Source: an uncultured Erysipelotrichaceae bacterium (GTDB lineage Bacteria; Bacillota_I; Bacilli_A; RFN20; CAG-826). From it: a DNA stretch of 59,287 nucleotides. A program made the translations under genes and the position numbers. Shown here one piece after another: positions 1 through 59,287 of this stretch. How positions within the stretch are numbered: the first letter of the stretch is position 1; every line of letters begins with the position of its first letter. The DNA lies in the NCBI GenBank assembly GCA_902800355.1, contig CADCEE010000012.1, positions 1 through 59,287 on the forward strand, written 5' to 3'. The notes beneath the pieces are model-generated. The model ran no database searches, had not been told where the DNA came from, and saw nothing but the letters and a program-made list of their open reading frames with translations.

Positions 1-110
1 GGAATAAAGAAAATATCGGCATCTAGTTGAGTAGATGCTTCTAGCGCCATATTTATATGGCCATTATGAATTGGATCAAAAGCACCACCAAAGAGGACGA
101 TATTTTTCAT
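1..110 (-). CDS. nadD: Nicotinate-nucleotide adenylyltransferase, N-terminal part (window edge)
   Basis: Only the first 36 codons lie in the window; the gene runs off the left edge. NadD adenylates nicotinate mononucleotide in NAD synthesis, in the cytoplasm. The visible start reads MKNIVLFGGAFDPIHNGHIN, which contains the nucleotidyltransferase signature GxFDPxHxGH that binds ATP. It sits 1 bp after yhbY on the same strand. The order yqeG-yqeH-yhbY-nadD is the conserved Firmicutes arrangement, which supports nadD over the related coaD. Confidence 0.9.
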   Translation of the reverse strand, partial: MKNIVLFGGAFDPIHNGHINMALEASTQLDADIFFI

Positions 111-111
111 T

Positions 112-405
112 TTATTTACAAAGCTTAATTTTTGGATTTTCTTTATTTTTACGGTATAAAACTATAACTCTTCCTACAACTTGTACGACTTCAGCATGTA
201 ATTTACTTGATAAATCAAGTGTTAATTCCATTACTGGGGTAGTAGCAGACTTTAAAACTTCAACTTTGATTAACTCACGAGCAGTCAAAGCTTTATCTAG
301 CATATCTAAAAGAGCGTTTGTGACTTCGCTTTTTCCGATTTGATATTTTGTCTTATCTTGGACAATTAATGCTCTTAATTGCTTTTTTTGAGGTTGAGTT
401 AACAT
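112..405 (-). CDS. yhbY: YhbY-family RNA-binding protein (CRM domain)
   Basis: A 97-residue protein made of one CRM domain, the usual length for this family. The family associates with pre-50S ribosomal particles. Visible hallmarks are the start MLTQPQKKQLRALI, the GxG-like loop YQIGKSEVT (about residues 21-29) and the C-terminal strand VVGRVIVLYRKN. It lies between yqeH (5 bp upstream) and nadD (1 bp downstream), as in Bacillus, where it is called yqeI. The aroE gene often found in this cluster is absent. Confidence 0.9.
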   Translation of the reverse strand: MLTQPQKKQLRALIVQDKTKYQIGKSEVTNALLDMLDKALTARELIKVEVLKSATTPVMELTLDLSSKLHAEVVQVVGRVIVLYRKNKENPKIKLCK

Positions 406-410
406 TCTAA

Positions 411-1547
411 TTACCTAATCTTGGATAAGGACTCTTTAACAGCGGCACCTTTTGGCAAAAGAATGCGGACAGTTTGGCCTTTTCCTTTAATAGAGAACCA
501 GCATAATCCTTCAACAGAAATATCATGTCTTAAATCATCTGACTCTAAATCATATTCAAAGATATCGTAGTCTCTGAAAGATGTATATCTTTCGGATACA
601 GGTTTTAAAGATTTCTTCTTTAAATTAGAAGCAAGGAAATCATCAATTTTATTGGAATCAATAACCTTGAATCCAACCTTCTCGCCTGCGAAGAAACGCA
701 CAGATGTGTGATGTCCGCGGATGATAGAGAAGGCAGCTAAGTTACCAACCACGATTGTGGATCCTGCGCCAATAAATTTTCTATTAAACGCCACTTCTTT
801 TTTCGGAGTGATTATTCTTTGAATACTCGCTTCTACACGTGAATACACAGATGTGTTATTGCTCAAGTCTGGTAATTCATAGAAGAATGAGGAGTTAGTT
901 AGAGGAATCTCTAATACGTTAGAGTTGGTTCCAGGATATAACTCAGATTTAATTTGCCATCTGGTGTTATTTTTATAGTCTTTTAACATTTTGTTAACAA
1001 ATGTTGTTTTACCACTATTGAGTTCACCGATTAAATAGACATCTCTACCTTTTCTTAATTCACCAAGTTTGGTGAGTTTTTCTTTAATGTCTAAAGAGTC
1101 TTCACTTCCAATTAAATCAATATTAATTGGGTTGATACCAACATCAGCAAATCTTTCATCAATATATCTGATGAGCATTTCATCAGTGGCTGCAGATGGC
1201 ATTAAGTCTCTTTTAGAGCCAATAACAACGATGTCTAATTTCTTCACGCGCTTAACCACGTCTGGATTTAATGTACCATTAAATGTAAATAAATCCACCA
1301 TCCACACGATTAAGGAGTCGGTTGCAACAGCATCTTTGAGGATTTTTAAAATATCCTTATCAGTTTCATGATCAAGGGAACTACTATTGAGGGCAAGCAT
1401 CTTTTCGTAACATGAATTACAATATGGAATTCTTGGAACTCCACTTTCAATAACGGCTTTAGAAATAAAGCCTGGTTTACTTTTAGATTCTGTTTGGAGA
1501 ATTGCTCCACAACTTTGACATCTAATTACTCTTCTTGCATTTGCCAT
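411..1547 (-). CDS. yqeH: Ribosome biogenesis GTPase YqeH
   Basis: Circularly permuted GTPase needed for 30S subunit assembly. An N-terminal zinc finger is visible as CQSCG (about residue 10) paired with CNSC (about residue 43). The G4-type motif SKRDL (about residue 112) precedes the Walker A GELNSGKTTFVNKM (about residues 173-186), the permuted order that defines this family. A C-terminal domain of about 150 residues follows. At 378 residues it is full length. It begins 1 bp after the yqeG stop, so the two are probably translationally coupled. Confidence 0.93.
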   Translation of the reverse strand: MANARRVIRCQSCGAILQTESKSKPGFISKAVIESGVPRIPYCNSCYEKMLALNSSSLDHETDKDILKILKDAVATDSLIVWMVDLFTFNGTLNPDVVKRVKKLDIVVIGSKRDLMPSAATDEMLIRYIDERFADVGINPINIDLIGSEDSLDIKEKLTKLGELRKGRDVYLIGELNSGKTTFVNKMLKDYKNNTRWQIKSELYPGTNSNVLEIPLTNSSFFYELPDLSNNTSVYSRVEASIQRIITPKKEVAFNRKFIGAGSTIVVGNLAAFSIIRGHHTSVRFFAGEKVGFKVIDSNKIDDFLASNLKKKSLKPVSERYTSFRDYDIFEYDLESDDLRHDISVEGLCWFSIKGKGQTVRILLPKGAAVKESLSKIR

Positions 1548-1548
1548 A

Positions 1549-2073
1549 CTACATGTTCCTCCAATCTTTTAGATTGCCTCTTTTACGATGATATCTTCTA
1601 ATAGGTCTGTCCATCAATCTATTGATGTGTGTTGTCCATTGGTCTTCCTTAACTAGCTTTTCTGTTAAAACCACTCGGATTTTAGTCTTTCTAGCTGCTA
1701 GGACGTCAGTCATCATTTGATCACCAACCAGCATGACTTCGTCATTAGTTCTACCACGCCTTGCAATTTCTTGCTTAATCCTTTTCGCGCCTGGTTTACG
1801 AGCGCTTGCTAAGAATTCTATACCTGCCTTACTAGCGAATCCGCACACACGATGCGGCTTGTTATTCGAAATAATAACAGGTTCGATACCAATAGATTTC
1901 AACTTATTAATATAATTAATAGTTCTTTCTTTTGGCTCTCTAGCTTTATAACTGTCTAACGTATTATCCAAATCCACAAATAACGTTTTCACGCCATTTC
2001 TTTTAAAAAAATCAGGATCAATTTCGTAAATTGATTGAGCATGAGCGAATGGAATAAACTTTTTAAACATCAT
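1549..2073 (-). CDS. yqeG: YqeG family HAD phosphatase
   Basis: Small HAD-superfamily (subclass IIIA) phosphatase; the physiological substrate is not established. The nucleophile motif DLDNTL is near residue 33, the second motif VIISNN follows, and VGDQMMTD supplies the acidic motif IV. I start at the ATG at 2073 (or 2070), giving MMFKKFIPFAHAQ, because family members begin this way and AAGG lies just upstream. The reading frame stays open 21 codons further, but that stretch is Phe/Tyr-rich and unlike the family. First gene of the yqeG-yqeH-yhbY-nadD operon. Confidence 0.85.
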   Translation of the reverse strand: MMFKKFIPFAHAQSIYEIDPDFFKRNGVKTLFVDLDNTLDSYKAREPKERTINYINKLKSIGIEPVIISNNKPHRVCGFASKAGIEFLASARKPGAKRIKQEIARRGRTNDEVMLVGDQMMTDVLAARKTKIRVVLTEKLVKEDQWTTHINRLMDRPIRRYHRKRGNLKDWRNM

Positions 2074-2150
2074 AAACCTTACAAATAGTTTATACGAAAA
2101 AGTCTTATAAAAATAGACTTTTATAAAAAATCGCACAATTTATTTCTTTC

Positions 2151-2192
2151 TTAAAGAAAAAAGTAGCTAATTATATATACTAATTAACTACT
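2151..2192 (-). terminator. Rho-independent terminator after parC
   Basis: On the minus strand AGTAGTTAATTA pairs with TAATTAGCTACT (12 bp, one G-U) around a 7-nt loop at 2174-2180. It is followed by a T run from about 2161 downward. It lies about 40 nt past the parC stop and separates the topoisomerase IV genes from the yqeG operon. Confidence 0.75.
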
Positions 2193-2233
2193 AATTTCTA
2201 ACTATTTTTTGATACTATATAACTATGTTATAT

Positions 2234-4846
2234 TTAATCTAAATCATCGAATATTGAGATCTGTTCGAAGTTGGTTTCTTCCTTTTCTGGCTTACTTTCT
2301 TCAGTTTCACTAACCTCAGATTCAATCTCGCTATTTTCTTCTTCTTTAGCTTCCTTAACGGCGACTGGATGAGAAACTATATCTTTATTCACAGTCACTA
2401 CTTCAGAGTCAAATACAAAGGCAATATGTTGTTTAGCGGTAATCTCATCGATGTTCTTTTTCGCGTATTGCGCTTCTGTATTTCTTAGCTCATCAATAGT
2501 GATTATCTTATTTGTTCTATCATTTAAATATAAATTTATATTTAAACTTTCATCTCTCTTGGCTTTAAATACGCTGACAACACTATGTGGATCACCTTTA
2601 AAGGACTGTAAGATTGATTGGACTTTACCTAATCTATTTGTTTTAAAGAATTTAGAGATGTCTGTAACGCGCATGTGTCCTTTATTAGTAAATAATATAA
2701 TTTTAGACTTTTCATCCTTCTCAAAGGCTAATAAACCCACTAATTGATTATTTCCTAACCCAGAGATAGATTTCACGCCGCCCGCTTTATTTCCTAAGAT
2801 AGTTAATTCATTCTCGTTAAAGAAGGAACAATTACCGTTATTAGTTATAACTAATAAATCACTATCTCCAGACACTAATTGGATACCGGCAATAGAGTCG
2901 TTTTGTAATAACTTCATATATTTAGCAGGACGTGAACGTTTAACAACTTCAATACTAGAAAGAGCCATACGTTTGATTTGACCAAATTTAGTTAAGATAA
3001 CTAAATATAGGTCATTTCTTAATTCACTAATGGCCATAGTCTTGATGATTTTCTCACCACTAGCTAGAGTTGTGAATTCATTAATATGAGTTCCTTCATC
3101 CTTCCATTTTGTGTCAGTTAATGAGTGTACTGGAATAGATGCATAGTTACCTTGATTTGTAAAACAAATCAGATAATCGGTTGTTAAGGCTTTGCCACTA
3201 CCAACAAGCATATCTCCATCTTTTAATCCTGGAAGTTCTCCATTACTACTAGAGAAGCTTCTGATTGAACTACGTTTTAAATAGCCATCATAGCTAACTG
3301 CAACCATAACTTCTTCTTTAGCAATAAGGTCACGTTTATCGATTTCTTTGGTCTCGCCTTTTTCAATAATTTGTGTTCTTCTATCGTCTCCATATTTATC
3401 AGAAAGATTTTTTAAATCTTTAACGATTACTCTATTGAGTTTACTTGGATCTTCTAGAATTTCTTTTAATCTCGCGATGTCTTTTTCTAAATCAGCCTTT
3501 TCTTTTTCTAAAATTAGTTCGTCAGTATGACTTAACTTATATAAAGGCATAGTCACAATTGCTTCGGTTTGTTCATTAGATAATTCAAAGCGTTTCATTA
3601 AGTTAACTTTAGAATCATTCTTATCTTTACTCTTACGGATAATATCCACAACTTCGTTAATATTTAGCGAAGCTAAAATGAGTCCGTTAACGATATGTAA
3701 ACGACTAGAATATTTATCTAAATCGAATTGGCTTTTTCTAGTAACAACATCAACTTGGTGAGCAATATAGGCATCAATATAATCAAGTAATGATAAAGTT
3801 TTTGGTCTACCATCAACAATCGCTACCATATTAGCGGTATAACCGGTTTGTAAGTTAGTTTTCTTCATTAAATATTGAAGAATGAGATCAACTTTTGCGC
3901 TCTTTTTAACATCAACTGCGATTCTAATTCCTTTATAATCAGATTCATCTCTAACTTCAATAATGCCATCAATGGCCTTTGAGTGCCTAATTTTGTCTAT
4001 TTCATAGACAAGCTGAATTTTCACCACTTTATAAGGCACTTCAGTGATAATAATTTGATTAATATCCTTTTTCTCAACAATTTCTGCTTTACCAGCAATT
4101 TCAATTCTTCCGCGACCTGTTAAATACATTTGTTGTAGTCCTGGAGAATCATAAATAAAACCACCAGTTGGGAAATCTGGTCCTTTTACAAATTGCATTA
4201 AATCTTCTACGGTTGCATTTTTATGATTAATGCGATAAATAGTTGCATCAATCATTTCTCTTAAGTTATGAGGTGGGATTTCAGTTGCTAAAGCAACTGC
4301 AATACCTTCAGTGCCGTTTACAAATAGATTTGGGAATCTAGAAGGAAGGACAGTTGGTTCTAACTCGGTATCATCAAAGTTAAATTGCATATCCACTGTT
4401 TTCTTCTCAATATCAGAGATTAATTCATTGGATAATTCGCTTAATCTAGATTCAGTATAACGATACGCTGCAGGAGAATCTCCGTCGATAGAACCATTAT
4501 TACCTTGGAAGTCAATTAATGGATATCTAACTTTCCAGTCTTGGCTCATTCTTGCTAAAGCTTCATAAATTGAGGTGTCGCCATGTGGATGATAAGTACC
4601 CATAACTGCACCAACTGTATGAGCACATTTTTTGGTTGGTTTATTAAAAGTGTTTCCACTTTTATACATAGAGAAAATGATTCTTCTTTGAACAGGTTTT
4701 AATCCGTCTCTAACATCAGGAATAGCACGATCTTGAATAACATATTTTGCATAGGTGGCATATCGATCCCCCATGACATCTTCAAGGGGCTCAACAGAAA
4801 TATTCTCGACGATTTTTTCTTCGATTAATTCAGGTTTTTTCGCCAT
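2234..4846 (-). CDS. parC: DNA topoisomerase IV subunit A
   Basis: Breaks and rejoins DNA to decatenate daughter chromosomes, together with ParE. The catalytic tyrosine is Y130 in AAYRYTE. The upstream text IDFQGNNGSIDGDSP is ParC-like; GyrA usually reads GHGNFGSVDGD. The quinolone region reads HPHGDTSIYEA, with Thr91 where most ParC proteins have Ser. A C-terminal beta-pinwheel follows residue 500, then a strongly acidic tail (about residues 820-870). At 870 residues it is slightly long because of that tail. It begins 1 bp after parE. A gyrA assignment is possible but less likely. Confidence 0.9.
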   Translation of the reverse strand: MAKKPELIEEKIVENISVEPLEDVMGDRYATYAKYVIQDRAIPDVRDGLKPVQRRIIFSMYKSGNTFNKPTKKCAHTVGAVMGTYHPHGDTSIYEALARMSQDWKVRYPLIDFQGNNGSIDGDSPAAYRYTESRLSELSNELISDIEKKTVDMQFNFDDTELEPTVLPSRFPNLFVNGTEGIAVALATEIPPHNLREMIDATIYRINHKNATVEDLMQFVKGPDFPTGGFIYDSPGLQQMYLTGRGRIEIAGKAEIVEKKDINQIIITEVPYKVVKIQLVYEIDKIRHSKAIDGIIEVRDESDYKGIRIAVDVKKSAKVDLILQYLMKKTNLQTGYTANMVAIVDGRPKTLSLLDYIDAYIAHQVDVVTRKSQFDLDKYSSRLHIVNGLILASLNINEVVDIIRKSKDKNDSKVNLMKRFELSNEQTEAIVTMPLYKLSHTDELILEKEKADLEKDIARLKEILEDPSKLNRVIVKDLKNLSDKYGDDRRTQIIEKGETKEIDKRDLIAKEEVMVAVSYDGYLKRSSIRSFSSSNGELPGLKDGDMLVGSGKALTTDYLICFTNQGNYASIPVHSLTDTKWKDEGTHINEFTTLASGEKIIKTMAISELRNDLYLVILTKFGQIKRMALSSIEVVKRSRPAKYMKLLQNDSIAGIQLVSGDSDLLVITNNGNCSFFNENELTILGNKAGGVKSISGLGNNQLVGLLAFEKDEKSKIILFTNKGHMRVTDISKFFKTNRLGKVQSILQSFKGDPHSVVSVFKAKRDESLNINLYLNDRTNKIITIDELRNTEAQYAKKNIDEITAKQHIAFVFDSEVVTVNKDIVSHPVAVKEAKEEENSEIESEVSETEESKPEKEETNFEQISIFDDLD

Positions 4847-4847
4847 A

Positions 4848-6788
4848 TTATTTTGCCTCCTTTAAGAATGTATCAACGTTAGTGAAATCAACGTTTTCTT
4901 CAACCCATTTTCTTCTAAGTGAGGCATCTTTTCCCATCAAAACGTTAACACGTTTTTCCACTAAGAATGGGTCGTTAATATCGACTTGAATTAATAGTCT
5001 AGTTTTTGGATCCATAGTTGTTTCTTTTAACTGAATTGCATCCATTTCACCAAGACCTTTATATCTGGTAATTTTAGCTTGAGCTCCACCACCAACTTTC
5101 TTTTTAGCGGCTTCAAGTCCAGCATCATCCCAAGCATATTCTTGGATGATTTTTTTGTTATCTTCACGAGCCACTCTATATAAAGGTGGAACAGCAATAT
5201 AGACGTGTCCAGTAGTAATAAGAGTTCTCATATAGTGGTAGAAGAAAGTGAGTAAAAGTGTTTGAATATGAGCGCCATCAGTATCAGCATCGGTCATGAT
5301 GATGATTTTGCCATATCTTATATCGTTAATATCAAAAGTTTGACCAAATCCTGCACCAATGGTGTTGATAATGGTCGCAATTTCTTCATTATGGACCAAT
5401 TTATCTAAAGCAATAGAGTCAGTATTAAGTGGTTTACCACGAAGTGGTAAGATTGCTTGATGTAAACGATCTCTTCCCTTTTTAGCGGTACCACCAGCGG
5501 AATCACCTTCAACGATGAAAAGCTCATTTTTCATATATTCTTTAGATTGAGCAGGTGTTAGTTTATCCGAAAGAATGACTTCTTGTTTGGCTTTTTTACT
5601 ACTACGAGCTTCATCTTTTGCTTTTCTAGCGGCAATTCGAGCTTGTTGACTATCAATGCACTTTTTAATAATGCGCATTGCGTTTTCTTTATTTTCAGTA
5701 AGATAATAAGTAAACTTATTATAAATTAAACTCGACACCACAGGAGCAGCGGCAGGAGTACCTAATTTACCTTTTGTTTGGCCTTCAAATTCCAATAATT
5801 CTTCTGGGATTTTTAAAGAGATAATCGCCGTTAAACCTTCTCTAATATCGCTACCTTCAAGTTTCTTTCCTTTAAGTAATCCTTGCGCTTCGGCAAAGTC
5901 ATTAACTGCTCGAGTAATTCCAGTTCTGAAACCAGATTCATGAGTACCACCATCACCAGTTTTGACATTGTTAACATAGGAATAGATAGTTTCGTTGTAG
6001 TCTTCACAGCAATATTGAAGAGCGATTTCAGTTTCAATTTGAGTTGAGGCATCAACTTCTGTAAATTCCACTACTGGAATGATTTCTTTTTTCTCTTCGT
6101 TAAGAACATTGACATATTCTACTAAACCATTTTGATAGAAGAATTCTTGCTTCTCATTAATCCTTTCATCAATAATGATGAAACGTACACCTTTCATTAA
6201 GAAAGCTGACTCTCTTAAGTGACTGGAAATTGTGTCATATTTAAAATCCACGGTTGAGAAAATAAGTGGATCTGGTTTGAATCTTACTAATGTTCCGTGT
6301 TTGTTAGTTTTGCCAATAACTTCAAGTGGAGTAACTAAATGTCCGCCTTTTTCAAAGCGTAAATGGTTAACTTCACCGTTTTGAAAAACGGTGACATCAC
6401 ACCATTCGCTGAGTGCGTTAGTTACTGAAGCTCCGACTCCATGAAGTCCACCAGCGCTTTTATAAACTGCGGAATTAAACTTTCCTCCAGCATGTAATTC
6501 GGTAAAAACAATCTCTACACCAGGTCTTCCAGTTTCTTTATTAATGCCAACTGGAATACCACGTCCTTCATCTAAAACAGAACAACTTCCGTCTTTATGC
6601 AAGGTGACTGTAATGTTTTTTCCATATCCACTTAACGCCTCATCAACAGCGTTATCGACGACTTCCCAAACAAGGTGATGAAGACCACTTGCGTTAGAAC
6701 TTCCGATGTACATTGCTGGTCTTTTTCTAACACCCTCGAGGCCTTGTAAAATCTGAATATCATTAGCGGTATATTGTCTCTCTGCCAT
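4848..6788 (-). CDS. parE: DNA topoisomerase IV subunit B
   Basis: ATPase subunit of topoisomerase IV. The GHKL ATP-binding motifs are visible as EVVDNAVDEAL (about residues 42-52), DEGRGIPVG and GGLHGVGASVTNAL. The TOPRIM metal-binding motifs are FIVEGDSAGG (about residue 425) and MTDADTDGAHI (about residue 498). The 646-residue length and the immediately following ParC-type subunit favour ParE over GyrB. Transcribed toward parC, with its promoter in the short region shared with plsY. Confidence 0.9.
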   Translation of the reverse strand: MAERQYTANDIQILQGLEGVRKRPAMYIGSSNASGLHHLVWEVVDNAVDEALSGYGKNITVTLHKDGSCSVLDEGRGIPVGINKETGRPGVEIVFTELHAGGKFNSAVYKSAGGLHGVGASVTNALSEWCDVTVFQNGEVNHLRFEKGGHLVTPLEVIGKTNKHGTLVRFKPDPLIFSTVDFKYDTISSHLRESAFLMKGVRFIIIDERINEKQEFFYQNGLVEYVNVLNEEKKEIIPVVEFTEVDASTQIETEIALQYCCEDYNETIYSYVNNVKTGDGGTHESGFRTGITRAVNDFAEAQGLLKGKKLEGSDIREGLTAIISLKIPEELLEFEGQTKGKLGTPAAAPVVSSLIYNKFTYYLTENKENAMRIIKKCIDSQQARIAARKAKDEARSSKKAKQEVILSDKLTPAQSKEYMKNELFIVEGDSAGGTAKKGRDRLHQAILPLRGKPLNTDSIALDKLVHNEEIATIINTIGAGFGQTFDINDIRYGKIIIMTDADTDGAHIQTLLLTFFYHYMRTLITTGHVYIAVPPLYRVAREDNKKIIQEYAWDDAGLEAAKKKVGGGAQAKITRYKGLGEMDAIQLKETTMDPKTRLLIQVDINDPFLVEKRVNVLMGKDASLRRKWVEENVDFTNVDTFLKEAK

Positions 6789-6812
6789 GCTATATCTCTC
6801 TTTTCGCCGTTT

Positions 6813-6818
6813 ATTATA
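6813..6818 (-). promoter_or_regulatory. Likely -10 element for parE-parC
   Basis: A perfect TATAAT on the minus strand lies about 25 nt before the parE start. The best -35 at 17 bp spacing, TTAATT, is poor. The plsY promoter faces the other way in the same 85 bp. Confidence 0.45.
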
Positions 6819-6829
6819 AACGGAAAATG

Positions 6830-6857
6830 TTGCAAAATTAAAGTTATTTAGTAAAAT
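6830..6857 (+). promoter_or_regulatory. Predicted sigma-A promoter for plsY
   Basis: TTGCAA at 6830-6835 and TAAAAT at 6852-6857 are separated by 16 bp and point at plsY, whose start codon is 17 nt past the -10. A GAGGG ribosome binding site lies between. Confidence 0.6.
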
Positions 6858-6873
6858 AGAACGAGGGCAAAAA

Positions 6874-7641
6874 ATGGATATTATTTTATATAATATATTG
6901 GTAGCAATTTTATTGATAATTATCGGCTATGTGTTTGGTTCTATACCAAACGGAATATGGATTGGTAAGTTATTTTTCCATAAAGATCCACGTGATTTTG
7001 GCTCTGGAAATTCAGGCGGAACTAACGTCGGAAGAGTTTTTGGAAAGAAAATTGGTGTTCTTTGTATCGTTTTAGATTGTTTAAAAGTTATCGCTCCATT
7101 TATTATCTCTTGGGCAATTTTAACCAATGTGCCTATGTATCATGGTTTGCCACTAATTCCAAGTGTGTCTGCCAAGATAAATAATCCGGATACATCAGCA
7201 TATTTAGTTCAATGGCCAGCTTATTATATGGTTATGGTTGGATGTACATTTGGACATTGCTGGCCAATCTTTGCCGGATTTAAAGGAGGTAAAAATGTTT
7301 CCTCCTTTATTGGATTTGGCTTTGTTTCTTCTTGGTTGTTCGGAGTTATCCCAGCTTGTTTGTTCTTAGTTATCCTTAAATGGAAGAAAATGGTTTCCCT
7401 TGCTAGTATATCCATAAGTTGGATTGCCACAGCACTAACATGGATTTGGACAATTTTAATGTTAACAGGAGCCATACCATTTGCCTATAGCTGGGTTCCA
7501 GGATATTACACAATGATGGAATTTGGTTATGTGCACTCAATTGTCGTTACTTTTGCTGCTTCGATTTTAACCTTTAGACATCACGCTAATATCAAACGTA
7601 TTAGAGAAGGCACAGAAAGAAAAATTACTTGGATGAAATAA
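6874..7641 (+). CDS. plsY: Acyl-phosphate:glycerol-3-phosphate acyltransferase
   Basis: Membrane enzyme making lysophosphatidate from acyl-phosphate and glycerol-3-phosphate, the first acylation of phospholipid synthesis. Family motifs are visible: GSIPNGIWIGK (about residues 22-32), DPRDFGSGNSGGTNVGRVFG (about 38-57) and the glycine-rich FKGGKNVSSFIGF (about 136-148). Several hydrophobic helices span the protein. At 255 residues it exceeds the roughly 200 of Bacillus PlsY because of longer loops and a basic C-terminal tail. Single-gene unit with its own promoter and terminator. Confidence 0.93.
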   Translation: MDIILYNILVAILLIIIGYVFGSIPNGIWIGKLFFHKDPRDFGSGNSGGTNVGRVFGKKIGVLCIVLDCLKVIAPFIISWAILTNVPMYHGLPLIPSVSAKINNPDTSAYLVQWPAYYMVMVGCTFGHCWPIFAGFKGGKNVSSFIGFGFVSSWLFGVIPACLFLVILKWKKMVSLASISISWIATALTWIWTILMLTGAIPFAYSWVPGYYTMMEFGYVHSIVVTFAASILTFRHHANIKRIREGTERKITWMK

Positions 7642-7698
7642 TCCTATAGTAATTAATTAGTACATTATTAGTATATTTAACATATTGTGAATTCAATT

Positions 7699-7727
7699 AT
7701 CCACATTGCACGAAAATGTGGATTTTT
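7699..7727 (+). terminator. Terminator after plsY
   Basis: A perfect 9-bp stem, ATCCACATT (7699-7707) with AATGTGGAT (7715-7723), has a 7-nt loop and a T-rich tail. It lies about 60 nt past the plsY stop. Bases 7728-7814, between this and the next hairpin, hold only a short inverted repeat around 7738-7753 and no gene. Confidence 0.8.
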
Positions 7728-7814
7728 ATTTGATTACATCAAATCGTTTTGATTGACTTTAACGTCTATTTTAAGACACTTTAGTCTCCATCACGATTCT
7801 GATTCGATGAACAA

Positions 7815-7850
7815 CAAAAAACGCCGCAAATTCGATTTACGACGTTATTT
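7815..7850. terminator. Bidirectional terminator between plsY and the YneF-like gene
   Basis: AACGCCGCAAAT (7820-7831) faces ATTTACGACGTT (7835-7846) across a 3-nt loop. On the minus strand the stem is complete with two G-U pairs and runs into a T6 tract, so it mainly ends the efp-side transcripts. T-rich sequence also follows on the plus strand. Confidence 0.75.
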
Positions 7851-7871
7851 TTATTAACCTATATGGTTTAA

Positions 7872-8090
7872 TTATTTTTGTTGTCTTCTAACAGCAGCCA
7901 TTGTACGTTGAATGTCAGCTTCGCTTGGCTTTCTTCCAACGCTTTGGTATAAGGCTCTAATCATTCCTTCGTTGATTGGAGGATTCTTTTCGAGTTGTCT
8001 CTTGAAGAACCATCTAGCAAGGAAGAATCCAGCGACAAGAGCGCCAATAACAGCAGCAACTAGTAATCCAACCCATCCACCTGTTGACAT
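7872..8090 (-). CDS. UPF0154 (YneF-like) small membrane protein
   Basis: A 72-residue protein with one N-terminal transmembrane helix (about residues 5-27, GWVGLLVAAVIGALVAGFFL) and a basic cytoplasmic tail. The tail carries the family text NPPINEGMIRALYQSVGRKPSE. The function of this conserved Firmicutes family is unknown. It follows efp by 13 bp and ends just before a strong terminator, so it is the last gene of that transcript. Confidence 0.85.
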   Translation of the reverse strand: MSTGGWVGLLVAAVIGALVAGFFLARWFFKRQLEKNPPINEGMIRALYQSVGRKPSEADIQRTMAAVRRQQK

Positions 8091-8103
8091 ATTAGCCTCC
8101 TAA

Positions 8104-8661
8104 CTACGCTCTTCCGTCGTAATCACCATTATCGGTTCTGACTAAGACGACTTCGCCTTCTTCAATAAATAATGGGACACGGACTTTTAGTCCGGTTTCT
8201 AATTCTGCATCTTTCATTGCTTTATTAACTGTATCGCCTCTAATAGCTGGTTCACAGTGTGTAATCTTTAAAGCAACTTTAGCAGGTAAGTTGATACCAA
8301 GGACTTCTCCTTCATAACTGGTAATTTCAACTGTTTCTTCGCCCTTTAAGAATTGAATTTCCCATTTTAATCTATCTTTAGAGATTTCAATTTGATCATA
8401 GGTTTCTTGATCCATGAAGCAAAGGGCATCACCAGTATCATAAAGATACTGCATTTGTCTTTTTTCTAATCTGATAGTTTCGATTCCGTATCCACTATTA
8501 CGGGCCATTTCTGTCACAGCGCCTGTACGGAGGTTCTTAACTTTGACTTTCGCAACCATCTTTCTCATTGCGGTTTTGTTCAATAAGATATCTTGAACTT
8601 GGTAAATATTACCTTCTTCAATGAAATAGTTGCCAGGTCTTAATTCAGTAACGTTAACCAT
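8104..8661 (-). CDS. efp: Elongation factor P, mycoplasma-type loop
   Basis: Relieves ribosome stalling at polyproline. All three beta-barrel domains are present in 185 residues: KOW-like N-terminus to about 65, then the S1/OB-like domains ending CEPAIRGDTVNKAMKDAELETG. The apical loop that usually reads VKPGKGxAF with a modified lysine is instead LLNKTAMRKMV (residues 26-36). Lys29 or Lys34 could occupy the tip. I recall the same NKTAMR loop in Mycoplasma EF-P, which supports a Mollicutes-related host. No modification gene is seen nearby. Confidence 0.93.
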   Translation of the reverse strand: MVNVTELRPGNYFIEEGNIYQVQDILLNKTAMRKMVAKVKVKNLRTGAVTEMARNSGYGIETIRLEKRQMQYLYDTGDALCFMDQETYDQIEISKDRLKWEIQFLKGEETVEITSYEGEVLGINLPAKVALKITHCEPAIRGDTVNKAMKDAELETGLKVRVPLFIEEGEVVLVRTDNGDYDGRA

Positions 8662-8690
8662 AATTTTAAACCTTCTTTCTTTAAATACCG

Positions 8691-8705
8691 TTGGTATTAT
8701 ACCAA
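8691..8705. promoter_or_regulatory. Inverted repeat over the likely efp -10 element
   Basis: TTGGTAT and ATACCAA form a perfect 7-bp inverted repeat around one base. On the minus strand it contains TATAAT, placed about 35 nt before the efp start, so it is both a likely -10 box and a possible operator. The -35 (TTTTTA at 17 bp) is weak. Confidence 0.4.
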
Positions 8706-8709
8706 ACTA

Positions 8710-9342
8710 TTAATTTATTAAAAAGTGATTATTTAATAATTCACTTTCTAAAGTTGTGTTAGGTCCATGACCAGGATAAATGGTCACATCGCTTGGAAGT
8801 TTTTTAATTTTGTTAAGAGATTCCACTCTTTTATGACGTTCGTTATTTGGTAGATCATCTCTTCCGATAGATTGCCTAAATAATGTGTCTCCAGTGAATA
8901 ATACTTTTCTTTCAGGGATATAGTAACAGACACTACCTTTTGTGTGAAATGGAGTGTGTATTACTACTATCTTTTCTTTGAAAAGGTTTAATACGTCATT
9001 ATCACCAACTGTTTTAATATTAGACTTAATAACAAGTGGCTCTCCTAATTGAGTGGAAAGATTCAATTCTTCATCTTTAAGCATTTCTTCATCTAAATAG
9101 TGAATGTAGATGTCTATAGAATACTCTTTTACTAATCTATCTACTCCACGGATATGATCTATATGCCCATGTGTTAATAAAATCGCTGTTGGTTTTAATT
9201 CGTGCTTATTTATAAATTCAATTAGTTTGTCGTTTCCTTTACCTGGATCAACAATAACGCATTTTAAATTATCATCACTAACTATATAGGTGTTACTGAC
9301 TAAATCATCTATTGGATTATAATCGAATTTATAAATATTCAT
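8710..9342 (-). CDS. Metallo-beta-lactamase-fold hydrolase, glyoxalase II-like
   Basis: A single MBL-fold domain of 210 residues. The metal motif THGHIDHIRG is at about residues 58-67 (HxHxDH). Further ligands follow in HTPFHTKGSVCYY, TGDTLF and the closing YPGHGPNTT. This pattern fits the small glyoxalase II/YcbL-type thioester hydrolases; the substrate cannot be told from sequence. The gene ends 48 bp before efp and starts about 30 bp past the rpmG terminator. Confidence 0.85.
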   Translation of the reverse strand: MNIYKFDYNPIDDLVSNTYIVSDDNLKCVIVDPGKGNDKLIEFINKHELKPTAILLTHGHIDHIRGVDRLVKEYSIDIYIHYLDEEMLKDEELNLSTQLGEPLVIKSNIKTVGDNDVLNLFKEKIVVIHTPFHTKGSVCYYIPERKVLFTGDTLFRQSIGRDDLPNNERHKRVESLNKIKKLPSDVTIYPGHGPNTTLESELLNNHFLIN

Positions 9343-9360
9343 ATCTTTTTATGAAATAAA

Positions 9361-9380
9361 AAATAGGTTTGAACCTATTT
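9361..9380 (-). terminator. Terminator overlapping the rpmG stop
   Basis: AAATAGGTT faces AACCTATTT with almost no loop, so the outer 7 bp probably form the stem. On the minus strand it is followed by a T-rich stretch. The hairpin includes the rpmG stop codon at 9375-9377. Confidence 0.65.
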
Positions 9381-9542
9381 CTTTTTCTCTTTGTGAAGTG
9401 TTTTCTTTTGGCAACGTGGGCAATACTTCAATTTTTCTAATCTATCGGGATTTGCTTTTTTATTTTTTGAAGTAAGGTAATTTTCTTCACCACATTCTGT
9501 ACACTTTAATGTTATAGAAATTCTATCTTCTTTCTTGGCCAT
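9375..9542 (-). CDS. rpmG: 50S ribosomal protein L33
   Basis: A 55-residue ribosomal protein beginning [20 protein letters not shown]. The four zinc-binding cysteines are visible as CTEC (14-17) and CPRC (41-44), so this is the zinc-containing form. The text [20 protein letters not shown] is characteristic of L33. AAGGAG lies 9 nt before the ATG at 9542. Single-gene unit with its own terminator. The 80 bp upstream separates it from the transposon left end. Confidence 0.93.
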
Positions 9543-9629
9543 AGATATTGTCTCCTTGAATTGCGTATGTTATGTTATCACATCACTTAAAATAATAAAA
9601 GTACATTTTTATTATCGTAATGTCAAAGA

Positions 9630-9690
9630 AGAGCCTCACAGCGGCTTTGTTATTGGCTACCTCTATAGGTGGGGGATGAATTTGTCAAAA
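9630..9690 (+). other. Left-end hairpins of the TnpB element
   Basis: Two hairpins stand in series: AGAGCC/GGCTTT (9630-9635, 9643-9648) and CTACCT/AGGTGG (9657-9662, 9667-9672). The second continues as GGTGGGGGATGAA and resembles the last hairpin of the right end (GTGGTGGGGGAAGAA at 11069). It may be the left-end recognition hairpin, or the leftover right end of an older insertion. The rest of 9543-9795 holds the tnpB leader and no other gene. Confidence 0.5.
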
Positions 9691-9737
9691 AATAACACAA
9701 AAAACTATAGATATTACTATTAATATAGGTGAGATTT

Positions 9738-9746
9738 TGATATAAT
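9738..9746 (+). promoter_or_regulatory. Extended -10 promoter for tnpB
   Basis: TGATATAAT at 9738-9746 is an extended -10 element (TGNTATAAT) about 50 nt before tnpB. No good -35 is present, which is usual for extended -10 promoters. Confidence 0.5.
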
Positions 9747-9759
9747 TAATATGTAAGAA

Positions 9760-9781
9760 AGATATCAATTAATTGATATCT
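9760..9781. repeat. Perfect 22-bp palindrome in the tnpB leader
   Basis: Half-site AGATATCAATT (9760-9770) meets its exact complement AATTGATATCT (9771-9781) with no spacer. It lies just downstream of the predicted transcription start and 14 nt before the first tnpB ATG. It could be a repressor operator or a leader hairpin. Confidence 0.8.
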
Positions 9782-9795
9782 AACTTCGATATTTA

Positions 9796-10947
9796 ATGCA
9801 TATGAAACTCATAAAAAGAACCTATCGTTTTCGTCTATATCCTAATAATTCTCAAAAAGATTTAATTGAGAAAACTTTAGGTTGTTCTAGACAGGTATAT
9901 AATGAGTTTCTTTCTCTTACTAAAAAGGAATATGAAAAAGATCATAATTATAAGATTAATAAATATGACCTTATAAAATTACTTCCTGAATATAAAGAGA
10001 AATATCCCTATTTAAAAGAAGTTGATTCTATCGCCTTACAGCAAAGCGTTATTCATCTATATGAAGCTTATAGAAACTTCTTTAGACATAATAGTGACTT
10101 CCCAGTGTTTAAAAAGAAAAAGAATGATTATGGTTATATCACGATGAACGTCAATAACTCTATCCGTATTATAGGTAATGAGATCCAAATTCCTAAAATC
10201 GGTAGAGTAAAATTTGTTTATCATCGTAAGTTACCAGAATCATTTAGCTACTCGATGGTAGCGGTCTCTCGAATTGGGAAATATTATTATGTTTCTTTAA
10301 TTGGGGAAGAAGAATATCAAGATTATCAAAAACATAGTAAAAATATTCTAGATTTAGCTAATTCCATCGGATTAGACTTTTCTTTAGCAAATCTATTTGT
10401 TAGTGATTCTAAAACTAAGTCTAATATGCCTAAGTATTATGAATCGTCTTTAACTAAACTAGCAAAAGAACAAAGAAAACTGTCTCATATGGTAAAGGGT
10501 AGTAATAACTATAAAGATCAACTTTTAAAGATTACTAATCTACATGAGCGAATTGCTAATCAAAGAAAAGACTATCTACATAAAACTAGTCGATATATTG
10601 CTAATAAATATGACTATGTTTTTGTTGAGGATCTAGATTTAAAAGAGATGGTAAAAAGAAAAGAGGAATTAAAACTAGGTATATTTGTTAGTGATTTAGC
10701 CTTTGGCACATTCTTAACTCAGCTTAAATATAAGTTAGAATGGCTAAATAAGAAATTAGTAAAAGTAGATAAATATTTCCCATCTAGTCAATTATGTTCT
10801 GAATGTGGATATCGAAAAACTGACTTATTACTTAAAACTAAATCCTGGATTTGCCCAAACTGTGGAGTGAAACATAACAGAGACCATAATGCGGCGATTA
10901 ACATCAAAAAAGAAGGCATGAGAATGATTCTTAATCCTTCTAATTAA
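9796..10947 (+). CDS. tnpB: TnpB RNA-guided nuclease (IS605/IS1341 family)
   Basis: TnpB proteins are RNA-guided DNA nucleases ancestral to Cas12. The helix-turn-helix N-terminus (RTYRFRLYPN) and split RuvC site are complete: D194 in SIGLDFSL, E278 in VEDLDL and D363 in NRDHNAAINI. The zinc finger has C334/C337 and C353/C356. At 383 residues it is full length, so it is probably active. No ribosome binding site precedes the ATG at 9796 or 9802, so translation may be weak. The 3' non-coding region carries the likely guide RNA scaffold. Confidence 0.92.
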   Translation: MHMKLIKRTYRFRLYPNNSQKDLIEKTLGCSRQVYNEFLSLTKKEYEKDHNYKINKYDLIKLLPEYKEKYPYLKEVDSIALQQSVIHLYEAYRNFFRHNSDFPVFKKKKNDYGYITMNVNNSIRIIGNEIQIPKIGRVKFVYHRKLPESFSYSMVAVSRIGKYYYVSLIGEEEYQDYQKHSKNILDLANSIGLDFSLANLFVSDSKTKSNMPKYYESSLTKLAKEQRKLSHMVKGSNNYKDQLLKITNLHERIANQRKDYLHKTSRYIANKYDYVFVEDLDLKEMVKRKEELKLGIFVSDLAFGTFLTQLKYKLEWLNKKLVKVDKYFPSSQLCSECGYRKTDLLLKTKSWICPNCGVKHNRDHNAAINIKKEGMRMILNPSN

Positions 10948-10984
10948 ATAGTTATAAACAAGTTGTATATCTTGATATAAAATA

Positions 10985-11089
10985 TTCTTAACCGAGGGAC
11001 TCTCGGGGATAGCCCATTGATACTGAAATCGCTAGATTTCTTGAGTGGGAAGCCACCATCTTCTATAAGTGGTGGGGGAAGAAGTCACT
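10985..11089 (+). ncRNA. Likely omega RNA scaffold at the TnpB element right end
   Basis: Downstream of tnpB three hairpins follow in order: CCGAG/CTCGG (10992-10996, 11002-11006), GAAATC/GATTTC with loop GCTA (11025-11040) and CCACCA/TGGTGG (11053-11058, 11070-11075). The text GGGGATAGCCC between the first two is typical of IS605-family right ends, whose transcripts guide TnpB. If the right end stops at about 11089, the guide would be the first bases of ispG. Assignment rests on structure, position and family knowledge. Confidence 0.7.
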
Positions 11090-12166
11090 ATGGTGGGTGC
11101 TAAAATACAAAAGATGACAAAAAGAGAATTAACTAGACAAGTAAAGGTTAAAGATTTAGCTATCGGTGGACAAAATAAAGTTGTCATTCAGTCGATGTGC
11201 AATATCAAAACCGAGAATTACCTCGCTGTTAGCGAGCAAATTAATGAATGCGCACGTATCGGAGCAGAATTGATGCGTGTTTCCGTTATGGATGAAAAAG
11301 ACGCTATTGCTATTAAAGAAATCAAAAAAAGAATTTCTATTCCTTTAGTGGCGGATATTCATTTTGATTATCGTTTAGCTTTATTAGCGATGGAAAACGG
11401 AGTTGATAAAATTAGAATCAACCCAGGAAACATCGGTGACATTGAAAATGTTAAAAAAGTCGTCGCAATGGCCAAAGAAAAACACATTCCAATTCGTATT
11501 GGTGTGAATTCCGGCTCATTAGATAAAACAATCCATGATTATTCAGAGCAATACACTGCAGAAAAACTAGTAGCATCTGCTAAAAAACATGTAGAAATAT
11601 TAGAAAATCTTGGTTTTTATGACGTAGTCATATCTTTAAAAGGCTCTAATATTTTAGAAACAATAGCGGCCTATAGACTAGCTTCAAAAACTTTCCCATA
11701 TCCACTTCATTTAGGAATTACTGAAGCAGGATATAAAGAGATTTCTATGGTGAGAAGTTCTGCAGGACTTGCTCCACTATTATTAGAAGGAATCGGTGAC
11801 ACAATCCGTATTTCTATTTCTGGAGATCCAAAAGACGAAATAAAAGTATGCAAACAACTTTTACATGACTGCGGATTATATCCTAACTATCCAACTTTAG
11901 TAGCCTGTCCAACTTGTGGTAGAACCCAGGTTAACGTTGAACAACTTGCTAGGAAAGTTATGGAATATTTAGAAACTATTAATAAACCAATTCACGTCGC
12001 GGTTATGGGATGTGTAGTCAATGGACCAGGAGAAGCTAAAAACGCTGATATTGGTATTGCCGGTGGACATCACGAATATGTTATCTTTAAAAAAGACAAA
12101 GTGATAAAAAAAATTCCAGAAGCTGAAGCCCTGGAAGCTTTAATAGAAGAAATTAATAAATTCTAA
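11090..12166 (+). CDS. ispG: 4-hydroxy-3-methylbut-2-enyl diphosphate synthase
   Basis: Iron-sulfur enzyme of the MEP isoprenoid pathway (also called gcpE), converting MEcPP to HMBPP. TIM-barrel motifs are clear: IGGQNKVVIQSM, PLVADIHFDYRLAL and DKIRINPGNIG. The cluster cysteines sit in CPTCGRT and MGCVVNGPGEA. The frame is open from a GTG at 11069, but that lies inside the transposon end. ATG 11090 and ATG 11114 (MTKRELTRQVKV) are the realistic starts, and 11114 aligns best with the family. None has a good ribosome binding site. Ends 4 bp into the convergent nfo gene. Confidence 0.9.
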   Translation: MVGAKIQKMTKRELTRQVKVKDLAIGGQNKVVIQSMCNIKTENYLAVSEQINECARIGAELMRVSVMDEKDAIAIKEIKKRISIPLVADIHFDYRLALLAMENGVDKIRINPGNIGDIENVKKVVAMAKEKHIPIRIGVNSGSLDKTIHDYSEQYTAEKLVASAKKHVEILENLGFYDVVISLKGSNILETIAAYRLASKTFPYPLHLGITEAGYKEISMVRSSAGLAPLLLEGIGDTIRISISGDPKDEIKVCKQLLHDCGLYPNYPTLVACPTCGRTQVNVEQLARKVMEYLETINKPIHVAVMGCVVNGPGEAKNADIGIAGGHHEYVIFKKDKVIKKIPEAEALEALIEEINKF

Positions 12167-13044
12167 TCTCTCCAACCTTTAATGAATTTACCGCTCCTTA
12201 GCATTTCAATCTCTTGCTTATAAGGAGCTTTTTCATTGTAATAAGGTGTTTCAAGAATCATAGGAATTTCTTTTAATAAAGGATGATGGACAACTTTATA
12301 TAATGTATCAAATCCTAAATAACCATAGCCAATATTTTCATGACGGTCTTTATGAGCGCCAATTGGATTCTTAGTGTCATTAACATGAACAACCAATAAT
12401 CGATCTAAGCCGATAATTCGATCAAATTCTTTTAGAATTTCATCAAAGTCATCAACATTATATCCGGCATCGTTAATATGGCAGGTATCTAAACATACTC
12501 CTAAACGTTCTTTATGGTTACAGTGATCAATAATTGAACGTATCTCTTCAAAAGTAATACCAATTTCATGGCCTTTACCTGACATAGTCTCTAAAGCGAT
12601 TTTAACATCAGTCCCGTCCGTGGCAAAGGCTAAGTCCAAGGCTTTGGCTAATGCCAAAATGCCATTTTCTGCACCCATACCGACGTGACTACCAGGATGT
12701 AAAACTAATGTTTTAACACCAAATGCCGCTGTTCTTCTAAGTTCACTGACAATTGTATTGATAGACATTTCCCATAAATCTGGTTTTGTATAATTTGCAG
12801 CATTAATAATATAAGGAGCGTGAACAATAAGTTTAGATTCATCAAATCCAGCTTCTTTTAGAAGCTTTCTTCCTTCTTCTATCTTTAATTCTCCAAGTGG
12901 CTTACGGAATGAATTTTGTGGTGCACCCGTATAAAACATAAAGGTATTAGATCCATAGGATATTGCTTCTTTTACAGAGCCTACAAAAAATTCAGGAGCG
13001 TTCATACTTACATGACTGCCAATATATAATTCAGGTTTTTCCAT
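12163..13044 (-). CDS. nfo: Endonuclease IV (AP endonuclease)
   Basis: Cleaves DNA at abasic sites in base-excision repair, using three zinc ions. Metal-binding text is visible throughout: GSHVSM (about residue 9), VHAPYIIN (about 75), LHPGSHVG (about 115), ETMSGKG (about 152), CLDTCHINDAGY (about 185), HVNDTKNPIGAHKDRHENIGYG (in two parts, about 218-239) and ETPYY. At 293 residues it is complete. The start has AGAGGAT 9 nt upstream. It overlaps the ispG 3' end by 4 bp, head to head with no terminator, and diverges from ispH across only 36 bp. Confidence 0.93.
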   Translation of the reverse strand: MEKPELYIGSHVSMNAPEFFVGSVKEAISYGSNTFMFYTGAPQNSFRKPLGELKIEEGRKLLKEAGFDESKLIVHAPYIINAANYTKPDLWEMSINTIVSELRRTAAFGVKTLVLHPGSHVGMGAENGILALAKALDLAFATDGTDVKIALETMSGKGHEIGITFEEIRSIIDHCNHKERLGVCLDTCHINDAGYNVDDFDEILKEFDRIIGLDRLLVVHVNDTKNPIGAHKDRHENIGYGYLGFDTLYKVVHHPLLKEIPMILETPYYNEKAPYKQEIEMLRSGKFIKGWRD

Positions 13045-13080
13045 ATTTTGCTATCCTCTGGAATATGTTAACATATTTTT

Positions 13081-13947
13081 ATGAAAGTTACCCTAGTAAA
13101 ACCACAAGGATTTTGTTCTGGTGTATTAAAAGCCGTATCTATAGCCAAAAAAGCCAAAGAAGAGCATCCAGACAAGAATGTTTATATTTTAGGGATGCTC
13201 GCCCATAATAAAACTTTAACAGACGATTTAACTAAAGAAGGTTTAATTACATTAAACGATAATGATGAATTCGCCGCTATAGAAAGCTTAAAAGCGGGTG
13301 ATGTTTTAATTTTTACTGCGCATGGACATGGAGAAGAAATAGAAAATAAAGCCAAAGAAAAAGGCCTAATAATCTATGACGCAACTTGTTTTAAAGTAAA
13401 AAGTAATTTAGAGAAGATTAAACACGAAATTGAACAAGGCCATCAAGTTATTTATATTGGTCAAATGGGTCATAAAGAAACTAATGCTGCTTTATCAGTT
13501 TCCAAAAATGTATCATTATATGATACACAACTACTAATTAACTACCAATTAATTACTGATAAAAATCCATATGTAATTAATCAAACTACACTCAATTATA
13601 AGAGTTTAGATAAGTATTATTCTGATATTTTGGAACATATTCCAGGCGCTAGAATTGAAAATGAAATCTGTGCCGCTACTAGATTAAGACAAGAAGCTGT
13701 TACTAAAATTGACAAAGATACTGATTTAATTATTGTTGTCGGGCATCAAAAATCTAGTAACTCAAATAAATTATTTGAAATTGCTAAATCTAATTATCCT
13801 GATGCCTTTGTTTTAATGGTCAACGATTTAAAAGAGTTATCCACTATCAAAGATATAGAAGCAAAAAGAAAAGCCTCTGTTATTTCAGGGGCTTCTACTC
13901 CACAATATGTTGTGGATGACATTTATAATTATTTGCTTAGCAAATAA
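13081..13947 (+). CDS. ispH: 4-hydroxy-3-methylbut-2-enyl diphosphate reductase
   Basis: Last enzyme of the MEP pathway, producing IPP and DMAPP; a [4Fe-4S] protein. The three cluster cysteines are in PQGFCSGV (Cys12), YDATCFKV (about 101) and NEICAATRLRQ (about 199). Substrate contacts appear as TAHGHG and GHKETN. At 288 residues it is complete. With ispG it shows that isoprenoids are made by the MEP route. The gene diverges from nfo and its last 11 bp overlap the convergent Nif3-like gene. Confidence 0.92.
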   Translation: MKVTLVKPQGFCSGVLKAVSIAKKAKEEHPDKNVYILGMLAHNKTLTDDLTKEGLITLNDNDEFAAIESLKAGDVLIFTAHGHGEEIENKAKEKGLIIYDATCFKVKSNLEKIKHEIEQGHQVIYIGQMGHKETNAALSVSKNVSLYDTQLLINYQLITDKNPYVINQTTLNYKSLDKYYSDILEHIPGARIENEICAATRLRQEAVTKIDKDTDLIIVVGHQKSSNSNKLFEIAKSNYPDAFVLMVNDLKELSTIKDIEAKRKASVISGASTPQYVVDDIYNYLLSK

Positions 13948-14707
13948 CTTTTGGCATTTTCTCGTGATCAACAGTCACGATTTCTAAACTTCCATCAAAT
14001 CCTTTAAGGATTTTTTTCATTGTAGGGATAAAGATTTTTTCTACTTCATGAGGTACATCTAAATAATTATATTTAGCGTTAACGATTTCTCTTCTAACAT
14101 GATGAGGAGCGTCACCAGAGATATAAATATCATATCCTGCTGCTTTAGCCTCTACCCAGTGTCCAGAACCTCCGCCACCAATTACAGCTACGGATTCTAC
14201 TACTGGACTACCACATGCAATTAATAAGGCATAATCAACACCTAGTGCCTTTTTAGCATATCTAGCGAAGTCTTCTACTTTCATAGACTCTTTTAGTCTA
14301 CCACCACGCATCATGATGTTACCTTCTACTACTTTCACGTCTTGTAAACCTAAGGCGTTTGCCAAAGCGTCATTCATTCCGCCTATTCCAGTATCGAAGT
14401 TTGTGTGATAACTATAAACTGGAATATTTAGCTTTGCTAATTTATCAAAAAGAACTTTTTTACTTGGATCTCTTTTATATACTCTAGGTTTGGTTCCGTA
14501 AATAAACGGATGATGGGTAATCACTAAATCAGGTTTCTCTTTTTCAATGGTTGGGAATATTTCCCAATCGCAATCTAAACATAAGAAAATCTTATGAACA
14601 TCTTCAGGAAGTTTTCCCACTGCTAAACCAACATAGTCATGATTCATCTTGGCGTAGCGTTTTGGAAATTGTTTAGCTAATTTTCTTAAGAGATCTTTAG
14701 TCTTCAT
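13937..14707 (-). CDS. Nif3-like dinuclear metal centre protein
   Basis: Member of the widespread Nif3/YqfO/YbgI family with a two-metal site; the biochemical function is debated. Metal ligands are visible in ITHHPFIYG (about residues 64-72), YHTNFDTGIGGMNDALA (about 99-115) and near the C-terminus in SGDAPHHVRRE. At 256 residues it is the short form without the inserted PII-like domain of Bacillus YqfO. It overlaps trmK by 4 bp, and trmK next to a Nif3 gene is the usual Firmicutes arrangement. Confidence 0.88.
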   Translation of the reverse strand: MKTKDLLRKLAKQFPKRYAKMNHDYVGLAVGKLPEDVHKIFLCLDCDWEIFPTIEKEKPDLVITHHPFIYGTKPRVYKRDPSKKVLFDKLAKLNIPVYSYHTNFDTGIGGMNDALANALGLQDVKVVEGNIMMRGGRLKESMKVEDFARYAKKALGVDYALLIACGSPVVESVAVIGGGGSGHWVEAKAAGYDIYISGDAPHHVRREIVNAKYNYLDVPHEVEKIFIPTMKKILKGFDGSLEIVTVDHEKMPKVIC

Positions 14708-15363
14708 AACACACTTCTAATTCTTTCTTTTTCTTTGTCTAAATCAGAGATTCTATCTCCAGAAAGTTTCTTTGTTGATAATAAATTATCAATTTCAGTA
14801 ATTCTAGATTGATATTTCTCTTTAAAAGTTAAAGATTTTTCTTTTCTTAATACTGGACCAAATTCATAGTCATTGTTATCTAAATAAGCACATTCACCAG
14901 CAATGAATTTGATTATTTCATAATACTTACCACCATCGTTGACGATATCTTCATCAGCGATAATATAACCCATATAACAAATTTGTTTTCTCATTTCCGG
15001 AATTGAATTATGAGCATCAACAATAATCGTTCTCACATTTTTAAGCTTTTGTGGGTGTGCTTTTAAGATTTCAATAATATTGAAGCCTCCCATTCCAGCG
15101 ATAACAATTGTGTCAACATCACTAGGAAGTTCACTAATGCCATCAGAGAACATAGGAATCACAGAATCTATACATCCACTATCTTCAATGGCCTTAACTA
15201 GTCTATTATATGGTCCTTTTTTATTTTCAATCGCATATCCTTTAGAGATGATGCCATTTTGAAATAAGGAAATTATTAATTTCCCATGGTCACTTCCAAT
15301 GTCAGCGGTGACACCGTTAGGGACCATATCATAAATGGCTTGTAGTCTCTTGGATAATTTCAT
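14704..15363 (-). CDS. trmK: tRNA (adenine-22-N1)-methyltransferase
   Basis: SAM-dependent enzyme that methylates A22 in tRNA. The Rossmann motif I is TADIGSDHGKLIISLF (about residues 19-34). Later motifs include AIENKKGPYNRL, IVIAGMGGFNIIEIL and VDAHNSIPEMRKQI, all typical of the YqfN/TrmK family. The C-terminal helical part is present and the length of 219 residues is normal. The ATG overlaps the sigA stop (TAATG), so translation is probably coupled to sigA. Confidence 0.9.
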   Translation of the reverse strand: MKLSKRLQAIYDMVPNGVTADIGSDHGKLIISLFQNGIISKGYAIENKKGPYNRLVKAIEDSGCIDSVIPMFSDGISELPSDVDTIVIAGMGGFNIIEILKAHPQKLKNVRTIIVDAHNSIPEMRKQICYMGYIIADEDIVNDGGKYYEIIKFIAGECAYLDNNDYEFGPVLRKEKSLTFKEKYQSRITEIDNLLSTKKLSGDRISDLDKEKERIRSVL

Positions 15364-16667
15364 TATGAGTTACGATAGTCTCCTAATTTCTTTCTTCTAG
15401 TTGGGTGTTTAAGTTTCTTAATAGCTTTAGCCTCAATTTGACGAATACGTTCACGAGTAACACCAAATTCCTTACCAACTTCTTCAAGGGTTCTTGGACG
15501 ATTGTCATCTAAACCATATCTGAGTCTTAAAACTCTTTCTTCTCTATCAGTCAATTCGGTAAGAATGGCGTCAAGTTCTTCTTTAAGAAGTTTTTTAGTT
15601 GTATATTCTACAGGTGATTCGTTATCTTTATCTTCGATAAAGTCAATTAAGTGAGAATCATCTTCTTCACCAATTGGGGTTTCAAAAGAAACTGGTTCAA
15701 GAGCGATTCTTTGAATTTCTCTAATTCTTTTTGGAGTTAATTCTCCTCCCATTGCTTCAGAGATTTCTTCAGCGGTTGGGTCTCTATCTAAGTCTTGAAC
15801 TAATTGTCTTTGAACTTTAGTCATCTTGTTAATTGTTTCTACCATATGGACAGGAATACGAATGGTACGAGCTTGGTCTGCAATCGCTCTGGCGATAGCT
15901 TGTTTAATCCACCATGTCGCATATGTTGAGAACTTAAATCCTTTGGTGTAGTCAAATTTATCAACAGCCTTCATTAAACCAAGGTTACCTTCTTGGATTA
16001 AATCCAAGAATAACATACCACGGCCCACATAATGTTTAGCGATGTTAACAACTAATCTCAAGTTAGCGTTAATAAGTCTTTGTTTAGCTTCTTCATCGCC
16101 TTCTAAGATTTTAGCAGCGAGAATTGGTTCTTCTTCTGGTTTTAATAATTCGAATTTACCGATTTCTTTAAGATAAATCTTAACAGAGTCATTAACTTTA
16201 ACATCGCCACCGACAGTTGTGTCTAAGTGATCGATATCGAAATCTAACTCTTCATTTTCGTCAGATTCATCATTTTCATAGAAATCGTCATCGTCATCTT
16301 CTAAAGAAATTTTGGATTCATCAAATTCTTCATCGTCTTCAGAATCTAAATCTTCATCGTCATCTTCGTCGGATGATAAGACTTCAATATCATGATCTGA
16401 GAAATATTTGATTAAATCTTCGATTACTTCATCGTCAAGTTCATATTGCGCTAAAGCGTCATAAATTTCATCTTGATCAATACAATCCCCATTAGCCTTA
16501 GCCTTCTTAAGAAGTTTACTTTCGATTTCTGCTAAAGTAGTTAAAGTCTTAGTGTTTCTTTTCTTTGAAACATTAGCCTTTGGCTCTTTTTTTGCTGTTG
16601 CTTTCTTTGGCTCTTTTTTTGCTGTTGTTTCTTTCTTTGGCTCTTCACCCTTTTTTGGTCTTCCCAT
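15363..16667 (-). CDS. rpoD: Primary sigma factor SigA (RpoD)
   Basis: Housekeeping sigma factor. Regions 2 to 4 are complete: [19 protein letters not shown] and [17 protein letters not shown] for -10 recognition, [13 protein letters not shown] for region 3, and [20 protein letters not shown] for the -35 helix. The N-terminus is unusual: a lysine/alanine-rich stretch with repeated KKE (residues 1-40), then a strongly acidic segment (about residues 99-143). The acidic part may play the role of region 1.1. At 434 residues it exceeds Bacillus SigA (about 371) through these additions. It follows dnaG by 45 bp, the classical dnaG-sigA order. Confidence 0.95.
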
Positions 16668-16712
16668 TGTTTTGTTCTCCCTTCAAATCAACAAGATTTC
16701 TAATTAACTATG

Positions 16713-18506
16713 TTATTTCTTCGCAACCATACGACGGTTGAACTCATTAATGATTCTAGCTTTCTCTAATTCAGACTTACCTTCTAGAGATTGAGACAAG
16801 ACATCTTCTTCAGTAATGCGTTTTCTTTCACTCACAATAGTGTCTAATAAATTGTTCAACAATTCTTCTGTACACTCCTGAGGGTGGGTCTCAGAATAAA
16901 TCGAAACCAAGTCACGAATAATTCTTTCTTTATTTTCTAAATCACTAGATTCTAATAACGACATCAAGCCTACATCATCCATCATTTCATGGCCTGCGGC
17001 ATATTCAACGACGAAATTTGCAATTGTGCGGTAGACATCATCGTAGAATCCTGGCGTTTTTGCCTCGTAAAAGCCCACAGCAGACTTGTTTTGTGTCATT
17101 TGGTATAAAAGTTCTCTCTCTGCTGTTAAAAGCTTCTGAAGCTCTTTTTTCTCTGGTCGATATTCTTCAATTATCTTGCTAGTTGAATCTACACTATCAT
17201 CTGCAGTCGATAGTCTAGCTTTCTTTACTACCCCTCTAATTGATTCCACATCAAATCCAGTAATCTTTTCTAATTTACGTAAATATGTGTCTAATTCAAT
17301 TTGACTATTTATCTTTGATAATATTGGCAAGAATTCTTTAATAAGAGCCTTCTTTTCATCGACAGTTTTAAGCGGATTAGATCTCAAATAATAATTAAGC
17401 GCAAAGTCCACTTGAGTGGTTAATTTATTAAGATACTCCTCTAAAGCCTCTTTACCATCTTCATTCAATATCTCATCAGGATCTTTAGAACTTCCTTGAT
17501 TATCAACGACACGATATTTTAATCCAGCCTTAGATAACGCTTTAGAGATTTTCATCATTGCACTTTGACCAGGTAAGTCTCCATCTAGACAAAGTCTAAT
17601 TTCTACATTTAATCCTCTTAAGATTTGAATGTGCTCATTAGTTAACGCTGTTCCCATAATAGCAACAGCAGCATCAATGCCAATCTTACTTAAGGCATAA
17701 ACATCCATAAAGCCTTCACAAATATAGATATAGCCTTTTAATTTCGCTGCTTCTTTAGCAATATGGATGTTATATAAGTTGCTAGATTTATGAAATAAAT
17801 AAGTCTCAGGTGTATTCATGTATTTAGCGGTATCATCATTAACAAGACGACGGGCGCTAAAACCAATTACATTGCCATCAATATCACAAATTGGAAATAC
17901 CACTCTACCTTCATTCATATCAGCGTAGTTACCAACAGAAATCATCTTGGCTACACCAGTATCTTCGATAGTCTTAATAGAGTGACCTTTCTTTTGTAAA
18001 TAATTAATTGTGGCTTTTCCATCTTTATAGGCATAGCCTAATTTGTATTTATTTCTAAGTGGAGCGTCTAGTTTTCTAGACTCAAAATAATCGAGTCCTT
18101 CTTTACCTTCGGGTGTATTTAAAGCGAATTGATAATATAGGCATAAGTCATGTAAACACTTTAAAAGTGATTCTCTTCTTTCATCAACCTTCTTAGGTCT
18201 AGAAATTGAATCTAAACCTTCAGGATGATAGCCAACAATATCAGCGACTTTTTTAATAGCCTCTCCATAGGAGATCTTCTCATATTTTTGAACGAAGGAA
18301 ATTGCAGTTCCACTTGTTCCGCATACAAAACATTTAAAGAATTGCTTTTCAGGAGACACTACTAAAGATGGATTTGTGTCATCATGAAACGGGCAGACCG
18401 CTTTATAGTTCTTACCTTGCTTAATTAAAGGAAGATAGGAAGAGATGACTTGAACAATATCCGCATGCTTTAATACATCTTCTGCAATTGATTTATTGTA
18501 TGCCAT
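16713..18506 (-). CDS. dnaG: DNA primase
   Basis: Synthesises RNA primers at the replication fork. The CHC2 zinc finger has C38, H41, C59 and C62 (CPFH and CFVC). The TOPRIM catalytic core shows YICEGFMDVYAL (about residue 256) and CLDGDLPGQSAM (about 308). The C-terminal helicase-binding region is present. At 597 residues the length is normal. Located between glyQS and sigA in the conserved macromolecular synthesis cluster. TATAAT lies only 16 nt before the ATG with no convincing -35, so a promoter there is doubtful. Confidence 0.94.
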   Translation of the reverse strand: MAYNKSIAEDVLKHADIVQVISSYLPLIKQGKNYKAVCPFHDDTNPSLVVSPEKQFFKCFVCGTSGTAISFVQKYEKISYGEAIKKVADIVGYHPEGLDSISRPKKVDERRESLLKCLHDLCLYYQFALNTPEGKEGLDYFESRKLDAPLRNKYKLGYAYKDGKATINYLQKKGHSIKTIEDTGVAKMISVGNYADMNEGRVVFPICDIDGNVIGFSARRLVNDDTAKYMNTPETYLFHKSSNLYNIHIAKEAAKLKGYIYICEGFMDVYALSKIGIDAAVAIMGTALTNEHIQILRGLNVEIRLCLDGDLPGQSAMMKISKALSKAGLKYRVVDNQGSSKDPDEILNEDGKEALEEYLNKLTTQVDFALNYYLRSNPLKTVDEKKALIKEFLPILSKINSQIELDTYLRKLEKITGFDVESIRGVVKKARLSTADDSVDSTSKIIEEYRPEKKELQKLLTAERELLYQMTQNKSAVGFYEAKTPGFYDDVYRTIANFVVEYAAGHEMMDDVGLMSLLESSDLENKERIIRDLVSIYSETHPQECTEELLNNLLDTIVSERKRITEEDVLSQSLEGKSELEKARIINEFNRRMVAKK

Positions 18507-18548
18507 ATAATAAAATTATAAATCTACTAATTTACTACTAATTATTAA

Positions 18549-19922
18549 CTAGTAAAATATTTTGACTCCTAAGTATTCAACTAACTTTTCAATTGGTAAT
18601 CTAATTTGACTCATAGAATCTCTTTCTCTAATGGTAACTTGATTATCATCAAGTGTATCGAAATCGACAGTGATACAGAAAGGAGTTCCCACTGCATCTT
18701 GACGACGATATCTCTTACCGATACTACCAGTATCATCATAGATGACAGGCATATATTTAGATAAGATTCTTTGAATGTCTCTAGCTTTATCTTCTAACTT
18801 CTTAGATAAAGGGAAGATAGCAGCTTTAATAGGCGCCACTAAAGGTGATAAGTGCATGACGATACGTGATTCACCGTTCTCAAGCACTTCTTCGTCATAT
18901 GCGTCACATAACACCATAAGTGTTAATCTATCTAAACCAACTGATGGTTCGATACAATATGGAACATATTTGGAGTTATCTTCTGGATCTAAATATTCTA
19001 AAGATTCACCACTATAAGCCATATGACGCTTCAAGTCATAGTCAGTTCTATCGGCGATACCCCAGACTTCACCCCAACCAAATGGGAATAAATATTCAAT
19101 ATCAGTGGTCGCCTTAGAATAGAACGCTAATTCTTCTGGGTCATGATCACGGTAACGAAGATTATCATTTTTAATACCTAAAGTATTAATAAACTCTAAA
19201 CACTCTTTCTTCCAGTGGGCAAACCATTTAAGGTCTTCACCTGGTTTACAGAAGAATTCCATTTCCATTTGTTCGAATTCACGCATTCTGAAGGTCATTT
19301 GACCTGGAGTAATTTCATTTCTAAATGCTTTACCAACATTACAAATACCTAAAGGTAATTTTCTTCTTGTGGTTCGACAAACGTTTTTAAAGTTCACAAA
19401 CACGCCTTGAGCGGTTTCTGGTCTTAAATACACTGTAGATTTAGAATCTTCAGTTACACCAATATGTGTTTTAAACATCATATTGAATTGACGAATATCA
19501 GTGAAATTCTCAGCTCCACAATTTGGACAAGCAATATGATGAGAACGAATATATTCCATCATTTGATCGTTATTCATTGACGTCACTGGAGCGCTTGGAT
19601 CAGCAGCTTCAATTAATTGATCAGCTCTAAAACGTTGTTTACATTTCTTGCAGTCAATTAATGGGTCATTAAATGTAGAAACGTGTCCAGTAGCCTCCCA
19701 AACTTTTGGGTTCATTAAGATTGCCGCGTCAATTCCAACATTAGTTGGACTTTCTTGAACAAACTTTTTCCACCACATTTTTCTAATGTTATTTTTGATT
19801 TCTGAACCTAATGGTCCATAATCCCAAGTGTTAGATAAGCCACCATAAATCTCGCTTCCCTGATAATAAAAGCCAGATGAAATCAAGTGACTACATACTT
19901 TATCGAAACTAAAATCACTCAT
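18549..19922 (-). CDS. glyQS: Glycyl-tRNA synthetase, homodimeric type
   Basis: Charges tRNA-Gly. This is the alpha2 class II enzyme of Bacilli and eukaryotes, not the alpha2/beta2 type. Motifs include GGLSNTWDYGPLG (early), FMMFKT then RPETAQGVFVNFK, FRNEITPG with FRMREFEQMEMEFF (motif 2) and the class II motif 3 text CIEPSVGLDRL. A zinc-binding C-x2-C pair (KKCKQ and HIACPNCGAENF) is present. I start at ATG 19922, where GGAGG is 8 nt upstream, rather than 57 nt earlier. It has its own strong promoter with a leader of about 20 nt, too short for a T-box. Confidence 0.94.
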   Translation of the reverse strand: MSDFSFDKVCSHLISSGFYYQGSEIYGGLSNTWDYGPLGSEIKNNIRKMWWKKFVQESPTNVGIDAAILMNPKVWEATGHVSTFNDPLIDCKKCKQRFRADQLIEAADPSAPVTSMNNDQMMEYIRSHHIACPNCGAENFTDIRQFNMMFKTHIGVTEDSKSTVYLRPETAQGVFVNFKNVCRTTRRKLPLGICNVGKAFRNEITPGQMTFRMREFEQMEMEFFCKPGEDLKWFAHWKKECLEFINTLGIKNDNLRYRDHDPEELAFYSKATTDIEYLFPFGWGEVWGIADRTDYDLKRHMAYSGESLEYLDPEDNSKYVPYCIEPSVGLDRLTLMVLCDAYDEEVLENGESRIVMHLSPLVAPIKAAIFPLSKKLEDKARDIQRILSKYMPVIYDDTGSIGKRYRRQDAVGTPFCITVDFDTLDDNQVTIRERDSMSQIRLPIEKLVEYLGVKIFY

Positions 19923-19950
19923 GTGATATACCTCCAAAACAGCATGAAAA

Positions 19951-19979
19951 AGTATAAAGTTAGTTATATTTCTTGTCAA
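19951..19979 (-). promoter_or_regulatory. Strong sigma-A promoter for glyQS
   Basis: On the minus strand TTGACA (19974-19979), a 17-bp spacer and TATACT (19951-19956) stand about 30 nt before the start codon. The -35 is perfect and the -10 matches at five of six positions. It overlaps the end of the gap after recO. Confidence 0.85.
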
Positions 19980-19998
19980 CCTATTTTAAGTGTATTAA

Positions 19999-20721
19999 TT
20001 ATTTCGCACTAATTAGTGTGTCTAAAGAATTGAGTCTGACTCCGACAATATCATCAACAAATTCTTTTAACTTAGTTAAAATCTTTTTCTTGTCCTTGTC
20101 AGAGAATAATTCAATTTTTGGTAAAGAATAATCTTTGGCTTTAAAGATATAGCGGATTAATCTCATTTGTGTGCCATTTAAATCTTTCACAGTGTCTTCA
20201 CTTTGACAGTTTTGGCAAATGAATCCACCATCTTCAAAACTAAATGCCACAATGTCATTTTTGGTTCCGCAGTGGATACAATGTTCAACTTCTAACTCAG
20301 CCCCACTAAACTTAATTAATTTAGCAAGATAAACTAGAACGACCATATAATGGTCCTTACCACTTCTTAAAGCGTTAAGCGCAGCTTCACATTCGTTAAA
20401 CGCTAAGTGTTTTTCTTCGTCAGGTAAGATGTTTCTAGTAATTTCAGTAAGTACACCAATAGAAACTAAATAATCATAATCCGTTGTTCCAAGCATCGGA
20501 GAAGAAACTAAAGTCGCATTATTCACCACCTTATGTTTATATCGCCCATCTGCTAAAAATTCGACTTCAGCGATAGTTAAGGGGTTATTAAGCCATACAT
20601 ATTTACTTTTTGGATCTTGAGCGCCTTTAGCCATAAAGGAAATAAACCCTTCTTGGCTAATCGCGTTATAAATGCAGTCTTTTTCTTTATAACTGCTTTT
20701 AGATAAAATAATAACTTTCAT
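19999..20721 (-). CDS. recO: DNA repair protein RecO
   Basis: RecF-pathway mediator that loads RecA on SSB-coated DNA. The N-terminal OB fold (MKVIILSKSSYKEKDCIYNA) and the central zinc finger CIHCG...CQNCQ (about residues 148-174) are visible. The C-terminal part is helical and the length of 240 residues is normal. I use ATG 20721, which is 1 bp after the era stop, because the nine codons upstream are unlike RecO. The era-recO-glyQS order is conserved in Firmicutes. Confidence 0.9.
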   Translation of the reverse strand: MKVIILSKSSYKEKDCIYNAISQEGFISFMAKGAQDPKSKYVWLNNPLTIAEVEFLADGRYKHKVVNNATLVSSPMLGTTDYDYLVSIGVLTEITRNILPDEEKHLAFNECEAALNALRSGKDHYMVVLVYLAKLIKFSGAELEVEHCIHCGTKNDIVAFSFEDGGFICQNCQSEDTVKDLNGTQMRLIRYIFKAKDYSLPKIELFSDKDKKKILTKLKEFVDDIVGVRLNSLDTLISAK

Positions 20722-20722
20722 G

Positions 20723-21610
20723 TTATTTCTTTTTGTTTTTATATCCATACGCTTCTAATGAAGCGTCGTCGTTACGCCAATCTGATTGTACCTTCACAAA
20801 TAATTCTAAATAAACGTGTTTATCTAATTGTTTTTCTATACTTTGTCTAGCTTTTTGACCGATTAATTTGATGCGTTTACCACCACTACCAATCACTATT
20901 CCCTTTTGGGAATCTTTTTCAACGATAATCGAAGCTACGATATGCACTGGTTTAGCTTCATAATCGATCTTGTTAACATAGACTGCAATACTATGTGGTA
21001 CTTCGTCTCTTAAGATATTTAAAGCTTTCTCTCTAATGATTTCTTTAATCTGGAAAACTTCATCTTTATCGGTGATTTCTTCTCCAGGATAATATTCTGG
21101 GCCCTCTGGAAGGAGATTTTCCACTACTTTGATGAGCAAGTCCAAATTGAATCTTTCGCTTGCGACAGTGTCAATAAAGTGGCTTTCTGGGAGTTTTTCT
21201 CTATAAACTTCCTTTAACTTTTCGACTTTATCAATTCTCGCTTGGTCAATTTTATTAAAAACAATCACTAAAGGAGCGTTTTTTATATCTAAATGGTCGA
21301 GTAGATATTGATCTCCCTCTCCAAAAGGTTTAGAAGCATCCACCACTAAAATATTCACATCAGCGTCATGGGCGCTAGAATAAGCCATCGCATTCATTTC
21401 CTCTCCTAATTTTGCATGAGGCTTATGAATACCAGGAGTATCTATAAAGATAATTTGTGAATTTTCTCCCCGATATATACCTTTAATCACATTTCTAGTG
21501 GTTTGGCTTTTATCGGTAACAATAGATATCTTATGGTTGATAAGACCATTTAAAATGGTCGATTTACCAACATTAGGATGTCCTAAGATGGTGACAAATC
21601 CGGATTTCAT
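20723..21610 (-). CDS. era: GTPase Era
   Basis: GTPase that binds the 3' end of 16S rRNA and takes part in 30S maturation. G motifs are visible: GHPNVGKST (residues 10-18), the switch text QTTRNVIKG, DTPGIHKPH and NKID (about 120). The C-terminal KH domain shows GIVIGSGGKRIKLIGQKAR. At 295 residues it is complete. Its ATG overlaps the cdd stop by one base, so it is probably coupled to cdd. Confidence 0.95.
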   Translation of the reverse strand: MKSGFVTILGHPNVGKSTILNGLINHKISIVTDKSQTTRNVIKGIYRGENSQIIFIDTPGIHKPHAKLGEEMNAMAYSSAHDADVNILVVDASKPFGEGDQYLLDHLDIKNAPLVIVFNKIDQARIDKVEKLKEVYREKLPESHFIDTVASERFNLDLLIKVVENLLPEGPEYYPGEEITDKDEVFQIKEIIREKALNILRDEVPHSIAVYVNKIDYEAKPVHIVASIIVEKDSQKGIVIGSGGKRIKLIGQKARQSIEKQLDKHVYLELFVKVQSDWRNDDASLEAYGYKNKKK

Positions 21611-22011
21611 TATTTAAGATCGTCTCCAGAGAAAGCAAATGGGAGAAGTTCATCAACACTAGTTTCTTTTTCGTCTCCCTTAAGATTAGACATATATATA
21701 GGAGCTTCTCTAGGAAAGAGTTCACTAATCACTTGACGACACGCTCCACAAGGGGAACATGGCTCGTCAGTATCTGCAGATAAGGCTAAAGCCACAAAGT
21801 CTTCCTTTTTATAGCCATTCATCATCGCATTATATAACGCATTTCTTTCAGCGCACATACATAATGGATAACTGGAGTTTTCCACATTAGCACCAACAAA
21901 GACTTTTCCGTCTTTAGTTAATACTGCGGCTCCAACAGCGAAATGGCTATAAGGAGAATAAGATAAGCTCCTTGCTTCTTTAGCTTTGATAATTAATTGA
22001 TTCTTGTCCAT
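21610..22011 (-). CDS. cdd: Cytidine deaminase
   Basis: Pyrimidine salvage enzyme converting cytidine to uridine. The tetrameric zinc enzyme signature is intact: C53-A-E55 (CAERNA) with the catalytic glutamate, and PCGAC with C88 and C91. The substrate-binding text SHFAVGAAV and NVENSSYP is also present. At 133 residues it has the standard short form. It sits between ybeY (4 bp upstream) and era, as in Bacillus. Confidence 0.94.
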   Translation of the reverse strand: MDKNQLIIKAKEARSLSYSPYSHFAVGAAVLTKDGKVFVGANVENSSYPLCMCAERNALYNAMMNGYKKEDFVALALSADTDEPCSPCGACRQVISELFPREAPIYMSNLKGDEKETSVDELLPFAFSGDDLK

Positions 22012-22015
22012 GAGA

Positions 22016-22471
22016 TTACACTCCTTTTTCTGATAAGATTTCTTCTTGTAATTTAAACATTTTTTCTTCGTCTACCTTATTCATATGGTCATATCCAAGT
22101 AAATGGAGTAGGCCATGTACGAATAAAAACGATAATTCGCGGTGTAGACTATGTCCGTATTCCTCGGCCTGTTCTTTAGCCTTATCTAAAGAGATATAAA
22201 TATCTCCAAGCACTACTGGACCATGAGAGAATAGTATTTTATCATAATTATTCTCATTGTCTAGGAAAGCGAAACTAATAACGTCAGTAGGACGGTCAAT
22301 CCCACGATATTTCTTATTGATCTTATGGATATAGCGGTTATCAACAATGCTCACCGAGACAATTGGGTCGCATTTAAGACCTAGTTTTTTATAAGTCACA
22401 TCCATGAGTTCTAAATAAAAGCTCTCGTAAGATTCGCACTCCGCAAATTTTGAATTAAAATCTAATTCCAT
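22016..22471 (-). CDS. ybeY: Endoribonuclease YbeY
   Basis: Metal-dependent endoribonuclease involved in 16S rRNA maturation. The zinc motif H-x3-H-x5-H is clear in HGLLHLLGYDH (about residues 119-129). The upstream family text DRPTDVISFAF and LGDIYIS is present. At 151 residues it is complete. The phoH gene that usually precedes ybeY is not here; a C39-peptidase membrane protein takes that place. Confidence 0.93.
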   Translation of the reverse strand: MELDFNSKFAECESYESFYLELMDVTYKKLGLKCDPIVSVSIVDNRYIHKINKKYRGIDRPTDVISFAFLDNENNYDKILFSHGPVVLGDIYISLDKAKEQAEEYGHSLHRELSFLFVHGLLHLLGYDHMNKVDEEKMFKLQEEILSEKGV

Positions 22472-22498
22472 GTGAATATCTTATCATAGATAATCGCC

Positions 22499-23716
22499 TC
22501 ATTCCACGGGATTATTCTTAATAGACAAATCCATATAATGAAGTAATTTGGCCAATTGGTTATTATATTCTTCACTTTGTTCTGAATATTGCATCAGCCT
22601 AATAAAATTATCTTTTAGATAAATAGAGATACAAAGATAGAATATAACATAGGTAATGTTAACAACATGAGATACCGCCATAATAGTAATAATACTCATT
22701 AATAAAGCGGTTATTTCTACATATGTTAAAGCATTTTTAAATAGTCCTAGTTTATATGCTCCTTCATGAGCGGCATTTACTACTGAACGGAATTGAAATA
22801 CATTCTCAACATTTCTAATAACTTCTTCTTTATCCGCTATTTCATCATATTTATTTTTTTGATATGGAAGATAAACATAAACATGAATGATAGCGAGTAA
22901 CAAAGTTAAGAAGACATAAACTAAGTTTACTGTGTTATTCATCACTAAGACAGCGGTGATAAATATCGAGATTAATACTGTATAAAGTAGATTTGGAATA
23001 ATTGTTAAAGCAACATAACGATATTTTTCCATCACTTCAAAGAAATCATAAAACTGTTCTTTTTCAGCGTTAATTCGATAATTAAAAATATTATCATCCA
23101 TTCTCTGCATAGCAGATATCAGGTTTTTCCTAAACATAATCTCAAAGATAATGAATAAAGATAGAAAGATAATCGGGACAAAGAAATAAGAATTAGCGTT
23201 AATAAAATACATTCCTACCGCTAAAGAAATAGAACTCACAATTTGCCAAAGCGGAATTGTTATTTTATCCCTTTTATCAATGAAATCATTGATTTGAATG
23301 TCACACTTCACCTTTTGATAGCCTTTTTCTTTATTGACCACCAGCGCTTTATGGTCCCACTGGCTATAAAAGATTTCTCTTAGGAGTTTTCTTTTGCCTA
23401 TTTCCGGATCGTAGATTGTGACATATTTCCGGCTCATTGCTAAAACGAGAACGCTATGTTTAACTCCTTTTCTTTTTTCAAGTGTGACAATAAAGGGATA
23501 TTCTTTATTCCTTTCAATTTCATTTGATCCACTAATACGGATACCTGATACGTCCATATGATAATTCGCGGCGATTTTCTTTAAATCCATAAAGCTATAT
23601 GGTTTATCCTCGCCCTTTAAAAATAGATAGTTCTTGTCATGATGATAATTGGCCAATAACATCTTTAGACAAGTGAAGGCACAATCATGTTGGCCGACTT
23701 GGGATATAAAGTACAT
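22499..23716 (-). CDS. C39 peptidase domain fused to a six-helix exporter domain, no ATPase
   Basis: Residues 1-120 form a papain-like C39 peptidase, the domain that cleaves leader peptides in bacteriocin exporters. The catalytic set is visible: C12 in GQHDCAFTC, H87 in GVKHSVLV and D103 in YDPEIG. Residues 145-380 hold six hydrophobic helices, like the membrane domain of type I ABC exporters. The protein then ends at residue 405, where an ATP-binding domain of about 230 residues would be expected. No such domain or precursor peptide is seen nearby. AAAGGAGG precedes the ATG. Function unknown; peptide processing or export with a partner encoded elsewhere is an inference. Confidence 0.8.
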   Translation of the reverse strand: MYFISQVGQHDCAFTCLKMLLANYHHDKNYLFLKGEDKPYSFMDLKKIAANYHMDVSGIRISGSNEIERNKEYPFIVTLEKRKGVKHSVLVLAMSRKYVTIYDPEIGKRKLLREIFYSQWDHKALVVNKEKGYQKVKCDIQINDFIDKRDKITIPLWQIVSSISLAVGMYFINANSYFFVPIIFLSLFIIFEIMFRKNLISAMQRMDDNIFNYRINAEKEQFYDFFEVMEKYRYVALTIIPNLLYTVLISIFITAVLVMNNTVNLVYVFLTLLLAIIHVYVYLPYQKNKYDEIADKEEVIRNVENVFQFRSVVNAAHEGAYKLGLFKNALTYVEITALLMSIITIMAVSHVVNITYVIFYLCISIYLKDNFIRLMQYSEQSEEYNNQLAKLLHYMDLSIKNNPVE

Positions 23717-23815
23717 TTTTCCTCCTTTGTAGAGAAAGGTCCCTACATATAATAAAGACTGGAAAAATCGCCAACCTTGCGAAAAAAATTTTAAAAAGTT
23801 GTCAAAGAAAATTAA

Positions 23816-23833
23816 AAGACCCTAATGGGTCTT
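23816..23833 (-). terminator. Terminator after dnaJ
   Basis: AAGACCC (23816-23822) pairs with GGGTCTT (23827-23833) around TAAT and is followed on the minus strand by a T-rich run. The stem overlaps the dnaJ stop codon. It marks the end of the heat-shock operon. The rest of 23717-23815 is AT-rich leader before the C39 gene. Confidence 0.75.
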
Positions 23834-24965
23834 ATTTTTTAAAGTTTTTTTGGAATTTATAGAAAGGGTTATCGCTTTCTTTAGTGTTATCTTTATATTC
23901 CTTCAAAGCTTCTTTTTGCTTTTTATTAAGTGAAGTTGGAGACTTGATATCTAAGTGTACATATTGATCTCCAGGCTTGCCTGTTCTTAAATCTTTAATA
24001 CCTTGTCCGCGCATTCTTAATGTTTGACCTGGCTGAGTTCCTTCTGGAACAGTAAGATAAACATTACCGTTGACTGTCGGAACTTCAATCTTAGTTCCTA
24101 AGATGGCATCGACAAAGTCGAGTGGAATAGTAAGATGGATATCATTTCTTTCTCTTTGGAAATATGGATGCGCCTTGACAGTAATTTCAATATAGAGATC
24201 TCCATGTTCTCCTCCATTACTTCCTGCCGCTCCCATTCCTTGAAGTCGGATTTGTTGACCGCTTTGAATACCCACTGGGATATGGATTTTCATTGTCTTC
24301 TTTACGCGTTTATGGCCAGATCCACCGCAAACAGAACACTTCTTTAGAATTGTTCTACCTGCACCATTACAATCTGGACATATCGTTTCGGTATTCATCA
24401 TTCCAAAGATGCCACGTTGTTGACGAATGATTGTGCCCTTACCGCTACATTTAGCACAGGTTTTAATGTCGCTAGGACTTTCAGCCCCTGAGCCGTGGCA
24501 GTGTGGACAATCTTCTTCAAAGTCGAACGACACTTCTTCATCTTTACCGTTCACCGCATCCATAAATTCGACGCGATGTTTCATTAAGATGTCATCTCCT
24601 CTTTGAGGACCAGTTCTTCTAGCGCTACGCCTAGCACCTCCTCCACCAAAGAAAGATGAGAATATATCACCTAAATTGATATCTTCACCAAAACCAGAGA
24701 ATCCGCCCGCAAATGGATTACCTCCACCAGGGCCACCTCCAGTTTGTTCGAATGCAGCATGGCCAAATTGGTTATAGGCATCACGCTTTTGATCATCAAA
24801 CAAAACATCATAGGCTTCTTGCACTTCTTTGAATTTCGCTTCATCACCCGTCTCTTTATTATCTGGGTGATATTTTTTCGCTAATTTACGATAAGCAGAT
24901 TTAATTTCATCTTTGGATGCTGTTTTACTAACACCCAAAACTTCATAATAATCTCTTTTTGCCAT
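23832..24965 (-). CDS. dnaJ: Chaperone DnaJ
   Basis: Hsp40 co-chaperone that delivers substrates to DnaK and stimulates its ATPase. The J domain (residues 1-70) has HPDN. A Gly/Phe-rich linker follows (about residues 75-125). Four zinc CxxCxGxG repeats are seen as CPHCHGSG, CAKCSGKG, CPDCNGAG and CSVCGGSG. The C-terminal substrate domain is complete, total 377 residues. Last gene of hrcA-grpE-dnaK-dnaJ, with AAAGGAG before the ATG. Confidence 0.95.
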   Translation of the reverse strand: MAKRDYYEVLGVSKTASKDEIKSAYRKLAKKYHPDNKETGDEAKFKEVQEAYDVLFDDQKRDAYNQFGHAAFEQTGGGPGGGNPFAGGFSGFGEDINLGDIFSSFFGGGGARRSARRTGPQRGDDILMKHRVEFMDAVNGKDEEVSFDFEEDCPHCHGSGAESPSDIKTCAKCSGKGTIIRQQRGIFGMMNTETICPDCNGAGRTILKKCSVCGGSGHKRVKKTMKIHIPVGIQSGQQIRLQGMGAAGSNGGEHGDLYIEITVKAHPYFQRERNDIHLTIPLDFVDAILGTKIEVPTVNGNVYLTVPEGTQPGQTLRMRGQGIKDLRTGKPGDQYVHLDIKSPTSLNKKQKEALKEYKDNTKESDNPFYKFQKNFKK

Positions 24966-24990
24966 GTTGCTCCTTTCTCCCTTAGGCTAA

Positions 24991-25008
24991 AGAGGGCCGA
25001 AGCCCTCT
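24991..25008 (-). other. UUCG tetraloop hairpin between dnaK and dnaJ
   Basis: AGAGGGC and GCCCTCT form a perfect 7-bp stem closed by TTCG on the minus strand, an exceptionally stable RNA hairpin. No T tract follows, so it is more likely an mRNA processing or stabilising element than a terminator. Confidence 0.65.
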
Positions 25009-25035
25009 AGCGAAAGGAAATTTATTTTTAATAAA

Positions 25036-26658
25036 TTACGCTTTGTTTTTATCAGAGAAGTCAGCGTCAACGACATCATCAGGATTACTTCCTGGGGTGC
25101 CTTCTTGACCAGCTTGTTGACCTTTACCAGCTTGAGCGTTAGCCATATAAGCTGCTGCTTGCTCCAATTCAGAAATTCTAGTCTTAAGAGTTTCAATATC
25201 GTTATTGTCTAACGCAGTTTTGAGTTCATCTCTTAATTTTTGAGTTTGTTCTTTTTGAGCAGGATCAATGCTATCGCCTTTCTCTTGTAAAGAGATGTCG
25301 ATGTCATTAATTAAGGATTCAGCCTTATTTTTAACTTCGGTTTCTTCTTTACGTTTTGCGTCAGCTTCCGCATTTTCTTCGGCTTCTCTGACCATTCTAT
25401 CGATATCTTCTTTAGAAAGACCGTTACTACCAGTAATGGTAATTTCTTGTTCTTTTTGAGTGTCTAAGTCTTTAGCAGATACTTTAACGATACCGTTAAC
25501 GTCGATAGAGAAGGTAACTTCAATACGAGGTTCGCCACGTCTAGCTGGTTTAATACCAGTTAATTGGAAGTGACCAAGTAATTTATTATCATGGGCCATT
25601 GGTCTTTCACCTTGATAAACCATGATATCAACAGCAGGTTGATTATCCGCAGCGGTTGAGAAGATTTGACTTTGAGTGGTTGGAATTGTGGTATTTCTCT
25701 TAATAAGAGGAGTTAACACACCACCTAAAGTTTCAATACCTAAGGTTAATGGAGTAACGTCAAGAAGAACGACATCTTTAACATCACCAGAAACCACACC
25801 ACCTTGATAAGCCGCACCAATTGATACTGCTTCATCTGGGTTAACAGATAAGTTTGGTTGTTTGCCAGTTAAGGATTTAACTAATTCTTGAACCGCTGGC
25901 ATACGGATAGAACCACCAATTAATAAGACTTGATCAAGTTCACTAGCTTTCATACCAGCGTCGCTTAATGCACGTCTAACTGGTTCTTCACATCTCTTTA
26001 AGAGATGTCTTGTTAAATCTTGGAATTTAGCACGGGTTAAAGTGTGTTCAAAGTTCACAGGACCAGCGCTTGTCATAGAGATGAATGGTAAGGAGACCAC
26101 TGTTTCTAAGGATGAAGATAATTCAATCTTGGCTTTTTCAGCGGCTTCTTTAATTCTTTGTAAGCTACCTTTATCGGTGATATCAACACCACTATCCATC
26201 TTGATTTGGGCTTTGATGTAATCAGCAACTACAGCATCCCAGTCATCGCCACCGAGTTTATTATCTCCAGCGGTAGAAACAACTTCGAAGGTGCCGTCTC
26301 CAATATCAAGAATAGAGACATCGAATGTACCACCACCTAAGTCAAACACTAAAATCTTTTCGGATTTTTCGGTTTGTAAGCCATACGCTAATGCGGCAGC
26401 GGTTGGTTCATTAATAATACGAACAACATCTAAGCCAGCGATTTGGCCAGCGTCTTTAGTCGCTTGTCTTTGAGCGTCATTGAAGTAAGCAGGAACAGTA
26501 ATAACTGCTTTTTCTACTTTATGTCCGATGTTAGTTTCTGCATATTTCTTCATGTAAGCAAGAATCTTTGCAGAGATTTCTTGTGGGGTGAAATCTTTGT
26601 TTACACAGTTGATGTGCACTTTTTCAGCAGTGCCCATTTTTCTTTTAATAGAACTGAC
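25036..26658 (-). pseudogene. dnaK: DnaK, main part, separated from its N-terminus
   Basis: Hsp70 chaperone. From codon VSSIKRKMG (26658) onward the protein is intact and normal: [24 protein letters not shown], the phosphate loop [13 protein letters not shown], the substrate domain QGERPMA and a Gly/Gln-rich tail. The usual N-terminus (DLGTTNS) lies in another frame just upstream. About 32 residues that normally join the two parts, including the conserved TTPSVVAF, are missing. An ATG at 26637 could start a 533-residue fragment, but without DLGTTNS it could not bind ATP. Real deletion or assembly error; see findings. Confidence 0.85.
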
Positions 26659-26770
26659 TCATTGTTCCTTCTAGAGAAGGGATAACCTTAACAGTGCCAT
26701 CTGCTTGTAAATAGGAAACTACTGAGTTAGTAGTACCAAGGTCAATACCTAAGATAATTTCTTTTGCCAT
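26645..26770 (-). pseudogene. dnaK: DnaK N-terminal fragment
   Basis: Starts at ATG 26770 behind an AGGAGG site and reads MAKEIILGIDLGTTNSVVSY, the phosphate-1 motif of DnaK, then VKVIPSLEGT. It stops at residue 41 (TAA at 26645-26647) because the frame changes at about 26659-26662. The main part of dnaK follows in the +1 frame. Confidence 0.88.
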
Positions 26771-26784
26771 AATTTTATTTCCTC

Positions 26785-27354
26785 CTATGCATCGTATGAT
26801 GCTTTGTCTTCGGTTTTTTTACTTTCTTGTTTTTTTACTACACCGACCTGTACTTTCGCTGGGCGAATGATACGGTCATGTAATTTATATCCGTTACCAT
26901 AGACTTTAGTAACAAGATTATCTTGTTCACTTTCCACTGTATCAACAGCGTCCATGGTATTTGGATCGAATTTTTTGCCAACTTCCGGAACGAGCTCGCT
27001 CACTCCTTCGTTTTCGAGTACCGACACTAAGTTTCGATAAACATATTGGAATCCGGTTAAGTAATTCTTTAATGTCGGATCACTTGGCTCGTTAGCAAGT
27101 GCCATGTGGAAGCTATCTAAGATTGGAAGAAGTTCTTCGATAAATCCTTCACTACGATACTTCAGAGCGTTTTTGTAATCTTGTTCAAGATTATTTCTTA
27201 AGTTCTTCGTATCAGCGTAGGCTCGATAGTATTCATTTTTCCAATGATTAACTTCCGCTTTTAACTTTTCAATTTCTTCATTAGCTTTTTCTAATTTCTT
27301 CTTTTCTTTTTTAGGGAGTTCTTCGTGTAATTCTTCTTTATTCTCCACTGTCAT
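26785..27354 (-). CDS. grpE: Nucleotide exchange factor GrpE
   Basis: Exchanges ADP on DnaK. The long N-terminal coiled coil (KKEKKKLEKANEEIEKLKAE, about residues 20-39) leads into the four-helix part with YRAYADTKNLRNN. The beta wing near the C-terminus reads VTKVYGNGYKLHDRIIRPAKV, in which GYKLHDRVIRPAKV is the family signature. I start at ATG 27354, right behind AAAGGAGG though the spacing is short. ATG 27369 is an in-frame alternative. The start lies inside the reading frame of the frameshift-corrected hrcA. Confidence 0.92.
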   Translation of the reverse strand: MTVENKEELHEELPKKEKKKLEKANEEIEKLKAEVNHWKNEYYRAYADTKNLRNNLEQDYKNALKYRSEGFIEELLPILDSFHMALANEPSDPTLKNYLTGFQYVYRNLVSVLENEGVSELVPEVGKKFDPNTMDAVDTVESEQDNLVTKVYGNGYKLHDRIIRPAKVQVGVVKKQESKKTEDKASYDA

Positions 27355-28368
27355 TTCCTCCTTTATCATTGAAATATTTATCTAATTCACTAGAGAGATA
27401 TTCTAGAGCGGACATCGCTTTATCGTAGTCCATTCTTTTTGGTCCCACTAGGTGATGGTATTTTCTTCATCACCAACTTTGATTTTTGCTGTCACAAGAG
27501 CGACATCTGGGTTTCCTTCCACCTCTCCGATATTCACTACTGGTTCTTTTTCACCGATTGCTTTCATATCTACTTTTTTAAATAGCGAAGCATCATCCAA
27601 TAACTTCATTACTCTAATTAACGCTTCCGTATCATTTTTGAATTCTGGATGAGAGAATAATTCTTCTCTTCCATAGAGTGATAAACGATCGCCAGCGAAT
27701 CTTACGAATGTTTCAAGCAAAGCTTGATACACCGCATCATGACTAATCACATAATCAGATAAGATTGGTTTAATGAGTTCCATTTTTGGCACTAATTCAC
27801 CAATTGGGGTTCCCTTTAATCTTTGATTTAAGAGTTCCACGCATTTCACGATATCATCTGATTTAATACTCTCATCAAGAATGAAGGTTTTGTTTTGAAC
27901 ATACCCTTTATCAGTGACAAAGATCGCGGTAATAGTATTTTCATTAATTGGCACTAATTGAACTGATGCAAGTCTTTCTAGATCTTCATCGCCTCTAGAT
28001 ACCACACTAACTAGATTAGTCATATGAGATATAATCTCACAGCTTTGTTTAATCACTTCTTCAATACTTTGAATCTTGCTAGATAAGACGTTTTGAAGAG
28101 AATATCTTAATTGGTCATCTACATCTTTATCACGTAGGTGCTCACAATAATATTCATATCCTTTAGAAGAAGGAATTCTACCTGCGCTTGTGTGAGGTTT
28201 TTCTAGATATCCCATCTTCTCAAGAGCGCTCATTTCATTTCTAATTGTGGCGCTGCTATAAGGGAGTTGATATTCTTCAATAAGAGTATGGGAGCCAACA
28301 GGTTCGGCTGTTTTGATGAAATATTCCACTATCATCTTTAAGATGGCTTCGCTTCTTGTTAATGACAT
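27338..28368 (-). pseudogene. hrcA: Heat-inducible repressor HrcA, apparent one-base frameshift
   Basis: HrcA represses class I heat-shock genes by binding CIRCE. The winged-helix N-terminus (MSLTRSEAILKMIVEYF; SSATIRNEMSALEKMGYLEKPHTSAGR in part) and the core are normal. The frame hits TAG at 27448-27450 after GDEENTIT. In the next frame the expected C-terminus continues as LVGPKRMDYDKAMSALEYLS to TAA at 27338. Restoring one base gives 343 residues, the length of Bacillus HrcA. I start at ATG 28368, with AAAGGAGG 7 nt upstream. Sequencing error is likely; a truncated 306-residue form would otherwise result. Confidence 0.88.
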
Positions 28369-28381
28369 TTGGTAACCTCCT

Positions 28382-28408
28382 TTAGCACTCCACAACTTTA
28401 AGTGCTAA
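28382..28408. promoter_or_regulatory. CIRCE operator 1 (hrcA leader)
   Basis: TTAGCACTC, a 9-bp spacer and AAGTGCTAA form the CIRCE inverted repeat bound by HrcA, with one mismatch to the consensus. It covers the transcript start and leader and ends 14 nt before the hrcA start codon. Confidence 0.95.
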
Positions 28409-28412
28409 TACT

Positions 28413-28440
28413 ATTATAACTTCTTTGTTAGCACTGTCAA
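28413..28440 (-). promoter_or_regulatory. Promoter of the hrcA-grpE-dnaK-dnaJ operon
   Basis: On the minus strand a perfect TTGACA (28435-28440), a 16-bp spacer and a perfect TATAAT (28413-28418). The -35 lies inside the upstream CIRCE and the start point would fall in the downstream CIRCE. Confidence 0.92.
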
Positions 28441-28454
28441 CACCAAAGTGCTAA
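28428..28454. promoter_or_regulatory. CIRCE operator 2 (over the -35)
   Basis: TTAGCACTG, a 9-bp spacer and AAGTGCTAA form a second CIRCE with one mismatch, overlapping the -35 box. The centres of the two operators are 46 bp apart. Confidence 0.92.
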
Positions 28455-28481
28455 AAAATTTAATTACAAAGTAAAAACAAG

Positions 28482-28502
28482 AAAAAAGACGCTATTCGCG
28501 CC
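28482..28502 (-). terminator. Terminator after hemW
   Basis: On the minus strand GGCGC pairs with GCGTC (one G-U) around a 5-nt loop and runs into TTTTTT. It isolates hemW transcription from the heat-shock operon. Confidence 0.7.
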
Positions 28503-28527
28503 TATAAATCCTTATATTTTTATTTTT

Positions 28528-29634
28528 TTACTGTAGGTCTAGATAAATCTTATCCAGGATCATCATTCCTTCAAAAGTAGGTATGAGATAATCTTCTTTA
28601 TGAATCAAATAACCTTTAGTGACATAATCATCAATTACTTGCGTATGTGACTTATATAAATCAACACCAAATTTATTCTTGTATTCAACAAGATTTAAAC
28701 CAAATTTGGTTCTGAGCTTAAGCATTAATTCGTAGTCTTTTTCATCTTTTAAAGTGACAATTTCTTCTTCAATTTCATTTTTAAATGAAACATACTCATT
28801 AAAGTTTGTGGAATTCTTATATCTTATATTATCAATATATCCACTAGCGCCTAAACCAACCCCATAATATCTTTCATTATTCCAGTAGACTAAATTATGT
28901 TTACTTTCTTGTCCTGATATAGCCCAGTTAGATACTTCGTAATGGCTATATCCATTCTTTTCTAATAACTCATTAATCACTTTATAAGCTTGATAAGCAA
29001 ATTCTTCATCAGGCTCACTGATTTTATTGATATAGAACACTGTATGTTCATGAACAGTTAAACTATAACAAGAAATATGGTTTGGTTTTAATGATAAGAT
29101 ATTTCTAATATCTTCTTCTAGCATTTTAAAAGAGACATTAGGCAAGCCAATAATTAAATCAAGGTTGATATTATTAATCCCGTTATCTCTTAAATTCTTA
29201 ACAACGTTTTTAACATCACTAAAAGTGTGTTTACGGTTAATGGATTTTAAAATCTGATCATTAGTGGATTCCACTCCAATTGAGACACGGTTAACTCCAT
29301 ATTTCTTTAATAACTTTATCTTTGATAAAGACAAAGATTCAGGATTAGCCTCTACTGTATATTCTTCAACATGCTTAGAATAAGGTTCCACCATTTTTAA
29401 TAAGGCTTCAAATTGTAAATCATCTAAAGATGTTGGAGTTCCTCCACCTATATAAATGGTTCTTAATTCTTTATTAGTCACTCTTTCAATTAATTCTTTT
29501 TTTAGAGCAACTAGATATTTTACTGCGAAAGAATGAAAATACTGTAACTTGGTAAAGTCACAGTAATCACATATTGATTCACAAAACGGGATGTGAATAT
29601 ATAGAGCGCTTGGAAGATTAGTCTTCGTCCTCAT
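28528..29634 (-). CDS. hemW: HemW, radical SAM haem chaperone-like protein
   Basis: Radical SAM protein related to HemN, now thought to be a haem chaperone. The cluster motif CxxxCxxC is in HIPFCESICDYCDF (near residue 20). The glycine-rich text YIGGGTPTSL and the family core LDLIGLP-like NLDLIIGLPNVS follow. The C-terminal HemN domain is present. I use ATG 29634 (MRTKTNLPSALYIHIP), typical of the family, which overlaps the small upstream gene by 17 bp. An in-frame ATG at 29676 is possible. The older label coproporphyrinogen oxidase is probably wrong. Confidence 0.9.
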   Translation of the reverse strand: MRTKTNLPSALYIHIPFCESICDYCDFTKLQYFHSFAVKYLVALKKELIERVTNKELRTIYIGGGTPTSLDDLQFEALLKMVEPYSKHVEEYTVEANPESLSLSKIKLLKKYGVNRVSIGVESTNDQILKSINRKHTFSDVKNVVKNLRDNGINNINLDLIIGLPNVSFKMLEEDIRNILSLKPNHISCYSLTVHEHTVFYINKISEPDEEFAYQAYKVINELLEKNGYSHYEVSNWAISGQESKHNLVYWNNERYYGVGLGASGYIDNIRYKNSTNFNEYVSFKNEIEEEIVTLKDEKDYELMLKLRTKFGLNLVEYKNKFGVDLYKSHTQVIDDYVTKGYLIHKEDYLIPTFEGMMILDKIYLDLQ

Positions 29635-29854
29635 CCTTATATTGTTCAACCGCTTTAGCGGTTTCTTCGTCTTCAATAGGTTTTAAAACGCGTTCCATCT
29701 CTTCTTTAACGATCTGCTCGTCAGTTGGTTTATCGTCTTTTTTTAGTTTTGGTTTTAAATACAAATAAATCAAGAAGGCCACTAAGGCAATAACTGCTGC
29801 GGCGCCTAAGATGATAAGGAAGATAATTCCTCCATTTAATGCTGCTAATGTCAT
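29618..29854 (-). CDS. Small single-helix membrane protein, acidic tail
   Basis: A 78-residue protein of unknown function. One strong transmembrane helix spans about residues 8-33 (GGIIFLIILGAAAVIALVAF). A charged cytoplasmic tail rich in Lys, Glu and Asp ends EDED. It is placed between the pseudo-Fic gene and hemW on the same strand and overlaps hemW. I do not recognise a family. The N-terminal helix plus long charged tail suggests a membrane anchor or small scaffold. Confidence 0.7.
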   Translation of the reverse strand: MTLAALNGGIIFLIILGAAAVIALVAFLIYLYLKPKLKKDDKPTDEQIVKEEMERVLKPIEDEETAKAVEQYKDEDED

Positions 29855-30162
29855 AAATATTTATCTCGCTTTCTAATTAGTTTCTTTTAACTGGGGTGTA
29901 AACAAATTTCTTCCCAGCTGGAGCTTTAGCATAATAGCCAAACTCTACGAGTTTATCCATGGAAGTTCTCGCAGTTTCATAGACACATTTAGTGGCCTTT
30001 TTGTATTGATCGATTGTGTAATACATGCCAAGCGTGCAGTGTCTAGCGATTCAAGTAGATGTCTTTCTAATCTAGTAGCGGTTTTCTCATCGAGTTCTTC
30101 TGGGATATAAGATACAGCAAGACCCGCTGGTTTTTCAATAACTGGAGCAGGTTTAGCCTCAA

Positions 30163-30231
30163 CTTCTTCTTTAACAACTTTCTTTTCAACGACAACAGGA
30201 GCAGATTCAACCACTGGTTTTACTTCTTCAA
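30163..30231 (-). repeat. 69-bp direct repeat, copy 1, in the Fic-like gene
   Basis: Nearly identical to 30262-30330, offset by 99 bp (33 codons), so the frame is kept. It encodes the linker text PVVESAPVVVEKKVVKEEV. Confidence 0.85.
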
Positions 30232-30261
30232 CCACAACTGGTTTAACTGGTTCGACTTTTA

Positions 30262-30330
30262 CTTCTTCTTTAACAACCTTCTTTTCAACGACAACAGGAG
30301 CAGGTTCAACCACTGGTTTTATTTCTTCAT
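30262..30330 (-). repeat. 69-bp direct repeat, copy 2, in the Fic-like gene
   Basis: Second copy of the unit at 30163-30231. The pair would allow slippage or recombination that changes linker length by 33 residues without breaking the frame. Confidence 0.85.
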
Positions 30331-31335
30331 CTAATTGGTAGAAGTCATCTTTGATGACCTTAGCAGAATATTCCGCTATAGAATCAAGCATTTTATCAAA
30401 TTCTTTGCCGATAAATCTTAAAGCAAATGTTAAGAAATAAGTCACATCTGAACTAGTTTGTACATCATGGAAAATCTTCTCGATCTCCCCTTCGCTTTCA
30501 TTTAAGAAAGTTTCAATAGGAAGATAAATAGAAAAATCACCAACTGAATAATGAGCAAGGACTGCTTTAGCAAATAAAACAGCAATCTCATTATTGCATT
30601 TATCAAATGGTTTGACGAATTGAATGTAATAATAGCTAATTAAAGCACGGCATAAAGGAGAAACATTAGTCTTTTCAACAAAGTTGAATAAAGAATCCAT
30701 CATTGGTTCAATTAAATGGGTAGGTGCGCATTTATAGACACGAGAAATGAGGATATTAGCCCCGCTATCTTCTACTTCCTTTGTACGGTAGAAAGAGGTT
30801 AATTCATCATTACCTGTTACTTTGCTATATAAGTCCGCTAGGAAATCAACATCAAGTGTTGCTTCATATTTAGTTTCAACAAACCTTAATCCTTTTAAGT
30901 AGTTTGCTAAAGCAACATCGCTAGCAGTTCCCAAAACTACTTTTCTAGCGTGCTCTTCATCACAAACTGCCATGTTTGCTAAAGCAACATTTTGAATATT
31001 TTTCACTAAACATGAATGTTTGAAATGTTGTCTATCGCTATTAATGCTATCAAGTTTGTTTGCTTCGCTAACAATTCTTAATAATTTTGCTTCAACAGTA
31101 TTTAAGTTACTAGAAATAGTTGGACATAAACAAACTCTTAATTGATTTTTGTCTGTTCCTCTAATGGCTAAATAATGACAAAATGGAGCACGATAAGATA
31201 AAATCTTATCCCAAACACCATCAATCACTGAGATCTTTAATTCTCTAGATACTTCATTTTTAGTTGCGTATTTATCTTCAGTAAATCTTACTGCAATATC
31301 ATTAACACCCATAAAATTACTCCTTTGCTGTTTAT

Positions 31336-31364
31336 ATTATAAAAAAAGCAGATTTGTTTTACAA
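31336..31364 (-). promoter_or_regulatory. Promoter for the Fic-like gene
   Basis: On the minus strand TTGTAA (31359-31364), a 17-bp spacer and a perfect TATAAT (31336-31341). It lies 24 nt before the ATG, with AAAGGAG in between. It separates this gene from lepA. Confidence 0.75.
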
Positions 31365-31405
31365 TAGCAAAACTAAAAACCTACTAATTTTATACCAAAT
31401 AATTA

Positions 31406-33220
31406 TTAATTTTCTTCTTCGTCAATCGACAAGATTGACATGAATGCTTCTTGTGGAACTTCAACAGATCCTACTTTCTTCATTCGTTTCTTGCCTTCTT
31501 TTTGCTTCTCTAAAAGCTTCTTTTTACGGGAGATATCTCCACCATAACACTTAGCAAGAACATCTTTACGGACAGCCTTAACGTCTACACGCGCAATAAT
31601 CTTTCCTCCAATTGCAGCTTGGATTGGAATTTCAAATTGCTGACGAGGAATAACAGTTTTAATTCTATGAATTATACCTAAGCCTCTATTATATGCTTGT
31701 GGTCTATAGACAATGCTAGATAAAGCGTCAACCACTTGTCCGTTTAATAAAACATCCATCTTAATAAGATCGCTTGGTCTATAAATAGATGGCTCATAGT
31801 CAAATGAGGCATAGCCTTTAGTACAACTCTTTAATTTATCAAAGAAATTGTAAACAATTTCCGATAATGGTAATTCATACACCAATATCATTCTTGTATC
31901 ATCAAAATATTGAAGATCTAAATAAATGCCACGCTTCTCTTGACATAGTTCCATAATTGGTCCAACATACTCCTTTGGAGTCATGATGTTAGCCTTCACA
32001 TATGGCTCTTCAATTCGATTGATTTTAGAAGAGTCTGGAAGTTTAGATGGATTATCAATTGGCATCATCTCTCCATTAGTGAGATAAACGTGATAAATCA
32101 CCGAAGGTGCGGTGAGAATTAAATCGATATTATATTCTCTTTCAAGTCTTTCTTGGATGACATCCATATGGAGCAATCCTAAAAAGCCACATCTAAAGCC
32201 AAAGCCTAAAGCTTGAGAAGTTTCTGGAACAAACTGTAACGAAGCATCATTTAGAGACAATTTCTCTAAAGCATCTTTTAAATCTTGATAATCATCACTA
32301 TCAACTGGATATAGTCCACAGAATACCATAGGGTTGATATCGCGATATCCAGGAAGAGCCTTAGAGGCTGGATTATCAAAAGAAGTCACTGTATCACCAG
32401 GACGGACATCACGGATATCTTTAATCTGCGCACATAAATATCCAACTTGCCCACACTTTAACTCTTTGAGTTTAATTTCATCTGGAGATCTAATTCCTAG
32501 TTCAGTAACAACGTAGTCTTTATTAGACTGCATTAATTTGATGTGATCACCAATCTTAACTGAACCTTCTTTAATTCTAATAAGAATTACTACTCCTCTA
32601 TAGGAGTCATAGTATGAGTCAAATATTAGTGCTTTTAGTGGCGCATTCTCGTCTCCATTAGGAGCAGGAATTTCTTTAACGATCGCTTCTAATAATTCAT
32701 GAATATGAAAACCAGTTTTTGCAGATACTTCCACTGCCTCTTCGCTAGATATTCCAATACGTTTTTCAATTTCTTCTTTGGCCCACTCAGGCATAGCGCT
32801 AGGAAGATCAATTTTATTGATAACTGGTAAAATTGCTAAATCGTTATCAATAGCTAGATATACATTAGCTAAAGTTTGAGCTTCTACTCCCTGAGTAGCA
32901 TCCACTACTAAAACCGCTCCTTCACAAGCTGCTAAAGAGCGTGATACTTCGTATGTAAAGTCGACGTGCCCTGGAGTGTCTATCAAATTAAAAATATAGG
33001 TGTTACCATCATCACTTGTGTAGGATAATGTCACCGCATTTAATTTAATAGTGATTCCTCTTTCTCTTTCTAGGTCCATCGAGTCGAGGATTTGATCCTT
33101 CATTTCTCTAGTAGAAACCGCTCCAGTTAATTCTAAAATACGATCTGCAAGAGTACTCTTGCCGTGATCAATATGAGCGATGATTGAGAAATTTCTAGTA
33201 TATTTTTGATCAAAATTCAT
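31406..33220 (-). CDS. lepA: Elongation factor 4 (LepA)
   Basis: Ribosome-associated translational GTPase, linked to initiation and back-translocation. G motifs are visible: [15 protein letters not shown] (about residues 15-29), [19 protein letters not shown] and NKIDLP. The LepA-specific C-terminal domain ends with [20 protein letters not shown] and the closing [15 protein letters not shown]. At 604 residues it is full length. lepA next to hemW-hrcA is the conserved order; here two extra genes intervene. Confidence 0.95.
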
Positions 33221-33247
33221 AACTTGGTAAGCATTATAACATTTATG

Positions 33248-35602
33248 TTAGGATTTGAAAAAGTTTTGTAGTGTCTCTTTTAATTCGTCCACTGATAGGA
33301 CCACTTCATAATCACTCCACTCTTTTTTAAAAAGAGATTTGTAATCATTCCACATATATCTTTCATCAATTAATAAGGCAGCACCTCTATCAGATTCAGT
33401 TCTAATTAATCTTCCTACGGCCTGCATAACTTTATTCATGCCTGGATATGTATAGGCGTAATTGAAGCCGTCAATATTGTTGCTTTTATAATATTCAGCG
33501 ACGTGATTACTTTCAAAATTAATCTTTGGTAAACCAATTCCCACAATAGCAACCCCTATTAAAGAATCACCAACTAAATCAATTCCTTCTCCAAAAGCTC
33601 CTCCAATAATTGCGAGTCCTACCTTACTTCTTTCATCAAATTGATGAAAATTAGAGATAAAGTCTTGTTTTTCTTGTTCACTCATATCTTTCTTTTGGAT
33701 AAAGACATCAACGTTTTCATCAAACTCAAGCATTGGAAGAATGTTATCTAGATATTCATAACTAGGTAAATAAATAAAATAGTTACCAACCTTGTTAGAG
33801 ACAAAAGTCTTAATATAATTAGCGACATCAGAATAGCTCTTATCTCTATTTTTATATCTTGTAGAAATCTTAGGAGCAATGATTAATTTTAAATTCTCTT
33901 TAGGAAACGGAGATTCTAAAATCATTGTCTGGTTTTTATTTATATCTCCGCCCAATACATTCGCATAGTACTCAATTGGGGATAAGGTTGCAGAGAATAA
34001 AGCGGTTGAATTAACTCTAGAGCAAGTTGCAGCTAAAAATCTTGATGCATCAAGACAATAAATTTTAAATGTCACATTATCTTCTTCTTTTTTCACATAA
34101 AGTAAGAAATGGTCAGAAATAAGTTCAGAGATTTTAATAAACTTATTAATCTCAATATATAAATCAGTTAATTCTTTACTGATAACTTTGTTATCTTCTT
34201 TACTGACTTCTTGATAAGCAGTTATAAAGTGATTAAATTCTTTATAAGTTTCTAAAGAAAAATCATCAACTTTGATTGTTCCAATTTCAAAAGTGTCTTC
34301 ATAATATTCAAATACTTTATTAATTCTTGCTAAAGCGTTTTTGATTTTGCGATTAGAAACTCCCCTTAAACTCTTTTTGGCTTTTAAGAATAGTTTTTTA
34401 TCTACTGAGGCTGAATACATATCTTTACTTCTATCTACAAGATTATGAGCCTCATCTACTAAAATTAGATAATGAGATGCATCTTCATCAAAATATCTCT
34501 TCATATATGAAATAGGATCAAAAACATAATTGTAATCACAAATAATGACATCACAGAATAAAGATAAATCTAATTCTAATTCAAAAGGACAAATCATATT
34601 TTTATTAGCGATATGACAAATAGTCTCATAATCAAAATCGTCATATCTCATGATTGATTCTTTTAAGACATCTTTGATTTTGTTGTAATAGCCTTTAGTA
34701 AATGGGCATTCATCAGGATTACAGCTTTTTCCTTTACAAAAACAAATCTTCTCTTTAGAGGTAATAATAATATCCGATATATTTAGCCCATTATCCTTTA
34801 GGATATTAAGCGCTTTATATGCATTATCTTTTCCTGTGGCCTTCGCGGTTAGATAAAAGATCTTGCTTAATTCGTCTTGTTTTAAATATTTAACATAGGG
34901 ATAAATCGCTGACATGGTTTTCCCAATCCCAGTAGGAGCTTCAATAAAGATTTTTCCTTTATTTTGAGCGGCCTCATAAACGGCCTTAGAGAAGCTTTTT
35001 TGTCCTTTACGATAACTTTTAAATGGGAAAGATAAACTCTCAATAGAAGCGTTTCTTTGCTCATTTAAACGCATAATGATGTTATAAAACTCTAAGTATT
35101 TATCTAAATAGCCATAGACATCTTTTTCTAATTCCGAAAATTGATAATAATATTCATCAATTAGTTTCTTGCTATTTTTCCCTTGTTTGATATAGGTGAG
35201 TCTGACCCCGATATGGTCGAGCTTTAAAGCGTCTAGGAACATATAGGCGTAACATTTAGCCTGCCCTAAATGCCAATCAAGATTTTCTTCGCGGAACTGT
35301 TCTAGCTCTATCACTGTGGTTTTGATTTCATCAATAATATATTCGTTTTCACTTTTTTTAATGATTCCATCCGCTCGACCTTGAAGAACGATTTCGATAT
35401 TATTAATTAAAAATTGTTTTCTTAAAGGATATTCAGAAATATAGTTTTTACCCTGATTAGATTGATAGACACTATGAAGGCGACTCCCTTCAGTTTGACT
35501 AGAACGATTAAAAACACGGTTATCAATATCCCCGCTTCTTAAAAGAAAATCCACCAATTGATGGACCGATAATTCAATATGAGCTTTCTTTTCTATTTTC
35601 AT
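33248..35602 (-). CDS. DinG/XPD-type helicase with N-terminal RecB/Cas4-like nuclease domain
   Basis: Residues 1-180 look like a PD-(D/E)xK nuclease: H43, D78 in GRADGI, E92-x-K94 in IIDEIKTT, and the RecB motif Q114-x3-Y118. Residues 195-784 form an XPD/DinG superfamily 2 helicase: Walker A APTGIGKT (222-229), iron-sulfur candidate cysteines C287, C289, C294, C299, C329 and C338, the DEAH box LVDEAHN (381-387) and motif VI QAVGRLIRTESDRG. Members unwind damaged or forked DNA. It overlaps fmt by 4 bp. The exact role is unknown. Confidence 0.85.
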   Translation of the reverse strand: MKIEKKAHIELSVHQLVDFLLRSGDIDNRVFNRSSQTEGSRLHSVYQSNQGKNYISEYPLRKQFLINNIEIVLQGRADGIIKKSENEYIIDEIKTTVIELEQFREENLDWHLGQAKCYAYMFLDALKLDHIGVRLTYIKQGKNSKKLIDEYYYQFSELEKDVYGYLDKYLEFYNIIMRLNEQRNASIESLSFPFKSYRKGQKSFSKAVYEAAQNKGKIFIEAPTGIGKTMSAIYPYVKYLKQDELSKIFYLTAKATGKDNAYKALNILKDNGLNISDIIITSKEKICFCKGKSCNPDECPFTKGYYNKIKDVLKESIMRYDDFDYETICHIANKNMICPFELELDLSLFCDVIICDYNYVFDPISYMKRYFDEDASHYLILVDEAHNLVDRSKDMYSASVDKKLFLKAKKSLRGVSNRKIKNALARINKVFEYYEDTFEIGTIKVDDFSLETYKEFNHFITAYQEVSKEDNKVISKELTDLYIEINKFIKISELISDHFLLYVKKEEDNVTFKIYCLDASRFLAATCSRVNSTALFSATLSPIEYYANVLGGDINKNQTMILESPFPKENLKLIIAPKISTRYKNRDKSYSDVANYIKTFVSNKVGNYFIYLPSYEYLDNILPMLEFDENVDVFIQKKDMSEQEKQDFISNFHQFDERSKVGLAIIGGAFGEGIDLVGDSLIGVAIVGIGLPKINFESNHVAEYYKSNNIDGFNYAYTYPGMNKVMQAVGRLIRTESDRGAALLIDERYMWNDYKSLFKKEWSDYEVVLSVDELKETLQNFFKS

Positions 35603-36531
35603 TGTAATAATTCGTGTAATAAATTTGGATGTCCATTAATAAAAGACATATAATCCATTCTCTTCTTGCCTTCAATTTGAACATCAACTAAAGCAAGTAA
35701 ACCGTTTTTAGTTTGTAAATATAATCCTTTTTTATCAGCTTTAACGATCTCACCAACTTCACCTAGAATTTCATCAGAAATAATTTGAGAACGATAAATT
35801 TTAAATTTAAGTCCTTCTAAATATAAATAGGCTCCTGGAATATCACTTAAGGCTCTAATATAACCATGTAATTCTTCTTTTGATTTGGTTAAATCAAGTT
35901 TCTCTTCTTCAGGTTTGATAATTGGCGCAAAGCTCACTAGCGATTCATCTTGAGGAACGCCCACTAACTTTCCTTCTAGAATTGTTGGTAATTCTCTTAA
36001 AATTAATCTAAGAGCGGCTTCTGCCATCTTCTTAAATAAAGAAGTAGAGTTATCTTCTAGATCTATTTTTACTTCTTCAGTCGCATACATCTCTCCAGCG
36101 TCCATCTCTTTGACCATCTTCATAAGAGTCATGCCCGTCGCTTCATCATTATTCATAAGCGCATATTGAATAGGTGCGGCCCCTCGATATTTTGGAAGTA
36201 AACTTCCATGAAGATTTAAACAGCCTAAAGGAGGAATATCTAATAAGCCTTGGGGAACGATTTGTCCATACGCTAAAGTGATAATCACATCAGGATGTAA
36301 TTCTTTAACAAACTCATATTCTTTTCTAATCTTTAATGGTTGATAAACAGGGATATGATGCGCTTCTGCAACTACTTTAGTAGGAACAGGCATTAAAATC
36401 TTTTTTCTTCCGACTGGTCTATCTGGTTGAGCGATGACTCCTACCACATTATAGCCACTAGAAATAATCCCTTCTAAAACGGAGGCTGATATTTCTGGAG
36501 TTCCCATAAAAACAATGCGTTTGTTATTCAT
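35599..36531 (-). CDS. fmt: Methionyl-tRNA formyltransferase
   Basis: Formylates initiator Met-tRNA using 10-formyl-THF. The catalytic segment HGSLLPKYRGAAPIQYAL (about residues 108-125) holds the SLLPxYRG motif, and the Asp of GMTLMKMVKEMDAG completes the site. The C-terminal OB-like domain is present. At 310 residues it is normal. In Bacillus fmt follows def and priA; here the neighbour upstream is the divergent phosphoesterase gene and downstream the nuclease-helicase, coupled by a 4-bp overlap. Confidence 0.94.
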   Translation of the reverse strand: MNNKRIVFMGTPEISASVLEGIISSGYNVVGVIAQPDRPVGRKKILMPVPTKVVAEAHHIPVYQPLKIRKEYEFVKELHPDVIITLAYGQIVPQGLLDIPPLGCLNLHGSLLPKYRGAAPIQYALMNNDEATGMTLMKMVKEMDAGEMYATEEVKIDLEDNSTSLFKKMAEAALRLILRELPTILEGKLVGVPQDESLVSFAPIIKPEEEKLDLTKSKEELHGYIRALSDIPGAYLYLEGLKFKIYRSQIISDEILGEVGEIVKADKKGLYLQTKNGLLALVDVQIEGKKRMDYMSFINGHPNLLHELLQ

Positions 36532-36591
36532 AAGAATAATTATAGACTCAAGTGATGATATATTAAAGAGAAAAGAGTATAATGTTTATCA

Positions 36592-37053
36592 ATGAAAATC
36601 TTAGTGGTGAGTGACTCTCACGGCAATGAGTCTTTATTAAAAGAACTAGTCAAAGCCTATCCGAATATGGATTATTATCTTCACGCTGGCGACAGCGGGC
36701 TAGATAGAGATACTCTATATCCTTTTGTCTCAGTCAAAGGAAATACTGATTATTATCCCTTTGATGAATTAATTCGTATCTATACCCCAATGGGCTATTT
36801 ATTAGTAAAACATAAACCTTGGTTTACTAACGAACAAATTAAAGATAATAAATTTTTAATCAATGGACATACCCATCAATATAGTTTTTCTATAGAAAGT
36901 GACAAGATTTTTCTTAATCCGGGATCTCTATCTTTACCTAGAGATAACACCAACGGAACATTCATGACCATGAATATCGAAAAGGAGAAAGCCACTATCA
37001 TAATTTATGATATTGAAACGAAAAATGTTCTCATAAATAAACAAATAAGTTAA
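36592..37053 (+). CDS. YfcE/MJ0936-type metallophosphoesterase
   Basis: Small calcineurin-like phosphodiesterase of 153 residues. Metal motifs are visible: VVSDSHGN (residues 4-11), LHAGDSG (about 31), KGNTD (about 50), VKHKP and NGHTHQ (about 91-96). The family hydrolyses phosphodiesters in vitro, but the cellular substrate is unknown. Transcribed divergently from fmt, with TATAAT about 16 nt before the ATG, and followed 27 bp later by the adenylating enzyme on the same strand. Confidence 0.87.
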   Translation: MKILVVSDSHGNESLLKELVKAYPNMDYYLHAGDSGLDRDTLYPFVSVKGNTDYYPFDELIRIYTPMGYLLVKHKPWFTNEQIKDNKFLINGHTHQYSFSIESDKIFLNPGSLSLPRDNTNGTFMTMNIEKEKATIIIYDIETKNVLINKQIS

Positions 37054-37080
37054 AATACACAAGGAATAAAGGAGATTATT

Positions 37081-39078
37081 ATGTATCCTGAGTATAAAAA
37101 AATTAAAGCATGCGCTGAAGAAGCTAATGAACTTCTTAAGACATCTAGAACCATGGAAGACATATTTGTCTTATCCACAAAAAGAAACTTAAAAAGAATC
37201 GCGGTTACCTACACCAATAATGAAGGTAAATCCAAAAAATATAAATATTCCAGATTTAGAAAACACGCTTTTGAAATCGCCTCTATTTTATCTAACTTCA
37301 TGATTCAACAACCTAAAAACGTTCCAATCGTTTTAAAGGCAAATAATGGACCACACTGGGGAGAAATCTTCTGGGCGATTTTAATGACTGGTTATAAACC
37401 ACTTTTAGTGGACGCTAAAACTTCTAAAGAAGGAACTGAAAATTTAATTAAACAAGGTAAGGCTGTTGCTATTATCACCGATGATAATTTCACTTACGAT
37501 GTTCCAAAGTTCTCTTTGAGAGATCTTTTACAAGAAAAACACAGCTATGAATTTGCTCCTAACTGGGAAAACGAAGTCATCTTCTGTTCTAGCGGCACTA
37601 CAGGCGATGTCAAACTCATGGTCTTTAACGGTGAAAATTTATGTCATCAAATCTTAGCGGCTTTAGATTTTGCAGAAACTTCTAAAGACCTCTTATATCC
37701 AAAATCAATGGGACCACTAAGAGTCTTAGCAATGATTCCATTCCACCACATCTTTGGATTTATCGCCACTTTCTTATGGTATTTCTATTACGGTGCAAAC
37801 TTTGTTTTCGTTCGTAATTTAGCCCCATCAGAAATTCAAAGTGTCTGTCAAAAATGTAAAGTTACTCACGTCTTCTCTGTCCCACTATTCTGGGATTCTT
37901 TAGCCCAAGGCTTAGAAAGAAAGAAGGCTTTAGAAACTCCATCTAGACAGCAATATATAGATAAATTAATTGGTTATAACACTGGCAAGATCTTAAAAGA
38001 AGAAGCTGGTCCAGTGAAGATGGTTCAAAAAACTATTCAAAAGAAATTATTAGGCACCAAAATTCGCTTCTGTATTTCCGGTGGCGGATATTTAGATAGC
38101 AAGACCCAAACCGTGATTAACGGTGTTGGCTATCCATTGTATAATGGATATGGTATGACCGAAATCGGTATTACTTCTGTAGAACTTTCCCCAATTGTCG
38201 AGTTAAGACTAAAAGGATCAATTGGTATTCCTTTACATGGAGTTTCCTATAAGATTAAACCAACTAACGGTAAAGCTCGTACAGGTGAATTATTAGTAAA
38301 ATCTGAAATCACTCATATTAGAGAAATTATTGGTGGAGTTGAAAAAGAAACTCAACTTGATAGCGAAGGCTATTTCTCTACTGGAGATATTGCGGAAGTT
38401 GACGCGACAAATAGATATTATCTAAAAGGTAGAATGAAAGATGTCATCATTAACGCTGATGGAGAAAATATCTTCCCAGACGAACTAGAAATCTTCTTTA
38501 AGAAAATTCCTCATGTTCAAGCAGTTTGTGTTTTAGGTGTTGACCAAAAAGGCACAAAAAACCAAAAGATTGTTGGTGTTGTAGAAATTGATAATAGTAT
38601 TTCTAGTGAAGATATCGAAGCCTTAAAAGAAGCAGTTAAAAAAGCTGGATTAGATTTACCAAAAGGCACCAAAATTACTGAATTCTATTTCTCAAGAAAT
38701 AAATTACCAGTCGCTAATAACATGAAAGTCAAACGTTTCGTGGTGAAAAAAGGTATCGAAACTATGAATGGCGACTATATCCCATTTGATTTCAAAAAAG
38801 AAGTTAAAGCAAGCAAAAACTTCTCTAAAGAAACTGTAGAAAAAGTTGTTGAACCATTAAGAAAGATTTTTTCAAAAATCTTAATTCTACCAGAATTTAA
38901 GATTGATGATGACGCTCACTGGGTAGACGCATTAGGTGGAGACTCTATGAGTTATGTCGAATTAATCACCACTGTTCAAGATCAATTTGGTGTTACTATT
39001 CCAGAAACATCTTATGGAAAGTTAACTTGTATTAACGATTTCGCTGAAGAAATTGTTTCCTTACAAAAGAAGAAATAA
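37081..39078 (+). CDS. AMP-dependent acyl/aminoacyl ligase fused to a carrier protein domain
   Basis: Residues 40-520 form an acyl-adenylating enzyme. Core motifs are CSSGTTGDVKL (about 169-179), PFHHIFG, YNGYGMTEIG (about 356-365), STGDIAEVD and LKGRMKDVIINADGENIFPD. Residues about 575-660 are an acyl/peptidyl carrier domain with the phosphopantetheine serine in LGGDSMSYVEL. This resembles a single loading unit that activates an acid and loads it on its own carrier arm. No condensation, thioesterase or ketosynthase gene is nearby. Lipid acyl activation or teichoic-acid-like ester chemistry are possibilities; the substrate is unknown. Confidence 0.85.
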   Translation: MYPEYKKIKACAEEANELLKTSRTMEDIFVLSTKRNLKRIAVTYTNNEGKSKKYKYSRFRKHAFEIASILSNFMIQQPKNVPIVLKANNGPHWGEIFWAILMTGYKPLLVDAKTSKEGTENLIKQGKAVAIITDDNFTYDVPKFSLRDLLQEKHSYEFAPNWENEVIFCSSGTTGDVKLMVFNGENLCHQILAALDFAETSKDLLYPKSMGPLRVLAMIPFHHIFGFIATFLWYFYYGANFVFVRNLAPSEIQSVCQKCKVTHVFSVPLFWDSLAQGLERKKALETPSRQQYIDKLIGYNTGKILKEEAGPVKMVQKTIQKKLLGTKIRFCISGGGYLDSKTQTVINGVGYPLYNGYGMTEIGITSVELSPIVELRLKGSIGIPLHGVSYKIKPTNGKARTGELLVKSEITHIREIIGGVEKETQLDSEGYFSTGDIAEVDATNRYYLKGRMKDVIINADGENIFPDELEIFFKKIPHVQAVCVLGVDQKGTKNQKIVGVVEIDNSISSEDIEALKEAVKKAGLDLPKGTKITEFYFSRNKLPVANNMKVKRFVVKKGIETMNGDYIPFDFKKEVKASKNFSKETVEKVVEPLRKIFSKILILPEFKIDDDAHWVDALGGDSMSYVELITTVQDQFGVTIPETSYGKLTCINDFAEEIVSLQKKK

Positions 39079-39091
39079 TTACAAATATTAT

Positions 39092-39120
39092 TTGCATTAT
39101 TTTTAAGCATTTAGTATCAT
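39092..39120 (+). promoter_or_regulatory. Promoter for rpsT
   Basis: TTGCAT (39092-39097), a 17-bp spacer and TATCAT (39115-39120). It is about 30 nt before the rpsT ATG, with AGAAGG as ribosome binding site. Confidence 0.7.
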
Positions 39121-39150
39121 TATCGCTGACGCAAAAAAGAAGGTATAAAC

Positions 39151-39414
39151 ATGGCAAACATTAAATCTCAAATCAAACGTAACAAAACAAACGAAAAAGC
39201 ACGCTTAAGAAACAAAGCCGCTAAAAGCGCAATTAGAACTTCTATTAAAAAAGTGAAAGTTGCTGTTGAAGCTGGCAAAAAAGAAGAAGCGGAAAAAGCA
39301 TTATTAGAAGCTTATCGTTTAATTGACAAGTCTGTCTCTGATGGTGTCCAACACAAAAACACCGCTGCTAGACAAAAGAGTGAGATTCAAAGATTAGTTA
39401 ACTCTTTAAAATAA
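39151..39414 (+). CDS. rpsT: 30S ribosomal protein S20
   Basis: Binds 16S rRNA in the 30S subunit. The 87-residue lysine-rich helical protein starts MANIKSQIKRNKTNEKARLR and has the typical ending HKNTAARQKSEIQRLV. Own promoter directly upstream. It converges with holA, from which only 6 bp separate it; rpsT next to holA is a conserved Firmicutes pairing. Confidence 0.95.
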   Translation: MANIKSQIKRNKTNEKARLRNKAAKSAIRTSIKKVKVAVEAGKKEEAEKALLEAYRLIDKSVSDGVQHKNTAARQKSEIQRLVNSLK

Positions 39415-39420
39415 GTAACC

Positions 39421-40401
39421 TTATTGCGTTTTAAATTTTATTAAAAATAACTCAAAACCATAATTGCGGTCCACAAGACCGCTTTTTATGTCCAAGTCTA
39501 ATTGATATAAATCATCTAAAGTATTTTTAATAGCTTTATCGCTAATCATTGGTAAAAGTTTAGAAAGAACATAGACTCTACCAGGTTTAATTTTTAATTC
39601 ATTAGCGATATCTTCTTTAGGCATTCTCTTTTTCACTAAATAACTGATTTGTGATAACAATCTAAATTGATTACCTAATTGCGCGATTAAAGTTGGAGAT
39701 TGAATATTCTTTACTTGTAAATCACGGAATAGGCTAATAGCCTCAGCGTTTTTATTATCCACTAATAAATTAAAGATTAAGAAAGCATTATCTTCTAAAG
39801 GCTTATTAATCATTAAGATTACATCTTTATAACGGATATGGTCGGTATATAAAGTTAGAATCTGAACACTATTTTGAAATAAAGCGACATCTCCAGAAGT
39901 TCTTTCTGCTAACTCCATAACCGCATCACGGTCAATAACAATTTCATGCTTAGCTAAATAAGCCTTAACATATTCGTTCCATCCTCTTTCATCTGGATCA
40001 ACAATTTGCACCACTTTAGCCTTTTCTTTTAAAGCTTTAAATAATTCACTTTTTTCATCGACAGAAGAACTACATACTGAAAGTATGAAACAAGCGTCTT
40101 GGTCTAAAGCATTGTTATTGATATAACTAGATAACTCATCATAGTTTTGATCTGATTCAATTTTATTTTTTGGTTTTGGTTTTAAAAGAAAATAACAATT
40201 TTCTAAAGAGACCACTTTCTTTTCATAACCTAAAGACACATATTTACATTCATCAACCGCATCTTGAACTAAAGCGTTATGTCCATCTAACTTAATAAAA
40301 TTAAGTTCGTCTGGTTTTTCTTCTCCTAGAAAAGTTTCCCCAATCTTACGAATTTGGGATTTAATTGTGGGAGATTGATTACCATAAACTAAATAAATCA
40401 T
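39421..40401 (-). CDS. holA: DNA polymerase III delta subunit
   Basis: Clamp-loader subunit that opens the sliding clamp. The protein starts MIYLVYGNQSPTIKSQI, like other HolA/YqeN proteins. It has the degenerate AAA+ fold, with CFILSVCSS and RGWNEYVKAYLAKHEIVID in the middle and the helical collar domain at the C-terminus (LIAQLGNQFRLLSQI). At 326 residues it is normal. The weak primary sequence makes synteny with rpsT and comEC the best support. Confidence 0.9.
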   Translation of the reverse strand: MIYLVYGNQSPTIKSQIRKIGETFLGEEKPDELNFIKLDGHNALVQDAVDECKYVSLGYEKKVVSLENCYFLLKPKPKNKIESDQNYDELSSYINNNALDQDACFILSVCSSSVDEKSELFKALKEKAKVVQIVDPDERGWNEYVKAYLAKHEIVIDRDAVMELAERTSGDVALFQNSVQILTLYTDHIRYKDVILMINKPLEDNAFLIFNLLVDNKNAEAISLFRDLQVKNIQSPTLIAQLGNQFRLLSQISYLVKKRMPKEDIANELKIKPGRVYVLSKLLPMISDKAIKNTLDDLYQLDLDIKSGLVDRNYGFELFLIKFKTQ

Positions 40402-40433
40402 CGCTTATTATTATAACTTATTTGTCAGTTTCA

Positions 40434-42437
40434 CTAGCAATAAGTTATTGTTCCTTCTAAATCTGTTCTTCTGATTTGCACTTTATATCTAGTTAAAATA
40501 GCTAGTACATCACTATGAGGATGGCCATATCTATTTTTCTTGCCGCACGATATCACTCCTACATTAGGAGATAGATATTTTATAAAAGCCTCACTACTAG
40601 ATGTATTTGAGCCATGATGCCCAACTTTTAAAATATCACAAGGTATTGAGGCATGATCTTTCATAATTTGCGTTTCTATTTTTTTAGGAGCATCCCCCAT
40701 TATTAGATAGTGATATTCTTTGCTTTTAAATCCGATAACTAGCGAACTATCATTTTCATCTTTCCATAAATCAGGATACACATTGTAATTAGTTAAAGTT
40801 ATGCCACCAATAGATATAGGAAAAGATTTATAATCTTTTTCATAACGTTTCACTGTAAAGTTCTTAATTAAGGAATCTACTCCCCCTGAATGGTCAAAAT
40901 CATCATGAGTGGTAATTAATAAATCGATATCGTAAATCTGATGTTTCTTAAAAAATGGAATAAGACTTTCTTTAGCGATATCCATATTCTTTTGTCCACC
41001 AGTATCAATTAATATCGATGTATCTTTTCTTCTAATTAAAGTCGCATCTCCTTGACCTACATTAATAAAGAAAACTTGGTCATTAAATAAAGTATTTAGA
41101 GGAACAAAATAGAACAAATTGAGTACTAGAAATAAAGCACTACTGACATACATCAAAGGTTTAAATCTAAGCGATAAATAATAAACAAAAATAAAAAACA
41201 ATACTTCAAATAAAACAACAGTTAAATTATTCATTTCAATTCCATAAATCGTGATATTGATTTTAGAAAAGAAATTAATCACCTTTGATAAGAAATCTCC
41301 ATACCCATTTATAAAGCTATAAATCGGAATATGGGTAATTGAAAGTAAAGATAAGAAATAATATAAAATGAAAAACGGCGATAAGATAATGTGATAAATA
41401 AACGAGAGCAAAGAGACTTCATTATAAAAGGCTAACGCAAAAGGAATAAACTCAATTAAAACGAGCCCGCTAATAATAAGTTTTTGTTTAAGAGGCTTAT
41501 ATCCTTTAAAGGAGTTTCTAAAGAAAAGTACGCTAATAGGAATTAAATAAGTCAATAAGAATCCGTCTTGATAAGCATAAAAAGGATTAATAATTAAAAA
41601 GAAAAATCCAGAAAAAGATATTAATTCTAAATAAGTATATTTCTTCTTTAATAGATGATTATTAATCCACCTTAATACTTTTAAAAAGACAAATTTGATA
41701 ACTACAAACCGCGGATAAGACAAGATAAAAGTAGGCATCAATAAGCCAATTAAAACTAAGTCCTTATATTTATCTTTTTTAATAAATCTAGAAACACAAA
41801 ATGCTAAGAAAGAATATAGAATCGATAAATAGAATCCGCTATTAGATAGAAGCCTATTTAAGTGTAAAGACTTCATCTCACTATAAACATCTTCATCACT
41901 CCCCATAGAGAAAAGAAACGATCCTATTAAAGCTTTCGCATTACTAGAAAAATGCGACAAAAATTCCTTCTTAAAAGAAAAGATGCGTAAAGGATTAGAA
42001 AATTTAACCTCAATTGAACTGGGATACATCTGGGAATATACCCCTTTATTATTGAGGTATTCTTGAAAATTGAAACTCGATTCAATAGTTTCAAAATCCA
42101 AAGAAACTTTGTTGCCTTTAATTACTAAGATATCGCCTATTTCAAAAGGATGTTCTTTTTCATAGATATATAGTTTTTCAAATGTGGAATTAAAGATGAA
42201 ATAGTTTTCTTTTACTTCCTCCACTATTCCAGAATATTCACTTTTATCAAATTGGGGCCGTATAAACGACAAACCGACCCCAATCAAGCAAGATATCATC
42301 CCGGCGATAAATATCTTCTTATTGAAGCGATAAAAGGCAAAAGCTAAGACAATGACTAATTCTATTATTCCTAAGATTAACGAGGCTCTAACATTGATGC
42401 CAAGATATAGAAGAACAAATAGAACTAATAAACTCAC
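40434..42437 (-). CDS. comEC: ComEC DNA uptake channel
   Basis: Membrane channel for uptake of single-stranded DNA in natural transformation. The N-terminus has two transmembrane segments, then an OB-fold-like periplasmic region. The middle (about residues 165-450) is the Competence domain with many helices. The C-terminal MBL domain (about residues 450-667) shows FFINVGQGDATLI, IDTGG, TTHDDFDHSGG and KVGHHGS. At 667 residues it is slightly shorter than Bacillus ComEC. Overlaps comEA by 4 bp. A comEA-comEC pair implies at least potential competence. Confidence 0.92.
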   Translation of the reverse strand: MSLLVLFVLLYLGINVRASLILGIIELVIVLAFAFYRFNKKIFIAGMISCLIGVGLSFIRPQFDKSEYSGIVEEVKENYFIFNSTFEKLYIYEKEHPFEIGDILVIKGNKVSLDFETIESSFNFQEYLNNKGVYSQMYPSSIEVKFSNPLRIFSFKKEFLSHFSSNAKALIGSFLFSMGSDEDVYSEMKSLHLNRLLSNSGFYLSILYSFLAFCVSRFIKKDKYKDLVLIGLLMPTFILSYPRFVVIKFVFLKVLRWINNHLLKKKYTYLELISFSGFFFLIINPFYAYQDGFLLTYLIPISVLFFRNSFKGYKPLKQKLIISGLVLIEFIPFALAFYNEVSLLSFIYHIILSPFFILYYFLSLLSITHIPIYSFINGYGDFLSKVINFFSKINITIYGIEMNNLTVVLFEVLFFIFVYYLSLRFKPLMYVSSALFLVLNLFYFVPLNTLFNDQVFFINVGQGDATLIRRKDTSILIDTGGQKNMDIAKESLIPFFKKHQIYDIDLLITTHDDFDHSGGVDSLIKNFTVKRYEKDYKSFPISIGGITLTNYNVYPDLWKDENDSSLVIGFKSKEYHYLIMGDAPKKIETQIMKDHASIPCDILKVGHHGSNTSSSEAFIKYLSPNVGVISCGKKNRYGHPHSDVLAILTRYKVQIRRTDLEGTITYC

Positions 42438-42964
42438 GCGTGAAGAATAACGTAGTTACGAACTTTACGGTAGGTCGCATTACCTATTCCATATACTTCC
42501 ATGAGTTCCTCTAATGTAGCAAAAATACCATTAGTTTCACGATAAGTAACAATAGAATTGGCTAAAGTAGAAGTAATACCACTAACAGTAGTTAGAGTTT
42601 CTGCATCATCGATGTTGATATTAACTTTAGTAACTTCACTAGCGCTACAAACATCACTAGCGTCATATCTAGAAGCAATATAATAAGTCATTCCTTTAGT
42701 TAAAAGGGCTTCTTCATAATATGCTCTAGAATCAGCGTTGACGGTTGTACCACCAGCAGTTGTGATTAAATCAAGCATGGTGCTACCCTCTTTCATGGTG
42801 AAATTGCCAGTCTTATAAACCTCGCCTTCAATAGCGACAGTAAAAGTATTTGCAACCTCGGTTACTGTCCCAGCAGTATCGGCTTGCATCTTTGGGTCAA
42901 TGATTACAAATGCGGCAATGACGGCGATTGTCACAACGATGACCCCAATTAGGATTTTAAACAT
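42434..42964 (-). CDS. comEA: ComEA DNA receptor
   Basis: Membrane-anchored receptor that binds double-stranded DNA for transformation. One N-terminal helix (residues 3-24, ILIGVIVVTIAVIAAFVI) is followed by an SLBB-type domain (about residues 45-95). Two helix-hairpin-helix motifs follow at the C-terminus: VNINIDDAETLTTVSGITST and FATLEELMEVYGIGNATYRK. At 176 residues it is normal. Its ribosome binding site lies in a strong hairpin (42971-43006), so its expression is probably controlled. Confidence 0.92.
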   Translation of the reverse strand: MFKILIGVIVVTIAVIAAFVIIDPKMQADTAGTVTEVANTFTVAIEGEVYKTGNFTMKEGSTMLDLITTAGGTTVNADSRAYYEEALLTKGMTYYIASRYDASDVCSASEVTKVNINIDDAETLTTVSGITSTLANSIVTYRETNGIFATLEELMEVYGIGNATYRKVRNYVILHA

Positions 42965-42970
42965 AAAATT

Positions 42971-43006
42971 AAAAACCTCCTACACTTTATACAGACGGAG
43001 GTTTTT
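42971..43006 (-). promoter_or_regulatory. Hairpin that buries the comEA ribosome binding site
   Basis: On the minus strand AAAAACCTCC (42997-43006) pairs perfectly over 10 bp with GGAGGTTTTT (42971-42980) across a 16-nt loop. The 3' arm contains the GGAGG site of comEA and ends in T5, so it can act as the greA terminator and as a block on comEA translation. The loop contains TATAAA, a possible -10 giving a transcript without the 5' arm. Confidence 0.7.
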
Positions 43007-43030
43007 CGATTTTTTGTGAAAAAAATTTTT

Positions 43031-43513
43031 TTAGGCGCCTATTTTTATTACTTCTACTTTGTAGACTTTTTTTGGTCCTTTTACGTCAACTACGTCGCCA
43101 ACCACTTTTCCAATTAAGGCTTCACCTAATGGGGAAGCGTTAGAAATCTTGTTATTGAATGGATCGCTTTCAACAGTACCAACAATCATGTATTTGCCTT
43201 CTTTTCCGGTTTCAACAAATTTAATAGTAACGGTTGAACCAAGAGCGACTTTGTTACCGCTTTTCTTGGATTTAGCTTCATCGTCAATGATTTCAGCATT
43301 AGAGAGAATATTTTCAATCTCTTTAATACGTCCTTCAACTTCAGCTTGTCTATTTCTTGCTGCATCATAGTCAGCGTTTTCGCTTAAGTCACCTTGCGCA
43401 CGAGCTTCAGTTAATTGTCTTTTAACTTCTTCTCTGGTGTTATCAATTAATTCACGAAGTTCTCTTTCGAGTTCTTCTTTACCAGCTTTTGTTAAGATTA
43501 CTTTATCTGCCAT
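43031..43513 (-). CDS. greA: Transcription elongation factor GreA
   Basis: Rescues backtracked RNA polymerase by stimulating transcript cleavage. The N-terminal coiled coil has the acidic tip in ARAQGDLSENADYDAA (about residues 37-52). The C-terminal FKBP-like domain ends SPLGEALIGKVVGDVVDV. At 160 residues it is normal. Monocistronic, with a promoter at 43545-43574 and the hairpin before comEA as its end. Confidence 0.95.
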   Translation of the reverse strand: MADKVILTKAGKEELERELRELIDNTREEVKRQLTEARAQGDLSENADYDAARNRQAEVEGRIKEIENILSNAEIIDDEAKSKKSGNKVALGSTVTIKFVETGKEGKYMIVGTVESDPFNNKISNASPLGEALIGKVVGDVVDVKGPKKVYKVEVIKIGA

Positions 43514-43540
43514 TGTTAATTCCTCTTAAATTCAGTCAAG

Positions 43541-43574
43541 CGTTATTATAGCAATAACGAGTTATATATTCCAA
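43541..43574 (-). promoter_or_regulatory. greA promoter with inverted repeat
   Basis: On the minus strand TTGGAA (43569-43574), 18 bp and TATAAT (43545-43550). An inverted repeat CGTTATT-5-AATAACG (43541-43559) covers the -10, so repression by a dimeric regulator is possible. Confidence 0.6.
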
Positions 43575-43606
43575 GATTTTTTCCAAAATATATATAAGTG
43601 GTTCAA

Positions 43607-43636
43607 ATAGATTAATCTATTGCTTTCGTATATAAT
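43607..43636 (+). promoter_or_regulatory. chrA promoter with palindrome
   Basis: TATAAT at 43631-43636 lies 9 nt before the first chrA start. The perfect palindrome ATAGATTAATCTAT (43607-43620) occupies the -35 position, where no good -35 box is seen. It may be an activator or repressor site. Confidence 0.5.
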
Positions 43637-43645
43637 AAGTCAGGT

Positions 43646-44236
43646 ATGAAGAAGGACAGTTACCTATTTAAGCTATTAATCTTATTCTTAACTTTCATGA
43701 AAATTGGAGTCTTCACCTTTGGTGGAGGCTATGCGATGATTCCAATTATCGAAGAAGAAGTCACCAAAAAAAGAAAATGGATTAGTGAAATAGAAATCAT
43801 GGATATTCTCGCTATTAGTGAATCTACTCCAGGACCAATTGCAGTAAACACTGCAACCTATGTTGGTTATAAAGTAGCAGGTGTTGCGGGAGGAATATTT
43901 GCCACTATCGGTCTCACCATTCCTTCTTTTGTCATTATTTTTGTTATTTCTTTCTTCTATCAAGACTTTATGAAGTGGCCAGTAATCGCTGCAATGTTTA
44001 AAGGCTTAAAAGTTGGAGTCATTATTCTTTTATTCTCAGCTGTTATTAGACTTAAAAAAGGCGTAAAGGTCAACTTTATAAGCATTCTTTTATTTATTAT
44101 CGTTTTAAGCTTAATGCTAGTCTTCTCATTTATTGATACTGGCTTTAAATATTTATCTTTATCCCTAATTTTATTAGGAATAATTACTGGAATTGTCTTA
44201 ACTTTAATCGCTAACAAAAAGGAGAAAAAAGAATGA
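43646..44236 (+). CDS. chrA: Chromate transporter, N-terminal-type half (ChrA family)
   Basis: Short-chain CHR-family membrane protein of 196 residues with about six hydrophobic segments. The family motif FTFGGGYAMIPIIEEEV is near residues 25-41, and STPGPIAVNTATYVGY follows. Two short CHR proteins acting together replace the single long ChrA in many Firmicutes. The family is named for chromate efflux, but the natural substrate in gut bacteria is unknown. Overlaps the second half by 4 bp. Its first 30 bases contain no clear ribosome binding site. Confidence 0.88.
   Translation: MKKDSYLFKLLILFLTFMKIGVFTFGGGYAMIPIIEEEVTKKRKWISEIEIMDILAISESTPGPIAVNTATYVGYKVAGVAGGIFATIGLTIPSFVIIFVISFFYQDFMKWPVIAAMFKGLKVGVIILLFSAVIRLKKGVKVNFISILLFIIVLSLMLVFSFIDTGFKYLSLSLILLGIITGIVLTLIANKKEKKE
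43712..43746 (+). repeat. 35-bp perfect direct repeat, copy 1 (in first chrA)
   Basis: Identical to 44278-44312 in the second chrA gene. It encodes FTFGGGYAMIP in both, and all third codon positions agree. Confidence 0.95.
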
Positions 44237-44808
44237 TTTTCTTTGAGTTATTCTATACCTTCTTTCTAATCGGCTTATTCACCTTTGGTGGAGGCTATGC
44301 GATGATTCCAATGATTCAAGAACAAGTCGTATCTAAAGGATGGATTACAGAATCTAATTTAACTGATTTTATCGCCGTTAGTGAAGCCACTCCTGGACCA
44401 TTCGCCATTAATATTTCCACCTTTGTTGGTAACTCAGTAGGAGGAGCCTTTGGAGCAGTATGCGCCACTATCGGAGTAATTCTTCCATCTATTATCATTA
44501 TCCTCATTATTGCCATGATCATGAAAAAATTCATGAAGAATAAATTTGTACAAGGAGCCTTAGGAGGGGTTAGACCAGTCGTTCTTGCTTTAATCCTATC
44601 CACTGCTTTAGTTTTATTTATCAAAGTTCTCTTCTTTAAGAGCAACTCTTTTAATGGAGAATGGGAGTTTGATATCAGAAGTTTTGCCATCCTTATTATT
44701 CTTGCTGGCATGCTCTTTATTTATAAAAAAGTCAGAAAGAAAAGCCTAGGAGCTATTAAACTTCTAGGCCTATCAGCGTTACTTGGAATAATTATCTTTA
44801 CCGTTTAA
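44233..44808 (+). CDS. chrA: Chromate transporter, second half (ChrA family)
   Basis: Second short CHR protein, 191 residues, with FTFGGGYAMIPMIQEQVV (about residues 16-33) and ATPGPFAINISTFVGN. GGAG precedes the start inside the end of the first half, so the two are co-translated. The two halves presumably pair in the membrane. The stop codon overlaps the convergent DUF1292 gene by 4 bp, with no terminator in between. Confidence 0.88.
   Translation: MIFFELFYTFFLIGLFTFGGGYAMIPMIQEQVVSKGWITESNLTDFIAVSEATPGPFAINISTFVGNSVGGAFGAVCATIGVILPSIIIILIIAMIMKKFMKNKFVQGALGGVRPVVLALILSTALVLFIKVLFFKSNSFNGEWEFDIRSFAILIILAGMLFIYKKVRKKSLGAIKLLGLSALLGIIIFTV
44278..44312 (+). repeat. 35-bp perfect direct repeat, copy 2 (in second chrA)
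   Basis: Second copy, 566 bp downstream of the first. Both copies are in frame. Confidence 0.95.
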
Positions 44809-45059
44809 TCGGTCGCGTTTTCATCCATAAAGGCATTGAAGACTTCTTCAACTTCTTCATATTCTTCATCGGATTCGATTTCAAATAATTCGCCCTTATC
44901 GTTATATTCCATACACATTACGTCTTCCGGGGTTTCCTTATTGTATAAGAAGACGTATTTTTTCTTTCTTTCATCGTGTTCATAGGTAAAAAGAATTTCC
45001 ATTAAATGTTCATTTCCCTCTTCATCACGAATAGTAATTTGTTTTTCATCTTCAATCAT
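44805..45059 (-). CDS. DUF1292 family protein (YrzB-like)
   Basis: Small acidic protein of 84 residues and unknown function. The family text is EKQITIRDEEGNEHLMEILFTYEH at the start (shown only in part) and YNKETPEDVMCMEYNDKGEL. The C-terminus is rich in Glu. It follows ruvX by 4 bp. The trio alaS-ruvX-DUF1292 is conserved in Bacilli (alaS, yrrK, yrzB), which supports the call. Confidence 0.87.
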   Translation of the reverse strand: MIEDEKQITIRDEEGNEHLMEILFTYEHDERKKKYVFLYNKETPEDVMCMEYNDKGELFEIESDEEYEEVEEVFNAFMDENATD

Positions 45060-45063
45060 CGCT

Positions 45064-45486
45064 TTATCTTCCTTTCATTCTTAAATAGAAATCTAATATT
45101 TCACAGGCCGCAATTCGATCAACTGCGCCTTTTCTTTGTTGACCTGATACATTTAATTGATTAAGTGTTTTATGAGCGGACACTGTAGTTAAACGTTCAT
45201 CCACTAATTCAATTTTTAAAGTTGGGTCTTTTTTTAAGAGGTCTTCTTTAAATTTCTTAGAGGAATCCGCTCTAAAACCTTGAGAGCCATCCATATTAAT
45301 TGGTAAACCAATTACTAAATTTTTAATACCTGTTTTTTCTACTAACTTATGGACATAGTCTCTAGCCTGAGAATAAGCGTCTTTGGGAAACCTAAAAGTT
45401 TCTAAGCCATGTACAAACCCTAAGACGTCACTAGTAGCAACACCTAAAGTTGTTGTTCCTAAATCTAGCCCAATATATTTTTCCAT
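45064..45486 (-). CDS. ruvX: Pre-16S rRNA nuclease YqgF/RuvX
   Basis: RNase H-fold nuclease that processes the 16S rRNA 5' end; formerly thought to be a Holliday junction resolvase. Motifs: GLDLGTTTLGVATSD (residues 6-20), IGLPINMDGSQG (about 61-72), VDERLTTVSAHKTL (about 96-109) and DRIAACEIL near the end. At 140 residues it is normal. It shares one base with the alaS stop, so translation is coupled. Confidence 0.92.
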   Translation of the reverse strand: MEKYIGLDLGTTTLGVATSDVLGFVHGLETFRFPKDAYSQARDYVHKLVEKTGIKNLVIGLPINMDGSQGFRADSSKKFKEDLLKKDPTLKIELVDERLTTVSAHKTLNQLNVSGQQRKGAVDRIAACEILDFYLRMKGR

Positions 45487-48086
45487 TATTTCATTAATCC
45501 TTTAGCAGCCTCTAAAGCTTCGTTAATTTTTGAAGCATCTTTTCCTGCTCCGCTAGCAAAGTCTGGTCTTCCTCCACCTGATCCACCTAAGATAGTGGCA
45601 ACAGACTTAACTAAGTCACCAGCTCTATAAGCTTTTTGAGCGCTTCCGTTTACACTACAAACTACAGGGATAGACTCTTTACCTCCACCAACAAAGATAA
45701 TCACAGAATCTTTATGAGATACTTTAAGTTTATCAACTAAAGACACTAAGGCGTTTCTATCCGCGTCTTTGATGTGTTTAATCAACACTTCTTTATCATC
45801 AAATTTAACAAACTCTCCATCTAATGAGGCGCTTTCCGCATTAGCGAGTTTTTGGCTTAATGATTCGACAGTTTTCTTTAGTTCAGCTTTCTCCGCTAAC
45901 ATCGCATTTAGACGAATATTCACTTCACTAATTGAACCTGCACCTAAGCTATTTCTAGCTTGTACTAACATATTTTCACGTTTTTTAAGTAATTCATAAG
46001 CGCCAATAGAGGTTCTAGAAACAATACGTCTAATTCCACTAGCAACTGATTCTTCGCTTTCAATGACAAAGACACCAATATCTCTAGTATTACTAACGTG
46101 AGTGCCACCACAGAATTCCTTAGAGACTTCGTCAAAACAAACTACTCTAACGATGTCTCCATATTTATCATCAAATAAGGCTTTTGCACCAATCTTTTTA
46201 GCCTCATCGATGGATAAGACTTTAGTCTCTTCCACGATCGCTTCAGAGATCCATCTATTAACCTTTCTTTCCACTTCTGCGATTTCTTCTTCGCTCATCT
46301 TTTTAAAGTGTGAGAAGTCAAAGTGAATATAATCAGCACAAACATAACTACCCTTTTGAGCAACGTGGTCACCAAGGACTTCAGTTAAAGCGCTTTGAAG
46401 TAAATGTACTGAAGAGTGGTTTCTTCTAATTAATTCACGGTTATAAGAATCAATCTTAAGATTAACTTTATCGCCAACTTTAATTTCACCAAATAAAACA
46501 GTGACATGATGTAAATGTTGTTTATTTGGAGCTTTACTAACAGAAATAACTTTAGCTTCCATAGATTTATTGGAGATAGTGCCAACATCAGATACCTGTC
46601 CTCCACTTTCTGCGTAGAAAGGAGTTTCTTTAACAATTAAGTCACCTTCTCCAGATAATGAATCTACTTTTTCTCCGTTTATAAATAAGCCAATAACTTC
46701 GCTTTGTAATTCAACTTTTTCATAATCGAAAGAACTTTGTTCTTTGAAGTTCATCAAATCTATGGATTGTTTATTCATAGATTGTTGATCGCCACGCGCG
46801 GCTCTGGCTCTTTCTTTTTGTTTATTCATTTCTTCTTCAAATTCTTTTTCATCCACTGTGACACCATTTTCTTCGCAAATTTCTAAAGTTAATTCTTTAG
46901 GGAAGCCAAAGGTGTCATAGAGTTTAAACATGTCTTTTCCAGATAAAGATTTAGAATCTTTAATCAAAGACATAAGCAAAGATTCACCGTTTTGTAGTGT
47001 TTTTAGGAATTTTTCTTCTTCAGCTTGGACCATCTTAGAGATGAATTCTTGTTTATCTAATAAATATGGGTAGTAGGATTTCATGATTTCCGCTACTACT
47101 GGAACAAGTTTATGCAAGAAATGAGTGTCAACTCCTAATACATGACCATATCTTTCGGCTCTTCTTAATAATCTACGTAAAACGTAGCCTCTACCTTCGT
47201 TAGAGAACATTTCTCCATCTGCTAAAGCAAAGGTAATAGTTCTAATATGGTCCGCAATGACTCTAAAAGCGCGTTTATTTGAGGAATATTCTTTTTTCGA
47301 TATTTCTTCTGTCTTTTTAATAATTGGCCAGAATAAATCGGTTTCATAAGCAGTATCGGTTTCTTGAATGACACAAGCAAATCTTTCTAAGCCCGCACCA
47401 GTATCGATGTTTTTACTTGGAAGTTCTTTATATTCGCTTCTTTTCTTTCCAATTTCACTATTGAACTGTGAGAAAACAATATTCCAAATTTCGACATATC
47501 TAAAGTTTGGTAAATCTTCTTCTAGTAACTTCACTCCAACATGTTCTGGATCAAATTTTTCTCCACGGTCAAAATGAACTTCAGTGTCAGGTCCACAAGG
47601 TCCTTCTCCAATTTCCCAGAAGTTGTCTTCTTTTTTGATTAAATGAGACTCTTCGACTCCAACATCTAACCAGCATTTTTTAGTTTCTAAATCATCTGGA
47701 TGATAGGTAACGTATAATCTTTCCTTTGGAAAGTTAAACCATTTTTCACTAGTTAAAAGCTCCCACGCCCAAGGGATAACTTCTTTTCTAAAATAATCTC
47801 CAATAGAGAAATTGCCTAACATTTCAAAGAAAGTTAAGTGAGTGGCATCACCAACATTTTCAATATCATTAGTTCTAATACTCTTTTGAGCGTTAGTGAT
47901 TCTTCTACTTGGTGGGACTTCACTACCATCAAAATATTTCTTTAAAGCCGCAACCCCGGCGTTAATCCAAAGTAAAGTTGGATCATTTTTAGGAATGAGT
48001 GAACTACCTGGTTCGACGTGGTGGCCTTTACTTTTAAAGAAGTCTAACCACATTTGTCTAATTTCACTTGAAGACATCTTTTTCAT
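45486..48086 (-). CDS. alaS: Alanyl-tRNA synthetase
   Basis: Charges tRNA-Ala. The class II core occupies the first 250 residues, starting MSSSEIRQMWLDFFKSKGH. The editing domain shows RNHSSVHLLQSAL (H-x3-H) and CGGTHVSNTRDIG, whose Cys and His bind zinc. The C-Ala domain at the end has GGSGGGRPDFASGAG. At 866 residues it is complete. The start has GGAGG close upstream. A T-box leader with a terminator lies directly in front, so expression should rise when tRNA-Ala is uncharged. Confidence 0.96.
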   Translation of the reverse strand: MKKMSSSEIRQMWLDFFKSKGHHVEPGSSLIPKNDPTLLWINAGVAALKKYFDGSEVPPSRRITNAQKSIRTNDIENVGDATHLTFFEMLGNFSIGDYFRKEVIPWAWELLTSEKWFNFPKERLYVTYHPDDLETKKCWLDVGVEESHLIKKEDNFWEIGEGPCGPDTEVHFDRGEKFDPEHVGVKLLEEDLPNFRYVEIWNIVFSQFNSEIGKKRSEYKELPSKNIDTGAGLERFACVIQETDTAYETDLFWPIIKKTEEISKKEYSSNKRAFRVIADHIRTITFALADGEMFSNEGRGYVLRRLLRRAERYGHVLGVDTHFLHKLVPVVAEIMKSYYPYLLDKQEFISKMVQAEEEKFLKTLQNGESLLMSLIKDSKSLSGKDMFKLYDTFGFPKELTLEICEENGVTVDEKEFEEEMNKQKERARAARGDQQSMNKQSIDLMNFKEQSSFDYEKVELQSEVIGLFINGEKVDSLSGEGDLIVKETPFYAESGGQVSDVGTISNKSMEAKVISVSKAPNKQHLHHVTVLFGEIKVGDKVNLKIDSYNRELIRRNHSSVHLLQSALTEVLGDHVAQKGSYVCADYIHFDFSHFKKMSEEEIAEVERKVNRWISEAIVEETKVLSIDEAKKIGAKALFDDKYGDIVRVVCFDEVSKEFCGGTHVSNTRDIGVFVIESEESVASGIRRIVSRTSIGAYELLKKRENMLVQARNSLGAGSISEVNIRLNAMLAEKAELKKTVESLSQKLANAESASLDGEFVKFDDKEVLIKHIKDADRNALVSLVDKLKVSHKDSVIIFVGGGKESIPVVCSVNGSAQKAYRAGDLVKSVATILGGSGGGRPDFASGAGKDASKINEALEAAKGLMK

Positions 48087-48103
48087 ATTTTTTCCTCCAA
48101 ATA

Positions 48104-48290
48104 TAAGAAAACGTTCCTTTATAGGAACGACTAAGCCGCGATACCATCCTATTTCCTCTCCAAATTGGGAGAGACACTTAATTAATAGTTATTTCGTTAA
48201 CTTTACGGTGGCATTACCCACACGACAAGGAGTGGCCCATTTATTCTCTATTACGTTATTGCACCAATGTAACGCTCTCTTAGAATAGAA
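48104..48290 (-). ncRNA. T-box leader of alaS
   Basis: On the minus strand the leader begins near AAGAGAG (about 48281) and contains the T-box bulge text ATGGTATCGCGGC (48135-48147). A stem-III-type hairpin CTCTCC/GGAGAG lies at 48156-48173. The leader ends in the terminator CGTTCC/GGAACG (48112-48117, 48124-48129) followed by TTTTCTT. A GCC triplet (48234-48236) in GGGCCACTCCTTG is the best guess for an alanine specifier. This riboswitch senses uncharged tRNA. The region 48087-48346 holds no protein gene. Confidence 0.88.
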
Positions 48291-48315
48291 GAAATAAATT
48301 TCTTTCCTTCGGAAG

Positions 48316-48346
48316 ATATTATTACAAGAAATAAATACGCATGCAA
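48316..48346 (-). promoter_or_regulatory. Promoter of the alaS leader
   Basis: On the minus strand TTGCAT (48341-48346) with TAATAA at 16 bp (48319-48324) or TAATAT at 19 bp (48316-48321). It sits right after the rubredoxin terminator and about 30 nt before the T-box leader. Confidence 0.55.
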
Positions 48347-48370
48347 GAAAAAAACGCTCACGAGGAGCGT
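48347..48370 (-). terminator. Terminator after the rubredoxin gene
   Basis: ACGCTC (48354-48359) pairs with GAGCGT (48365-48370) around a 5-nt loop and runs into T7 on the minus strand. It ends the flavodoxin-to-rubredoxin operon. Confidence 0.85.
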
Positions 48371-48377
48371 TATCTTC

Positions 48378-48533
48378 TTATTCTTTTTCGAACATGTCTT
48401 TGCCTACACCACACCATGGGCAAACAAAGTCTTCTGGAAGGTCTTCAAATTTAGTTCCAGGAGCGATTCCCATTTCTGGGCATCCCTCATCTTCGTCATA
48501 GACGTATCCACAAGCAGTACAAACGTATTTCAT
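48378..48533 (-). CDS. Rubredoxin
   Basis: A 51-residue electron carrier with one iron bound by four cysteines: [13 protein letters not shown] (C5, C8) and [11 protein letters not shown] (C38, C41). Rubredoxins donate electrons to flavodiiron proteins and rubrerythrins in anaerobes. It is the last gene of the operon that contains a flavodiiron protein, 22 bp after the large lipoprotein gene, with AGGAG before the ATG. The flavodiiron protein already has its own rubredoxin domain, so this one may serve another partner. Confidence 0.93.
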
Positions 48534-48555
48534 ATTAAATCTCCTATCAATTATT

Positions 48556-51500
48556 TTAATCTCTTAAAACAGCATATATTTCCATGCCATCATAGGCGTA
48601 GCAGTTTTTAGCATCTAATGGAGTAGAGAAGTCAGAATCAAGGAAGAAATCTGCGTTATATTTTCTTAGATAATTACGGACATCTTCTCCATCTTTGCAA
48701 GTAATGACATCCATTCCCATTTTCTCATGGTCTTTATTGAATTTATAGATGGTTACATGAATTTCTTCTGATGGTGGATCAAAATTATCTTTCACAATAT
48801 AAACACACATACCTTCATGAGCGTAGCAATTAGTTTCATCTAATAGTTCTGATAATGATTCATCGGCATACATGGTACCATTTATTCCTAAACCATATAT
48901 TTCAGTACGGACATCTTCGTAAAGAGTGAATTTCATTTGCCTAAGAAGAGAAGGTTCTTGACCATTTTCTACGACATAAACATTAACAACACAGGTATTA
49001 ACACTTTGATTGGTTTTGCCGTAAACAGTCATATCATAGCTAACAGAACAATAGCCTTCAGTGATTCTATTTTGATATGTAGCTTCTAAATAGAATTCGT
49101 CAGCGTAATCAACTAGATATCCATAGAGGTCATTTCCAAGAATGGCATCTATTTCATAGATTTGTGGTGACTCACTATCGCCATCAACGATTAAAGTTAC
49201 TTTGACCCATTCAACATCGCTAGAAACAACATTGATGTAAATAGTTAATCCTTCAGTAACTGGGTATTCATCAGGAAGAAGTTTGTTAAAAGAACTATCT
49301 AGATAGAAGTAACCTTCTATACCATTTAGATAAAGTCTAACATTATCGCCAATTGGGCAAGTAATGTGATTAGTGTAATTGTATGTTCCATTTGAATAGA
49401 ATTCTAATGTGACTTGAGCGGTTGTAGGAGTTTCTCCTCCTCCACCCCCTTCTCCACCACCACCTTGGCTTCCGGATTCGTAGTTTGCCATAACTGGATA
49501 AGTGAGACGGACATGAATAAATTCAATCATTCCCTCTTCTAAAGTTTTATCATTAAAAAAGATAACATCTTCTTCTTTATCACCAATATAGAAATAGCTT
49601 GCTTTCTTTCCGGCTTTCCATTCTTTGTATAAACCTTTATATTGATTGGAAAGCTCTCTAGCGGCTTCCACAAAGTTATCTTTTCCTAAATATTCCGCGA
49701 CATCTGGTCCAATAAAAATTTGATATCCCATGTTGGTTGGATTATTAGAAGAGATATGTCCTTCTAAATATGAGCGGATGTTTGGATCGTTAACCATGTT
49801 CATTACACGTTGATAAATCTCTTCGTTGTCTTCCATTTGATTAGAGTTTCCCCAAGTATTAGGTAATTCATAATCGATTCCACCAGGAACAGAGAACTTA
49901 TCAAATACTGGGTCTACGTAGGCTTTTTTATGGAGTTCCATACCTTGATAAGCGTAACAGTTCTCACTTGTTAATAAGACAGTCATATCACCATCAAGAT
50001 AATAATCAACACCACTTTCTAAAGATGGGAAAACACTTTCACCTTTGTTGACTCCGATAGTTCTTTCTAAATAGACATCACCATTACGAGGGTGGGCATA
50101 AATTGGGATTTCAATAATAACAGCCACAGTGCCATCAAAATATTTGCTTAATGTATCATCGACAAATCTAAAGAAATAAACAACTAATTCACCATCGCCT
50201 TCACCTGGTCTAACAACTACTAAATCTTTATTATCGTTATTAGTAAAACCATTTTGAATCTTGGTGGTTTTCCATTGTTTAACATAATAATTGCCATACA
50301 TATTCATGACATTATCGCGAGCCTCTTCAAGAGTCTTTGAATCACCAACATTTTCAATATCTTTCTCACTTAAAGTAATTTCTATTCTTTTAGAGGCTTG
50401 TAAATCGACTTTTTCAGTAAATATTCTATTAACATTTTCATCGTTAAATAAGGTTGCTAAATCGCCAAGCACCTCTTTTTCAAAGACATAGAAAGAAGTT
50501 GAATAGAAATTATATGGTAAATCATAATTAATCATGTTTTCTAATTCGATTGGATCATATTGGCCTTGGCCACCACCGCCACCAAAATAGTGGATGAAGA
50601 CAATCGTATTAGAGGAACGAGAAACTAAAACAGAAAGCGATGAGCCATCAATTAATCCAAGGAAATAGACATGGAAATTATTTTGCTCTCCTCCATCGTT
50701 AAAGTTGTAATCGTTTAAAATTGAATTTTCAAAATAATCATAATCGCTTGCATTTGCTCCGCTTACTGTAATAACAACGGACGCTGATTCTCCATCTACA
50801 TCGTCACGATAAAAACTATATGAAACGTCTTCTCTACTAGAGAAAGTAATGTTGCTCATACCGGTGATTTGTTCGATGTTATCACTTGGCCAATCATTTT
50901 TAGAAGGATCGTCATCATCTTCTTTTTTAGCAATAATGTGATAAATCAATTCATCACCATATTCACTACTAGCGCGGTCATAAATTGTTTTAATTACAGT
51001 TGAATTAGTGCTTTCTTTAGCAAAATAACTTTCAGTATCAATGTCAGTATCATTTAAACCAAAACTACGATAAAGTTCTTTCGCGATTAAAAGAGAACCG
51101 TCGGTCTTAGAATCCACTCGTTTAAGAACATTGTTTTTATACCATCTTTGATTATCGCCAGTAATAACGGCACCTTCTTTAAGATAACTATCTAAAGAAT
51201 CGTGAGAAGCATCTTTAACCATTTTTCGATCCGCTTCATAACGGAATTTACGCCACTCAGTAAGTTTATTACTGCTGACAAGACAATAATCATATTCATA
51301 GCCAAAATCACAAGATAAATATGGCATGTCTTTTTCTTGTCCAAAGTCATATAAGGCTAATTCATAATTATCGTCATTCTTTTCAAAGTCATAATCGAGA
51401 ATTAAATAAGCATATTTATAATTCTTATAAGAATTTTGTCCTTTAACAAGAGTGATATCCATGCCTACTTCTGAAGTGATTAAATCATTTTCGTCAATTT

Positions 51501-51969
51501 CAATGAATATCGAAAAATCAAAGGTAAAGCTGTATTTATTGTCTTCAGACCTTTCTTTATCTTGATATCCGGTTTCAAAATCAATATAGACATCTCCAGT
51601 AATTGGATAACTATATTTGGTTCCAAAAGAATAATTAGCACCTATAGTTTCATAAATGATTTTTAAATATTGGAATTGCATAAATGGCGGAGAATTAAGA
51701 TCAATTTGATCTTCAATTTTCTCGTCTGTTGAGGCATTGGCGAAATAAGACTCAAATCCAGTCATATCTCCGTGAATATCAATCGCACGATAAGGCATAG
51801 GCAAAAGTGAGGACCTATTAGACTTTAAATCTAAAGTTCTTCCAACCGCTTCAAATGCTTTAGAGACTTTTTGATATTTGGTTAATGTAGTAGGACCACC
51901 GCCACCACATCCAGCAATGGTTAATAATGATGTAGCAAAAAGAATAAATAAACCTTTTTTAGTTTTCAT
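48556..51969 (-). CDS. Very large repeat-containing surface lipoprotein
   Basis: A 1137-residue protein with a signal peptide and lipobox LTIAGC (Cys21), followed by GGGG, so it should be lipid-anchored outside the cell. No enzyme motif is recognised. The C-terminal half carries about five imperfect repeats of roughly 33 residues (about residues 651-685, 886-918, 953-986, 1028-1058 and 1104-1137) with the pattern FYLDxxxxxLL...NCYAYxGMxIY. They resemble InlB B-repeat/Flg_new beta-grasp domains of adhesins. Glycine-rich hinges occur at about residues 830-850. It lies 11 bp after the flavodiiron gene, in the same operon. Confidence 0.8.
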
Positions 51970-51980
51970 ATTGCCCTTCC

Positions 51981-53786
51981 TTATTTTATTGGTTCAAAAT
52001 CTGCTGCCCCGTGTTTACATAAAGGACAGACAATATCTTCTGGAAGTTCATCTCCTTCATAAACATATCCGCACACCTTACAGACATAGCCTTTCTTTTT
52101 AGCGGTGTCTGGTTTTGGTTTCACATTAGCCTGATAATAATTATAAGTCATAGTCTCAACGTTATTGATAATCTTACTTTCAGTAACAGAACAAATAAAC
52201 ATGCCATGAGTGTCTAAATCAACATAGCTATCAACTTTTAAAGAAATGAAAGCGTTAACATAGTTAGGTAACACTACTAAGCCGTTTTCACTTCTAATAA
52301 CTTCTTTGCCGGCAAATTTATCTTTGTCTTTACCAGACACAAAGCCATATTCTTGGAACACTGAGAAAGGTGCTTCAATATTTAAACAGTTAACATTAAG
52401 AACACCAGTCTTTTTAATAATGTCATGAGAATAGTTAGCTTTATTGATATTAACTGCGACTCTTAAAGGAGAATCAGTTAACTGAGAAACTGTATTCACA
52501 ATTAAGCCATTATCTTTAGATCCATCTTTAGAAGTCACAACATATAAGCCATATCCAATCTTGAATAAGGCTTTTGGATCAAGTTCTGGTTTCTTTTCTT
52601 CTTTGATTTCTTTATGAGCTTTATATTCAGCACATAATGTTTCTGCTAATGCAGAAATTTGTGCTTTATTTTCTTCAGTCATCGCAGATAATATTCTGAC
52701 TTTTGGTTCCACGATTTCCACATTCTTACAGCCAGAAAGTTTATCACTCATAACTTTAGCCGCCATTGGAGCCCAGGTACCATTTTCAATTAAGCCAATC
52801 TTCTTATTTTGGAAGTTACGCTCCACTAAGTGAGCAATAAAAGTATCCATAAATGGGAAAATACCGGCGTTGTAGGTAGTTGTGGCTAAAACGATCTTAC
52901 CGTATCTAAACGCATCTTCGACACATTCAGGCATATCATCACGCGCTAAATCACTACATGCAACTTTTGGACAGCCAAGTCTTTTTAATTCTTCACACAA
53001 GAACTCCACTGCTTTTTTAGTGTGTCCATATACTGAGGTATAGAAAACTGCTACACCTTCAGATTCAGTTCTATAAGAACTCCATGTATCATATTGTTTT
53101 AAATAGTGACCTAAGTCATGATCTAATACTGGTCCGTGTAATGGACAAATAATTTGAATATCTAAGGTTGCAGCTTTCTTTAATAAAGCTTGAACTTGGG
53201 CGCCGTATTTACCAACGATACCGATATAATATCGACGAGCTTCACAATCCCATCCTTCAGGATCTTCGACGTCATTGGCGCCAAATTTACCAAACCCGTC
53301 CGCTGAGAACAAGACTTTGTCATAACTATCATAAGTGACCATAACTTCTGGCCAGTGCACCATAGGTGCAAAGACAAATGTTAAGACGTGTTTACCTAAA
53401 TTTAAGGTATCACCTTCATTAACAACGATTCTGTTTTTAATTTCTTCATGGAAGAATTGTTCCATCATCTTAAAGGTTTTCGCGTTACCTAAAACTTTCG
53501 CGGATGGATATTCTTTTAAGAAGTTCATGATATTGGCAGAATGGTCTGGTTCCATATGTTGAACCACTAAGATGTCTGGTTTTCTAGCCCCTAACACTTC
53601 TTTAATATTAGTTAACCATTCTTTAGTGAAGTGTTGGTCAACTGTGTCCATAACCACCACTAAATCATCAACGATAACATAAGAGTTATACGCCATTCCT
53701 AAAGGAACTACATATTGGCCTTCAAATAAATCTACTTGGTGGTCATTAACTCCAACATAATAAATATCTTTTGTGACGTTTTTCAT
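51981..53786 (-). CDS. Composite flavodiiron protein: MBL, flavodoxin, flavin reductase, rubredoxin
   Basis: Reduces oxygen to water or nitric oxide to N2O in anaerobes. Four parts are seen in 601 residues. The diiron MBL domain (1-250) has H77-x-E79-x-D81-H82 and later HWPE and CPLHGPVLDH. The flavodoxin domain (about 255-400) has the FMN loop TSVYGHTKKA. A flavin-reductase-like domain (about 420-560) begins FKIGYGLYVVTSKDG. The rubredoxin domain (about 565-601) has CKVCGYVYEG and CPLCKHG. I start at ATG 53786, with GGAG 7 nt upstream. It may pass electrons internally from NAD(P)H through to the diiron site; that is inference. Confidence 0.92.
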   Translation of the reverse strand: MKNVTKDIYYVGVNDHQVDLFEGQYVVPLGMAYNSYVIVDDLVVVMDTVDQHFTKEWLTNIKEVLGARKPDILVVQHMEPDHSANIMNFLKEYPSAKVLGNAKTFKMMEQFFHEEIKNRIVVNEGDTLNLGKHVLTFVFAPMVHWPEVMVTYDSYDKVLFSADGFGKFGANDVEDPEGWDCEARRYYIGIVGKYGAQVQALLKKAATLDIQIICPLHGPVLDHDLGHYLKQYDTWSSYRTESEGVAVFYTSVYGHTKKAVEFLCEELKRLGCPKVACSDLARDDMPECVEDAFRYGKIVLATTTYNAGIFPFMDTFIAHLVERNFQNKKIGLIENGTWAPMAAKVMSDKLSGCKNVEIVEPKVRILSAMTEENKAQISALAETLCAEYKAHKEIKEEKKPELDPKALFKIGYGLYVVTSKDGSKDNGLIVNTVSQLTDSPLRVAVNINKANYSHDIIKKTGVLNVNCLNIEAPFSVFQEYGFVSGKDKDKFAGKEVIRSENGLVVLPNYVNAFISLKVDSYVDLDTHGMFICSVTESKIINNVETMTYNYYQANVKPKPDTAKKKGYVCKVCGYVYEGDELPEDIVCPLCKHGAADFEPIK

Positions 53787-53788
53787 AT

Positions 53789-54295
53789 TTATGCTCCTAT
53801 CCAAGCATTGAGCTTGTCGTCGATATATTCCACTTCGCTACCTTTACAAGCAAAGCCTTTTTTAATTAATGCACCTTTTAAAGAACCTTTGAGTTCAAGT
53901 TCAGCTAAACCTAACGCTCCTTCTTCATTTGTAGCAAAAGGATAAACGGTTTTACCAAGCCAAGAATGATCTTTTATAAAGCTAGCGACAATTCGAGGAT
54001 AAGTTCTCCACCAGCAAGGGAAACCTAAATAAATCACATCATATTCATCTAAAGATGAAAGTGGATTTTTATAAGCAACCTTTTCATTATATTGATCTTC
54101 AATTTTGCTTCTTTTTACACATTCTTGATAATTGGTGGGATAAGGAATTTCAGGCTCTAATTTATAAAGCTCACCACCAGTTTTGGCTGCAATCTTTTCG
54201 GCAACGATTTCAGTAAAGCCTTTAGTGATGACTTCCATTTCACCATTAACAGAATTCTCTCCAGTGCGAGAGAAATAAACAATTAATGTTTTCAT
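53789..54295 (-). CDS. Flavodoxin-like protein
   Basis: Flavodoxin_4-type fold of 168 residues. The FMN phosphate loop is FSRTGEN (about residues 8-14), and FPCWWRTYPRIVASF holds the conserved aromatic flavin contact. These proteins are low-potential electron carriers or quinone/flavin reductases. I start at ATG 54295 (MKTLIVYFSRTG), with GAGG upstream; five earlier codons look spurious. Its stop is 2 bp before the flavodiiron start, so the two are coupled and could be redox partners. Confidence 0.87.
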   Translation of the reverse strand: MKTLIVYFSRTGENSVNGEMEVITKGFTEIVAEKIAAKTGGELYKLEPEIPYPTNYQECVKRSKIEDQYNEKVAYKNPLSSLDEYDVIYLGFPCWWRTYPRIVASFIKDHSWLGKTVYPFATNEEGALGLAELELKGSLKGALIKKGFACKGSEVEYIDDKLNAWIGA

Positions 54296-54307
54296 ATGTA
54301 TACACCT

Positions 54308-54322
54308 CAATAATCATTATTA
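54308..54322. promoter_or_regulatory. Possible Fur/PerR-type box upstream of the flavodoxin gene
   Basis: AATAAT and ATTATT form a perfect 6-1-6 inverted repeat. Against the PerR consensus TTATAATNATTATAA, 11 of 14 defined positions match. It lies between the predicted promoter and the start codon of flavodoxin, a place suited to repression. Confidence 0.5.
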
Positions 54323-54345
54323 CAAATTATCAATTTTTAATAAAC
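54316..54345 (-). repeat. 30-bp promoter module, copy 1 (before flavodoxin)
   Basis: Matches 54568-54597 at 27 of 30 positions in the same orientation. On the minus strand it reads as TTTATT, 16 bp, TAATAA, so it may be a promoter with a shared control site. Confidence 0.75.
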
Positions 54346-54348
54346 TTA

Positions 54349-54538
54349 TTATTTTTTCAAATTCTCTTCAGGATGATGTCTAAGTGGGTGTTTACACTTA
54401 GGGCAATACACAAATCCCTTTGGGTACCATGGTCTGTAACCTAAGTCTTCTTGTTCATAGTCAAATTCCGTTAAACAGTATTCACATTTAATATGAAAAA
54501 ACCATTTTTTCGGCTTCGTTAGTTATCTTGATTGCCAT
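54349..54538 (-). pseudogene. Small zinc-ribbon protein, apparent one-base frameshift
   Basis: From ATG 54538 (GGAG 7 nt upstream) the frame reads MAIKITNEAEK then stops at once. Removing one base from the six-base run at 54505-54510 restores a 62-residue protein: WFFHIKCEYCLTEFDYEQED, PWYPKGFVYCPKCKHPLRHH. Two C-x2-C pairs (CEYC and CPKC) would bind zinc or iron, as in rubredoxin-like proteins. It heads the redox operon and is flanked by the two 30-bp promoter modules. A homopolymer sequencing error is the simplest explanation. Confidence 0.75.
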
Positions 54539-54567
54539 AATAATCTCCTATGTATGTTTGTCAAAAT

Positions 54568-54597
54568 ATTATTACAAATTTATAATTTTTAATAAAC
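54568..54597 (-). repeat. 30-bp promoter module, copy 2 (before the zinc-ribbon gene)
   Basis: Second copy, about 30 nt before the zinc-ribbon start. It keeps the TTTATT, 16 bp, TAATAA layout. A TTTTGACA stretch lies just after it on the minus strand. Confidence 0.75.
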
Positions 54598-54618
54598 ATA
54601 AAGTGATAGAATGTGTTT

Positions 54619-55158
54619 ATGAACTTAATGAATTACAAAGATTATTTAGTTATTAGAAAACAAATTGAGCCATTATATATCTCTAGCTTCCCAGAAGAAG
54701 AAAGACCACCAGTAGAGATGTTTTTCTCTTTTGCGTTAAAGGAAGATAACGATATTTATGGAGTTTATGATAAAGACTCTTTTATTGGCTTTACTAATCT
54801 TTTATTTTATAAAGATTTGTGTTATATCTTCTTTTTAGCGGTTTCTCCTGAATTTAGAAATAAAGGATATGGTAGTCAAATCGTTCAAGAAGTATTAAAA
54901 AAATATCCTGACAAAACCTTTATCCTATGCTACGACGAAGTTGATGATAAATATAGTGATAATGAATTAAGAAAAAGAAGAAGAGAATTTTACTTACGAA
55001 ACGGATTTAAAGATAATAATCTTAAAACATGTGAATATGGAGTTAGATATGACACAGTGTATCATGGATTGCACCAAGTAAGTTTTGAGGATTATCTAGG
55101 AATATTTCTACACTGCTATGGATCTGGAGTAGAGAAAATCGTAAAAAAGGCAAAATAA
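54619..55158 (+). CDS. GNAT-family N-acetyltransferase
   Basis: A 179-residue acetyl-CoA-dependent acetyltransferase of unknown substrate. Motif A reads FFLAVSPEFRNKGYGSQIV (about residues 76-94) with the pyrophosphate loop RNKGYG. Motif B ends REFYLRNGFKD. The start is uncertain: ATG 54619, ATG 54628 or GTG 54613, none with a clear ribosome binding site. It diverges from the zinc-ribbon gene and converges on a shared terminator with the membrane protein that follows. Confidence 0.87.
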   Translation: MNLMNYKDYLVIRKQIEPLYISSFPEEERPPVEMFFSFALKEDNDIYGVYDKDSFIGFTNLLFYKDLCYIFFLAVSPEFRNKGYGSQIVQEVLKKYPDKTFILCYDEVDDKYSDNELRKRRREFYLRNGFKDNNLKTCEYGVRYDTVYHGLHQVSFEDYLGIFLHCYGSGVEKIVKKAK

Positions 55159-55184
55159 AATCACCGATTGAATTTCGGTGATTT
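55158..55184. terminator. Bidirectional terminator
   Basis: AAATCACCGA (55158-55167) pairs perfectly with TCGGTGATTT (55175-55184) across 7 nt, with T-rich flanks on both strands. It serves the convergent acetyltransferase and membrane protein genes. Confidence 0.88.
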
Positions 55185-55201
55185 TTATTACAAAGTAATA
55201 A

Positions 55202-55861
55202 TTAGCGGATTACCATTGTAAGCACTAAGGCAAGTGCAGCACATCCGCTAGCAAACGCTGGGTGATAAATAACTTTTTTAACTTTGTCAAAGTTCCAGTT
55301 ATATTTTTCTGCTAATCTCATTGCTCCAAAGATTAAAGCGCCAGCAGCGAAAGTATAAAGAATTGCTACACAGTTAATCATAAATGTGTATTTTTCAAAG
55401 TTTTCAATAACTTGGCTTGCAGTGGCATAAGCTGGATTAACTCTAATAAATGTGGATACACCTAAATATAATGTATTAGCGATAATCATTGTGCCTAAGC
55501 CAGCAAAAGAAATGATATTTTTTGGTCTAATAATTAATAAGGCGACACCCATGAAAGCACCTTCCATGAGGATGTAATAAACTGGATTGATTGCCATGCC
55601 AAACACCAAACAGGCAATTAGTTTAATTGCACCAGCAAGGATAGCCATATAAATTGAGCTAGCAAATGTACCAGTTCTCTTATAACATGCACCCATTAAG
55701 AAATAGGCAATAGGCACCATAATGGTGCTTGAGGCTAAAAACATCGTGTTAGGAATAAAGTGCATATGAAGTAAACTACCTAAGGTAGCTTCTAAAATGC
55801 CCCATAATCCACCGAATAATAAAACTGAGAATAAAATATTTAAAACTTTCTTCTTTGTCAT
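55202..55861 (-). CDS. Unknown integral membrane protein, about six helices
   Basis: A 219-residue hydrophobic protein. Helices are seen at about 8-28, 40-58, 68-92, 95-112, 118-138 and 158-180, with a last one at the C-terminus. The size and the Gly/Ala-rich helices recall substrate-binding components of ECF transporters, but no specific motif is found. I start at ATG 55861 (MTKKKVLNIL), with GGAG about 10 nt upstream. It lies 49 bp after a small lipoprotein gene on the same strand, so the two may form one membrane system. Confidence 0.65.
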   Translation of the reverse strand: MTKKKVLNILFSVLLFGGLWGILEATLGSLLHMHFIPNTMFLASSTIMVPIAYFLMGACYKRTGTFASSIYMAILAGAIKLIACLVFGMAINPVYYILMEGAFMGVALLIIRPKNIISFAGLGTMIIANTLYLGVSTFIRVNPAYATASQVIENFEKYTFMINCVAILYTFAAGALIFGAMRLAEKYNWNFDKVKKVIYHPAFASGCAALALVLTMVIR

Positions 55862-55910
55862 ACTAATCATCTCCAATTAGGAATATATTAACTTAATTTT
55901 TAATTAATAT

Positions 55911-56450
55911 CTACCCTAAACAAATATAAATCGCGTAAAAAGTTGGATTATTGTGTTCAGTTTCGTTTTTGATCATCCAACCAGTAGAATTGATTGGGAA
56001 TTGAAGAACTTTTCCTCCACCATCAGGATCATAAACAGGTAAATCTTTAGGAGCTTCATAATCTTTTACCGGATTGCCAGTCCCCTCTTTATTGTTATAA
56101 ACATTATAAAAAGTTCCTTTTGTCCCAAAATAATCAATCATTAAACGATCAACAGTGAATTCAGACACTGATTTAATATAAGAGCCTGGTGCAAGTTGGA
56201 TTTGTGGCTCAGCTCCTTTGGTGTTAAGTTTACATCCAGCGCTAATTTCTACTTGATATGTTTTATCAGTGTCAGGAATAGTAAGAGTCACTACTTCTGC
56301 TGTTTCTGAATCAGTTGATGTTAAAGAAGTTTTTTCAGGAGTTAGAAGTTGAATATCTCCTTTAAAATCTGGAAGTCCAGTTGCAGGTTCTTCTCTACAA
56401 CCAGTTAAGGCAAATAATGGTAGTAAGCCTAAAATAAAAATTTTTTTCAT
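55911..56450 (-). CDS. Small lipoprotein of unknown function
   Basis: A 179-residue secreted lipoprotein. The signal peptide MKKIFILGLLPLFALTGC ends in the lipobox with Cys18. The mature part is rich in Thr, Ser and Asp and looks like a single beta domain; no known motif is found. AAAGGAA precedes the start. It is followed by the membrane protein gene, with which it may form a pair, and preceded by a structured non-coding stretch (56523-56548). Confidence 0.75.
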   Translation of the reverse strand: MKKIFILGLLPLFALTGCREEPATGLPDFKGDIQLLTPEKTSLTSTDSETAEVVTLTIPDTDKTYQVEISAGCKLNTKGAEPQIQLAPGSYIKSVSEFTVDRLMIDYFGTKGTFYNVYNNKEGTGNPVKDYEAPKDLPVYDPDGGGKVLQFPINSTGWMIKNETEHNNPTFYAIYICLG

Positions 56451-56522
56451 ATAATCTTTCCTTTCGGCATTATTTTTTCATAGATTTTATAAATAAAAAA
56501 GCACAATTTTTAGCCTCGCACA

Positions 56523-56548
56523 CGCGGTCATTAACCTTGAATGACGCG
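56523..56548. other. GC-rich hairpin in the lipoprotein/xdhC gap
   Basis: CGCGGTCATT and AATGACGCG pair over 9 bp with one bulged G and a 7-nt loop. It stands out as GC-rich in an AT-rich gap and has no T tract, so it is not an ordinary terminator. It lies about 75 nt before the lipoprotein start on the minus strand and could be part of a leader RNA or an operator. Confidence 0.5.
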
Positions 56549-56613
56549 CACAAAATAAAAAATTTTTTACTATATTAAATCTAGTTATCTCTTTAAAATA
56601 ATTAGTGAACATT

Positions 56614-57447
56614 ATGGTCGACATTTATAAAGAGTTAGACAAATTAAGAAAACAAGGTAAAGATGCCGTTATAGTCACTGTTACTGAAAAAAGTGGCATG
56701 GGACCAGCTGATGTTGGTAAAAAAATGCTAGTTACTGAAGGTAATGTTGCTTTTGGTACAGTCGGTGGAGGGGCAATTGAATATTACGCTAGAGAAAAAT
56801 GTAAAGAAGTTCTAGATAATAGAATATCTTTCTCAGAAAAATATGTGTTAAACGACCGCACTGTCAGCGTAGATGATGGCTCTATTATTCTACCAATGGC
56901 ATGTGGAGGTAGAGTCACATTATTCTATGAATTTATTGGTCCTAAACAATATGTATATATTTTTGGAGCCGGCCACTGTGGGGCAGCTTTAGCTAGAGTA
57001 CTTAAACCTTTAGGTTTTTTCACCACTATTATCGATGAAAGAGATTATGTAATTAACGCTTTAGATGACGCAGCGGATGTTAAAGTCAATGAAGGTTTTG
57101 TAGAATATATTGAAAAACATGGATTACCAAATAATCGTTATATAGTTGTCTGCACTCCAAGTCATCAAAATGACTTTCATGTCTTAAACAAAATTTTAGA
57201 ATTAAAGATTAAACCAAAATATTTTGGAATGCTTTGTTCTAAAAAGAAGATCGGTGATTATTTAGAAAAAGCCTACCAATTATATGGCAAAGATATCGAT
57301 CTCACTAATTTTTATTCTCCGATTGGTTTACAAACTGGTGGCGATTCTCCTGAAGAAGTTGCTATTTCTATTGCTGGAGAAATACTTTCAGTATTTTATG
57401 GCAAAGAAAGCATTAACTCTCATATGAGAGACTTAGCTAAAAAATAA
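56614..57447 (+). CDS. XdhC/CoxI family protein
   Basis: The family sulfurates or carries the molybdenum cofactor for xanthine dehydrogenase-type enzymes. The N-terminal XdhC domain shows GTVGGGAIEYYA and MACGGRVTLFYE. A Rossmann-type C-terminal domain begins VYIFGAGHCGAALARVL (about residues 112-128) and ends QTGGDSPEEVAISIAGEIL. At 277 residues it is complete. No molybdenum hydroxylase or cofactor gene is in the window. ATG 56614 and GTG 56605 are both possible starts. Its stop overlaps the HIT gene start. Confidence 0.87.
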   Translation: MVDIYKELDKLRKQGKDAVIVTVTEKSGMGPADVGKKMLVTEGNVAFGTVGGGAIEYYAREKCKEVLDNRISFSEKYVLNDRTVSVDDGSIILPMACGGRVTLFYEFIGPKQYVYIFGAGHCGAALARVLKPLGFFTTIIDERDYVINALDDAADVKVNEGFVEYIEKHGLPNNRYIVVCTPSHQNDFHVLNKILELKIKPKYFGMLCSKKKIGDYLEKAYQLYGKDIDLTNFYSPIGLQTGGDSPEEVAISIAGEILSVFYGKESINSHMRDLAKK

Positions 57448-57812
57448 TGGATTGTCCATTTTGTAATTTAAAAGAAAAGATATTATTTGAAAACGACTTA
57501 GCAGTCGCTTTTTTTGATTCTTTTCCAGTAAATAAAGGACACACTCTTATTGTTCCTAAAAGACATAGCGAACACTACTTTGAACTTACAGAAGGAGAAA
57601 TCGAAGCAATGTTCGAATTATCGCAAAAAGTAAAAGAATACTTAGACAAAGAATTTCATCCAGATGGATATAATATTGGTTTTAATGTTTTAGAAGCCGG
57701 TGGGCAAAGTATCATGCACACCCATATGCATGTCATCCCCCGCTATAAAGGGGATGTAGAAAAGCCTCGAGGCGGAATAAGAAAAATAGTCAAACAAAAA
57801 GACACTTACTAG
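57447..57812 (+). CDS. HIT-family nucleotide hydrolase
   Basis: Histidine triad protein of 121 residues, acting on nucleoside phosphoramidates or dinucleotides. The triad is HTHMHVIPR (about residues 91-99), with the catalytic middle His. A zinc-type pair CPFC stands at the N-terminus (residues 3-6), and GHTLIVPKRH (about 31-40) is typical. It is coupled to the XdhC-like gene by a one-base overlap. The stop lies in the terminator loop shared with mnmA. Confidence 0.92.
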   Translation: MDCPFCNLKEKILFENDLAVAFFDSFPVNKGHTLIVPKRHSEHYFELTEGEIEAMFELSQKVKEYLDKEFHPDGYNIGFNVLEAGGQSIMHTHMHVIPRYKGDVEKPRGGIRKIVKQKDTY

Positions 57813-58911
57813 AGTGCCTTTTTATTAACCTATAAATCTGTTCTTTTACCTTTATAATTACTGCGGCTTGACCTGGAGTAACCGCCTTATAAGGTTCATC
57901 AAATTTTAATTCTACTAGATCATCGTCTTTATAGAATATTATCACACCATTATCTTGTTGGCGATATCTGAATTTAGCGTAGATATGTTGGCCCTCTTTT
58001 GGCTTATCAGTAATGAAATTTAAATTACTCACTAAACAAGAATCAGAATTGAGTCGATCAGATTCAGAACCACTAGCAACATATAGTATGTTGTTCTTGA
58101 TATCTTTTTTAACAATAAACCATCCTTGAGCGGCTTCTCCGTGAATTCCACCTATCCCAAGTCCTTTTCTTTGGCCAATTGTGTAATACATCACTCCGTC
58201 ATGAGTGCCTATTACTCGATTAGTGTCAATATCGACAATATTTCCTTTTTTCGCAGGAATATAGTTTTTCAAAAATTCTTTGAAGTTTCTTTCTCCAATA
58301 AAACACACGCCTGTTGAGTCTTTTTTGTCGGCGATCTCTAAGTCTAAATCATGAGCGATTTTTCTAACCTCTTTTTTATCAATATCTCCTAAAGGGAATA
58401 ATGAGTATTTGAGTTGATCTTGACTAATTTGAGATAAGAAATATGTTTGGTCTTTATTTTGATCAAAACTCTTACATAAGTAGGCTTTCCCTTCTTTATC
58501 AATTCGCTTTGCGTAATGACCCATGGCGATCATATCAAAACCTTTTTCTTTAGCGAATTTTAAGAAAGCGTCAAACTTAATATATTTATTACAGAATATA
58601 TCTGGGTTAGGGGTTCTACCTGCTTCATATTCTCTAATTAAATAAGAGAATACATCGTCCCAGTATTCTTTAACAAAATCTATTCTTAATAGTTCAATAC
58701 CTAGCTTTTTAGCAACCGCTACTGCGTCATCATAATCTTTTTCTTGAGGACACTGCGAATTATTGATGTTCGGATTACCTAAATAATCATTATTAGCGAG
58801 ACTATCCCAGTTACGCATAAAACAGGCAGTCACTTCATATCCATCTTTTTTAAGTAGATACGCGGCTACTGCACTATCAACGCCACCAGAAAGGCCTACT
58901 AATACTTTCAT
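57790..58911 (-). CDS. mnmA: tRNA 2-thiouridylase MnmA (C-terminus probably misread)
   Basis: Thiolates U34 of tRNA for Lys, Glu and Gln. The ATP-binding loop is GLSGGVDSAVAAYLL (about residues 5-19). The catalytic cysteines are in NPDIFCNKYIKF and STGVCFIGERNFKEFL. The protein is normal up to TPGQAAVI. The current frame adds KVKEQIYRL and continues through the terminator. One extra base near 57855 would give VIYKGKRTDL and a stop at 57830, just before the terminator, leaving 360 residues. It starts on the last bases of dtd. Confidence 0.92.
   Translation of the reverse strand: MKVLVGLSGGVDSAVAAYLLKKDGYEVTACFMRNWDSLANNDYLGNPNINNSQCPQEKDYDDAVAVAKKLGIELLRIDFVKEYWDDVFSYLIREYEAGRTPNPDIFCNKYIKFDAFLKFAKEKGFDMIAMGHYAKRIDKEGKAYLCKSFDQNKDQTYFLSQISQDQLKYSLFPLGDIDKKEVRKIAHDLDLEIADKKDSTGVCFIGERNFKEFLKNYIPAKKGNIVDIDTNRVIGTHDGVMYYTIGQRKGLGIGGIHGEAAQGWFIVKKDIKNNILYVASGSESDRLNSDSCLVSNLNFITDKPKEGQHIYAKFRYRQQDNGVIIFYKDDDLVELKFDEPYKAVTPGQAAVIIKVKEQIYRLIKRHSSKCLFV
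57799..57820. terminator. Shared terminator of the HIT gene and mnmA
   Basis: AAGACACT (57799-57806) and AGTGCCTT (57813-57820) form an 8-bp stem, complete with one G-U on the minus strand and with T-rich tails on both sides. It lies inside the present mnmA reading frame, which suggests that mnmA should end before it. Confidence 0.75.
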
Positions 58912-59287
58912 TAAAATAATTCCTTGCTGTCTAACACTAAAGTGAATGGTCCGTCATTCACGCTATATACATCCATATCGGCACCAAATACACCAGTAGC
59001 AATATGTTTACCGCTTAATCTAGCTAATTCTTCATTAAAGAATTCGTATAAAGGTTCCGCTTCATGAGGATGTAAAGCGTTAACAAAAGATGGACGTCTA
59101 CCTCCAGTGGTGTCTGCATATAAAGTGAATTGACTAATAGAAAGGATATTTCCGTTAACTGCATCTAAAGACAAATTAATTTGTCTTTTTTCATCAGCAA
59201 ACACTCTGAGTTTAATAATTTTCTCCGCCATCTTAGTGACAATTTCCTTATCATCACCCATAGTGAAACCGGTAAGTAAAAGGTAAC
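58911..59287 (-). CDS. dtd: D-aminoacyl-tRNA deacylase, 5' end beyond the window
   Basis: Removes D-amino acids wrongly attached to tRNA. The visible part has the motifs ILSISQFTLYADT and the Gly-cisPro motif in VNDGPFTLVLD. The family text GRRPSF is also present. The frame is open to the right edge: upstream of the ATG at 59261 it reads YLLLTGFT, which matches the usual LLLLVGVTH of this protein. The true start therefore lies outside and 59261 is not it. Its stop shares bases with the mnmA start. Confidence 0.92.
   Translation of the reverse strand, partial: YLLLTGFTMGDDKEIVTKMAEKIIKLRVFADEKRQINLSLDAVNGNILSISQFTLYADTTGGRRPSFVNALHPHEAEPLYEFFNEELARLSGKHIATGVFGADMDVYSVNDGPFTLVLDSKELF

Follow-up and report, generated by a model that had tools for sequence, protein, structure and literature searches.

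The window, the whole stretch of 59,287 nucleotides analysed here, stems from an uncultured Erysipelotrichaceae bacterium with a genome of 1.14 Mb in 32 contigs and contains a gene for a C39 peptidase/membrane protein within a group of conserved housekeeping neighbours (Table 1). The open reading frame recognised there by the first-pass annotation is real, but its strand had to be corrected, since the gene runs on the minus strand and the plus strand is riddled with stop codons. A strong Shine-Dalgarno sequence (AAAGGAGG, read from 23728 to 23721) lies 4 nt upstream of the ATG, and ybeY, cdd, era and recO follow downstream on the same strand, which agrees with the ribosome site and the linkage to ybeY-cdd-era reported before. 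Because the gene combines this strong Shine-Dalgarno sequence with a preceding hairpin after dnaJ and a gap of 27 bp to ybeY, the arrangement suggests that it is the head of a ybeY-cdd-era-recO unit.

Table 1. Positions of the C39 gene, its parts and its neighbours in the window.
Feature	Position	Strand	Basis
Terminator-like hairpin between dnaJ and the C39 gene	23816..23833	.	sequence
Shine-Dalgarno AAAGGAGG	23721..23728	-	sequence
ATPase-less C39 peptidase/six-helix membrane protein, 405 aa	22499..23716	-	ORF, Pfam, relatives, AlphaFold2, Foldseek
Peptidase C39 domain, residues 2-131	23324..23713	-	Pfam PF03412, E 8.8e-20
Catalytic Cys12	23681..23683	-	kept in 34/34 relatives
Catalytic His87	23456..23458	-	kept in 34/34 relatives
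Catalytic Asp103	23408..23410	-	kept in 33/34 relatives
Six-helix membrane domain of ABC-exporter fold, residues 148-375, inner loops shortened	22592..23275	-	AlphaFold2, Foldseek to PCAT1, loop lengths, hydropathy
ybeY, directly downstream of the C39 gene	22016..22471	-	conserved neighbour, immediately 3' of the C39 gene in 36/38 order loci read
cdd	21610..22011	-	named from sequence and conserved order
era	20723..21610	-	named from sequence and conserved order

Peptidase_C39 was the sole Pfam domain above the cut-off in the window protein, with an E-value far beyond chance. The catalytic Cys, His and Asp named in the first-pass annotation are indeed present and conserved, and Gln6 is as invariant across the 34 aligned relatives as Cys12 and His87. 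The six membrane helices described earlier were recovered as six hydropathy peaks and in an AlphaFold2 model (27 sequences, monomer; pLDDT 89.9), where six long helices come after the peptidase. Foldseek searches with this model returned PCAT1 structures as the best PDB matches, with E-values of about 1e-12 and alignments spanning both the peptidase and the membrane domain. After TM6, no ABC ATPase domain was found by Pfam (no ABC_tran match) and the stop codon follows within about 25 residues, so the protein ends where the nucleotide-binding domain should begin, as had been stated.

To look for the same pair of domains elsewhere, as had been proposed, we searched related genomes. A single-sequence search detected relatives in 38 of 59 of them, and with a profile the ATPase-less form was matched in 253 of 279 genomes across the order (141 of 150 when only good ones are counted), a count in which some of the weakest matches, from beyond the main families, may belong to other peptidase-containing ABC exporters (PCATs). 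All frames listed from this search were shorter than 500 aa, the ATPase-less form itself measuring about 370-430 aa. Comparisons with two close relatives gave a dN/dS of about 0.10 over the full length and of about 0.08-0.09 when only the membrane domain was considered; the value is about 0.1 in peptidase and membrane domain alike. The loss of the ATPase is therefore ancient, order-wide and selected for, and does not represent damage in the source genome. In two slot proteins (L040 of genome G001, and L165), the called frame lacks the beginning of the C39 domain, reflecting a frameshift, an odd start codon or a real loss. A separate ATPase-less C39 membrane protein of 429 aa is encoded away from ybeY in genome G041 (L120, 1238-2527); its inner loops are normal or near-normal, and it adjoins an importer-type ABC gene set.

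When the profile was run on the rest of the class, most of its best matches free of internal stops proved to be full-length exporters, with about 630-760 aa. Frame lengths of mollicute-type rows were disregarded in this search, since TGA interrupts them; the loci of these genomes were read with TGA as Trp. In one family (f20), 8 of 8 loci read have a C39 exporter of full length, its ATP-binding motifs intact, directly before ybeY-cdd-era, and mollicute-type genomes carry a C39 exporter in, or adjoining, the same slot before ybeY. In a tree of the peptidase and membrane domains, which contains long branches, all ATPase-less rows formed one clade (support 100/99) and joined the slot exporters from f20 and mollicutes in one group (99/82), apart from both the f17 exporters described below and the other C39 exporter of the source genome (contig C15). 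That second exporter is a full C39 exporter paired with another ABC exporter (L076, 9291-13652), and the pair adjoins two short STAS-like genes and a SpoIIE-phosphatase gene. The first-pass annotation had held that orthologues with a fused ATP-binding domain would mark the gene as truncated here; such full-length orthologues do occur in the same slot elsewhere, but the truncation does not follow from them, the loss being ancient and shared across the order.

A second form of ATPase loss was found in the mollicute slot family f11. In six of its proteins (L118, L119, L122, L164, L165 and L166), the C-terminal region lacks Walker A and the signature motif and shows no usable Walker B, whereas the ATP-binding motifs of the other members are intact. 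A Pfam scan of five of the six gave no ABC_tran match in any of them (L118, L122, L164, L165 and L166), and ABC_tran was matched in L117, L171, L172 and L173. Because NCBIfam model NF045998 aligns to almost all of L118 and L164, and because a model of L118 aligns along PCAT1 over 706 columns, this region is, as judged from alignment and modelling, a decayed ATPase domain. The annotation of these six 'ABC transporters' as ATP-driven is thus probably wrong. Since a single clade of ATPase-less and decayed rows was not rejected by the AU test (p 0.33), the case for two independent losses is carried less by the gene tree than by the family assignment, f11 having members with intact motifs as well as decayed ones.

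In agreement with the earlier remark that no double-glycine precursor is seen, neither a Pfam search for class IIc families nor the small frames next to the C39 gene in 35 of the 38 order loci yielded one, and none was accepted from a leader-motif DNA pattern scan of three genomes, although short peptides are easily missed by such scans. In family f17, a full C39 exporter is followed by two small double-glycine peptides (L107, L108, L110-L116), several of these loci lying near rpsU-yqeY. The two peptides tested from L107 matched no Pfam family, and the f17 genes possibly represent a conserved two-peptide system. Two profiles built on these peptides matched the order weakly, reaching E-values no better than 0.004 and 0.019, and in the source genome they gave a single weak match for profile A2 (E 0.09; G000:C1:91847-91918; with an internal TAA) and none for profile A3. 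We treated these matches as noise. The proposed search of the genome for small double-glycine peptides yielded no accepted candidate. Two further proteins were discarded as substrates, namely a membrane protein of 212 aa, whose GG motif is not kept in relatives and which is confined to the genus, and a protein of 68 aa ending in GGG, which by eye resembles a ThiS/MoaD-type sulfur carrier.

Our preferred reading, to which we assign a probability of roughly two in three, is that the window protein works as a C39 processing peptidase which is anchored in the membrane and independent of ATP, and that it is the syntenic descendant of a PCAT once sited in front of ybeY. Because the ATP motor was lost throughout the order while the cutting site and the adjacency to ybeY were retained, the protein is probably a membrane-anchored protease now. 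Along the branch leading to this order, the nucleotide-binding domain was lost and the two cytosolic coupling loops were shortened, with selection continuing to act on both the C39 cysteine peptidase and the membrane domain with its six helices. Conservation, synteny, phylogeny, the missing ATPase domain, the shortened loops and the predicted fold are computational findings; from there we infer a catalytic enzyme that is probably homodimeric in the membrane and would work without ATP: a leader or linker of the substrate would dock on the cytosolic C39 domain and be cut by Cys12-His87-Asp103, with Gln6 acting for the oxyanion, although catalytic residues are no proof of activity. The membrane domain may anchor the enzyme, hold a hydrophobic segment of the substrate, or pass the product into or across the membrane without ATP. 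Of the 'new intramembrane processing protease' suggested earlier, the processing protease thus stands as the most likely function; 'intramembrane' is the wrong word, since the catalytic site sits in the soluble N-terminal domain, and the protein is only partly new, as a variant derived from exporters of a known family.

As the whole membrane domain is retained, some transport could persist. A passive or proton-motive-force-driven exporter, which cuts and exports its peptide without ATP, would account for the selection on the membrane domain being as strong as that on the peptidase, but we consider it unlikely, because the outer loop between TM1 and TM2 has also shrunk from about 28 to 15 residues in the ATPase-less form and because none of the substrate searches, whether by small frames, f17 profiles, class IIc families or leader motifs, produced a peptide to be exported.

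The conserved membrane domain with its ABC-exporter fold would also fit an exporter half that borrows a nucleotide-binding domain encoded by another gene, as the first-pass annotation had offered as its second option. In exporters of this fold, the coupling helices are carried by the inner segments between TM2 and TM3 and between TM4 and TM5. With lengths depending on the alignment, the TM2-TM3 segment measures 52-53 aa in every ATPase-intact protein, as opposed to medians of 41 in the ATPase-less and 45.5 in the decayed proteins, and the TM4-TM5 segment 76-79 aa as opposed to 55 and 65; in all 34 aligned relatives, the loops that dock the ATPase are shorter by about 12 and 24 residues. A separate ATPase was sought by listing the ABC ATPase matches of the source genome and comparing the readable frames with PCAT ATPase domains. 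No orphan exporter-type ATPase was found in this genome, its PCAT-type ATPase domains all being fused to membrane domains, and the best stand-alone match was one of an adjacent pair read as EcfA-like on contig C10. Likewise, no ATPase gene was recognised beside the C39 gene in the loci read, where neighbours beyond the reference genes are not all annotated. Because the cytosolic docking loops are shortened in both groups lacking a functional motor and no orphan exporter-type ATPase was found, we regard a borrowed ATPase as improbable.

A different role has been proposed for protein 0401 of JCVI-syn3A, the minimal cell. This protein is described as homologous to the sublancin transporter, with a C39 domain and without a double-glycine peptide; it was tentatively assigned to lipoyl import and transamidation to PdhC, and its gene was proposed for removal (PMC6609329). 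The neighbouring MMSYN1_0400 is a likely counterpart of the protein-deglycase YraA (PMC4993169). Because this YraA-like gene next door matches the order of the f11 loci, where a DJ-1/PfpI gene (PF01965) is followed by the C39 gene and then ybeY, 0401 appears by its neighbourhood to be a member of the ybeY-slot family. An importer/transamidase of lipoyl peptides was put forward to explain lipoylation after the loss of lipoyl ligases (PMC6609329), but the lipoyl acceptor E2 of 2-oxoacid dehydrogenases (PF00198) was found in only 1 of 41 order genomes, one in which the single-sequence search did not detect the C39 gene, so that E2 is missing from all carrier genomes tested; lipoyl transfer is therefore not the conserved function, and we give this role very little credence for the window protein. 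A decaying pseudogene or an assembly truncation, which the presence of the ATPase domain in the ancestral proteins might suggest, is refuted to near certainty by the order-wide conservation of the same boundary, the near-invariant active site and the dN/dS of about 0.1.

We tentatively extend the preferred reading, at slightly below even odds, to the slot as a whole: the ybeY-slot protein would be an ATP-independent membrane processing peptidase derived from an exporter, whose ATPase was lost at least twice, by deletion in the order and by decay in the mollicute clade, whose substrate is a conserved protein instead of a bacteriocin, and of which JCVI-syn3A 0401 is the same enzyme. An exporter family can apparently drop its motor and keep protease and channel throughout a bacterial order. 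For a JCVI-syn3A gene retained without explanation, this offers the testable reading of a protease with a dispensable ATPase, lipoyl transfer to PdhC being contradicted as a conserved role, and it cautions that the mollicute annotation 'ABC transporter' can mislead about ATP use.

Compared with PCAT1 and the ComA-type PCATs, which export bacteriocins and pheromones, the window protein shares the Q-C-H-D C39 domain and the predicted six-helix membrane domain, but differs in lacking the nucleotide-binding domain with its Walker A, signature and Walker B motifs, and in its short coupling loops (41 and 55 aa vs. 52-53 and 76-79 aa). No double-glycine peptide was found for it beside the gene or by family, profile and motif scans, which easily miss short peptides. 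The f17 genomes, with a full C39 exporter and two small double-glycine peptides, give a picture of the working system. The stand-alone C39 peptidases FapD and FilB are ATPase-less like the window protein, which matches their models with 30.8 and 18.4 bits, below the cut-offs of 330 and 475. Its best NCBIfam match is NF045998, the Mbov_0121 family of peptidase domain-containing ABC transporters of mollicutes (35.7 bits vs. a cut-off of 500), as is that of 10 of 10 slot proteins scanned, and intact mollicute orthologues reach 758 (L167) and 555 (L173). Members of this family possess the ATPase domain missing from the window protein, but share with it the slot before ybeY (in the mollicute loci) and the tree group, making the two orthologous by position and tree. 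JCVI-syn3A 0401 is likewise a C39 protein like that of the window, with a neighbour matching the f11 gene order; in the clade to which 0401 is related, as placed by neighbourhood, the ATPase domain is present without ATP-binding motifs, whereas in the window protein the whole domain is absent.
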